39,001 bases of DNA, taken from the IMG/VR virus record IMGVR_UViG_3300009151_000163, positions 1 through 39,001 of that record; one strand, given 5' to 3'. The DNA comes from a virus. Position 1 is the first letter of the stretch, and each line of letters starts with the position of its first letter. Shown in pieces: positions 1-39,001 of the stretch. The position numbers were made by a program, and so were the translations under genes. Under the pieces are notes generated by a model. It was not told where the DNA came from and searched no databases. It worked only from the letters and a program-made list of their open reading frames with translations.

Positions 1-69
1 AGAGCAGTTGTTAATGATAGCCCAGTGTCTTTCTATGCACAAGCTATTTCCAGAACCGCTAAAAAATAA
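1..69 (+). CDS. C-terminal end of a gp22-like prohead scaffold protein (partial)
   Basis: Only the last 22 codons are present, reading in frame 1 to a TAA at 67-69. The peptide ends SFYAQAISRTAKK. The identity is inferred mainly from position: in T4-like phages the gene directly upstream of gene 23 is gene 22, the prohead core scaffold, and a basic, alanine-rich C-terminus fits. A late promoter and the gene 23 ribosome binding site follow at once. The tail is too short to exclude another head-morphogenesis protein. Confidence 0.5.
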   Translation, partial: RAVVNDSPVSFYAQAISRTAKK

Positions 70-73
70 CTCT

Positions 74-81
74 TATAAATA
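74..81 (+). promoter_or_regulatory. T4-type late promoter TATAAATA for gene 23
   Basis: Exact match to the T4 late promoter octamer TATAAATA, which is read by host RNA polymerase carrying gp55 and the sliding clamp. It lies 42 nt before the capsid gene start, leaving a leader of about 35 nt that includes the purine-rich GAAGGGGATAGAG ribosome binding region. This agrees with the high late expression expected for a major capsid gene. Confidence 0.85.
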
Positions 82-122
82 AATCATTACCAACTAACTA
101 AACCAAGAAGGGGATAGAGAAA

Positions 123-1478
123 ATGTACCTTAACGAAGAAATTCAAACAAAATGGGCTCCAGTGTTAAATCACGAAGACCTAAGTCCTATCAAAGATACG
201 CACAAGCGTAGCGTTATCGCTACTCTGTTGGAAAACACAGAGCGCGAATTGATGACAGCAAGCAGCCAAGCTTACGGTAGCCAAAGCCTGATGGAATCTC
301 CAGTTCCTATCAATGCTGGTGTTTCCGGTGGCGCTGGTAACATTGCAACTTTCGATCCAGTTCTAATCAGCTTGGTTCGTCGTGCAATGCCTAACCTGAT
401 TGCATATGACATCTGCGGCGTACAACCAATGACTGGCCCAACAGGCTTGATCTTTGCAATGCGTTCACAGTATGGCAATACAACATCTGCAAACGTTGCT
501 GAAACCTTCTACAACGAAGTTAACACAGCATTTGGTACAGTTGTTACTGGTAACTCGTCTGTTGCTGGTCAAGGTCAAGTTGGTACCATTCCTGGTACAA
601 CTGGTCAAACCATTAACTTGGCTTCTACCAACACATACAACTATGCACAAGCAATGTCGACAGCACAGGCTGAAGCATTGGGTACTACGAGCAACACAGC
701 ATTCCCACAAATGGGTTTCACAATTGAGAAAGTTACTGTAACTGCTCAATCACGTGCTCTGAAAGCTGAATACACAATGGAACTGGCACAGGACTTGAAA
801 GCAATCCATGGTCTGGATGCTGAAACAGAACTGTCCAACATTCTGACTGGTGAGATTCTTGCTGAGATCAACCGTGAAGTTGTTCGTACAATTAACGTAA
901 CAGCAGCTCAAGGTTGCTCTACAGGTACTACAACCGCTGGCGTGTTTGACTTAGACGTTGACGCAAACGGTCGTTGGTCTGTTGAGAAATTCAAGGGTCT
1001 AATGTTCCAAATCGAACGTGAAGCTAACCAAATTGCAAAAGACACACGTCGTGGTAAAGGTAACATCATCATCTGTTCTTCAGACGTAGCGTCTGCATTG
1101 CAAATGGCTGGTGTTCTTGACTACACTCCTGCTCTGAATAGCAACAACCTGCAAGTTGACGATACAGGTAACACTTTTGCTGGTGTTCTGAATGGTCGTA
1201 TGAAGGTTTATATCGATCCGTACACCACAGGCAACTACATGGTTGTTGGTTACAAAGGTTCGAGCGCATTTGACGCTGGTCTGTTCTACTGCCCATACGT
1301 TCCTCTGCAAATGGTTCGTGCTGTTGATCAAGACAGCTTCGCACCAAAGATCGGCTTCAAAACCCGTTACGGCATGGTAGCAAATCCGTTTGCTCAAGGT
1401 CTGACACGTGGTGCTGGTGCTCTGGTTAAAGATAGCAACGTGTACTACCGTCGTACTATCGTTAGCAACCTGCTGTAA
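123..1478 (+). CDS. 23: Major capsid protein gp23
   Basis: Forms the hexamers of the phage head. At 451 aa it is shorter than T4 gp23 (521 aa) and close to marine T4-like relatives. Family landmarks include FDPVLISLVRRAMPNLIAYD near residues 78-97 and the C-terminal KIGFKTRYGMVANPFAQG. A likely prohead protease (gp21-type, L/I-x-E) cleavage site is L56-M57-E58 followed by SP, close to the position of the T4 cleavage after residue 65. The N-terminal 58 residues would then be removed during head maturation. The start at 123 follows a good purine-rich ribosome binding site. The gene sits between a TATAAATA late promoter and a strong terminator, so it can be expressed as a single-gene unit. Confidence 0.97.
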   Translation: MYLNEEIQTKWAPVLNHEDLSPIKDTHKRSVIATLLENTERELMTASSQAYGSQSLMESPVPINAGVSGGAGNIATFDPVLISLVRRAMPNLIAYDICGVQPMTGPTGLIFAMRSQYGNTTSANVAETFYNEVNTAFGTVVTGNSSVAGQGQVGTIPGTTGQTINLASTNTYNYAQAMSTAQAEALGTTSNTAFPQMGFTIEKVTVTAQSRALKAEYTMELAQDLKAIHGLDAETELSNILTGEILAEINREVVRTINVTAAQGCSTGTTTAGVFDLDVDANGRWSVEKFKGLMFQIEREANQIAKDTRRGKGNIIICSSDVASALQMAGVLDYTPALNSNNLQVDDTGNTFAGVLNGRMKVYIDPYTTGNYMVVGYKGSSAFDAGLFYCPYVPLQMVRAVDQDSFAPKIGFKTRYGMVANPFAQGLTRGAGALVKDSNVYYRRTIVSNLL

Positions 1479-1502
1479 TAATAATAATAAGACAGTGGCT
1501 TT

Positions 1503-1529
1503 AAAAGGGGACTTCGGTCCCCTTTTTTT
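1503..1529 (+). terminator. Strong intrinsic terminator after gene 23
   Basis: A ten-base-pair stem (AAAAGGGGAC paired with GTCCCCTTTT) is capped by a TTCG tetraloop and followed by further T residues. This is a textbook rho-independent terminator and isolates the capsid transcript from the tail-tube gene downstream. Confidence 0.93.
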
Positions 1530-1532
1530 ATG

Positions 1533-1540
1533 GATAAATA
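1533..1540 (+). promoter_or_regulatory. Weak late promoter GATAAATA
   Basis: Seven of eight bases match the late octamer (G in place of the first T). It lies directly after the gene 23 terminator and 16 nt before the next start codon, where a late promoter is needed for a virion gene. The AAAGGAG ribosome binding site sits between it and the start. Confidence 0.5.
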
Positions 1541-1556
1541 GTCCAAAGGAGTTATT

Positions 1557-2081
1557 ATGAGCGTACTAGACAATCAGCCGTTAGATCAAAGTTTCTTATC
1601 ACCTCTTGGGTTTAAACTTCAAATTAAGAAGACACCTCATGTGAATTACTTTATTCAAAAAGTAACTGTTCCCGGGGTAACGCTTGGTACAGCTGATATT
1701 GACAGTCCGTTCACAAAAATTCCTTTTCCAGGAACAAAGCTAACTTTTGGTAATCTCCAAGTTACTTTTAAAGTTGATGAGAACATGAAGAACTACCTTG
1801 AAATATATTCGTGGTTAAGAGATGTTGGTTTTCCTGATAACTTTGCACAATATAGCAACATTGCTGGTCAATCTATTACTTCTGGTGCTGGTGTTTATTC
1901 GGATATTAATTTAATTGTTCTTTCAAGCGCTATGAACCCAAACATTGAATTTACGTTTTTTGATTGTTTCCCTGTTGACCTTTCTGCTCTAGAGTTTGAT
2001 AGTACGTCTGCTGACGTTGACTATTTAACTGCTACTGTTACTTTTGCTAATAGAAGATTTGATGTAAAAGCATTGGTGTAA
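1557..2081 (+). CDS. Tail-tube-fold virion protein (gp19-like)
   Basis: A 174-aa protein with the pattern of tail-tube subunits: an N-terminal GFKLQIKKTP strand, a central KLTFGNLQVTFKVDENMKNY segment and a C-terminal VDYLTATVTFANRRFDV strand. T4 gp19 is 163 aa. Related proteins are annotated in marine T4-like phages as tail tube or virion structural proteins. It has its own ribosome binding site (AAAGGAG) after the gene 23 terminator. In many cyanophages this slot holds the tail completion gene 3, so it could be a paralogous tube protein and not the main tube subunit. The fold call is firmer than the exact role. Confidence 0.7.
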   Translation: MSVLDNQPLDQSFLSPLGFKLQIKKTPHVNYFIQKVTVPGVTLGTADIDSPFTKIPFPGTKLTFGNLQVTFKVDENMKNYLEIYSWLRDVGFPDNFAQYSNIAGQSITSGAGVYSDINLIVLSSAMNPNIEFTFFDCFPVDLSALEFDSTSADVDYLTATVTFANRRFDVKALV

Positions 2082-2096
2082 CCTACAACCTATATT

Positions 2097-2531
2097 ATGA
2101 AACTTGAAGACATTTGGGACCTCTGGGAAGCAGACGGTCATATGGACATGACAGAGCTAAGCGCTGAAAGTCTAAAGATACCTCTACTACACCACAAGTA
2201 CTATAGGCTGTATATACAAGAGGGGCTCACGTTTAGGAAGTATGAGCAAGAATACAAGACTCTATACAAATTAAAGCATCAATACTACACGGGTGTGCTT
2301 GATAAAGCTACGCTCGAAGAGCGTGGTTGGGTACCCAATCCATTAAAGATTCTTAGACAGGATATGCCAGTATATATGGAAAGCGATCCTGATATCCAGC
2401 TAATTCAAGCAAAGATAGATATACAAAAGCAGAAAGTATCCTTCCTGGAGTCTGCTATTAAAACTATTGTCAATCGTGGTTTCTTAATAAAGAATGTAAT
2501 TGATTGGGAAAGATTCAAGAGTGGTGCATGA
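2097..2531 (+). CDS. uvsY: UvsY recombination mediator
   Basis: A 144-aa protein (T4 UvsY is 137 aa) that loads the UvsX recombinase on gp32-coated single strands. The YRLYIQEGLTFRKYEQEY segment and the C-terminal helix with IDIQKQKVSFLESAIKTI match the family. It is acidic at the N-terminus and lysine-rich in the middle. The stop overlaps the uvsW start as ATGA (2528-2531), the usual uvsY-uvsW coupling. No strong Shine-Dalgarno is visible at the start. Confidence 0.88.
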   Translation: MKLEDIWDLWEADGHMDMTELSAESLKIPLLHHKYYRLYIQEGLTFRKYEQEYKTLYKLKHQYYTGVLDKATLEERGWVPNPLKILRQDMPVYMESDPDIQLIQAKIDIQKQKVSFLESAIKTIVNRGFLIKNVIDWERFKSGA

Positions 2532-2701
2532 CAGAGATAATCCGTGTAACAAAGTTTAACGACGTACATATTAAGTTACATTGCGATAGTGGTGTAGCAC
2601 AAGAAATAGGCGAGTATTTCACATTAATGTTCCGGGCGCTAAGTTTTCACCCGCATACAAAAACAAAATGTGGGATGGAAAAATTCGTTTGTTTCATTTG
2701 A
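2528..2701 (+). pseudogene. uvsW: N-terminal part of uvsW in a shifted frame
   Basis: The ATG at 2528 overlaps the uvsY stop and opens a frame reading MTEIIRVTKFNDVHIKLHCD and on to EIGEYFT, which is the N-terminus expected for UvsW. After codon 32 (2621-2623) this frame diverges and stops at 2701. The continuation expected of UvsW (VPGAKFSPAYKNKMWDGKIR) lies in the -1 frame from about 2629. One extra T near 2624 would restore a continuous EYFTFNVPGAKFSP reading. The open frame is real coding sequence but is disconnected from the helicase body in this sequence. Confidence 0.8.
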
Positions 2702-3993
2702 TGCGTCAAACTTTGTACATGGGATTGCTGGATAGTGTACACAAATTTGCAAAGGAAAGAGGTTATGAGATTGAGTATGATAATCCAAACAACTTTGCAG
2801 AAACAGAATTCTCTGTAACTGAAGCTGAGACATTTATAAAGTCACTTAACTTACCACACCAGATACGTGACTATCAATTAGAAGCTTTTATACATGCGGT
2901 AAGAAAAAGAAGAACGTTGCTTTTATCACCAACAGCATCTGGTAAGTCATTAATCATTTTTTTACTATCGGCTTTGTTTGTCAAGAAAAAAGTTCTTATT
3001 GTTGTTCCAACTTTAGGACTTGTTCACCAAATGGCATCGGACTTTGTAAGTTATGGATGTCCCGACAACCTAATACATAAAATATATGCTGGTCAAGATA
3101 AAGATACCAATGCAAACATTGTTGTAACAACATGGCAGAGTGTCTATGAGCTGCCTAAAAAATGGTTTGACCAATTTGGTGTTGTTATTGGTGATGAGGC
3201 CCATCAATTTAAAGCTAAGAGTCTTGTTGATATTATGGAAAAGTTGGTTAACTGTAAGTATCGATTTGGCTTTACAGGCACACTGGATGGTACGCTAACT
3301 AACAAGCTTGTTTTGGAAGGTTTGTTTGGCGCTGTTAAACAAGTAACAACAACTGCTAAGTTAATGGAAAACAAGACAGTAGCGGATCTAAAGATTAAAG
3401 CACTGGTGCTTAGTTATGACGATGATATGAGATCGTTCTTTGCTAAAGCAAAACCTAAATATCAAGACGAGATTACATATATAACAACCAATAATGCTCG
3501 TAATAAATTCTTAGTAAATCTTGTAAGTTCATTAAAAAACAATACATTACTGTTGTTTAATTTTGTTGATCATGGTAAAATGCTTGAGAAGTATATAAAA
3601 GAGCAAAATCCTGATAAGGATGTGTTTCTTGTATATGGATTAGTTGAGGGTGAAGAGCGTGAAGCAGTAAGAAAGTATGTTGAGGATCATAACGGCGTTA
3701 TTGTTATTGCTTCATATAAAACATTCTCAACAGGGGTCAACATACAGAATCTGCATAATGTTGTGTTTGGTTCGCCTAGCAAATCTCGAATAAGAGTGCT
3801 ACAATCAATAGGTAGGGGTTTAAGAACAAACGAACACAAACTAGATGCTGTGCTTTACGATGTGGCTGACGATTTATCGTGGAAGTCTTTTAAGAATCAT
3901 ACAATCGGACATTTTGCAGAGCGTATACAAATGTACAATCAAGAAAAGTTTGATTATAAAATTTACACAATTAAGTTAAAGGGATCAACATGA
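2668..3993 (+). CDS. uvsW: UvsW helicase (main part; true gene begins at 2528)
   Basis: Superfamily 2 RNA/DNA helicase that unwinds branched recombination intermediates and R-loops. It helps end origin-dependent initiation. Motif I is SPTASGKS (residues 87-94 of this frame), motif II is DEAH (176-179), motif III is GFTGTL, and motif VI includes QSIGRGLRT. The ATG at 2668 is only an internal methionine: homology (FSPAYKNKMWDGKIRLF) extends upstream in this frame to about 2623, where it joins the N-terminal piece starting at 2528 through a -1 frameshift. Full length would be about 490 aa, as in T4 (503). The stop overlaps the next start at 3990. Confidence 0.93.
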   Translation: MWDGKIRLFHLMRQTLYMGLLDSVHKFAKERGYEIEYDNPNNFAETEFSVTEAETFIKSLNLPHQIRDYQLEAFIHAVRKRRTLLLSPTASGKSLIIFLLSALFVKKKVLIVVPTLGLVHQMASDFVSYGCPDNLIHKIYAGQDKDTNANIVVTTWQSVYELPKKWFDQFGVVIGDEAHQFKAKSLVDIMEKLVNCKYRFGFTGTLDGTLTNKLVLEGLFGAVKQVTTTAKLMENKTVADLKIKALVLSYDDDMRSFFAKAKPKYQDEITYITTNNARNKFLVNLVSSLKNNTLLLFNFVDHGKMLEKYIKEQNPDKDVFLVYGLVEGEEREAVRKYVEDHNGVIVIASYKTFSTGVNIQNLHNVVFGSPSKSRIRVLQSIGRGLRTNEHKLDAVLYDVADDLSWKSFKNHTIGHFAERIQMYNQEKFDYKIYTIKLKGST

Positions 3994-4373
3994 CAAGCAT
4001 TCTAAAACTTAGTAATGGGTTAGAAGTTGTAGGGACAATAGAGGTAGAAAATGATTACAACGTGGTAGTTAATAAACCACTACAGATTAATTATAGATAT
4101 TTTCAAGGCTCTATACCTTCTGTATCATTTGTTAGGTATATTATGTTTGCTCGATCTGATGTAGTTGGTTTTTGTACACGAGATATTATGAGCATTGTAG
4201 ATGCGAGAGAATCTTTTGCTGCATATTATGCAAATGTTGTTGATCAATATTATGGGGATCTTGAAAAGGTGATAGACAAAGAACTAGACAACATTACTGT
4301 ATCTCCTTCAGAAAAAGGATTCCATGAAAGCATACTTGAATCAATGTCGGTGGAAGGTGCAACGGTAAACTAA
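3990..4373 (+). CDS. Conserved small protein with an Sm-like N-terminal pattern
   Basis: 127 aa, of unknown function. The first 70 residues (ILKLSNGLEVVGTIEVEN, then a VVVNKPLQINYR strand and a VSFVRYIMF strand) look like the short barrel of Sm/Lsm-like proteins. The rest is an acidic helical tail. A gene in this position, between uvsW and 55, is common in marine T4-like phages. It overlaps the uvsW stop by four bases and is one base from gene 55, so it is co-translated with late transcription genes. The Sm-like call is an inference from the pattern, and RNA binding is not shown. Confidence 0.55.
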   Translation: MTSILKLSNGLEVVGTIEVENDYNVVVNKPLQINYRYFQGSIPSVSFVRYIMFARSDVVGFCTRDIMSIVDARESFAAYYANVVDQYYGDLEKVIDKELDNITVSPSEKGFHESILESMSVEGATVN

Positions 4374-4374
4374 T

Positions 4375-4929
4375 ATGGCAACTCATTATGTAGACAACAA
4401 ACATCTGTTTGCTGTAATTGTAGAATACAAAGCATTGGTAGCAGAAGCAAAAGCTAATGATAAACCAAAACCAATAATTCCTAACTATGTTGGTGAATGT
4501 ATTCTTTTAATAGCAAAACGATTATCAACAAAACCAAACTTTGTTAATTATTCTTACCGCGATGAAATGATTAGTGACGGGATAGAAAATTGCATTAGTT
4601 ATTTTGATAATTTTGATCCTGATAAATCAAACAATCCTTTTGCATATTTTACACAGATTATATACTTTGCCTTTTTACGTAGGATACAGAAAGAAAAGAA
4701 GCAGACATACATTAAACATAAGACAGCAGAGAACAGTATGTTGTTTAATGAGTTAGTTGAGCAGGGTGAGGATGGTGAAATGATTTTTAACCCTCAAGAC
4801 TTCGATGCTGAAAATGTTTCTGATTTTGTAAAAGCGTTTGAGATTAACATAGACAAAAAGAAAGTCAAACGTAAAAAGGGACTTGATAATTTTATTGAGG
4901 AAGATGTCATACAACAGGATATTTTATGA
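4375..4929 (+). CDS. 55: gp55, sigma factor for late transcription
   Basis: 184 aa, nearly the same as T4 gp55 (185 aa). It replaces the host sigma factor on RNA polymerase and recognises TATAAATA promoters in complex with the gp45 clamp. A region-2-like helix set is visible at YRDEMISDGIENCISYFDNF followed by NPFAYFTQIIYFAFLRRIQK, typical of the family. A basic segment KKKVKRKKGL lies near the end. The late promoters found in this window (74, 20092, 20779, 34892 on plus, 19070 on minus) are its predicted targets. Confidence 0.93.
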   Translation: MATHYVDNKHLFAVIVEYKALVAEAKANDKPKPIIPNYVGECILLIAKRLSTKPNFVNYSYRDEMISDGIENCISYFDNFDPDKSNNPFAYFTQIIYFAFLRRIQKEKKQTYIKHKTAENSMLFNELVEQGEDGEMIFNPQDFDAENVSDFVKAFEINIDKKKVKRKKGLDNFIEEDVIQQDIL

Positions 4930-5408
4930 ACCATAAAGAAGAATTTAACAAACAAATTGATATGTCACATTCATATCAGCACAATGTTTATGTCAAAACA
5001 ATGACTTTTAAACAAAGTGGTCTAACATACTGTGGTCATCATCACACATATGATCATGTCACACTTGTTGCATCGGGTAAAGTCCGGGTGAAATTTGAGG
5101 CCGTTCTTGAAGGTGATTTGCCTGAAGAAGAAATGGAATATATAGGATCTTCAATGTTTGTTACAAGAAGTTATCGCAAACATGAAATCACTGCTTTAGA
5201 AGATAATACTGTTGTTTGTTGCATACATGCAATCCGTAATGTAGAAGGAGAAATTATTGTGTACGATGTACCATCGCACATTGACGATGCAAAAGAAAAA
5301 CTTGCCCTTATGGCATATGACATGACGCCAGAAGAAAAATTAAAAAGTATTCTTAGAGCAGAAGAAGAAGGAACCCTTCAACCAGGAAACGCTGATCTTT
5401 TAATATGA
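4926..5408 (+). CDS. Cupin-like small protein
   Basis: 160 aa, overlapping gene 55 by four bases. The stretch YCGHHHTYDHVTLVASGKVR (residues 35-54) has the His cluster plus GxV spacing of a cupin first motif (G-x5-H-x-H-x3,4-E-x6-G, with D in the E slot). The second part, MFVTRSYRKHEITALEDNTV, carries a later His typical of cupin motif 2. It is probably a metal-binding beta-barrel with unknown substrate. The C-terminal helix MTPEEKLKSILRAEEEG is separate from the barrel. The link to gp55 or gp47 is by position only. Confidence 0.55.
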   Translation: MNHKEEFNKQIDMSHSYQHNVYVKTMTFKQSGLTYCGHHHTYDHVTLVASGKVRVKFEAVLEGDLPEEEMEYIGSSMFVTRSYRKHEITALEDNTVVCCIHAIRNVEGEIIVYDVPSHIDDAKEKLALMAYDMTPEEKLKSILRAEEEGTLQPGNADLLI

Positions 5409-5439
5409 AAAGACTAGTTAATTACATTGAGGAACACAA

Positions 5440-6495
5440 ATGCTAGTGGCTCTTTTAGGCGACACACATATAGGTGCAAGAAACGATAGCCCTTCTTTCC
5501 ATAAGTTTTTTGCTAAGTTTTATGATAATGTATTCTTTCCATATCTTGAAGCAAACAATATTACTGGTGTAATTCAATTGGGTGATGTGTTTGATAGACG
5601 TAAATATATTAATTTCAATTCGTTACACCAAGGTCGTAAATATTTGTTTGAGCCATTAAACAAATACCACACATGGATGTTGGTAGGTAATCACGATACG
5701 TATTATAAAAATACGAATGATGTTAATTCACCTTGTATGCTGCTCAAAGAATATAAAAACATCAGCCCAATAAAAAGCGTGTATGAGACATCAATCGGGG
5801 GTGTTCCTTTCCTGCTTATGCCGTGGATATGTGATGAAAATTATGAAGAATCAATGAAAGCTCTTCAACAAACAAATGCAACACACATTGTCGGTCATTT
5901 TGAGATTGATGGATTCGAAATGTACAAAGGAGCTGTACATGAAGGTGGCTTAACAAAAGACACTTTTAACAACTTTGAATCTGTATGGTCTGGCCACTTT
6001 CATCATCAATCAAAGTTAGGTAATATTCACTATCTCGGTACTCCATATGAGATGACATGGTCTGATTATGGTGATGAAAAAGGATTTCATGTATTTGATA
6101 CAGACACAAGGGAGCTAACGTTTGTTCCTAATCCATATAAAATGTTTCACAAACTCCATTACGACGATACCGACAAACAAATAAGCGAGGTTGTCAATAT
6201 AGATTTTAATGTGTATAGTGAGACGTTTGTTAAGTTAATTGTCCGTAATAAAACTAATCCTTATTGTTTTGATATGTTTGTAGACAAGTTAGAAAAAGCT
6301 GGCGTATATAATGTACAAGTTGTTGATGATCACTTCCACATGGACATGGAAAACGATGATGATATTATTAGCGAAGCAGAGGATACGCTAACAATTCTTA
6401 GCAAGTATGTAAATCAGTTAGATGATAGTGTCGACAAACAACCTCTTGATATACTAATGAGAGAACTCTATCAAGAAGCACTAAGTGTGGAGTAA
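5440..6495 (+). CDS. 47: gp47, SbcD/Mre11-type recombination nuclease subunit
   Basis: 351 aa (T4 gp47 is 339). It works with gp46 to resect double-strand ends for recombination-dependent replication. The calcineurin-like phosphoesterase motifs are all present in order: GDTHIG (7-12), GDVFDRR (48-54), GNHD (83-86), GHFEIDG (152-158) and GHFHHQ (185-190), giving the two-metal active site. The start has GAGGA ten nucleotides upstream. The gene ends four bases before the gene 46 start, the usual 47-46 pair. Confidence 0.96.
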   Translation: MLVALLGDTHIGARNDSPSFHKFFAKFYDNVFFPYLEANNITGVIQLGDVFDRRKYINFNSLHQGRKYLFEPLNKYHTWMLVGNHDTYYKNTNDVNSPCMLLKEYKNISPIKSVYETSIGGVPFLLMPWICDENYEESMKALQQTNATHIVGHFEIDGFEMYKGAVHEGGLTKDTFNNFESVWSGHFHHQSKLGNIHYLGTPYEMTWSDYGDEKGFHVFDTDTRELTFVPNPYKMFHKLHYDDTDKQISEVVNIDFNVYSETFVKLIVRNKTNPYCFDMFVDKLEKAGVYNVQVVDDHFHMDMENDDDIISEAEDTLTILSKYVNQLDDSVDKQPLDILMRELYQEALSVE

Positions 6496-6498
6496 TGT

Positions 6499-8214
6499 TT
6501 GATATTTTTTAAAACGCTAAGGTATAAAAACCTTCTTAGCACAGGTAACGTTTTTACTGAAATAAAATTACATTCCCATAACACAACATTAATTGTTGGA
6601 GAAAATGGAGCAGGTAAGTCAACCATCCTTGATGCGCTTTCGTTTGGTTTGTTTGGCAAACCTTTTAGAAAGGTTAACAAAGGACAGCTAATCAACTCAA
6701 TTAACAACAAAGCGTTAATGGTTGAGGTTGAGTTTACTGTCGGTAATAAAAATTATCTTATACAGCGTGGCGCAAAGCCAAACGTGTTTAATGTGTACCA
6801 AGATGGTATATTGATTAACAATGACGCAAGCGCTGGTGACTATCAAGAGATGCTTGATAAGCACATTTTAAAGATTAACCACAAAACATTCTCACAAATT
6901 GTAGTACTAGGTAGTGCTTCTTTTGTTCCGTTCATGCAAATGACGGCTGCTAATCGTAGAGAAGTAATTGAAGATCTTTTAGATATTCAAATCTTTACCG
7001 TAATGAACACATTGCTTAAAGATAAGATTGCTTTAAACAAAAGCACAATTACAGATGTTGATTATGTAATGCAGGGGATTGCAGAAAAGATTGATTTAGA
7101 AAAGAAGCACTTACAGGTATTACAATCAAGTAATAATGAACAGATAGCAGCTAAGCGTTTAAAGATTGCTGAGTATGAAGGTAGTATACAAGAAGCAGAT
7201 AATGAAATATTAGCATATATGGAACAGCATACTATTTACCAAGATTTAGATGCTATTCAATCTTTACAGCTTAAAAAGCAGACAAAGTTAAACACGTTAT
7301 ATCACCAACTATGTACAAAGTCACATGATATCGATAAAGACATTTTGTTCTTTTCAACACATGATGATTGCCCAGTATGTCAACAAGGAATAGATCATGT
7401 GTTCAAAGACAGTACGGTTGAAGAAAAGAAAAATAAAAAACAAGAATTAACACTAGCAATAGAAGAGCTAGATTCAAAAATTGCTGGTATTTCAACAGCA
7501 CTTCGAAATGTTGAAACATTAATTATGGAAAGAGCTGTTTGGACAGCAAACATTAATGACAGACAAAGAGATATAGTCTTTTGGCAAAGATTGATTGGTG
7601 AGATGCAGACGGATATTGACCAATTGGAGAGCACGCCTCATATTGAAAATAATACAAACAGACTGGCCGATCTAAGATTACAACTCAAAGAAAAGATTGT
7701 ACAGCGCGAGGTTCTAGGTAAGCAAAAAGCTACTTTGGAGATGGCTGCTGTCCTGTTAAAGGATAGTGGAATAAAAACTAAAATTATTCGCCAATACATC
7801 CCTGTAATCAACAAATTGATTAATAAGTATCTAGCATCAATGGACTTCTTTGTCAACTTTGAGCTTGATGAGAATTTTGAAGAGAAAATTAAATCAAGGT
7901 TTCGTGATGAGTTTAGTTACGCGTCTTTTTCCGAAGGTGAAAAATCAAGACTAGATTTAGCGTTGTTGTTTACATGGAGATCAATTTCAAGATTACGCAA
8001 CAGCACTAGCACTAACTTGCTTATTCTTGATGAGGTGTTTGATGGTTCGTTAGATGCTCAAGGTAACGAAGAGCTTTTAAAGATACTTGATACATTAACA
8101 GATGGTAATAATGTGTTTGTTATATCACATAAGACAGATGCATATCTTGATAAATTTAACCGAGTGTTAAAGTTTCAGAAGATTGGTAATTTTAGTACAA
8201 TGAGTGAATTATGA
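6499..8214 (+). CDS. 46: gp46, SbcC/Rad50-type ATPase subunit
   Basis: 571 aa (T4 gp46 is 560). It is the ATPase partner of gp47. Walker A is GENGAGKST (34-42). The zinc hook CPVC is at 291-294, at the tip of two coiled-coil arms. The ABC signature SFSEGEKSRLD is near 476-486 and Walker B ILDEVFD near 509-515. The start is a TTG at 6499, with GTGGAG eight bases upstream; the resulting IFFKTLRYKNLLSTGN start agrees with family members. The nearby ATG at 6495 is out of frame and stops within five codons, so it is not the start. The end overlaps the deformylase gene by four bases. Confidence 0.95.
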   Translation: MIFFKTLRYKNLLSTGNVFTEIKLHSHNTTLIVGENGAGKSTILDALSFGLFGKPFRKVNKGQLINSINNKALMVEVEFTVGNKNYLIQRGAKPNVFNVYQDGILINNDASAGDYQEMLDKHILKINHKTFSQIVVLGSASFVPFMQMTAANRREVIEDLLDIQIFTVMNTLLKDKIALNKSTITDVDYVMQGIAEKIDLEKKHLQVLQSSNNEQIAAKRLKIAEYEGSIQEADNEILAYMEQHTIYQDLDAIQSLQLKKQTKLNTLYHQLCTKSHDIDKDILFFSTHDDCPVCQQGIDHVFKDSTVEEKKNKKQELTLAIEELDSKIAGISTALRNVETLIMERAVWTANINDRQRDIVFWQRLIGEMQTDIDQLESTPHIENNTNRLADLRLQLKEKIVQREVLGKQKATLEMAAVLLKDSGIKTKIIRQYIPVINKLINKYLASMDFFVNFELDENFEEKIKSRFRDEFSYASFSEGEKSRLDLALLFTWRSISRLRNSTSTNLLILDEVFDGSLDAQGNEELLKILDTLTDGNNVFVISHKTDAYLDKFNRVLKFQKIGNFSTMSEL

Positions 8215-8723
8215 TTCTTGAACACATTAAAAGTGATGACCCTATTCTTAAACAAAAAATAGAATTGTTTGATTTTGGTAATCCACCAATGGATCCGATA
8301 GAGTTATCTGTCAACCTATATGAGACATTGATGTCTTCAAATTATGTTGGGTTATCAGCACCACAAGTTGGTTTACCATATAGGGCATTTGCTCTTCGTT
8401 CACAGCCGGGAATCGTATGTTTTAATCCACGTATTGTCGATGTTTCTGAAGAGATGGTATTATTAGACGAAGTATGTCTATCTTTTCCTGCACTTACACT
8501 TCCGATTAAGCGTCCAAAGAAAATAAAAGTTAGGTATGCTGAACCAAACAGCATTATTAAAACAGCAACGTTTGATGGAATGACGGCTCGTTATTTTTTA
8601 CACGAGCTTGACCATTTAGATGGAGTGGTGTATACTGATAAAGCAAACAAGTTTCATTTGGATAGAGCTTTACGTAAACAGACACAAACTTTAAGACAAG
8701 CAAAGGCAAATAATTTATTATGA
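8211..8723 (+). CDS. def: Peptide deformylase
   Basis: 170 aa. It removes the formyl group from the first methionine of new proteins. All three deformylase motifs are present: GLSAPQVG (47-54), EVCLS with the metal-binding Cys89, and HELDH (131-135) with the two metal His and the catalytic Glu. The form is short, ending soon after motif 3, like those known from cyanophages, where deformylase is a recurrent accessory gene thought to help fast protein turnover. It overlaps genes on both sides by four bases, inside the 46-to-queE operon. Confidence 0.93.
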   Translation: MILEHIKSDDPILKQKIELFDFGNPPMDPIELSVNLYETLMSSNYVGLSAPQVGLPYRAFALRSQPGIVCFNPRIVDVSEEMVLLDEVCLSFPALTLPIKRPKKIKVRYAEPNSIIKTATFDGMTARYFLHELDHLDGVVYTDKANKFHLDRALRKQTQTLRQAKANNLL

Positions 8724-9484
8724 GTATAGTTATATTTGGTAAAGGTAAGGTTGGTATGGCAACAGACCTTACATTAAAAACAGAAGCTGATTTTTATGAT
8801 CCACAAAAAGGATATGTTATTGAAGATTTTAGCAAATACAATATTGCTTTTATATGTGTAAGCTCGCTTGTGCATGGTCCTTACGATCATGTATCTATTG
8901 AAGATTGTTTAGAAAAGCTTCATAAATCTAATTTTACTGGTATTGTTGCTATTCGTTGTACTTTGCATCCTTCGTTTATAAAACATTGGGAATACCTTTA
9001 TGCTAATCTAAAAATTGTTCACTTTCCTGAGTTTATGAAACAGGGTGATGAGGAGTATTTGGATCAACCATGGATTGTTGTTCTTGGTGGTAAACGCGAA
9101 CATACAGAACGTCTTGGCAGCTGGTTAATACAGCACAAGTATGGTACAAAAGACCAATTACATTATTGTACATTAGTTGAGAGTGCTTTAATTAAGTTAC
9201 ATCAGAACGCTGGTCTTGCATTAAAGGTTACGTATGCAAACATGATGTATAGAGCATGTAAAGAGTATGGTGCTGACTTTGAGACTGTTCGCTTAGGAGC
9301 AACAGCAGATGCAAGAGTTGGCCCCGCACATACACAAGTACCAGGTGAGCACGGGTTTGGTTTTGGTGGACATTGTCTTCCAAAAGATGTAAGATGTCTC
9401 AATGCAACATTTCCTCAACATGGTTTTTGGAATGCGCTAATTGAAACAAATGACCATATGAGAGCGTATAATGATTACAAGTAA
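8720..9484 (+). CDS. UDP-glucose/GDP-mannose dehydrogenase family protein, short form
   Basis: 254 aa. The N-terminal Rossmann segment IVIFGKGKVG (3-12) is compact. The family signatures are all visible: IRCTLHPSF for the RSTxxPG loop (78-86), FPEFMKQGD for PEFLxEG (102-110), the K159/N163 pair in LIKLHQNAGLALKV, and GFGFGGHCLPKD with catalytic Cys219. Known members oxidise a UDP- or GDP-sugar to the uronic acid using NAD. The family is usually 390-450 aa, and here the C-terminal UDP-binding domain is missing: the gene ends within the central helix. A dedicated short family or a non-canonical substrate is possible. It overlaps queE by 14 bases. Confidence 0.8.
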   Translation: MSIVIFGKGKVGMATDLTLKTEADFYDPQKGYVIEDFSKYNIAFICVSSLVHGPYDHVSIEDCLEKLHKSNFTGIVAIRCTLHPSFIKHWEYLYANLKIVHFPEFMKQGDEEYLDQPWIVVLGGKREHTERLGSWLIQHKYGTKDQLHYCTLVESALIKLHQNAGLALKVTYANMMYRACKEYGADFETVRLGATADARVGPAHTQVPGEHGFGFGGHCLPKDVRCLNATFPQHGFWNALIETNDHMRAYNDYK

Positions 9485-10388
9485 ACCAATAGCGTATAGT
9501 GAGATATTTCATTCGATTCAGGGTGAGGGTCACTATACGGGCCGGCCAACAGCTTGGCTAAGATTTTTTCTGTTTAACCTTCAGTGTGATGGCTTCGGCC
9601 AGAAGGATCCCACAGATCCATCTACCTATATACTTCCCTATCAACAGATAGATATCTCAAGCATTAAAAAGCTAGAAGATCTTCCTGTGTGGAAGTATGG
9701 TTGTGATTCATCTTATTCGTGGTCTGCAAAGTTTAAACACTTGCAACATAAACATACTGCTGCTGATATTTGCAACCGTATTCGTCAGTCAATGTATCAT
9801 CCTTCTAATCCAGAAGGAAAGTTTAATAAGATTAACGGTACAATGCAGCATATGTGCTTTACTGGTGGTGAGCCAATGATGAAGCATGCACAACACGCAT
9901 CAATTGCTATTATTGATCACTTTGCAACAGAAGGCGACTTTCCGTTGTTTATGACATGGGAAACAAATGGTACTCAACCATTGACGTCGGAATTTTCTTT
10001 ATACTTTGGCGAAGCATATCCAGGAGAGGTATTCTTCTCTGTATCGCCAAAGTTACATACAACATCGGGTGAGAAAGCAGAAGATGCTATCTGTCCCGAT
10101 ATAGTGAAGAGTTATCAGAACCTCTCACCGCATGGACAGCTAAAGTTTGTGGTCAGTGGTAAACAAGAGTCTTGGGACGAGCTCGAAACAACAATCGAGA
10201 AGTTTAGGGAAGCAGGCGTGACATATCCGGTCTGGATCATGGGTGTTGGTGCAACACTTGAGGCTCAGAAGGGAACCGAAGCAGGTTACATCGGAGAGGC
10301 TAAAATTGCTGAAGAAGCATTTAAGCGTGGTTACAACTATTCCTCAAGAGTGCATGTTCACATCTGGGGAAACACAATGGGAACATAA
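9471..10388 (+). CDS. queE: QueE-like radical SAM protein (7-carboxy-7-deazaguanine synthase)
   Basis: 305 aa. QueE converts carboxy-tetrahydropterin to 7-carboxy-7-deazaguanine with a [4Fe-4S] cluster and SAM. The family start EIFHSIQGEG (12-21), the R32 region, TGGEP for SAM binding and WETNGTQ are clear. The C-x3-C-x2-C cluster motif is altered. The first position is Phe35 (TTT at 9573) instead of Cys. The second is Cys39. The third appears to be Cys78 in YGCDSSYSW, after an insert of about 38 residues. Loss of the first Cys would normally stop cluster binding. It is placed with queD and folE, so the pathway call is firm even if activity is in doubt. Confidence 0.82.
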   Translation: MITSKPIAYSEIFHSIQGEGHYTGRPTAWLRFFLFNLQCDGFGQKDPTDPSTYILPYQQIDISSIKKLEDLPVWKYGCDSSYSWSAKFKHLQHKHTAADICNRIRQSMYHPSNPEGKFNKINGTMQHMCFTGGEPMMKHAQHASIAIIDHFATEGDFPLFMTWETNGTQPLTSEFSLYFGEAYPGEVFFSVSPKLHTTSGEKAEDAICPDIVKSYQNLSPHGQLKFVVSGKQESWDELETTIEKFREAGVTYPVWIMGVGATLEAQKGTEAGYIGEAKIAEEAFKRGYNYSSRVHVHIWGNTMGT

Positions 10389-10391
10389 TAT

Positions 10392-10922
10392 ATGTGGGAT
10401 ACAACATCTTTTGGTAATAGACCAATTCAATACAAATATACAAGCACGAAAGAGTATCACGATGCCTTTCCGTGTGCATATCGTCAATGGAGAGCAGATA
10501 GTCATTGTAACCTAATTCATGGTTACAGTTTCTCAATGCGGTTCTTCTTTGGAACCAATAATTTAGATGCACGTAATTGGTGTGCGGATTATGGTGGTCT
10601 AAAAGAACTAAAAAAGATTTTAGAAGATCAATTTGACCATACGTTGCTAGTAGCTGAGGATGATCCTGAGCTCGAAATGTACAAAGAACTCCAAGCACGC
10701 AACCTTGCTAAGCTAACAATCCTTCCTAAGCTGGGATGTGAGGGTCTTGCTGATCAACTATACAAGTTTGTTAATGGTGTGTACATTCCTGACTACTGGG
10801 GTCAAGGAGAAGCTGATCGTTTGTGGTGTTACCGTGTAGAGGTACGTGAAACACAAGCAAATATGGCCTTCCGTGAAGGTCACCGTGAATGGAAAGAAGA
10901 TCTATTTGAAGATGTTCGTTAA
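10392..10922 (+). CDS. queD: QueD-like 6-carboxytetrahydropterin synthase
   Basis: 176 aa, T-fold family. Known members turn dihydroneopterin triphosphate into 6-carboxytetrahydropterin, the QueE substrate. The pattern FPCAYRQWRADSHCNLIHGY aligns with the F-x-A-A-H ... C-x3-H-G-H zinc site, and DYGGLKELKKILEDQFDHTL aligns with the D-F-x-x-L-K ... D-H part. Compared with bacterial QueD, the first zinc His is Tyr (residue about 29) and the last His of HGH is Tyr. Only the middle His and the Cys remain in this stretch. HGY may be normal in phage forms; the first change is less expected. It lies three bases after queE. Confidence 0.78.
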   Translation: MWDTTSFGNRPIQYKYTSTKEYHDAFPCAYRQWRADSHCNLIHGYSFSMRFFFGTNNLDARNWCADYGGLKELKKILEDQFDHTLLVAEDDPELEMYKELQARNLAKLTILPKLGCEGLADQLYKFVNGVYIPDYWGQGEADRLWCYRVEVRETQANMAFREGHREWKEDLFEDVR

Positions 10923-11143
10923 TGGCTACAACAGGTTTTAAAATGTTTGCTTGGGCACCTGATGGCATTTATGACCATCAGGAAAATCAAGTACGTTACG
11001 TTGTAAAAGATGGTTGTGTAAAAGGCCAAACTATTCTTTCAAAAAACTGGGTTGACATTGGACCACCAGATCATGTACAATCTGAATTAAAGCAACCATG
11101 GGGTACGTTTCCTGACGTGCCTCCTAAACCACCAAAGAAGTAG
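10922..11143 (+). CDS. Small protein of unknown function between queD and folE
   Basis: 73 aa, overlapping the queD stop by one base. The start is MATTGFKMFAWAPDGIYDHQ. Two short strand-like parts (NQVRYVVKDGCVK and KNWVDIGPPDHV) are followed by a proline- and lysine-rich tail PPKPPKK. No family is recognised. Its conserved position inside the deazaguanine block suggests a link to that pathway, but nothing in the sequence proves this. Confidence 0.6.
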   Translation: MATTGFKMFAWAPDGIYDHQENQVRYVVKDGCVKGQTILSKNWVDIGPPDHVQSELKQPWGTFPDVPPKPPKK

Positions 11144-11150
11144 GAGTTAT

Positions 11151-11825
11151 ATGGAAAAGACAGACGCAGCACTGGGTGCTAAGGTACACGAACATTTAGT
11201 TCATTTTGGGCTTGAGACACCAATGAACTATAAGCAGGTTCAGGTAAAGGATGATAAAAAAATTAAAGTAATTGCAAAGCATTTTACTGCAATTATGGAG
11301 GAGCTTGGTCTTGACTTGACAGATGACTCTTTGATAGATACACCTAACCGTGTTGCAAAGATGTATGTACGTGAAATCTTTACAGGATTAAATTATGACA
11401 ACTTTCCGAAATGTACCCGTATTGAGAACAAGATGGGACAGAATAACAGCTTCGTTCTTGAACGCAATGTTAATGTGCAGTCTAATTGTGAGCATCATTT
11501 CGTTGTCATTGATGGTAAAGCAACCGTTGCATACATTCCGAAAAAGACCATTCTTGGTTTATCAAAGCTAAACAGAATTGTTCAGTTTTTCTCTAAGCGT
11601 CCACAGGTACAAGAGCGTTTGACAGAGCAGATTGCTGAGACTATTTCCTACATTACAGAATCTCCTGATGTAGCTGTTTACATTGAAGGTGTTCATTACT
11701 GCGTGAAATCACGTGGTATTCAGGACGTAACGTCATCGACCATGACGTTAGCAACGCGCGGCGCTTTTGCTGAAAGCAACTCAGAATTACGTCGTGAATT
11801 TTTAAACTCTGCAAGGATGAGATAA
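11151..11825 (+). CDS. folE: GTP cyclohydrolase I
   Basis: 224 aa. It converts GTP to dihydroneopterin triphosphate, the first step to both folate and 7-deazaguanines. The zinc ligands are intact: Cys113 and His116 in NCEHHF (112-117) and Cys184 in HYCVKSRGIQ. The LSKLNRIVQFFSKRPQVQER core is typical of FolE-I. The ribosome binding site AGGAG lies five bases before the start. With queE and queD it covers the route from GTP to 7-carboxy-7-deazaguanine. The stop shares a base with the next gene. Confidence 0.96.
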   Translation: MEKTDAALGAKVHEHLVHFGLETPMNYKQVQVKDDKKIKVIAKHFTAIMEELGLDLTDDSLIDTPNRVAKMYVREIFTGLNYDNFPKCTRIENKMGQNNSFVLERNVNVQSNCEHHFVVIDGKATVAYIPKKTILGLSKLNRIVQFFSKRPQVQERLTEQIAETISYITESPDVAVYIEGVHYCVKSRGIQDVTSSTMTLATRGAFAESNSELRREFLNSARMR

Positions 11826-12187
11826 TGGCAAAAGTTTATCTCTGCCAGTTTACAGATAAGCAAACTGGCAAGTTCTTTTTTAAATTTGGACATACGTCTA
11901 AAGATGATGTGCTCGATCGATTTGATGTTAAATATGATCCTCGTTATGGAGATTTTGACATTAAAGCTATTTGTAGTATTCGTGGTGACATTAAATGGTG
12001 TCAACAAATCGAAGAAATATTTAAAGCATTATATCCAAAAAATATTTGGTTGGAAGAATATCTTGGTGATGAAAGAACGTGGGATGCGTTGTCTGGTATT
12101 ACCGAGATTGTCCATTTAACAGAACAAGAGTATAATAAGGTCCGCGTTGCATTTTATAAAGTGAGAGATATACAATATGGAAAATAA
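11825..12187 (+). CDS. GIY-YIG-like protein (T5orf172/MUG113 type)
   Basis: 120 aa. The N-terminus KVYLCQFTDKQTGKFFFKFG followed by HTSKDDVLDRF resembles the GIY-YIG nuclease core in the T5orf172/MUG113 branch, where the second signature reads K-x-G-x-T and an Arg follows in the helix. A family-typical Glu is plausible in the QIEEIF helix. Proteins of this kind are small nucleases found freely in phages. It is embedded in the folE-to-dpdA operon by one-base and 11-base overlaps. Nuclease activity is inferred from the pattern only. Confidence 0.55.
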   Translation: MAKVYLCQFTDKQTGKFFFKFGHTSKDDVLDRFDVKYDPRYGDFDIKAICSIRGDIKWCQQIEEIFKALYPKNIWLEEYLGDERTWDALSGITEIVHLTEQEYNKVRVAFYKVRDIQYGK

Positions 12188-12557
12188 AAGTTTTATATGG
12201 GTGACGTTTCAGAAAGAAGGTATACACAAGTATCCACAAGCTGCTACTGATCCAAAGCTAGCAACGGGTGATTGGCTTGATGTTAGTTTCTTAGGTACAC
12301 CTCATCGCCATATCTTTCACTTCCGTGTTGAGATGGAAGTATTCCATGATGATCGTGATGTTGAATTTATTCAAGCAAAACGTATTATGGAACGTTGGTT
12401 TAGCGATGGTACACTAGCACTAGATTACAAGTCATGTGAAATGATTGCAAAGGATCTTTATGCAAAGTGTATTAGCACGTGGCCAGATCGGGACTATGTA
12501 ATTGAAGTCTCAGAAGACGGTGAGAATGGTTGCCGTATGTATTTTAACAAGGTTTAA
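12177..12557 (+). CDS. Uncharacterised protein, possible divergent T-fold (QueD-like)
   Basis: 126 aa. The segment FLGTPHRHIFHFRVEMEVFH (39-58) has closely spaced His residues followed by a long strand, as in the QueD H-G-H-x-Y-x-V pattern. SCEMIAKDLYAKC aligns loosely with the QueD T-A-E-N-I-A helix, and VIEVSEDGENGC with the late V-x-V-x-E-x strand. It could be a second pterin-synthase-like protein that supplies zinc ligands lost from the queD product, but the match is weak. It lies between the GIY-YIG-like gene and dpdA with overlap or two-base spacing, so it belongs to the same transcription unit. Confidence 0.45.
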   Translation: MENKSFIWVTFQKEGIHKYPQAATDPKLATGDWLDVSFLGTPHRHIFHFRVEMEVFHDDRDVEFIQAKRIMERWFSDGTLALDYKSCEMIAKDLYAKCISTWPDRDYVIEVSEDGENGCRMYFNKV

Positions 12558-12559
12558 TA

Positions 12560-13405
12560 ATGATTAATTTTTGTCATATCAGTCCATCAGCTTATCTTCC
12601 TAAGTATACAAAAGATAACGGTGCTCATTTGATTCTTGCTCACCTTGTTGAAGAAGATCCCACATACAGGGACTTCTATGCAAGAATGTCAAATCGTGAA
12701 TATAAGATTATGGACAATAGTGCGTTTGAGATGTTTAAACTTGGTCTACCAATGTATGAGCCAGGTAAACTAATTGAGATGGGCAACGCCTGTCAAACAG
12801 ACTGTATTGTTCTTTCTGACTATCCCAAGCAGCCTTCATATGTAACTGTCAATGCAGCAAAGAAACTGATTCCTGAATTTAAAGCGAATGGATTTGATAC
12901 ATTCTTTGTTCCTCAAAGTGAACTAGGTGACATGCATGATCTGGTCAATGCTATTGAGTGGGCATTGCACAATCCAGATATTAATTTGATTGGTCTTTCC
13001 ATTCTGTCTACACCAATTGCTTGTGGTGTTGATGAAACAACTTTTGAGGGTGGTAAACGTAGTGATGCATATAAGATGCAACGTTACCTTTCGCGTCTTG
13101 CAGTATTTCGTGAATTGGAAAAACGTAACTTGCTTACTAGCTTAGCAAAGAAGCGGTTCCATTGTCTTGGTATGGTTGATGGTCCAAAAGAGATTGACTT
13201 GTTACGTGAATATCACGAGTTTATTTTTACATGGGATTCAAGTGCTGCTGTTTGGGCTGGTATCAACGGTATTCGTTTTGATAATTCGCCAACAGGGGTA
13301 ATGAATGGTAAATTTGAAAAAGAAGTTGACTTTCACCACAAAGAAGAGCATAATACATTAGCCGTTTACGACAACATTAATTATATCAATTCTCTTTGTG
13401 GATAA
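12560..13405 (+). CDS. dpdA: DpdA-like tRNA-guanine-transglycosylase paralogue (DNA 7-deazaguanine insertion)
   Basis: 281 aa. DpdA proteins are TGT relatives that swap guanine in DNA for preQ0 or a related base. The TGT-like catalytic Asp is in IMDNSAFE (Asp52; TGT has DSGGFQ), and the second Asp is in FTWDSSAAVWAGINGIRF (Asp226), a DpdA-type pattern. HCLGM (201-205) is the HxLGL strand that precedes it. The cysteine zinc site of tRNA TGT is not seen. With folE, queD and queE just upstream, the context supports DNA modification and not tRNA repair. QueC is not in the window, so the inserted base could be made by a host or distant phage enzyme, or may not be preQ0. Confidence 0.72.
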   Translation: MINFCHISPSAYLPKYTKDNGAHLILAHLVEEDPTYRDFYARMSNREYKIMDNSAFEMFKLGLPMYEPGKLIEMGNACQTDCIVLSDYPKQPSYVTVNAAKKLIPEFKANGFDTFFVPQSELGDMHDLVNAIEWALHNPDINLIGLSILSTPIACGVDETTFEGGKRSDAYKMQRYLSRLAVFRELEKRNLLTSLAKKRFHCLGMVDGPKEIDLLREYHEFIFTWDSSAAVWAGINGIRFDNSPTGVMNGKFEKEVDFHHKEEHNTLAVYDNINYINSLCG

Positions 13406-13406
13406 A

Positions 13407-13994
13407 ATGAAACTGAAGGTTATAGCATTGACTGGACCCAAGGGATCCGGTAAGGATACTGTTGGACAATTAATCAAGCAGTATTTTATTGCACCTGGTT
13501 GGAGTGCTCATACAATTGCTTTTGCCGATCCAATTAAGACAGTGGTTAGGGATTTGTTTGTATTTGAGACAATGCAAGAGTATGATGATTTCAAGAGAAC
13601 TACTTGTAATTTCAGTTTACCTAAAACAATAACAAGAGACATGCAGCTTTACCAAGTCGAAGGTAGACATCTTGTTCGTGAGATTGGTATGCTAATGCGT
13701 AAATATGATGACAAGCAATTTACCAAGTATGTTGTTGATGAAATTGAATATCGTCCCGACGATGTTTGGGTTGTAACGGATTTACGTTTTGATAATGAGT
13801 GGTTAGTGCTTAAACAGTTAGGTGCTAAGGTAATTAACATTAAGCGACCTAATTATGAATTTGATGGACATATTACAGAGCGTGGGTTTAATGAGAGCCT
13901 TGTTGACTATAAACTGCTAAATGATGGAGACTTGGCGTATCTTAAAACAAGAGTTAATAGTATTATGGATAGTATTATGAAGGAGTGGGTATGA
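13407..13994 (+). CDS. 1: Deoxynucleoside monophosphate kinase (T4 gp1-like)
   Basis: 195 aa from the ATG at 13407, two bases after the dpdA stop; a GTG at 13398 is also possible. It phosphorylates dNMPs for the phage DNA precursor complex. The P-loop is LTGPKGSGKDT at the N-terminus, and the VWVVTDLRFDNEW segment is the family Walker-B-like region. T4 gp1 is 241 aa, so this is a compact form. The stop overlaps the next gene as ATGA. Confidence 0.82.
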   Translation: MKLKVIALTGPKGSGKDTVGQLIKQYFIAPGWSAHTIAFADPIKTVVRDLFVFETMQEYDDFKRTTCNFSLPKTITRDMQLYQVEGRHLVREIGMLMRKYDDKQFTKYVVDEIEYRPDDVWVVTDLRFDNEWLVLKQLGAKVINIKRPNYEFDGHITERGFNESLVDYKLLNDGDLAYLKTRVNSIMDSIMKEWV

Positions 13995-14611
13995 AGCATA
14001 TTATGGGGCCTGAAAGTAGATCAACGCTATCTAATGTTCAGGAAGGTGATGTTCAACCTAATGCTGTTGATCTTAGACTAGGCAAAGTCTTTAAAATGTC
14101 ACAATCAACATTTATAATTGATGAGAAACAAAAGGTACATCGGGGTTCGTATGAGATGAAAGCCGATCCTCTTGGCTATTACAATCTACCAGAAGGCCAT
14201 TACGAAGTAGTGATGGAAAATATGATTGTAGTAGGTGATAATGAAGCTGGATGGGTTATTACAAGGTCTACATTAAACCGTAACGGCGTGTTCCTTACAT
14301 CGGGGCTCTATGACTCTGGTTATGACGGTGTAATGGCGGGTGTAATGCATGTTACGTGTGGCCCTATGCGTATTCAAAAGGGTACCCGTATTGGTCAATA
14401 CCTTTGCTTTAATGCAGAAGCATTGCACAAGTATGAAGGTAGCTATGGTCGTGGTAAACAACACGATATCAAATACCAAACCGAAGCATACAATGCACAG
14501 CAAGATCTAAAGGCTCTTGGCATTGATGTTGATCCAGCACTTGAAGTAGAAAAACCACCAGAACCCATTAAACGTAAACCAGGCCGTCCATTTGGGACAA
14601 CAAAGAAATAA
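13991..14611 (+). CDS. dCTP deaminase/dUTPase family protein with AT-hook-like tail
   Basis: 206 aa from the ATG at 13991, five bases after AGGAG. The Dcd/dUTPase fold is shown by QPNAVDLRLG, WVITRSTLNRNGVFLTSG with the catalytic Arg-Ser, YDSGYDG, and IGQYLCF. It should lower dUTP or turn dCTP to dUTP, feeding dTMP synthesis together with the dCMP deaminase at 19677. The C-terminus ends in KRKPGRPFGTTKK: R-K-P-G-R-P is an AT-hook core, unusual for this family, and could tether the enzyme to AT-rich DNA. Confidence 0.82.
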   Translation: MKHIMGPESRSTLSNVQEGDVQPNAVDLRLGKVFKMSQSTFIIDEKQKVHRGSYEMKADPLGYYNLPEGHYEVVMENMIVVGDNEAGWVITRSTLNRNGVFLTSGLYDSGYDGVMAGVMHVTCGPMRIQKGTRIGQYLCFNAEALHKYEGSYGRGKQHDIKYQTEAYNAQQDLKALGIDVDPALEVEKPPEPIKRKPGRPFGTTKK

Positions 14612-14634
14612 ACCAACCTTAAAGAAAGAACTAT

Positions 14635-15492
14635 ATGTCATTTGAAATTAAAGTACCTATTGGCGAATTGCAGAAAAAGAAACTATTTGTAGCAACACCA
14701 ATGTATGGTGGTGCTTGTGCAGGTATGTACACGCGTTCTATTGCTGATTTAGCCGCTATTTGTGCTAAGTATGAGATCCCTCTTCAGCTCTATTACTTGT
14801 TTAATGAGTCGTTGATTACTCGTGCACGTAACTATTGCGTAGATGAGTTTTTACGTAGCGATGCAACACACTTGATGTTTATCGATAGCGATATTGGTTT
14901 TAACCCACAAGACGTTATTGCATTACTTGCTCTGCAAACTGATGAGAGTGAATATGACATTATCGGTGGTCCATATCCTAAGAAATGCATTAGCTGGGAA
15001 AAGATCAAGATTGCTGTTGACAAAGGCTTTGCTGATGAGGATCCTAACAACCTTGAGAAGTTTGTTGGCGACTATGTGTTTAACCCTAAAGGTGGCGCAA
15101 AAGAGATCCCAATCAACCAACCAGTTGAGGTTATGGAGCTTGGTACTGGCTTTATGATGATTCGTCGCAAGACGTTTGATGTGTACAAAGAAGCATATCC
15201 TCACCTTTCTTACAAACCAGATCATGTGCGTACTGCAGCGTTTGATGGTTCGCGTGAGATCCATGCATACTTTGACTGTATCATTGATCCAGTAAGCAAA
15301 CGTTATTTGTCTGAAGACTATATGTTCTGCTACAACACAGAAAAAGCTGGTATGAAGGTTTGGCTGTGCCCATGGATGAGTATGCAACACGTTGGTAGCT
15401 ACAACTTTGGTGGTAGTCTTGCTGACTTGGCTGCAATTGGTGCACCAGCAACAGCTGATGCAGGTATGCTTCAAAAAGGTAAAAAGAAATGA
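14635..15492 (+). CDS. GT-A type glycosyltransferase-like protein
   Basis: 285 aa. The N-terminus LFVATPMYGGACAGMYTRS opens a nucleotide-sugar binding fold and the DxD motif is DSD at 84-86 in HLMFIDSDIGF. A later ELGTGFMMIRRKTFD strand and LSEDYMFCYNTEKAG are typical of family-2-like transferases in marine phages. The acceptor is unknown. It precedes the clamp gene with a four-base overlap, an odd neighbour for replication genes that recurs in marine T4-like phages. It could act on virion proteins, DNA or host glycan. Confidence 0.75.
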   Translation: MSFEIKVPIGELQKKKLFVATPMYGGACAGMYTRSIADLAAICAKYEIPLQLYYLFNESLITRARNYCVDEFLRSDATHLMFIDSDIGFNPQDVIALLALQTDESEYDIIGGPYPKKCISWEKIKIAVDKGFADEDPNNLEKFVGDYVFNPKGGAKEIPINQPVEVMELGTGFMMIRRKTFDVYKEAYPHLSYKPDHVRTAAFDGSREIHAYFDCIIDPVSKRYLSEDYMFCYNTEKAGMKVWLCPWMSMQHVGSYNFGGSLADLAAIGAPATADAGMLQKGKKK

Positions 15493-16151
15493 AATTAGAA
15501 ACACGCACGATGCAGATTTTGAAAAACTTTGCATTGATTAATCCATCGATGCTGTTTCGTGAGGGTAATGTGCAGTCTTCAATAGCTGCACAGAAAACCA
15601 TTCTTGCGAGAACTACATTGAAGGAATCTTTTCCTCAAGAGTTTGCTATCTTTGACCTATCTCGTTTCATTGGAATGCTTTCTCTGTTTACAGAACCTGA
15701 GCTTGAATTCAGCGACACAAGAGTAATGGTAAGTCAGGGTAGGCAAAAAGTGGAATATACTTTTGCTGATCCTGAGCTTGTTGTTGCGGCGCCAGCAAAG
15801 ACACCTAATGTTGTAGATCCTGAAGTTGAATTTACATTAACAGCAGAGTGCCTGCAATCGACTATGAGTGCCTATGGTGCTTTGCAGTCTACACACATTA
15901 TTGTGCAAGGTAATGGTGAAACAATTACTGTGGGAGTAGGCAAACCAACAGATCCAACAAGCGATACATTTAAGATCGAAGTTGGTCAAACACAACATAT
16001 GTTTAAATTTGCTTTTAAGGCTGAGCACGTTAAGATCTTGCAAGGTGAATACCAAGTACAAATTTCATCAAAATGGATTTCACATTTTAAAGGAGTTGAT
16101 GTAGAATATTGGATTATGGCTGATACCAACCATTCTAACTTTGGTGCTTAA
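15489..16151 (+). CDS. 45: gp45 sliding clamp
   Basis: 220 aa (T4 gp45 is 228). A trimeric ring that holds DNA polymerase on the template and activates late transcription with gp55. The N-terminus MKLETRTMQILKNFALINPS and the acidic interdomain part FAIFDLSRFIGMLSLFTEPE are characteristic. The C-terminus ISSKWISHFKGVDVEYWIMA matches the second domain. It is directly followed by gene 44, as expected for the 45-44-62 block. Confidence 0.95.
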   Translation: MKLETRTMQILKNFALINPSMLFREGNVQSSIAAQKTILARTTLKESFPQEFAIFDLSRFIGMLSLFTEPELEFSDTRVMVSQGRQKVEYTFADPELVVAAPAKTPNVVDPEVEFTLTAECLQSTMSAYGALQSTHIIVQGNGETITVGVGKPTDPTSDTFKIEVGQTQHMFKFAFKAEHVKILQGEYQVQISSKWISHFKGVDVEYWIMADTNHSNFGA

Positions 16152-16156
16152 TATAA

Positions 16157-17062
16157 ATGAGAGAAGACTTCCTCTGGGTGGAGAAATACCGCCCACACAC
16201 TATAGCTGACACTGTACTCCCACCCAACCTTCAAGCAACGTTCCAACAATTTGTCAATGACCAGAGTATTCCTAATTTGTTGCTTACTGGCCGCGCTGGT
16301 GTTGGTAAAACCACTGTGGCTCGTGCTATGCTCGATCAGTTGGGTGCTGATTACATTGTTATTAACGGCAGTATGCATGGTAATATCGATACTTTACGTA
16401 CTGATATCCTTAACTTTGCTTCCACTGTTAGTTTTACTGGTGGTCGTAAGTATGTTATTTTAGATGAGGCTGATTACCTAAATCCCAATAGCACTCAGCC
16501 AGCTCTTCGTAACTTTATGGAAGAGTATAGTAGGAACTGTGGTTTCATTCTTACATGCAACTTTAAAAATAAGCTGATAGATCCTTTGATCTCTCGTTGT
16601 AGTGTTATTGAATTTTCTATTCCAAAAGAAGATAAGCCAAAGCTAGCAATGCGCTTTTACAAGCGTGTGATTGAGATCTTAAAGAAGGAAAACGTTGAAG
16701 CCGAACCCAAGGCTGTTGCTGGTGTTATTGAGAAGCACTTTCCTGATTGGAGACGTGTACTTAATGAGCTGCAACGATATTCAGCGACAGGAAAGATTGA
16801 TGTAGGCATTCTTACCAATCTGCAAGAAGATTCGTTTAAGCAATTGGTCGGCTTCTTAAAGAACAAAGAGTTTTCTAATGTCCGTAAATGGGTTGGTGAA
16901 AACTCCGATGTTGATACCACTACATTCTTTCGTAAGTTCTATGATCAAGCAAGCGACTTAATGGATTCACCTTCCATTGCTCAGCTTGTTCTAATCCTTG
17001 CAAAGTATCAATATCAATCAGCATTTGTTGCTGACCATGAGATCAACATACTGCATGTATGA
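16157..17062 (+). CDS. 44: gp44 clamp loader ATPase
   Basis: 301 aa (T4 gp44 is 319). The AAA+ large subunit opens and loads the gp45 clamp. WVEKYRP at the N-terminus, Walker A GRAGVGKTT (45-53), Walker B ILDEADYL (101-108) and the arginine-finger SRC (146-148) are all present. The start follows gene 45 by five bases. Confidence 0.96.
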   Translation: MREDFLWVEKYRPHTIADTVLPPNLQATFQQFVNDQSIPNLLLTGRAGVGKTTVARAMLDQLGADYIVINGSMHGNIDTLRTDILNFASTVSFTGGRKYVILDEADYLNPNSTQPALRNFMEEYSRNCGFILTCNFKNKLIDPLISRCSVIEFSIPKEDKPKLAMRFYKRVIEILKKENVEAEPKAVAGVIEKHFPDWRRVLNELQRYSATGKIDVGILTNLQEDSFKQLVGFLKNKEFSNVRKWVGENSDVDTTTFFRKFYDQASDLMDSPSIAQLVLILAKYQYQSAFVADHEINILHV

Positions 17063-17090
17063 CGGAGGTAATGGTGGAGTGTACGTTCAA

Positions 17091-17288
17091 ATGAAGAAGC
17101 TTACCAGAGAAGAAGTAAAACAGCGAATGATGGAGCTTATGGAACCGATTGATAAGCAGATCTTAATGTGTGATAACGATGAAGATTTGCTTATGATAGC
17201 ATGTGTCATGTTACAACGGACACAAACCATATACACAGCAATTCTTGGTGAAAATGGTGCTCGTTTAATGTTTGAGGATCTGTTTTGA
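17091..17288 (+). CDS. Small conserved protein between genes 44 and 62
   Basis: 65 aa from the ATG at 17091, with GGTGGAG 11 bases upstream. In-frame alternatives are the GTG at 17079 behind GGAGG and the ATG at 17055. The body KQILMCDNDEDLLMIACVML and RLMFEDLF is mostly helical. A similar short gene in this slot occurs in marine T4-like phages. The position inside the clamp loader operon, overlapping the gene 62 start as TTGA, suggests a replication-linked role, but no function is known. Confidence 0.7.
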   Translation: MKKLTREEVKQRMMELMEPIDKQILMCDNDEDLLMIACVMLQRTQTIYTAILGENGARLMFEDLF

Positions 17289-17716
17289 GTCCATTTGATT
17301 TTGTTAACAGCATAACAACCAACAAAAAACCCTTAATGTCAGGTACGGAGAATGATGAGCTTGCTGAGAGCTCATATGTACCGTTTGTTGTTAATAAGGC
17401 TCTTTCTTACTTTCCTGATACAATCCTTCATGCCAATGAAATGAACCGGTATGCCGGCGCTGATAACAAGCTACAATTCTCTTATCTTCTAAATAGTACT
17501 CGACCCGCAAAAAGGTTTGCAAAATGGGTGAAGCGTGAGAATCTAGAAGATGTAGAATTGGTGAAACAATTTTATAATTATAATACAGAGAAAGCAGTAC
17601 AAGTACTTTCTATTCTCACGTCAGACAATTTGCACTACATAAAACAAAAATTAGAACGTGGTGGAAACAATGACAACTCTAGAATCCCTGGTAGAGGTGA
17701 AGCTAAAGACAGATGA
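17285..17716 (+). CDS. 62: gp62 clamp loader small subunit
   Basis: 143 aa (T4 gp62 is 187). It is the stator of the gp44/62 clamp loader. The N-terminus SPFDFVNSITTNKKPLM and the YVPFVVNKALSYFPDTIL segment match the family. The start is a TTG that overlaps the preceding TGA as TTGA, which suggests translational coupling and lower synthesis than gp44, as the 4:1 subunit ratio requires. The C-terminal end overlaps the regA start. Confidence 0.9.
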   Translation: MSPFDFVNSITTNKKPLMSGTENDELAESSYVPFVVNKALSYFPDTILHANEMNRYAGADNKLQFSYLLNSTRPAKRFAKWVKRENLEDVELVKQFYNYNTEKAVQVLSILTSDNLHYIKQKLERGGNNDNSRIPGRGEAKDR

Positions 17717-18065
17717 AGATTTTTTGAAAGTTCGTGAAACACTTTCAAGGATAGGTGTTGCTTCAAAAAAAGAAAGGATACTATATCAATCCTGCCATAT
17801 CCTTCATAAACAAGGATTGTACTATATTGTACATTTTAAAGAATTGTTTGGTTTAGATGGAAAGCCATCTAACTTTTCTGAAGAAGATGTTGCCCGCCGT
17901 AACACAATTGCTAACCTAATTGCCGAATGGGGTTTAGTAATACTTGTTGATACAAATAAGACCAAAGAGCCCATTGCGGCAATGTCTCAGATTAAAATCA
18001 TACCATTTAAAGAAAAGAATGAATGGGAATTGATTACCAAATATAGCATTGGTAGGAAGTCATAA
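17670..18065 (+). CDS. regA: RegA translational repressor
   Basis: 131 aa from the ATG at 17670 (GGTGG ribosome binding site; a GTG at 17658 is less likely). RegA binds the start region of early mRNAs and blocks translation. DFLKVRETLSRIGVASKKER, LYQSCHILHKQGLYYIVHFK and WELITKYSIG match T4 RegA (122 aa) almost throughout. The start overlaps gene 62 by 47 bases. In T4 it also regulates genes of this cluster, so autoregulation and control of 44, 45 and 62 are likely. Confidence 0.95.
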   Translation: MTTLESLVEVKLKTDEDFLKVRETLSRIGVASKKERILYQSCHILHKQGLYYIVHFKELFGLDGKPSNFSEEDVARRNTIANLIAEWGLVILVDTNKTKEPIAAMSQIKIIPFKEKNEWELITKYSIGRKS

Positions 18066-18185
18066 ATGCACTTCAACATCATTGTAACTTTTAATGATGT
18101 TCTGTTTTTATTGGCCTGTATCCCTCTTGTAGCAATATTCTGGGTAATGTTTAAAGATTGGGTAAAAGATAGACATAGACATTAA
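18066..18185 (+). CDS. Small single-pass membrane protein, 39 aa
   Basis: The ATG directly follows the regA stop. The 39-residue product is MHFNIIVTFNDVLFLLACIP, then LVAIFWVMFKDWVKDRHRH. It has one hydrophobic segment (about 11-29) and a positively charged C-terminus, which predicts an inner-membrane protein with cytoplasmic tail. It overlaps the end of the minus-strand gene by four bases, a convergent arrangement without a terminator. Function is unknown; small membrane proteins next to regA may affect superinfection or lysis, but this is only a guess. Confidence 0.6.
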   Translation: MHFNIIVTFNDVLFLLACIPLVAIFWVMFKDWVKDRHRH

Positions 18186-18796
18186 CCGCCCGATGTCACA
18201 GCCTTTGCTAATTCTTCTTTCTGCTTTTGTTCTCTTTCATTTTGTTGCTGTCTAAGTACTTTCTGCCTTGCTAATACCTTTGCTTCATATGCTTTTTGCT
18301 CTTCAGCCATACTATAAAACTGTACGCCTATCATAATAAATGCAGATATAACAATTCCAAATGCTAGTGTATACAATGTCATCATGAAATACTTAGCCAT
18401 TTTTTCTTTATGTGCTTGTTTGGCTTTTGCTATTGCTTCCTCGCCTTCGCGCTTTTCTTTCATTAGCCTTGTACGTTCAGCAATCATATCTTGCCATATT
18501 TGAGGCTTACCCAATTGCCAGTATATCATGTCCTTCAAAGCTCTTTCATCTTCACGCAGTTGATTACTGTGCATAGCAAACTCAAGCGCTTGGCGACTAA
18601 GCTGAGCGTCAGTTTTTCCAATAGATTCGTGTTTGGCCTTAATACTAGCCATATGAACTTGATCAGCAGACTCAAAAAAATGTCCCACTTGCCCAATAAT
18701 GCTGTTAACATCTTTACCCATAGCAATTGCTTGCTTAATGCCACTAATTGCTGACTGTGCTGCTGAAAAAGCAAGACTTATAGTAATTGGATCCAT
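18182..18796 (-). CDS. Late minus-strand membrane and coiled-coil protein
   Basis: 204 aa, of unknown function. An N-terminal Ala/Ser/Ile-rich helix (about 1-45) is followed by a charged helical region, one clear membrane segment MMTLYTLAFGIVISAFIMIG near 137-156, and a highly charged Gln/Lys/Glu coiled coil to the end. It starts with an ATG that overlaps the upstream gene's stop as TAATG, so the two are coupled. It is one of only two minus-strand genes and is driven by a TATAAATA late promoter. Timing and membrane location would suit a lysis or virion-exit function, yet no holin or spanin family is recognised. Confidence 0.75.
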   Translation of the reverse strand: MDPITISLAFSAAQSAISGIKQAIAMGKDVNSIIGQVGHFFESADQVHMASIKAKHESIGKTDAQLSRQALEFAMHSNQLREDERALKDMIYWQLGKPQIWQDMIAERTRLMKEKREGEEAIAKAKQAHKEKMAKYFMMTLYTLAFGIVISAFIMIGVQFYSMAEEQKAYEAKVLARQKVLRQQQNEREQKQKEELAKAVTSGG

Positions 18797-19020
18797 TATT
18801 TTTTCTCAGGCCAGTAAAGAACAAATGTCCAACGACATACTTTACCATTCTCAACAAACTCGTTTGCACCGTACGTTTTTCTACCGTCCTCACAAACCTT
18901 TTCAAGTTTCTGCCAGTGCTTATAATTCTGCGGCGGTGATATTAGTTGATCGCTTGTTGCTGGTATACTAACCAGTACAACAATACAAAGTAGTATAACT
19001 ATTAGTTTTATTAATCTCAT
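18796..19020 (-). CDS. Small exported protein with two cysteines
   Basis: 74 aa. The N-terminus MRLIKLIVILLCIVVLVSIP is a typical signal peptide or anchor. The mature part has EKVCEDGRKTYGANEFVENG and KVCRWTFVLYWPEKK, with two Cys able to form a disulphide in the periplasm. There is no lipobox Cys at the cleavage point, so it is not an outer-membrane lipoprotein. It is the first gene of the minus-strand late unit, starting 50 bases from the promoter. Function is unknown; a periplasmic lysis helper is possible. Confidence 0.72.
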   Translation of the reverse strand: MRLIKLIVILLCIVVLVSIPATSDQLISPPQNYKHWQKLEKVCEDGRKTYGANEFVENGKVCRWTFVLYWPEKK

Positions 19021-19069
19021 CTTTGTGACAAATTATTGATTTACATCACAAAAACATGCTATTAAGGGC

Positions 19070-19077
19070 TATTTATA
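19070..19077 (-). promoter_or_regulatory. T4-type late promoter on the minus strand
   Basis: The plus strand reads TATTTATA, so the minus strand reads the exact late octamer TATAAATA. It faces the two minus-strand genes and lies 50 bases before the first start. No other promoter for those genes is visible. Confidence 0.8.
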
Positions 19078-19081
19078 ACCG

Positions 19082-19110
19082 TTGACTTTTTTTTGAACTT
19101 TTTGTATAAT
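19082..19110 (+). promoter_or_regulatory. Host sigma-70 type promoter, divergent from the late promoter
   Basis: TTGACT (19082-19087), a 17-base spacer, then a perfect TATAAT (19105-19110). It should be read early by unmodified host polymerase. It begins five bases from the minus-strand late promoter, so the two are back to back. The next ATG is at 19117, where transcription should start. Confidence 0.85.
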
Positions 19111-19116
19111 AGCCAA

Positions 19117-19422
19117 ATGATTACACACCTCGAAATAAAAGACGGCTATGCTTTTTTTGATCAAGAACAAAAAATTGCAGAAGGCGTATTTGACGATAAC
19201 CAATTTCATTTGTTATATGGAGAACAATTGCTTGCGTTTAACAATGCTATGCAAGCAATGGTACATCTCCGTTCTATTTACGAACCAAAAGATGTGTCTC
19301 CTAAAATACTTGAACTGTTTACCAAACCAGCTCGTTTGATAGACAATATGTCACGTTGGAAAAATAACCCAGCTCTTATTGATATGCCTAAGGAAGTATT
19401 CTATGCCAATTTACCTCGTTGA
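19117..19422 (+). CDS. Early protein of unknown function
   Basis: 101 aa from the ATG at 19117. The frame is also open from a TTG at 19093, but that codon lies inside the promoter and cannot be the start. The product MITHLEIKDGYAFFDQEQKI and the PKDVSPKILELFTKPARLID helix match no known family. It sits seven bases after a perfect -10 box, so its mRNA may have no leader. It is the first gene of an early unit that continues into dCMP deaminase. The following gene starts inside its last codons. Confidence 0.65.
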   Translation: MITHLEIKDGYAFFDQEQKIAEGVFDDNQFHLLYGEQLLAFNNAMQAMVHLRSIYEPKDVSPKILELFTKPARLIDNMSRWKNNPALIDMPKEVFYANLPR

Positions 19423-19684
19423 TACCATTAGCACATTCCGCCTTCGTTATGCTGTTGAGGCTAAAAGCCTTGAGCACGCATATGATGAGATTGTAATGAA
19501 TGAAGCAAACCACCAATTAGACGACCTTACTCAAAAACACTTGGGTGAACAAATTATTGAAGGCCGTGAAGTTACGCTAGGTGAATTTAACAAATACATT
19601 GCAGAACTGAGAGACAACAAAGACGAGATGTCCTCTCACTGGATGGGTGAGAAAATGATTCACAAAGTTAATTACGATGAATAA
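19403..19684 (+). CDS. Small acidic protein of unknown function
   Basis: 93 aa from the ATG at 19403, with AAGGAA eight bases upstream; the longer frame starting at 19379 is unlikely. MPIYLVDTISTFRLRYAVEA has a strand-like start, followed by charged helices. No family is recognised. It is overlapped at both ends, so it is part of the early unit with dCMP deaminase. Confidence 0.6.
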   Translation: MPIYLVDTISTFRLRYAVEAKSLEHAYDEIVMNEANHQLDDLTQKHLGEQIIEGREVTLGEFNKYIAELRDNKDEMSSHWMGEKMIHKVNYDE

Positions 19685-20096
19685 TTGGGACTATCGTTTT
19701 TTTGATCTAGCAGCCCATGTCGCTACGTGGTCAAAAGACCCATCAACACAAGTAGGCGCTGCTATTGTTAATGACGATAGACAAGTACTAGGACTTGGAT
19801 ATAACGGTTTTCCTCGTGGTGTTGAGGATCATGTACATCGATATAACGATAGACCAACAAAGCTATTGTTTGTTGCTCATGCAGAGCGTAATGCTTTAGA
19901 TAATGCAGCAGATGTGAAAGGTGCTACTCTTTACAGTACTTTATTTCCTTGTACGGATTGCGCAAAAGGAATTATACAGCGCGGCATCAAACGTGTAGTA
20001 ACAACAAGGCCCTCTCCTACTCAGTATCAAAGATTTAACTGCGATATTTCAGCAATGATGTTTAAGGAAGCTGGTGTTGAGCTAAATTTGATATAA
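19677..20096 (+). CDS. cd: dCMP deaminase
   Basis: 139 aa (T4 Cd is 193). It turns dCMP to dUMP for dTMP synthesis. The zinc site is complete: HAE at 68-70 and PCTDC with Cys92 and Cys95. The part KDPSTQVGAAIVND is typical of the family. It lacks the longer T4 insertions. It works with the dCTP deaminase/dUTPase at 13991 and the dNMP kinase. The late promoter of the Fe-S genes overlaps its last codons. Confidence 0.93.
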   Translation: MNNWDYRFFDLAAHVATWSKDPSTQVGAAIVNDDRQVLGLGYNGFPRGVEDHVHRYNDRPTKLLFVAHAERNALDNAADVKGATLYSTLFPCTDCAKGIIQRGIKRVVTTRPSPTQYQRFNCDISAMMFKEAGVELNLI

Positions 20097-20099
20097 ATA
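20092..20099 (+). promoter_or_regulatory. T4-type late promoter upstream of iscU
   Basis: Exact TATAAATA, overlapping the dCMP deaminase stop. It ends five bases before the iscU ATG, so a normal late start point would fall on or beside the start codon, giving a leaderless iscU message. The octamer could also arise by chance across the stop codon; start mapping would decide. Confidence 0.6.
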
Positions 20100-20104
20100 C
20101 TTTC

Positions 20105-20491
20105 ATGTCATATTCAACAACTGTTCTCGATCACTACGAAAATCCACGCAATGTTGGAAGTTTTGACAAAGACGAGCTAGGTGTAGGGACAGGAATGGTT
20201 GGTGCACCAGCTTGTGGTGACGTAATGAAATTGCAAATAAAAGTGGATGATAATGGTTTTATTAGAGATGCTCGTTTCAAGACATATGGATGTGGTTCAG
20301 CAATCGCCAGCTCGTCGTTGGTTACAGAGTGGGTTAAGGGTATGCATATTAATGATGCTGCTAACATCAAAAACTCACAAATTGCAAAAGAGCTAGCTCT
20401 CCCTCCAGTTAAGATACATTGTTCAATCCTAGCAGAAGATGCTATAAAGGCAGCAATCCATGATTACAGTAACAGATGCTGCAAAGTCTAA
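20105..20491 (+). CDS. iscU: IscU-like Fe-S cluster scaffold protein
   Basis: 128 aa, the full length of bacterial IscU. It holds a nascent [2Fe-2S] cluster before transfer to target enzymes. The three ligand cysteines are Cys37 (PACGDVMKL, with the release Asp39), Cys63 (YGCGSAIASSS) and Cys106 (IHCSILAEDAI). The LPPVK motif recognised by the host chaperone HscA is intact at 99-103. It is followed by iscA with a 32-base overlap. It is a fitting supplier for the radical-SAM QueE-like protein. Phage Fe-S assembly genes are known from marine viral metagenomes. Confidence 0.95.
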   Translation: MSYSTTVLDHYENPRNVGSFDKDELGVGTGMVGAPACGDVMKLQIKVDDNGFIRDARFKTYGCGSAIASSSLVTEWVKGMHINDAANIKNSQIAKELALPPVKIHCSILAEDAIKAAIHDYSNRCCKV

Positions 20492-20783
20492 AATATTAGA
20501 CATATTAATTGAAGAAGACGATCCCGAGGCTTGTCTTAGAACATTTGTTCAAGGTGGAGGCTGCTCAGGATTTAATTATGGTTTTACGTTAGATCATGTA
20601 AAGAATGAAGATGACTTTGAAATACCGCTTGATAATTTTAAACTACTAATAGATGCTATTAGTATGCAATACCTAACAGGCGCTATTATTGACTACAAAG
20701 GTTCCTTTATGTCAAAGGAATTTATTATAACAAATCCAAATGCTAAGCATACTTGTGGGTGTGGTAGCTCATTTGCTGTATAA
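20460..20783 (+). CDS. iscA: IscA-type A-type Fe-S carrier
   Basis: 107 aa, the full length of IscA. The ligands Cys35 (GGGCSGFNYG) and Cys99/Cys101 (HTCGCGSSF) are intact. It starts inside iscU, 32 bases before its stop and in another frame, so the pair is tightly coupled. No IscS desulfurase is present, so host IscS must provide sulphur. A late promoter and a hairpin follow. Confidence 0.94.
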   Translation: MITVTDAAKSKILDILIEEDDPEACLRTFVQGGGCSGFNYGFTLDHVKNEDDFEIPLDNFKLLIDAISMQYLTGAIIDYKGSFMSKEFIITNPNAKHTCGCGSSFAV

Positions 20784-20786
20784 ATA
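20779..20786 (+). promoter_or_regulatory. T4-type late promoter upstream of the Hsp20 unit
   Basis: Exact TATAAATA across the iscA stop. Transcription would start near 20793 and enter a 90-base leader that holds a terminator-like hairpin before the next gene. The position and orientation suit the 20882-21626 gene pair. Confidence 0.7.
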
Positions 20787-20827
20787 AAAAAGCAGGAATC
20801 GGTGAGGCCTGTATAATCCAGACGCCG

Positions 20828-20855
20828 GCCTATGCCTTCGGGGTAGGCTTTATTT
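20828..20855 (+). terminator. Terminator-like hairpin in the leader of the Hsp20 unit
   Basis: GCCTATGCC and GGGTAGGC form an eight-base-pair stem with one bulge around a TTCG loop, followed by TTTATTT. It can end iscA transcription. It also lies downstream of the late promoter at 20779, so late transcripts for gene 20882 must read through it. AGGCC at 20805-20809 can pair with GGCCT at 20827-20831, which would break the left arm, so attenuation is possible. Confidence 0.7.
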
Positions 20856-20881
20856 AAAACTCGCTTAATAGGAGAAACTAT

Positions 20882-21103
20882 ATGTTTTATTCAAACATGG
20901 CTATTGATTCCATTCAAAACGCCAAAATTAACTTCCTCAAACAAACAGTTAAGGAAGAATCCCTTCTTAAACCTTTAGTTGATTTTGTCGAGGCACAGCG
21001 TGTCTTTACAAAGCAAATTGGTAAGTCTGCCAATGACGTCATGTCTATTGCTACAGAAACTTTTGCAAATGCAATTACAGGTATTACAAAAAAGGGAGAT
21101 TAA
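20882..21103 (+). CDS. Small helical protein upstream of hsp20, weakly phasin-like
   Basis: 73 aa, with a strong AGGAG ribosome binding site. The product MFYSNMAIDSIQNAKINFLK and FVEAQRVFTKQIGKSANDVM is wholly helical and amphipathic. The FVEAQRxFxKQ pattern recalls phasin-type proteins, which coat polyester granules, but the similarity is short and may be coincidence. Two bases separate it from hsp20, so the pair is probably made together late in infection. Confidence 0.6.
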   Translation: MFYSNMAIDSIQNAKINFLKQTVKEESLLKPLVDFVEAQRVFTKQIGKSANDVMSIATETFANAITGITKKGD

Positions 21104-21104
21104 T

Positions 21105-21626
21105 ATGACATTCACACTAGGAAACATTGGCTTTGGTCCTGGATTCAAAGACTTTGAAAAAATCTTTGTTGGTTTTGATGAGCAACATGCTAGAATGGCA
21201 AAAATTCATGAAGATCTAACAAAAAACATTCCCAATTATCCACCATACAACATTAAAAAAACAGGTGATACCACATATGTGATTGAGCTTGCTGTTGCTG
21301 GTTTTGCCAAACAAGACATTGAGATTGAATTGGCAGATGGTAAGATGTTAATTAAAGGTAACACGCAAACCGATGAATCGAATGAAAATTTCCTTTTCAA
21401 AGGGATTGCTGCACGTAATTTCACTCGTACATTTGCACTTGATGATCAAATTGAGATTCAAGATGCTGAGTTAATGAACGGTATGCTTAAAGTGTTTTTG
21501 GAACGTATCATTCCTGAACATAAAAAGCCAAAGAAGATTGAAGTAAAAGAGGCCGGAGCTAAAAAGCAAAAAGCCGCAAGACCAATGGGTGAGCTGTTAG
21601 TCGAAGAAGACGCGCGCAACCTGTAA
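21105..21626 (+). CDS. hsp20: Hsp20/alpha-crystallin family small heat shock protein
   Basis: 173 aa from the ATG at 21105. It is an ATP-independent chaperone for unfolding proteins. The alpha-crystallin domain runs about 45-140: YNIKKTGDTTYVIELAVAGF, DIEIELADGKMLIKG, then AARNFTRTFALDDQIEIQDA and NGMLKVFLERIIPEHKKPKK, which includes the G-x-L motif. Such chaperones are core genes of marine T4-like phages and may act in tail or head assembly. The basic tail KKQKAARPMGELLVEED is less conserved. A terminator follows. Confidence 0.94.
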   Translation: MTFTLGNIGFGPGFKDFEKIFVGFDEQHARMAKIHEDLTKNIPNYPPYNIKKTGDTTYVIELAVAGFAKQDIEIELADGKMLIKGNTQTDESNENFLFKGIAARNFTRTFALDDQIEIQDAELMNGMLKVFLERIIPEHKKPKKIEVKEAGAKKQKAARPMGELLVEEDARNL

Positions 21627-21633
21627 ACCAGGC

Positions 21634-21666
21634 AGCCAGCATCCAAAAAGTGCTGGCTTTTATTTT
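21634..21666 (+). terminator. Intrinsic terminator after hsp20
   Basis: AGCCAGCA pairs perfectly with TGCTGGCT over a nine-base loop, followed by TTTATTTT. It ends the hsp20 transcript. Confidence 0.88.
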
Positions 21667-21679
21667 CTTTAAAACACAT

Positions 21680-21880
21680 ATGGGTAAAAACATGCATAAC
21701 GTAGAACCATTGGTAAAATTTAGTGACTTTATACCAAGCTTCAATACATTTAGCACTTGGCTTGATGATATGTTTACAGCAAGCTATAGAAAAGAGATTG
21801 ATGATTATCTTGCAACGTCTGTTGATATATACGACCTTGAACGCAAGATGCAAAATCTTTATCGCCGCGGGATAGTGTAA
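21680..21880 (+). CDS. Small protein of unknown function before gene 43
   Basis: 66 aa from the ATG at 21680; an ATG at 21692 is an alternative. A GTG at 21650 lies inside the terminator and is rejected. The product MGKNMHNVEPLVKFSDFIPS, then TWLDDMFTASYRKEIDDYLA, ends in a charged helix, ERKMQNLYRRG. No family is recognised, and no promoter is evident between the terminator and the gene. Confidence 0.5.
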   Translation: MGKNMHNVEPLVKFSDFIPSFNTFSTWLDDMFTASYRKEIDDYLATSVDIYDLERKMQNLYRRGIV

Positions 21881-21883
21881 CAG

Positions 21884-21912
21884 TTGTTTTTGTTGGGTGC
21901 TTGATATATAAT
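21884..21912 (+). promoter_or_regulatory. Host sigma-70 type promoter for gene 43
   Basis: TTGTTT (21884-21889), a 17-base spacer and a perfect TATAAT (21907-21912). It lies 26 bases before the polymerase start and would permit early expression of the replication genes downstream. Confidence 0.6.
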
Positions 21913-21938
21913 GTCTGATTGATGAGGCATTGCACAAC

Positions 21939-24665
21939 ATGAAATTTTACACACACGTAGGACGTCAACATAACAATTTATTTGTTCGTGGCTACGAAGA
22001 TGGCAAACGATTTCAAGATCAAATTGAATATCAACCATACATATTTGTTAACACACCAGTTGAGTCTGACTTCAAGAGTCTTAACGGTGTAAATGTAAGG
22101 AAGTTCTATCCTGGTAACATGAGGGATACGAACGAATTTATTGAAAAACACAAAACCGTTAAGGGACATACAGCATTTGGTATTCAGGCTTTTGAATACC
22201 AGTACATCAACGATACCTTCCCTGGTGAGATTGAATATGACCCAGATTTGATATCTGTAGTTACGCTCGATATTGAGACCGACTCTGAAGGTGGTTTTCC
22301 GAACATTAAGACAGCCAATAAGGCATTAACGGCTATTACACTTCGTAAGAACGCTCGTGCTATTACGTTTGGAATGCAACCATACACGCCCGAACTTGAT
22401 TATGTAACATATGTGCAGTGCAATAATGAGCGTGATATGCTTATGCGGTTCATTGATGTGTGGCGCAGTCCCGATTGGCTGCCAGATGTAATTACTGGTT
22501 GGAATGTAGAGTTCTTTGACATGCAGTATCTTATTAACCGTATCACAAGGTTGTTTGACGAGAAAACTGCAAAACGTTTATCGCCATGGGATCGGTTTGA
22601 AAAACGTATTGATCCTAGTTCGAGAAAGATAGGTAAAAAAGAGATACTAGAGCCGGAGTATTTCAACGTTCCGTTAGGAATTACAATTCTCGATTACATG
22701 CAACTATATAAGAAGTTTTCTTTTCAAAACCAAGAGAGCTTTAAATTAGATCATATTGCTTTTGTTGAGCTTGGTGAACGTAAACTGGACTTCTCATCAC
22801 TTGGATTTGAAACGCTTGATGAGTTTTATAAAGGTGACTTTAAGAACTACATTAACTACAACATCCGTGACGTGGACTTGGTATATCAGCTCGATCAGAA
22901 GATGAAACTGATTGAGCAGGTGTATGCTATTGCATATGATGGTAAAGTTAATCTTATTGATAGTCTGACAACTGTAAGTATGTGGGATATTATTATCCAC
23001 AACTATTTGATGTCCAAGGGTATTGTTGTACATTTGAAAGAGGTTGGTGATAAACCAAGGCAGATCGAAGGAGCTTATGTTAAAGATCCTCAATGTGGCT
23101 TACATAAATGGGTTGCATCCTTTGACTTAAACAGTCTGTATCCTCACTTGATGATGCAGTATAACATCTCGCCAGAGACGTTACGTGGTCAGATGTTGGA
23201 GTATGATCTTGCTGTCACAAAGACTAGCGTTGATATGTTTCTTGATGGAGACATTGACCGTACTCGATCGGAGGAAGAACGTAAGCAAATTTATCAAAAC
23301 ATAAAGACGGAGGTATATGGTTTCATTGATCCTGACGAGATTAAGAAGATCGAGATGAACACCGAATACTGTCTAAAGTTTGAAACAGTACGTGAGGTGC
23401 TTGATAAGCACAATTTGACTATTACACCAACAGGGTGTATGTTTGATAAATCATATCGTGGCTTTCTTCCTACACTAATGGAAACGATGTACAACGACCG
23501 GGTTGTATGGAAGAAAAGAATGATTGCTGCAAAGCAAGATTACGAGAAGACGCCTACGAAAGCTTTGCGTAATGAGATTGCACGTTGCCATAATATGCAG
23601 CTTGCTAAAAAGATTCAGATGAATTCTGTTTATGGTGCTATCTCCAATCAATTCTTTCGTTGGTTTGATAATAGGCTTGCCGAATCGATTACAAAGTCTG
23701 GTCAGCTTTCTATTCGTTGGATGGAGAGAAGGATTAATGTTTATTTAAACAAGTTATTAAAAACAACAGATCATGATTACGTTATTGCAATTGATACAGA
23801 TTCGATGTATATTAAGCTCGATGGGCTTGTGGAAAAGGTATATGGTCCTGCTGTTGACACAATGGATCAAAAGCAAATTGTTGACTTTTTAGATAAGACG
23901 TGTTCGAATATTATTGAGCCATTTATCGATAAGGGATATGAGGAGCTTGCTGTATATACAAATGCGTATGAACAGAAGATGAAGATGAAGCGTGAGGCAA
24001 TTGCCAATAAAGGCATTTGGACCGGTAAGAAGCACTACATCCTCAATGTGTGGGATCTCGAGGGTGTTAGGTACGATAAACCCAAACTAAAGATACAAGG
24101 TATTGAAGCTGTTCGCTCATCTACTCCAGCAGCGTGTCGAGATAACATTAAGGGCGCACTTTCTGTTATTATGAATGAGGATGAAAAGGCATTACAGGAT
24201 TATATTAAGAAGTTCCGTCAGGAGTTTAAGACATTGCCTTTTGAGGACGTTGCTTTTCCGAGAAGTGTGCGTGGTTTACAGAAAGGAGATATTCGTGATA
24301 AGGAAGGCAACCTTGTACAAAAATCCTACAATACAGGATCACTAAACTTTGAAAAGGGTACACCTATTCATGTCAAAGGATCATTGATATATAATCATTT
24401 GATCAAGATGAAAAAGCTTGAGTCTAAATATCTTCCTATTGGTGATGGTGAAAAAATTAAGTTTTGTTATTTGCTTGATTCCTCTCCTTTACCTACCAAT
24501 GTGATAGCTGCACCTAATAAGCTACCAAAGGAATTGAACATGGAGAGGTACCTCGATTACACGACACAATTTGATAAATCGTTTGTTGAGCCTTTACGCA
24601 CAATCCTTGACGCGATTGGTTGGAAAGAGGGCGACGATCAGGTAACGCTTGATTCATTTTTCTAA
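21939..24665 (+). CDS. 43: gp43 DNA polymerase
   Basis: 908 aa from the ATG at 21939 (T4 gp43 is 898). Family B replicative polymerase with 3'-5' proofreading. Exonuclease motifs: DIET at 111-114, WNVEFFDMQYL and YNIRDVDLVY. Polymerase motifs: A is DLNSLYPHLM (Asp396), B is KIQMNSVYGA and C is IDTDS (Asp619 and Asp621). The thumb part KKHYILNVWDLEG and GIEAVRSSTPA are also intact. The start is preferred over the in-frame TTG at 21930, with GAGG 11 bases upstream. It is preceded by a sigma-70 type promoter. There is no intein or intron, although gene 43 is split in some relatives. Confidence 0.98.
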   Translation: MKFYTHVGRQHNNLFVRGYEDGKRFQDQIEYQPYIFVNTPVESDFKSLNGVNVRKFYPGNMRDTNEFIEKHKTVKGHTAFGIQAFEYQYINDTFPGEIEYDPDLISVVTLDIETDSEGGFPNIKTANKALTAITLRKNARAITFGMQPYTPELDYVTYVQCNNERDMLMRFIDVWRSPDWLPDVITGWNVEFFDMQYLINRITRLFDEKTAKRLSPWDRFEKRIDPSSRKIGKKEILEPEYFNVPLGITILDYMQLYKKFSFQNQESFKLDHIAFVELGERKLDFSSLGFETLDEFYKGDFKNYINYNIRDVDLVYQLDQKMKLIEQVYAIAYDGKVNLIDSLTTVSMWDIIIHNYLMSKGIVVHLKEVGDKPRQIEGAYVKDPQCGLHKWVASFDLNSLYPHLMMQYNISPETLRGQMLEYDLAVTKTSVDMFLDGDIDRTRSEEERKQIYQNIKTEVYGFIDPDEIKKIEMNTEYCLKFETVREVLDKHNLTITPTGCMFDKSYRGFLPTLMETMYNDRVVWKKRMIAAKQDYEKTPTKALRNEIARCHNMQLAKKIQMNSVYGAISNQFFRWFDNRLAESITKSGQLSIRWMERRINVYLNKLLKTTDHDYVIAIDTDSMYIKLDGLVEKVYGPAVDTMDQKQIVDFLDKTCSNIIEPFIDKGYEELAVYTNAYEQKMKMKREAIANKGIWTGKKHYILNVWDLEGVRYDKPKLKIQGIEAVRSSTPAACRDNIKGALSVIMNEDEKALQDYIKKFRQEFKTLPFEDVAFPRSVRGLQKGDIRDKEGNLVQKSYNTGSLNFEKGTPIHVKGSLIYNHLIKMKKLESKYLPIGDGEKIKFCYLLDSSPLPTNVIAAPNKLPKELNMERYLDYTTQFDKSFVEPLRTILDAIGWKEGDDQVTLDSFF

Positions 24666-24673
24666 GGACATAC

Positions 24674-24919
24674 ATGCAAGAAATAGATGACGACTTTGGG
24701 TTTACGATTGTTGACCAGACAGAACTAACATCTGGTCAGGACGCGTTGACTTTACAACTACAGCAACTGTATAATGCAATCATACCCTTGCTTAAAAACT
24801 TAAAAGCCAATCCCGATAAAGATACAATAGTGTGGCCCAACAGGGCTGTAAAAATTGACGAATTTAAAACCAAAATTGATAAAATTGTTGGTGACATAAT
24901 TACAAAGAAAAAAATATGA
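24674..24919 (+). CDS. Conserved small protein downstream of gene 43
   Basis: 81 aa. The product has an acidic start, then a helix LTLQLQQLYNAIIPLLKNLK, and NPDKDTIVWPNRAVKIDEFK. A protein with the NP-x-K-D-x-I-x-W-P-N-R pattern is a common neighbour of gp43 in marine T4-like phages. No function is known. The stop overlaps the methyltransferase start. Confidence 0.7.
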   Translation: MQEIDDDFGFTIVDQTELTSGQDALTLQLQQLYNAIIPLLKNLKANPDKDTIVWPNRAVKIDEFKTKIDKIVGDIITKKKI

Positions 24920-25530
24920 GAGTAATAACCGATTTTCCAATTGCATATGAAAGCTATGATCACATTGAACCTAAAGGGACAATGATGGATAATACACACC
25001 ACAAACCCTTTGTTGATAGAGTCAATGAAATCGCCGATGGAAATAAAATTAAGTTTGCTGACTTGGGTTGTTCGGGTGGTGGCCTTGTAAAAGATTTTAT
25101 TGATGATGGGCACGATGCTATTGGTATTGAAGGTAGTGATCATTCACAACGAAACAAAAGAGCTGAGTGGGCCACAATTCCTGATAACCTTTTTACAGCC
25201 GACATAACAAAACCATTTTTTATTACCGATGAAAGTAACGGTACGGGATTGTGTGATATTGTTACAGCTTGGGATGTACTTGAGCATATCCATGAGAATG
25301 ATCTTGGTGTTTTAATTACTAACATTAGAAATAGTTTAAAGACAAACGGGTTATTTGTTGCAAGCGTTGCAACTTTTGAAGATCATCCACACCATGTGAC
25401 TCTTAAAGAAAAAGATTGGTGGATTTCTTTGTTTAAAAGATATAAAATGTTAGATGCTGGTCCTAATTTCTTTGGATTACAGCATATGGTAAGGGAGTCA
25501 TCTTTTTATCTTGTTTTAAAAAAGGTTTAA
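24916..25530 (+). CDS. Class I SAM-dependent methyltransferase
   Basis: 204 aa. Motif I is FADLGCSGGGLVKDFIDDGH, with the SAM-binding G-x-G turn; motif II is the acidic GIEGSD; motif IV is DIVTAWDVLEHIHEND. The C-terminal part LFVASVATFEDHPHHVTLKE, KDWWISLF and LDAG is typical of small-molecule or sugar-modifying enzymes (ubiE-like) and not of DNA methylases, since no NPPY or DPPY motif is present. Its substrate is unknown. It is placed between gp43 and uvsX. Confidence 0.8.
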   Translation: MRVITDFPIAYESYDHIEPKGTMMDNTHHKPFVDRVNEIADGNKIKFADLGCSGGGLVKDFIDDGHDAIGIEGSDHSQRNKRAEWATIPDNLFTADITKPFFITDESNGTGLCDIVTAWDVLEHIHENDLGVLITNIRNSLKTNGLFVASVATFEDHPHHVTLKEKDWWISLFKRYKMLDAGPNFFGLQHMVRESSFYLVLKKV

Positions 25531-25531
25531 T

Positions 25532-25717
25532 ATGAGAGATTTTGAAACCCATCCTCGAGGAACAGCAGAAGAGATTAAATTGTCTCGTGTTCTTTACAAT
25601 AAAATTGATCAGCTGACCGAACAATGGGGTGAAGGTATTATTCCACCAGATATTTTAAGAGCACATGATGCTCTAACACAATGTTATATGAGAAATATGG
25701 AAAAGGAAAAACAATGA
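25532..25717 (+). CDS. Small protein of unknown function before uvsX
   Basis: 61 aa. The product [20 protein letters not shown], then [15 protein letters not shown] and [11 protein letters not shown], is charged and helical. It overlaps the uvsX start as ATGA and follows the methyltransferase by one base. No family is recognised. Confidence 0.55.
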
Positions 25718-26739
25718 GTGATTTTTTAAGAATGATGGTAAAGGAGTTGAAGGATGAAGATACTTCTATGGCCGATGACGGCATTGGTAGCGCTGAGTTT
25801 GGGGGGTTTATTGATACTGGCAGCTACGCTCTCAATGCTGTTCTCTCAGGTAGCATCTATGGCGGCGTACCTGATAATAAAGTTACTGCTTTTGCAGGAG
25901 AGTCCGCTACTGGTAAAACTTTTTTCGTTCTTGGGATCGTCCGATCCTTCCTTGCAAAAAACCCAACCGGAGGAGTAGTTTACTACGATACGGAAGCAGC
26001 AATCACCAAGACAATGATGGCAGATCGTGGTATCGATACATCACGAGTTATTATTGCTGAGCCTGATACGATTCAGAAGTTTAAGACACATGCATTAAAG
26101 ATGTGTGAGGCATATGAGAAACAACCAGTAGACAAACGTCCACCAATGATGTTTGTCCTTGATAGTCTTGGTATGCTTTCTACTTCCAAGGAGATGGAAG
26201 ATAGCTTAGAAGGCAAAGATACAAGAGACATGACAAAATCCCAGATTATTAAAGCAGTATTCCGAGTGTTGACTTTAAAGCTAGCAAAGGTTAAAATACC
26301 ACTGTTAGTTACCAATCACGTTTATGAAGTCGTCGGCTCATACGTGCCTACAAAGGAGATATCAGGTGGTTCAGGTCTCAAATACGCAGCTAGCACGATT
26401 GCTATGCTCTCCAAACGGAAAGACAAAGACGGTACCGAAGTTATCGGAAACATCGTTAAAGTCAAAATGCATAAGTCAAGACTATCCAAGGAAAATAGTC
26501 AGATCGAAGTGTTACTTAGTTACGCGACAGGACTTGATAGATACTACGGTCTCTTAGAGCTTGCAGAGAAGTATCAGATATTTAAGAAGGTATCGACTCG
26601 ATATGAATTGCCAAATGGTAAGACAGCGTTTGGTAAAAACATAAACGAAAACCCAGAACAATACTATACAGAGGATGTGTTGGCCTTAATTGAGAGTGCA
26701 GCACATAAAGAATTTAAATATGGAGTAAATGATGAGTAA
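25714..26739 (+). CDS. uvsX: UvsX RecA-type recombinase
   Basis: 341 aa from the ATG at 25714 (T4 UvsX is 391; marine forms are shorter). It forms filaments on single strands and drives strand exchange with UvsY. Walker A is GESATGKT (62-69), Walker [10 protein letters not shown] (145-153) and the strand-exchange loop follows [15 protein letters not shown]. The frame is open from 25681, but the ATG at 25714 overlaps the previous stop and follows an AAAGGAAAA purine tract. The end overlaps the oxygenase-like gene. Confidence 0.96.
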
Positions 26740-27130
26740 TGAAGTAGTAACAACAGAACGACCAGAAATGCAGCCAAACGTAATTAACTATAATCCCATA
26801 TTTCCTATTCTTACAGGTAATGTTCTTTTAGACCTTCCCATAACAAATATGGAAGAAGATATTCTCAAGTTTGTTAATAACCAAAGTAATTGTCCTGGAG
26901 GATACAGCTCGCTTTTTAGCAGCCAGAGTATTGAAAATGTACAGGGTGTTAGTGCACTGCGCGATGCAATTTATGGTATTTCATGTGCGTTTGGCCGCGA
27001 ATTAAAATATGAAATTAACTATGATAAAAGTTTTATAAATGTTTGGTTTGATGTAATGCGTCGTAGCAACTATCATGTTGCACATAATCAGCCAAGAAGT
27101 GTATTTACTGGAACGTTTATTGTTAGGTAA
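26732..27130 (+). pseudogene. N-terminal part of a split 2OG-Fe(II)-oxygenase-like protein
   Basis: 132 aa to a TAA at 27128. The segment VWFDVMRRSNYHVAHNQPRS, then VFTGTFIVR, matches the H-x-H ... SGxxY core of TIGR02466-type putative 2OG-Fe(II) oxygenases, with the second His of the pair replaced by Gln (HNQ). Reading on in the same frame past the TAA gives DQK and then MSPLVLINPN, the next piece of the same fold. So this is the first half of a gene broken by a nonsense codon or read through. The start has GGAG six bases upstream; an ATG at 26729 is equally in frame. Confidence 0.62.
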
Positions 27131-27139
27131 GATCAAAAA

Positions 27140-27370
27140 ATGAGTCCATTAGTATTAATTAATCCTAACGCATGTAATAGAATGCATGACCCCTTTATTC
27201 GTAATGAAGATTTAGGTCCTTTTACAGCAGATGCTATCACTATTGAACCAATGGTTAACATGTTGCATATTTGGCCATCATGGGTACAATACCAAATGCC
27301 TGAAATGACAGAACCAGGTCCACGTATTTCTTTTGGTTTTACTATTGATTTCTTGCCACCAGGAGCTTAA
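27140..27370 (+). pseudogene. C-terminal part of the split 2OG-oxygenase-like protein
   Basis: 76 aa, in the same frame as the preceding part with only a TAA and three codons between. MSPLVLINPNACNRMHDPFI, HIWPSWVQYQMPEM and PRISFGFTIDF are the C-terminal half of the double-stranded beta-helix. Family members have a metal His in the PSWLxHxV part; here it is Tyr (VQYQMP). With the Gln change in the first half, iron binding is doubtful. No Shine-Dalgarno is visible before the ATG at 27140, so separate translation would be weak. Confidence 0.6.
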
Positions 27371-28738
27371 ATGGTTGAGGATTTAGTCCTTTCAAGCCTA
27401 TTGTTTAACGAAGGATATGGCCGCAAGGTCATTCCTTTTTTACGGGCTGAGTATTTTCATAATAAGATTGATCGTGTTATTTTTAACACAGTTGATGAGT
27501 ATGTCAAACAATATAATTCCTTTCCATCTCAGACAGCACTAGCTGTTGATGTGCAAAATGCAAAAGGTTTGTCTGAAGACGAATTTAAACTAGTTAAAGA
27601 AAAATTAGAAGGGTACATTCAGCAGTCAGGCGAACTACAATGGCTTGTTGACCAGACAGAGAAGTTTTGTAAAGACAAAGCAATCTACAACGCTATTTCC
27701 GAATCAATTAAAATTATTGATGATAAGTCAGGTAAAATGTCACAAGGTGGAATACCTGCTTTACTTGAATCGGCTTTGGCTGTTTCTTTTGATACACATA
27801 TTGGACACGACTTCATTGAGAATGCAGATGAGCGGTATGACTTCTATCATAGAAAAGAAGAGCGAATTCCTTTTGACCTCAATTATTTAAACAAGATTAC
27901 AAAAGACGGACTACCAAGAAAGACTCTTAATGTTATCTTGGCAGGTACGGGTGTAGGTAAGTCTCTAGCTATGTGTCACTTTGCTGCACATCATCTTACC
28001 ATTGGTAAGAACGTTTTATATATTACAATGGAGATGGCAGAAGAACGGATTGCTGAACGTATTGATGCCAACCTTCTCAATACACCACTAGATCAAATTG
28101 AGTTGCTGCCTCGTGATGTGTATACAAAAAGGATAGACAAGCTAAAAGAAAAGACGCTTGGTAAGCTAATTATTAAGGAGTACCCAACATCATCTGCCGG
28201 GTCTTCGAACTTTAGACATCTGCTTAATGAGCTGCGTTTGAAAAAGAAGTTTATACCCGATATCATCTATATTGACTACCTAAACATCTGCTCTTCTAGT
28301 AGACTAAAGCAAGGCGCGAATGTTAACTCATATACTTACATTAAATCGATTGCTGAGGAGCTTCGAGGGCTAGCTGTTGAGTTTAATTTGCCAATTGTAT
28401 CGGCAACACAGACAACGCGGTCTGGTTTCACAAATAGTGATGTTGGGTTAGAAGACACATCAGAGTCGTTTGGTCTACCAGCAACCGTTGACTTTATGAT
28501 AGCAATGGTATCGACTGACGAACTACAGCAGTTGAACCAAATTATGTTTAAACAGCTAAAGAACAGGTATGCCGACCTAAATAAGATGAAAAGGTTTGTT
28601 ATTGGCGTTGATAAATCAAAGATGAAGCTGTATGATGTAGAGCAGTCAGCTCAGACCGATATCGTAGACGATACACCTCTTTACGATAAATCTACAAACA
28701 GCAAATTTACAAAAGATACATTTAAAGGGTTCAGTTAA
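27371..28738 (+). CDS. 41: gp41 replicative DNA helicase
   Basis: 455 aa (T4 gp41 is 475). DnaB-family hexameric helicase that unwinds the fork 5'-3' and recruits the primase. The RecA-like core has Walker A GTGVGKS (192-198), the EMAEERIAERI helix and Walker B IIYIDYLNICSS. TQTTRSGF forms the later nucleotide-sensing strand. AGGAG precedes the start by five bases. The stop overlaps the next ATG as TAATG. Confidence 0.96.
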   Translation: MVEDLVLSSLLFNEGYGRKVIPFLRAEYFHNKIDRVIFNTVDEYVKQYNSFPSQTALAVDVQNAKGLSEDEFKLVKEKLEGYIQQSGELQWLVDQTEKFCKDKAIYNAISESIKIIDDKSGKMSQGGIPALLESALAVSFDTHIGHDFIENADERYDFYHRKEERIPFDLNYLNKITKDGLPRKTLNVILAGTGVGKSLAMCHFAAHHLTIGKNVLYITMEMAEERIAERIDANLLNTPLDQIELLPRDVYTKRIDKLKEKTLGKLIIKEYPTSSAGSSNFRHLLNELRLKKKFIPDIIYIDYLNICSSSRLKQGANVNSYTYIKSIAEELRGLAVEFNLPIVSATQTTRSGFTNSDVGLEDTSESFGLPATVDFMIAMVSTDELQQLNQIMFKQLKNRYADLNKMKRFVIGVDKSKMKLYDVEQSAQTDIVDDTPLYDKSTNSKFTKDTFKGFS

Positions 28739-28899
28739 TGATTCTTATAAAGTTACTAATATGGATGCTCGTTTATCCTTTAATGTTTGCCAGTTTCTTA
28801 ATGGGAAGTATGTTTGGTTGGATGGTGTTTCTTTTCAATTCTCCTGTTGATATCTGGAATATTATTAGCAATGGTGTTGACGAGGCTTCCATGCAATGA
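28738..28899 (+). CDS. Small membrane protein, 53 aa
   Basis: Begins on the gene 41 stop (TAATG) and ends overlapping the next gene as ATGA. The product MILIKLLIWMLVYPLMFASF, then LMGSMFGWMVFLFNSPVDIW, has about 35 hydrophobic residues: one long or two short membrane helices with a G-x3-G step (GSMFG). The C-terminus is polar. No family is recognised. It is tightly coupled to gene 41 and the SprT-like gene, so it is very probably translated. Confidence 0.7.
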   Translation: MILIKLLIWMLVYPLMFASFLMGSMFGWMVFLFNSPVDIWNIISNGVDEASMQ

Positions 28900-29333
28900 A
28901 CATAAAAGTCATTGGATGCAAAGATAATTCACTAAAGCGACAGCTGTACAAAGCAACACGCTTTTTTGGTAGTATGATTATGTCACCACAAATGCTTCCC
29001 AACATAGACATTGAAATTGTTATGAGAACAACGATAACAGATCTTGGTAATTGTGAAGTTACATATTACAACGATTGGTATAAAGCAAGACAATTTGAAA
29101 TTAAATTACGCAGACACCGTAGTCTCAAAACAACTCTGACAACATTAGCACATGAAATGATACATGTCAAACAATTTGCTAAAGGGGAATTGAACATAAA
29201 AGGAACAAAGTGGTGCGGTCAGCTTGTAGATGATAGTGTAATCCCTTATGAGGATTTACCATGGGAAGAAGAAGCAAGATTTTTAGAAAAATTTTTATAT
29301 GATGCCTACATTGATTCGACAAAAAAACATTGA
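28896..29333 (+). CDS. SprT-like zinc metalloprotease
   Basis: 145 aa. The zinc motif HEMIH (86-90) sits in the helix TTLTTLAHEMIHVKQF, as in SprT and Spartan-type proteases. The part WEEEARFLEKFLYD may include the third acidic or His ligand. Known members cut proteins cross-linked to DNA or act as minimal metallopeptidases, and a replication-cluster position fits DNA repair. No zinc-finger tail is present. The family call is good, the target unknown. Confidence 0.72.
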   Translation: MNIKVIGCKDNSLKRQLYKATRFFGSMIMSPQMLPNIDIEIVMRTTITDLGNCEVTYYNDWYKARQFEIKLRRHRSLKTTLTTLAHEMIHVKQFAKGELNIKGTKWCGQLVDDSVIPYEDLPWEEEARFLEKFLYDAYIDSTKKH

Positions 29334-29664
29334 CATACAATGGAGAGGAAAGATAGGATATGGCGATATCGTTTCTCCAATTTGTTATGCTCACAATATA
29401 TCGTTTAAGTTACAAACATCGGTTAACTTAACTTTTCGTTGGGCCCAAGGACCTCAACAAAAGATAGAGCAATCTGATCCCGAACCTTTATGGATGAGGG
29501 CAAAGCATATTAATGACTTGTGTAAAAAGGAAGGCACACAAGTTAATGTAACACATAGTTTTAATCATCCGCTTAACATTAACCATACCAACTATGATTG
29601 GGAAGTTGTTGGGCGCGATGTGTATCATAATTATTGGATGCCCAATAAAACCCATAAAACATAA
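29302..29664 (+). pseudogene. N-terminal part of a split GT-B (GT9-like) glycosyltransferase
   Basis: 120 aa from the ATG at 29302. IQWRGKIGYGDIVSPICYAH is the glycine-rich nucleotide-sugar or phosphate loop of heptosyltransferase-like GT-B proteins (G-x-G-D). The frame ends at a TAA at 29662, but reads on in the same frame as HNTIVVNSTLRNTMTLKQYG and into the next open frame, which holds the second GT-B domain. A single A-to-T change at a Lys codon would make this stop. It overlaps the end of the SprT-like gene. Confidence 0.55.
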
Positions 29665-30123
29665 CATAACACGATTGTTGTTAATAGTACGTTGCGTAAT
29701 ACAATGACGCTTAAACAGTATGGTAAAGAATGGAAAGATCCACTAGAAGGATTGTGGAACGAGGTAATAGATCAACTATCAAATACGTATGTTGTACGTG
29801 TTGTTGACTATCGTACGCCAATAGAAAAACTAATTGGGCTGTTGCAGACATCACGTGGTTTTATTGGGTATCACGGAACAGCAGCTTGGCCTGCTAAGTT
29901 TATGCATACACCATCCATTCTTTTTGCTGATGGTGGTAAATTGACGCAAAATGGTTTTCCATATGCTCATATTGAAAAAACTAAAGATGCTCTGAATTCT
30001 GTATTACAAAATCCTGAAGAATATTTTGTGCGTAGTGAAAACAACATAAAATTATTTACAGAACTGTACCCAGAGTATATGCCCAGTCAAAGCTTTCAAC
30101 AACATTTGAAATATGATGTTTAA
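29665..30123 (+). pseudogene. C-terminal part of the split GT-B glycosyltransferase-like gene
   Basis: The open frame continues directly after the TAA at 29662 and is in phase with the part upstream; the first ATG or near-start inside it is at about 29692. The part LIGLLQTSRGFIGYHGTAAW, PAKFMHTPSILFADGG is the GT9-type strand-loop-helix (F-I-G-x-D-S-G-x-H-x-A), with Tyr-His-Gly-Thr in the loop. It ends by overlapping the GT8-like gene. On its own this half lacks the first Rossmann domain and should not work as an enzyme unless it pairs with the first half. Confidence 0.55.
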
Positions 30124-30823
30124 TGTGTATATCGGTTATGATCAAAGAGAGGATATTGCAGCACAGGTTTGCAGATATTCTATTCTTCAACGTACCGATA
30201 AATTGCTGCCTCCTAATGTACATTTTTTGAAGAGCCAAGAGCTTCCGGAGTATGTGAGAGAACGAGAACTTAAACAATCAACAGATTTTACGTATACACG
30301 ATTTATAATTCCATTCATCAATAAATATGAAGGGTTCTCTGTATTTTGTGATTGTGATTTTTTATTCCAAGCGGATATTATGGACCTCGTTCTGTCTGTA
30401 GATCCAAAGAAAGCCGTCAGTGTTGTAAAGCATCCCTCATACAGACCGCGTACAGAGATTAAAATGGATGGCATTGTACAACACACAATGGAGAAGAAGA
30501 ATTGGGCAAGCTTGATTGTGTTTAATAACGCGCACCCAAGAAATAAATTTTTGACGCCGGAATATGTAAATACACGAGTGCCTGGTAGATTGATGCATCA
30601 GTTCGAATGGCTGCTGCCTTTTGAAATAGGATCAATTCCGTTAAACTGGAATACGCTTGATAATTATTACCACCTAGATAATCCCAAGGCCATTCATTAT
30701 ACTGATGGTGGCCCATGGTTCGATAACTACAAAAAAACTATGTACTCTGCCGAATGGTGGAGCGAATATTATGACTATACAAACGCTACGGGACAGCAAC
30801 GAACTCTATCGCCAGACACATGA
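30113..30823 (+). CDS. GT-A glycosyltransferase (GT8-like)
   Basis: 236 aa. The N-terminus FNVYIGYDQREDIAAQVCRY is the typical nucleotide-sugar strand. The DxD motif is DCD at 80-82 in VFCDCDFLF, for metal and sugar-nucleotide binding. PLNWNTLDNYYHLDNPKAIH and HYTDGGPWF (H-x-x-G-x-x-P-W) match the C-terminal part of GT8-like enzymes, which use UDP-sugars. It overlaps the split GT-B gene by 11 bases and the methyltransferase by 53 bases. The acceptor is unknown: a lipopolysaccharide, a virion protein or modified DNA are all possible. Confidence 0.78.
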   Translation: MMFNVYIGYDQREDIAAQVCRYSILQRTDKLLPPNVHFLKSQELPEYVRERELKQSTDFTYTRFIIPFINKYEGFSVFCDCDFLFQADIMDLVLSVDPKKAVSVVKHPSYRPRTEIKMDGIVQHTMEKKNWASLIVFNNAHPRNKFLTPEYVNTRVPGRLMHQFEWLLPFEIGSIPLNWNTLDNYYHLDNPKAIHYTDGGPWFDNYKKTMYSAEWWSEYYDYTNATGQQRTLSPDT

Positions 30824-31280
30824 GGCGCGCCCAGATTTTTTCAAAGGGTACTCTATTAGAGATCATACCAGCACTATAGGGAATTTGATTAGACATTCAA
30901 ATATAAAAACAGTTATAGATTATGGGTGTGGTCAAGCCGGCGCATGGAAACAATATAATTTAAAATCGCTGTGGAGACTGGAAGAAGTTTGTTTGTATGA
31001 TCCGGGTGTTGAAAAGTATGGTGTTAAGCCAATATATGAACGAGATCTTGTTGTGTGTGTTGATGTTATGGAGCATATACCAGAACATTTAGTGGATCAA
31101 GTATTATTGGATGTATGTTCTTTGGCAAAAAAAGTTGTATTTTTTAGTATATCTACTCGCCCATCAACAAAAAAGTTAATTAATGGCGTCAATGCTCACT
31201 TAACAGTTAAACCACGTGAATGGTGGCAACAAAAAATTAATTATCTTGATAAGTTTGTTATAACAAAATATGAACCATGA
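30771..31280 (+). CDS. SAM-dependent methyltransferase in the glycosyltransferase cluster
   Basis: 169 aa from the ATG at 30771, with GGTGGAG upstream; the frame is open from 30705. Motif I is VIDYGCGQAGAWKQYN and motif IV is LVVCVDVMEHIPEH. The later AKKVVFFSISTRPSTKKLIN and HLTVKPREWWQQKI match sugar or peptidoglycan-type methyltransferases and resemble the methyltransferase at 24916 in the final HLTVK-x-x-x-WW part. It is probably a tailoring enzyme for a glycan made by the neighbours. The start overlaps the GT8-like gene by 53 bases. Confidence 0.75.
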   Translation: MTIQTLRDSNELYRQTHEARPDFFKGYSIRDHTSTIGNLIRHSNIKTVIDYGCGQAGAWKQYNLKSLWRLEEVCLYDPGVEKYGVKPIYERDLVVCVDVMEHIPEHLVDQVLLDVCSLAKKVVFFSISTRPSTKKLINGVNAHLTVKPREWWQQKINYLDKFVITKYEP

Positions 31281-32035
31281 TATCGGTTAATATTACTTAT
31301 TATAATGAACCGCACTTACTATTATGGTGGTATAAAACATTTAGGACATTGTATAAGCAAGGTGTGGATGTTGAATTAAACATAGCTGATGATGGTTCGT
31401 TAAAACAACCCGCGGAGTCTTTTTTTGATAAAAACGTACCTATGCCTAATATGCGTTTGTTTCGTGTATTAGAAGACATAGGATTTAACTCTCACGGCGC
31501 CCGTAACCTTCTTATGAAGCAAACACGTACAGAGTGGAATATGCTTTCTGATATTGATAGAAAATATCCAGAAAACACTCTTAATGATATTATTGCAAAG
31601 GAGTTAACCGGTAAGCTTGAAAGAGGTGTATATTATCCTTTTTGTGATATAAAACAAGGTCGTAACAAAATATCCTTAAATGAGTATATTATTTCAAAGG
31701 CTGATTTTTGGAAGACGGGTGGATATGATGAGGAGTTTGTTAATGTACATTGGGGCGATCGGTTGTTTCTCGATTGTGTTTCTCGTATTACGCGCAAATC
31801 TATTATATCTGATTGGAGGGTTGAATATGTACGCGGAGCAAGGAACATAACATACACGAAAGATATTAATACGACGCAATATCCCGATGATTATACGCTA
31901 ATACATCCCGAACACCATTGGGCAATACCTGAAGCCCGCGACGCTCTTATAGAAATGGTCAAAGAACGTAACAAAAATCCTGAAGCTCGAATGGCCAAAA
32001 AAGTCATAAATTTTGAGTGGAAGCAAGTGTTTTAG
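31277..32035 (+). CDS. Family 2-like glycosyltransferase
   Basis: 252 aa. ISVNITYYNEPHLLLWWYKT opens a GT2 fold, NIADDGS is the first acidic motif, and MLSDIDRKYP holds the DxD-like site. Later YIISKADFWKTGGYDEEF and WGDRLFLDCV match the G-G-x-D-E-x-F ... D-x-D part of GT2 enzymes. It overlaps the methyltransferase as ATGA, so the two are coupled. It ends just before a strong sigma-70 promoter that starts the next unit. Confidence 0.78.
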   Translation: MISVNITYYNEPHLLLWWYKTFRTLYKQGVDVELNIADDGSLKQPAESFFDKNVPMPNMRLFRVLEDIGFNSHGARNLLMKQTRTEWNMLSDIDRKYPENTLNDIIAKELTGKLERGVYYPFCDIKQGRNKISLNEYIISKADFWKTGGYDEEFVNVHWGDRLFLDCVSRITRKSIISDWRVEYVRGARNITYTKDINTTQYPDDYTLIHPEHHWAIPEARDALIEMVKERNKNPEARMAKKVINFEWKQVF

Positions 32036-32064
32036 TTGACATCCTGACGTTTTTGTGGTATAAT
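32036..32064 (+). promoter_or_regulatory. Consensus sigma-70 promoter
   Basis: TTGACA (32036-32041), a 17-base spacer and TATAAT (32059-32064): a perfect host consensus promoter with the best spacing. It starts in the stop of the preceding gene, so it is well set to drive strong immediate-early transcription of 32087 and the genes downstream. Confidence 0.93.
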
Positions 32065-32086
32065 AGACCTTTAATTAGGAGAAACT

Positions 32087-32317
32087 ATGTCCAATCAACG
32101 TATTGCAAAGATGAAACCGGCTTCGTTTGTTAACCACGACGATCCGTCTATTCGCATTTCCACATTGATTAAATTCATGGAAACTGCTCAGAAAGCTTTG
32201 GAAGCTAGGGATCTGGAGGATGAAGCGTTCCGTTTCGAGTGTCTAGCACAGTATCTAAAGGATGATTACAAGTTAGGTACACCTCTTGTCTTTAGTGGGA
32301 TGGCGATTGGGATGTAA
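32087..32317 (+). CDS. Immediate-early small protein of unknown function
   Basis: 76 aa, 22 bases after a perfect host promoter, with an AGGAG ribosome binding site. The leader TTAATTAGGAGAAACT is close to that of gene 20882. The product has a basic start, SNQRIAKMKPASFVNHDDPS, and a helical, acidic middle, KFMETAQKALEARDLEDEAF. No family is recognised. Small early proteins under consensus promoters in T4-like phages often alter host enzymes. Confidence 0.65.
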   Translation: MSNQRIAKMKPASFVNHDDPSIRISTLIKFMETAQKALEARDLEDEAFRFECLAQYLKDDYKLGTPLVFSGMAIGM

Positions 32318-32329
32318 CTAAATAGGGAT

Positions 32330-33082
32330 ATGAAAATAAATCTATCCCCTGAAGCGTATGAGATTCAAATTGGTAAAGACATCGGTGCATTATCCGGTGT
32401 TGAAGCTACGCGTCCACCAGCCAGCGTTAAATATAGTGATGTTGTAATAACAGGTTACCGTGGTAAAAAGCTATCTACAAAAGTATGGGTTGAGGTAAAA
32501 AAAAACCATACCGATAATTTGGGAAATACAAGGGTTGCATATAGCGGTAAAACAAAAAAATGGAGTGCGTCAAACCAAGGACCGTTGGCAAAGTTTTGCG
32601 TAGACATGTTGAATAAGTCGCCCGAAGTTAAAAAAATTATTAAAGATATAGGAAAATTTGCCAACATTGATAATCCATCACTCCCAACAACAAAAGGTGG
32701 GTTGAAAGAACTAGATGCTGTATCACTTAAAACAATGAAAGCATACTTTGCCACAAAAAAAGATCAATATATTTTTACAAAAGAAAATGTTGATTTGGGT
32801 AAATTAGTAACAGCTCATTATAATTCGGGAAAAGCTGAACCAGTGCATTATATGCAAGCTGCCGATGATTTTTATAGATTGGGTAGTGATGATCCTCTTG
32901 ATCTTGGAAACGATGTACCGCTTTTAGTTGGAATAGGTTCTTTTAAAATGCGTGTTAGCTTACGCTCCGAATATTATGAAATCCAACCCGAAGTAAAAAT
33001 TACAGACATGGAAGATAGCAAGTACAGTGCATACTCTGCTTCAGCAAAGCTAAACCCTTTTACTAAAAAGAAAAATAGATGA
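32330..33082 (+). CDS. Unknown protein with a possible PD-(D/E)XK nuclease core
   Basis: 250 aa. The segment VKYSDVVITGYRGKKLSTKV (34-53) and WVEVKKNHTDNLGNTRVAY has an Asp followed by E-V-K on adjacent strands, the spacing of a PD-(D/E)XK nuclease (D-x(15-20)-E-x-K). The rest includes a Lys-rich helical middle, PEVKKIIKDIGKFANIDNPS, and a final strand region. It overlaps the ligase-fusion gene as ATGA, so both are made together. The nuclease call is an inference from motif shape; structure prediction could settle it. Confidence 0.5.
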   Translation: MKINLSPEAYEIQIGKDIGALSGVEATRPPASVKYSDVVITGYRGKKLSTKVWVEVKKNHTDNLGNTRVAYSGKTKKWSASNQGPLAKFCVDMLNKSPEVKKIIKDIGKFANIDNPSLPTTKGGLKELDAVSLKTMKAYFATKKDQYIFTKENVDLGKLVTAHYNSGKAEPVHYMQAADDFYRLGSDDPLDLGNDVPLLVGIGSFKMRVSLRSEYYEIQPEVKITDMEDSKYSAYSASAKLNPFTKKKNR

Positions 33083-34887
33083 TAAATTTTCAATCCTTTC
33101 TAGCAGAAGCTGCAGGCAACAAGCTGCAGCAAGATAAGCTCAAGCACTTAGAGCATCCTGAAGATCATCCGTTACATGCTGGTGCAGAGGGATATCAACA
33201 TGCTGTTAATACACTTCATGCTACCAACCAAGCAATGCAAGGTAAGCCAAGCAATGCACATATTACATCAAAGTGGGATGGTTCTCCTTCCATTGTGTTT
33301 GGTCACCACCCACAAACAAACAAGTTCTTTGTTGCATCAAAGTCCGCATTCAACAAAGATCCAAAGCTAAACTACACTAACGAAGATATTCAAAAGAACC
33401 ATGGTCATGCACCTGGTCTTGTTGAAAAGCTAAAGCATTCATTGCAGCACCTACCAAAGGTAGCGCCTGAGAAGGGCGTGTACCAAGGCGACCTAATGTA
33501 TTCTGGTAAAGATAAAACGAGTAAAGGTGATGAGACTCATTTTAAGCCAAACACAATTACATATGGAGTAAAGAAGGGTTCGCCAGAAGGACGTAAGGTT
33601 GCTGCTTCAAAACTTGGTGTTGTTGTTCATACACAATACAAAGGCAAAGACTTAGAGTCGATGAAGGCTAGTTTTAAGCCTGATACAAATAACTTCAAAC
33701 AACATTCAGACGTAAATGTAATCTCACACGATGTAGATGCATCAAAGAGCCACCATACACCACAAGATCAAAAAGAGTTTGAGCACCATATGAGTGAGGC
33801 TGAGAAAGCACATCAAGAACTTGTAAAGAAAAAAGGATATGCGGCTCTTGAGCGTCATGGTGAAGCAATGAAGACGCATGTCAACGCTAAGATCAGAACA
33901 GGTGAAGCTCCTTCATATGAGGGATACAAACAGCATCAGACAGAAAAAGCAAACAAGGATATTGAAAAGCTCAAGTCGGAAAAAGGCAAGGCTGCTCGCA
34001 CAACAGCGCATAATATGGCTATGAAGCAGATGGACCAAGATAAGCCGCATATTGAAAATGCTTTTAAATTACATCATCATTTACAAGCAGCGAAGAATGT
34101 TCTTGCTCGTGGATTGAGCAGTGCGCATAGCGACTACTCAACGTACCTACCTGATAGCAATGGTGAGCTCAAGAAATCTGCTGGTGAAGGCCATGTCGTT
34201 ACTATCAACGGTATGCCATCTAAGATTGTTAACCGTCAAGAGTTTGCAAGAGCTAACTTTAATCAAGGCTCACAACAAGCAAAGAAAAAAGAAGCAATTA
34301 AAGAAGCGGTTGAAGAGAAGCACCACACTCTTGCGTTTGGCCGTATGAACCCAATTACATCTGGTCACGAAACTGTTGTTAAGAAAATAAAAGATACAGC
34401 AAAAGAGCATGGCGGTGGCCACACACTTGTTGTGTCACACTCACAAGATGCTAAGAAAAATCCGTTATCTGCCGAACAAAAGGTCAAACATGCCAAGCGT
34501 GCATTTCCGGGTACCACTGTAATAGCAGCAAGCAGCACACATCCTACAATTCTTCACCACGCAACAGAGTTGCATAAGCAGGGTGTAACACATCTACACG
34601 TTGTTGCTGGTTCTGATCGCCATAAGGAGATGCATGAGTTGTTGCATAAGTATAACAATAAGACATCAGCACACGGACATTACAACTTCAGAAAGATTGC
34701 TGTACACTCATCAGGTGAACGTGATCCCGATGCTGAAGGCACGATAGGGATGTCTGCAAGTAAGATGAGAGCACATGCTGCTGCTGGTAACGAGGCTGAA
34801 TTCCACAAAGGTGCACCATCAAGTATGAGTACAGCACATAAGACAGCAATGTACAAAGATGTACGTAAGGGAATGGGCGCAAAGTAG
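33079..34887 (+). CDS. Fusion of an RNA-ligase-like domain and an NMNAT-like nucleotidyltransferase, with capsid-targeting leader
   Basis: 602 aa. Residues 1-10, MINFQSFLAE, closely match the T4 capsid-targeting leader MKTYQEFIAE, including the L/I-x-E cut site for the prohead protease. The N-terminal half has SKWDGSPSIVFG (64-75, Lys65 as adenylated residue: motif I K-x-D-G), YQGDLMY as motif III, a YGVKK part and KLGVVVHTQYK for the last motif. This fits the covalent nucleotidyltransferase fold (DUF6267-like). A Lys/His-rich helical linker follows. The C-terminal domain has FGRMNPITSGHE (about 417-428, the H-x-G-H region) and MSASKMR (about 558-564, I-S-x-S-x-x-R), as in NMN adenylyltransferases. 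The natural substrate is unknown. Confidence 0.82.
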   Translation: MINFQSFLAEAAGNKLQQDKLKHLEHPEDHPLHAGAEGYQHAVNTLHATNQAMQGKPSNAHITSKWDGSPSIVFGHHPQTNKFFVASKSAFNKDPKLNYTNEDIQKNHGHAPGLVEKLKHSLQHLPKVAPEKGVYQGDLMYSGKDKTSKGDETHFKPNTITYGVKKGSPEGRKVAASKLGVVVHTQYKGKDLESMKASFKPDTNNFKQHSDVNVISHDVDASKSHHTPQDQKEFEHHMSEAEKAHQELVKKKGYAALERHGEAMKTHVNAKIRTGEAPSYEGYKQHQTEKANKDIEKLKSEKGKAARTTAHNMAMKQMDQDKPHIENAFKLHHHLQAAKNVLARGLSSAHSDYSTYLPDSNGELKKSAGEGHVVTINGMPSKIVNRQEFARANFNQGSQQAKKKEAIKEAVEEKHHTLAFGRMNPITSGHETVVKKIKDTAKEHGGGHTLVVSHSQDAKKNPLSAEQKVKHAKRAFPGTTVIAASSTHPTILHHATELHKQGVTHLHVVAGSDRHKEMHELLHKYNNKTSAHGHYNFRKIAVHSSGERDPDAEGTIGMSASKMRAHAAAGNEAEFHKGAPSSMSTAHKTAMYKDVRKGMGAK

Positions 34888-34891
34888 ATTT

Positions 34892-34899
34892 TATAAATA
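34892..34899 (+). promoter_or_regulatory. T4-type late promoter of the virion-protein unit
   Basis: Exact TATAAATA five bases after the ligase-fusion stop, 39 bases before the next start. It drives the run of late virion genes to the window end. Confidence 0.85.
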
Positions 34900-34938
34900 G
34901 ACCACGAGTTAGGCTATGGTAAACCTCAGAGGTACTTA

Positions 34939-37089
34939 ATGGACAAATTTAAAGATCAAGATTCGATGTTGCCCGCTGCAACAAACGATAAAAAGAAAGC
35001 TGTAGTGGTAAAAACTGGTGGTAAGACACAAGTTATTATTAACCCACCAGAAAAAGTAGACCCACAACGTGGCTACCAAGAACGTTTCAAGCACGCACTA
35101 GAGAAGCATTCTGTTATCATTGAAAAGAAAACAGAGCTCGTTCTCCAATCAAAAGCTGCACGTGCAGACATTCCACAAGAAACACTTGAGCAAGTATTCA
35201 AGCGTGGATACAAAACTCTTCCTCTAAACACAGAATTAACACGTGAGCAATATGCTATGAATCGTGTTAATTCTTTCGTTGCCGGTGGCGCAGCAATGGT
35301 TGAGGATTGTGACCTACTTCCTATTGTTGAACGTGTACATGCCACTTTTGGTATGAAGGGAACGGGTGGTGCTGCTCGTCCACACATCAAACGTGAAAAG
35401 AGTGTTTACAACGGCAAGACACTATTCCACGTTGTTGATGCAAAAGGCCACATTAAACATTCAACAAACGATGAATTCGAAGCAAAGAAACATTTAGCTA
35501 CAAAATACAATTCATATATGGAAGGCACATTAAGTCCTATGAAACGTTTTGAAGGTACAAAGAGTCTTGTTAAAACATACAAAGACGACACTCCTGGTGA
35601 AGGTAAGAAGGATGTGGCGGAAGGTAACATGCCCCAGTCAGTTATCAAAAGCAAACAAAAATATGCTGACATGTCTGACCAAGAATTTCACGCCGCACAC
35701 CAAAACAAATCTGAAGAAGAACTAAAATCTATGGCATGGCGTCATGGTTACGGCAAGGGCAGCTCACATTATGTTGCTAAACATAAAAAAGGTCAGTCTA
35801 CTATGGCAGAAGCAAAAGACCCAAGCGAGTATGATAAAGAAGGCGAGATGGCTAAGGGTCAGTTGCGTACAATTATAGCTAACGCACAAAGAGCACATGA
35901 TATGCTCGAAGATGATACAAACATGGCTGAGTGGGTACAGAGTAAAATTACTCTTGCGTCTGATTACATTAGTACAGTTGCTGATTATATTCAAAGCGAA
36001 TTAAAAGAAGGTAAGATGTCTGATTTGGATATTGATATGCAGACAATGAAAGACAAAGATTTTGAAACCCATTATGGTAAACCTAAGCGCGAATACAAAC
36101 CAAAGCTAAAAGGCAATCAAGGAAGATTAGATAAGAATAACAGTGGCCATCTTGATAAAGAAGACTTCAGATTGTTAAGGCAAGAAGAAATTGAAGGGGT
36201 AGAGGAGGCACATATTGCTTCACCATTAAATGCTGCTAATGCTAATGCTGAGTATAAACGTCAACCCTCTAACACACTTAAAGTTGATGTTAAGCATCTT
36301 GGTGGAGTATCAAACCATAAAGCTATTAAACAACACCTTGTATCAAAAGGTATTACTGCTGGAGTAGGTTCTAGTGACAATTACCATACAGTTCACCTTT
36401 CTAACATTAACCATAGCCACGGTGAGGTAAAGCAAAAACTTGGTATTAAAGAAGAAGTAAAAAAAGGTTTGTATTACTACGTAAACAGACGTAAAAAGCT
36501 TAGTATAAGCCGTGACAAAGATCATCCAAAAGCACCGGAACCACAGGACTGGGTTAATGCTGCAAAGACAGCTAAAGAAGAAGTTGATTTGTCTGAGTTA
36601 AACAAAGATACATTACACTCATACTTTAATAAAGCTGATAAACAGATCGATGCTAAACATAAAGTACTTGGCCCTCAGATTAAAGCTGGGGATACAAAGG
36701 CTGCTAACAAAACATCTGCTATCATTGGTAAACGTATGACTGGTATGGATCGTGCCGAGACAAGGCTGAATAAAGAAGAAGTAAGTCTATCCGAACTCTC
36801 CAATGCCGTTCTTGCTCGCTACAAATCAAAAGCTGGTGAGCAAGCATCTGCTGCTGACAAGGCTGGTGACTTCAAGAAAGGCAACAAGCGCTTTTCTGGT
36901 ATTATTAAAGCAACAAACAAACAATTTGATAACGATATGCGTAAAGAAGAAAAAGTTGTTTCGGGTGGATATCGTGATAGCACGGGTAAGATGCACTCGC
37001 CTGTAACTGGTTCTGGTGTAGCAAAGTCTAACGCTGATAAACAAAAACAAATTGCTGATGTTTTAAAAGCACATAGGGAGCGTAAATAA
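34939..37089 (+). CDS. Large modular late protein, probably internal head protein
   Basis: 716 aa, Lys- and Glu-rich, with little hydrophobic core. Its function is unknown. The N-terminal part includes HALEKHSVIIEKKTELVLQS and AMNRVNSFVAGG. The centre holds DKNNSGHLDKED (398-409), a full EF-hand calcium-loop pattern. A GLYYYVNRRKKLSISR module follows. The C-terminus has two copies of an EEV-x-LSEL ... KAGD ... K-x-A-N-K module (36577 and 36775), which returns in the gene at 38054. Every copy has an L-x-E site that a gp21-type protease could cut. A late promoter and the virion neighbours suggest a head-internal or prohead-core role. Confidence 0.7.
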   Translation: MDKFKDQDSMLPAATNDKKKAVVVKTGGKTQVIINPPEKVDPQRGYQERFKHALEKHSVIIEKKTELVLQSKAARADIPQETLEQVFKRGYKTLPLNTELTREQYAMNRVNSFVAGGAAMVEDCDLLPIVERVHATFGMKGTGGAARPHIKREKSVYNGKTLFHVVDAKGHIKHSTNDEFEAKKHLATKYNSYMEGTLSPMKRFEGTKSLVKTYKDDTPGEGKKDVAEGNMPQSVIKSKQKYADMSDQEFHAAHQNKSEEELKSMAWRHGYGKGSSHYVAKHKKGQSTMAEAKDPSEYDKEGEMAKGQLRTIIANAQRAHDMLEDDTNMAEWVQSKITLASDYISTVADYIQSELKEGKMSDLDIDMQTMKDKDFETHYGKPKREYKPKLKGNQGRLDKNNSGHLDKEDFRLLRQEEIEGVEEAHIASPLNAANANAEYKRQPSNTLKVDVKHLGGVSNHKAIKQHLVSKGITAGVGSSDNYHTVHLSNINHSHGEVKQKLGIKEEVKKGLYYYVNRRKKLSISRDKDHPKAPEPQDWVNAAKTAKEEVDLSELNKDTLHSYFNKADKQIDAKHKVLGPQIKAGDTKAANKTSAIIGKRMTGMDRAETRLNKEEVSLSELSNAVLARYKSKAGEQASAADKAGDFKKGNKRFSGIIKATNKQFDNDMRKEEKVVSGGYRDSTGKMHSPVTGSGVAKSNADKQKQIADVLKAHRERK
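36577..36957 (+). repeat. Two protein-level repeats (EEV-LSEL module)
   Basis: Copy one starts at 36577 (EEVDLSELNKDTLHSYFNKA), copy two at 36775 (EEVSLSELSNAVLARYKSKA). Both go on with Ala/Lys-rich helices, a KAGD turn, a KRF/KRM step and a closing amphipathic helix, each about 60-66 residues. They are alike in protein but not in DNA, so they are old duplications. A third copy is at 38786 in another gene. Confidence 0.7.
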
Positions 37090-37090
37090 A

Positions 37091-37384
37091 ATGGTATCGT
37101 TTAAAGCATTCCTAAACGAAACACCAGCATGGACAAGAAAAGCTGGTAAGAATCCTGCTGGTGGTTTAAACAGCAAAGGGATTGCTTCGTACCGCGCCGC
37201 AAATCCTGGATCAAAGCTTTCGATGGCTGTTACAACACCACCATCTAAATTAAAAGCTGGAAGCAAAGCTGCAAACCGTCGCAAGTCGTTTTGTGCTCGT
37301 ATGGGTGGTATGGAAGGCCCAATGAAGAAACCAAATGGCGAACCATCAAGAAAAGCTCTTGCATTGAGAAAGTGGAATTGTTAA
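37091..37384 (+). CDS. DUF6321-like virion protein with capsid-targeting leader
   Basis: 97 aa, very basic. Residues 1-10, MVSFKAFLNE, match the T4 capsid-targeting leader with an L-x-E cut after residue 10. The body PAWTRKAGKNPAGGLNSKGI, KAANRRKSFCARMGGMEGPM and RKALALRKWNC matches the DUF6321 type, small basic proteins found with T4-like structural genes. High charge and the leader suggest a DNA-binding internal head protein, packaged and cut like T4 IPI-IPIII. It begins one base after the modular protein stop. Confidence 0.78.
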   Translation: MVSFKAFLNETPAWTRKAGKNPAGGLNSKGIASYRAANPGSKLSMAVTTPPSKLKAGSKAANRRKSFCARMGGMEGPMKKPNGEPSRKALALRKWNC

Positions 37385-37385
37385 T

Positions 37386-37832
37386 ATGGATGAACTAATT
37401 CAAGCTATGAAGGTTGTGCTTGCCGATACGGTGACGTTTGGTATGAGGGCACACCAATATCATTGGAACGTAGAAGGATCTGATTTCTATCAATACCACA
37501 AATTCTTTGAAGAGATTTACCAAGAAGCTGAAGGTGCCGTTGATGGTATTGGTGAACAAATTCGTCAATTAGATGCGTATGCACCTCTAAGCCCAAAACG
37601 TATTGGTGAGCTGACAAACCTACAAGACACAGACGTATCACCAAATGCAAAAACAATGGTTCGCAATCTTTATAATGATAATAATATTATTTTACAAACA
37701 CTAATGAATGCATATAGATTGGCTGAGCAATTTAATGAAATTGGTCTATCCAACTTTCTACAAGACCGTACAATGGCACATAAGCAACATTTGTTCTTCT
37801 TACGTGCTACACTAAAAGGTGAAGAGCAATGA
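37386..37832 (+). CDS. dps: Dps-like ferritin
   Basis: 148 aa (E. coli Dps is 167). Dps proteins form 12-mer shells that oxidise Fe(II) with peroxide and protect DNA. The ferroxidase ligands keep the exact Dps spacing: His26 in QYHWNVEG, His38, Glu42 (Asp in E. coli), Asp53 and Glu57 in AVDGIGEQI. The N-terminal Lys-rich DNA-binding tail is missing, so DNA binding may be weak. The gene lies among late virion genes, one base after the DUF6321-like gene, and overlaps the next gene as ATGA. It may guard packaged or replicating DNA, or carry iron. Confidence 0.88.
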   Translation: MDELIQAMKVVLADTVTFGMRAHQYHWNVEGSDFYQYHKFFEEIYQEAEGAVDGIGEQIRQLDAYAPLSPKRIGELTNLQDTDVSPNAKTMVRNLYNDNNIILQTLMNAYRLAEQFNEIGLSNFLQDRTMAHKQHLFFLRATLKGEEQ

Positions 37833-38041
37833 AATATAAATCATTGGAAAGCATAATTCGTGGTGGAATGACAACCGAATCAGCTTCGCAGTATAAGAGT
37901 CTTAATAACGCTATACGTTCGATCTATAATCGCCAAGTAACACCAGAGCAGAAAACAGATCAACAGCCTAGCGATGAGGAGCTAGCTGTTATTCAGAACA
38001 GAAAAATTCAAGTACAACGTAAAATTATAGATAACGCATAA
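37829..38041 (+). CDS. Small late protein of unknown function
   Basis: 70 aa. MKYKSLESIIRGGMTTESAS, then a SLNNAIRSIYNRQVTPEQKT part and a charged C-terminal helix. No family is recognised. It overlaps the Dps-like stop by four bases and precedes the last gene by 12 bases with an AGGAG site, so it lies in the late virion operon. Confidence 0.65.
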   Translation: MKYKSLESIIRGGMTTESASQYKSLNNAIRSIYNRQVTPEQKTDQQPSDEELAVIQNRKIQVQRKIIDNA

Positions 38042-38053
38042 GGAGCACAAGAA

Positions 38054-39001
38054 ATGATCAAGGACCTATCGGCAAAACTTATAGCAGCTGTTACAGAGAT
38101 TAACCAACAGTCTCGTAAGTCATTTGCTACAGAGCAACAAGATATTGCAACAAAGAAAGCAGCATCTGCAAAGATGCATACATTTATGCCAAAGCAGCCA
38201 GCTCCAAAAGCTGATCCTGCTGCTGTATCAAATGCAAAGAAGATGGCAGAAGGGGCAGAAGGCACCGTGCCAAAGACACCTCGTGAAAAAGAACTTGCTG
38301 CTAAAGCTGGTAATAAGAAAGTAATTACACATGCCGATGTAATGGTAGCTCGTGGTGTTCAAAGAGAAGAAGTTAATATACAAGAAGAACCATTTGAAAC
38401 AGACGGTCCTTTTAAAAATCGTAGCGCAGTATACAGATCAAAGAATGTTAAGACCGGCGCTACGATTCAGCATACTGGAAGCTTGAAACAGCAAATCAAA
38501 AGCACGTTAGGTAAACACACAAAGCCAAACCTTCCTGGTGCAAATAGAACCAATGAAGAAGTTGAGCAAGCCGACGAAGCTACTGCTCTTGAGAGAATGC
38601 GCGGTGTAGGAGGCATCAGAGCTGCTCAAAACCTACCAATGGGTCATGCAGGCAAAGTAACAATGAAGCATGTCGATGCTAGCAATGCTTCTCCTCACGT
38701 AAAAGCCGCTATTAGAAAAGCTGCACCTGATATTAAATCTTATGGTGATCGTGCTGCTGCACTTAATGCTGCTGGTATCAAACGTGAAGAAGTTGAAACA
38801 TTAGACGAGTTGTCGGTTAATACTTTAAATAGAGTGCACCGTGCTGCAGTAGGATCTGCTAACGATGCGAGTCGCGAAGGCGATGAAGCAAAAGCTGAAA
38901 AGAGATATAATCTTGCAGGTAAAGCAAGTAATAAAGCTGAATTAAAAAATAGAGCAGCAGGATTAAAACCATCTGGTCAGCATACAACGGAGGAAGTTGA
39001 A
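38054..39001 (+). CDS. Modular late virion-type protein (cut by the window end)
   Basis: 316 codons without a stop, running off the window. The start at 38054 follows AGGAG by eight bases. The protein is Ala/Lys/Glu-rich and helical: IKDLSAKLIAAVTEINQQSR, then modules that each open with EEV: EEVNIQEEPFETDGPFKNRS, EEVEQADEATALERM, EEVETLDELSVNTLNRV. The last keeps the LDEL ... GD-x-A-K-A-x-K-R module of the protein at 34939, and a new module starts at the cut (EEVE). It is probably an internal head or prohead-core protein of the same modular type. Confidence 0.68.
   Translation, partial: MIKDLSAKLIAAVTEINQQSRKSFATEQQDIATKKAASAKMHTFMPKQPAPKADPAAVSNAKKMAEGAEGTVPKTPREKELAAKAGNKKVITHADVMVARGVQREEVNIQEEPFETDGPFKNRSAVYRSKNVKTGATIQHTGSLKQQIKSTLGKHTKPNLPGANRTNEEVEQADEATALERMRGVGGIRAAQNLPMGHAGKVTMKHVDASNASPHVKAAIRKAAPDIKSYGDRAAALNAAGIKREEVETLDELSVNTLNRVHRAAVGSANDASREGDEAKAEKRYNLAGKASNKAELKNRAAGLKPSGQHTTEEVE
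38786..38950 (+). repeat. Third copy of the EEV-LxEL module
   Basis: EEVETLDELSVNTLNRVHRA, then ANDASREGDEAKAEKRYNLA and GKASNKAELKN. It follows the order of the two copies at 36577-36957: EEV, L-x-E-L, helix, GD turn, KR, helix. The start of another copy is seen at the window end. Confidence 0.6.

Follow-up and report, generated by a model that had tools for sequence, protein, structure and literature searches.

Putative T4-type capsid-targeting leaders on a DUF6267-nucleotidyltransferase fusion and a DUF6321 protein of an uncultured T4-like virus

Introduction

Phage T4 is known to inject an enzyme together with its DNA: the ADP-ribosyltransferase Alt, carried in the head and processed by the gp21 protease. 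The T4 internal proteins IPI, IPII, and IPIII yield basic mature products after gp21 removes a ten-residue leader with aromatic residues at positions 4 and 7, Leu or Ile at position 8, and Glu at position 10, the last forming part of an L/I-x-E cut site. For IPIII, an N-terminal stretch of ten residues is enough to direct packaging, and mutational data assign targeting to residues 4 and 7 and processing to residues 8 and 10 (PMC9026906). Alt has a shorter propeptide (ITE-6) and a C-terminal cut (PMC5694885).

Enzymes have also been reported in the particles of viruses of cyanobacteria. Table 3 of the S-CREM2 study lists 52 virion proteins (PMC10665884), the cytidylyltransferase T4-GC190 was reported in the S-SM1 virion (PMC3037559), and a kinase of S-CRM01 is cited as a virion protein (PMC10665884). 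The S-CREM2 study warns of copurification of abundant proteins with virions, and its virion cytidylyltransferase was represented by only 3 unique peptides (PMC10665884). That protein is reported and discussed without reference to a leader, and the available portions of the S-SM1 and S-CREM2 papers make no mention of one (PMC3037559, PMC10665884). Our literature searches found no paper naming DUF6267 and none describing that domain itself as a virion component, the virion records being of homologues of the C-terminal domain of the fusion described below; a search for “capsid targeting” with “cyanophage” returned only a T4 review, and one for an injected phage NMNAT returned nothing to the point.

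Here we analyzed a virus record of 39 kb, referred to below as the window, in which two proteins begin with leaders of this kind. We consider it very likely that both leaders are T4-type capsid-targeting propeptides, by which an enzyme and a DUF6321 protein would be packaged, cut by a gp21-type protease, and ejected into the host.

Results

The window encodes the major capsid protein gp23 (positions 123 to 1478, + strand; Pfam Gp23, E value = 2e-151) and, from our reading of the translations, which named every other gene in the window outside the Pfam-supported assignments given here, UvsW, gp46/47, a sliding clamp, a clamp loader, a DNA polymerase, UvsX, and a gp41-like helicase. The combination of gp23 with T4-type replication and recombination genes identifies a T4-like myovirus, and the source of the window is an uncultured T4-like virus of bacteria. 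The expected gp23 maturation site reads SLME/SPVP, with its L-x-E at residues 56 to 58; the L-x-E is kept in many relatives, in variable surroundings. The window begins at the capsid gene and does not extend to the phage's own gp21 gene. In the contig with the nearest capsid relative (L183, 85% identical to the window protein), Pfam identified a Peptidase_S77 protease upstream of the capsid gene (E value = 4e-36).

Two open reading frames of the window carry the leaders, as the initial annotation had described. The first (33079 to 34887, + strand) encodes 602 aa with the N terminus MINFQSFLAEAAG, the second (37091 to 37384, + strand) 97 aa with the N terminus MVSFKAFLNETPAW. Their leaders, MINFQSFLAE (33079 to 33108, + strand) and MVSFKAFLNE (37091 to 37120, + strand), fit the four key T4 residues, with aromatic residues at 4 and 7, Leu or Ile at 8, and Glu at 10; the agreement with T4 in length, aromatic-x2-Phe pattern, and cut site that had been claimed for them holds under a strict motif built from the published T4 data. 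In both, cleavage is predicted after Glu10. By Pfam, the longer protein contains DUF6267 at residues 22 to 396 (E value = 1e-95) and CTP_transf_like at residues 418 to 532 (E value = 8e-5), and the shorter one contains DUF6321 at residues 19 to 95 (E value = 3e-22). The mature DUF6321 protein (37121 to 37381, + strand) would start immediately at the TPAW of its domain, with a pI of 11.4 and a charge of +16; its model is all helical (pLDDT of 78.5, pTM of 0.48), and a fold search with it returned nothing meaningful.

The fusion was modeled with a mean pLDDT of 90, residues 1 to 17 being disordered (pLDDT of <50). Its C-terminal domain (residues 413 to 602; 34315 to 34884, + strand) aligned with phosphopantetheine adenylyltransferase 3otw (VIA Z = 14.8, 2.7 A over 148 residues) and with NMNAT and NadD (Z of about 13; Foldseek E value for NadD = 6e-4). 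It shares the fold and both nucleotide-binding motifs with the NMN/NaMN and phosphopantetheine adenylyltransferases, at an identity of just 10 to 18%. The first motif, of the type GxxxPxxxGH with the GH signature, is GRMNPITSGHE (residues 421 to 431; 34339 to 34371, + strand), and the second, of the SxxxxR type, is GMSASKMR (residues 557 to 564; 34747 to 34770, + strand), which we take to be the second catalytic motif from knowledge of the NMNAT family. As modeled, the domain is a HIGH-superfamily adenylyl/cytidylyltransferase fold with its catalytic motifs, and the confident model and the two motifs bear out the NMNAT-like domain proposed initially.

In DUF6267 (33142 to 34266, + strand), the residues K65, D67, G68, Q136, D138, E370, G371, K382, and R386 are conserved in at least 90% of the aligned rows. 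Lys65 lies in KWDG (residues 65 to 68; 33271 to 33282, + strand), where the initial annotation had placed it, and K65xDG, QGD (136 to 138), EGxV (370 to 373), and KxVxR (382 to 386) line up along the protein as ligase motifs I, III, IV, and V do, the last three being named by eye. No match to a ligase came from Pfam on 39 rows or from a sequence search of the PDB; hhalign gave less than 3% against single T4 ligases and no support against the phiM12 ligases, and in the fold search of the fusion model the list was filled by the C-terminal domain, with no ligase match for DUF6267. Because the proposed RNA-ligase-like domain has motif order and neither a profile nor a fold match, we treat the ligase reading as a lead: from its ligase-like motifs, DUF6267 is probably a covalent nucleotidyltransferase. 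The same fusion occurs in other contigs, and it aligns end to end with a BFVD model from Synechococcus phage S-PM2. A cut between its two domains (IKE/AV, residues 407 to 411) was considered and rejected; the site is present only in the window and in a relative with 91% identity (L002) and is absent from most other fusions.

Packaging could also serve a structural purpose, such as DNA condensation or filling of the core, with the enzymatic domains idle in the new host. The strongly basic mature DUF6321 protein, the pI of 9.5 of the fusion, the basic character of the adjoining proteins P0003 and P0004, and the small size and basicity of the T4 internal proteins would suit such a role, whereas the conservation of the motifs of both fusion domains and the presence of the tag on enzymes as varied as a kinase, a SAM hydrolase, and a nucleotidyltransferase, not just on small basic proteins, would not be expected from it; we regard it as unlikely.

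We then looked into how widely the leader is conserved. The strict motif, M-x(1-3)-[FYW]-x2-[FYW]-[LIVM]-x-E, was taken from the T4 data of PMC9026906 and was set after the first DUF6267 leaders had been looked at but before counting. Applied to T4 as a positive control, it yielded two ORFs starting with MKTYQEFIAE and one ORF that we judged spurious. Among the DUF6267 homologues with a readable N terminus, it was present in 71 of 96 (66 of 89 unique leaders), with examples such as MTSFKDFLSE, MINYTEYLTE, MLTFKTFITE, and MRIDFKTFLAE; a leader was absent from 21 of the 96, and the nonmatching homologues mostly begin at the domain itself (MSKNTHLEH) or with a degenerate leader. The search of DUF6267 relatives that the initial annotation had suggested found the leader in most of them. 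When leaders from all the viral-contig loci were required to fit the motif everywhere except at residue 10, 120 of 155 had Glu there, 3 had Asp, and 2 had Gln. The codons at the fixed leader sites of these loci are mixed, which points to selection or constraint at the level of the protein; among the DUF6267 homologues, the remaining leader positions and the spacer after Glu10 are variable. In the other ORFs of the collected loci, the + strand contained 41 strict matches in 1,126 (reversed motif, 4; Glu-to-Lys version, 2), and the − strand contained 2 in 1,096, both of them annotated S-CREM2 genes. These results (71/96 in the family, 120/155 for Glu10, and control motifs almost absent) indicate that the leader match goes beyond chance.

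Nine stand-alone DUF6321 proteins, that of the window and eight further ones, have a strict leader, and in most of them Glu10 is directly followed by SAAW, TAAW, or TPAW. Longer proteins with DUF6321 as their C-terminal domain have [LIVMF]-x-E shortly ahead of the same domain start in 23 of 35 unique cases (random-position background, 8.8%), and many leaderless stand-alone versions begin near MAKTAAW. Since the same start follows a leader, an internal [LIVMF]-x-E, or a start codon, the mature N terminus would be identical whether a cut or a start codon produced it.

Among the 41 matches outside DUF6267 are stand-alone nucleotidyltransferases (MDFIDYLTEAPEKHGVLAYGRMNPP), DUF6321 proteins, HAD-like proteins (assigned by eye), a zeta-toxin/AAA_33-like kinase (E value = 6.5e-9), and a protein with a weak, subthreshold ADP-ribosyltransferase match (E value = 0.025). 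Relaxed leaders, such as MKSFLELVEE, also occur on stand-alone nucleotidyltransferases, and among the loci whose DUF6267 lacks a strict leader, only five have one on an adjoining nucleotidyltransferase or cytidylyltransferase. Leaders are found in the isolates DLP_6 (MMKFTQFLAE), Melnitz-3 (INFSKYITE, after a non-ATG start), and C48C1 (MMLDFKNFITE). HTVC008M has the protease yet gave zero strict matches, and S-TIM5 (L312 and L316) gave two in 481 ORFs (372 and 153 aa) despite having no Pfam S77 match, a result that could come from chance or from divergence of the protease. Within this virus group, the leader behaves as a portable tag and heads many proteins of unrelated kinds, among them DUF6267, HIGH-type nucleotidyltransferases, DUF6321, kinases, and a SAM hydrolase.

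Next, we compared the motif with the published virion proteomes. In S-CREM2 it occurs in exactly 3 of 219 coding sequences, those of the SAM hydrolase ORF6 (MKDFDSFLEE), the kinase ORF14 (MKRFDAFLTE), and the cytidylyltransferase ORF154 (MKNFSSFLTE), the last homologous to the C-terminal domain of the window fusion. All three were detected in the virion, and they account for the whole “regulatory” class of that study (PMC10665884), whereas the motif occurs in 0 of the 167 undetected proteins (P value = 0.013 for the overlap; P value = 0.002 among nonstructural proteins). The same study also detected three near-matches, ORF13, ORF136, and the Cas9-like ORF12, in virions, although relaxed motifs also let in a few undetected ORFs; the leaderless DUF6267 protein of S-CREM2 (ORF87) is among the undetected ones. 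The single strict match in the 606 ORFs of S-SM1 is T4-GC190, and one of the four in S-CRM01 is a Ser/Thr kinase (821 aa), 32% identical to ORF14 of S-CREM2; the kinase of S-CRM01 is, as noted, cited as a virion protein. The Cas9-like ORF12 (L018, 7704 to 10313, − strand) has a longer N terminus ending in RFASFMAE/A at residue 25, possibly a long propeptide.

The leader might instead be a plain amphipathic helix through which the protein docks to a phage or host partner (tail, portal, or replication proteins), uncut and unrelated to head packaging. The hydrophobic residues 4, 7, and 8 would suit one face of a helix, the model has a low-confidence helix at the leader, and some DUF6267 genes lie near replication genes; a docking helix would not, however, be expected to show the strong preference for Glu10, the variable linker right after it, the L-x-E at the DUF6321 boundary in longer proteins, or the detection of leader-marked homologues in virions, and we find this explanation improbable. 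Chance or compositional bias, by which short hydrophobic N termini match by accident, would account for isolated matches in unlikely ORFs (one in T4, one in Syn9, and two in S-TIM5) and has a negligible probability here, being refuted for the family as a whole by the control motifs, the frequency in DUF6267, and the three of three S-CREM2 matches that are virion proteins.

Discussion

The packaging and predicted cleavage of the leader-bearing proteins, as the initial annotation had proposed, are well supported by homology, through the conservation of the leader, a close relative that encodes the protease, and three published virion data sets; for the phage of the window, they are predicted from its sequence. 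During assembly, the leader would bind the scaffold core of the prohead, as in T4, and a gp21-type protease would cut after the Glu of L-x-E, so that the processed enzyme and the processed, basic DUF6321 protein would lie within the packaged genome; both would then be ejected into the host along with it. The enzyme may be injected in active form, act early, and benefit the phage, through nucleotidyl transfer on a nucleotide or an RNA end in the first minutes of infection; judging by the domain types, its likeliest activities include restoring NAD and mending RNA that host defenses have cut.

We take this leader system to be a version of the T4 internal-protein system in which enzymes, too, serve as cargo. 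It differs from IPI, IPII, and IPIII in that the cargo includes enzymes of 200 to 800 aa, in the virus group and hosts, and in that delivery is here predicted. Compared with Alt, which is likewise a head-packaged, gp21-cut enzyme, the packaging of the fusion is a prediction and its enzyme class is different. To call such an enzyme a new kind of takeover factor overstates the case, since injected enzymes such as T4 Alt are known and a virion cytidylyltransferase has already been reported and discussed for S-CREM2 (PMC10665884). T4-GC190 and ORF154 share with the fusion the homologous domain and the leader motif and were themselves found in virions, but they are separate proteins, whereas the window enzyme is fused behind DUF6267, which carries the leader.

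That unexplained enzymes inside the particles of three cyanobacterial viruses bear the same tag makes it probable that these T4-like viruses deliver a set of enzymes into the host with their DNA. We somewhat favor a broader reading, in which marine and freshwater T4-like phages generally inject leader-addressed enzymes, one ten-residue, gp21-cleavable tag having been shuffled onto many unrelated proteins (counting nucleotidyltransferases, ligase-like DUF6267, kinases, SAM hydrolase, and ADP-ribosyltransferase-like and zeta-kinase-like proteins), so that the injected set of a phage could be read from its genome. The kinases, SAM hydrolase, and cytidylyltransferases of cyanophage virions were not firmly told from contaminants by their authors; the leader, read from the genome, singles them out, and T4-style packaging offers a testable reason for their presence. 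If this holds, the injected proteins of abundant aquatic viruses would be predictable from sequence, and the tags could be tried for loading cargo into the heads of these phages.

Several neighboring genes deserve mention. A gene shortly upstream of DUF6267 in L003 (4709 to 5245) starts with MSFKRWLFE, contains ILYHGTHDRNV, and gave the subthreshold ADP-ribosyltransferase match above; it is also present in L005, L008, L010, L012, and L013, and its product could, from these sequence features, be an Alt-like injected enzyme. P0003 (34939 to 37089) and P0004 (38054 to 39001) have in common a repeated module, EEVxLSEL... (35% identity over 95 aa), with LSE or LDE at the module starts; a reading as gp21-cut polyproteins was not supported by their L-x-E counts, which showed no excess (6 versus 5.3 and 2 versus 2.3 in shuffles). 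Between the DUF6321 gene and P0004 lies a Dps/ferritin-like gene without a leader (37386 to 37832). The gene directly 5′ of DUF6267 (32330 to 33082 in the window; equivalents, e.g., L049:1695 and L041:1724) is variable in sequence; the window copy shows a PD-(D/E)xK-nuclease-like pattern (YSDVVI...VWVEVKK), and the copies in L041, L049, L051, and L054 bear the leader.
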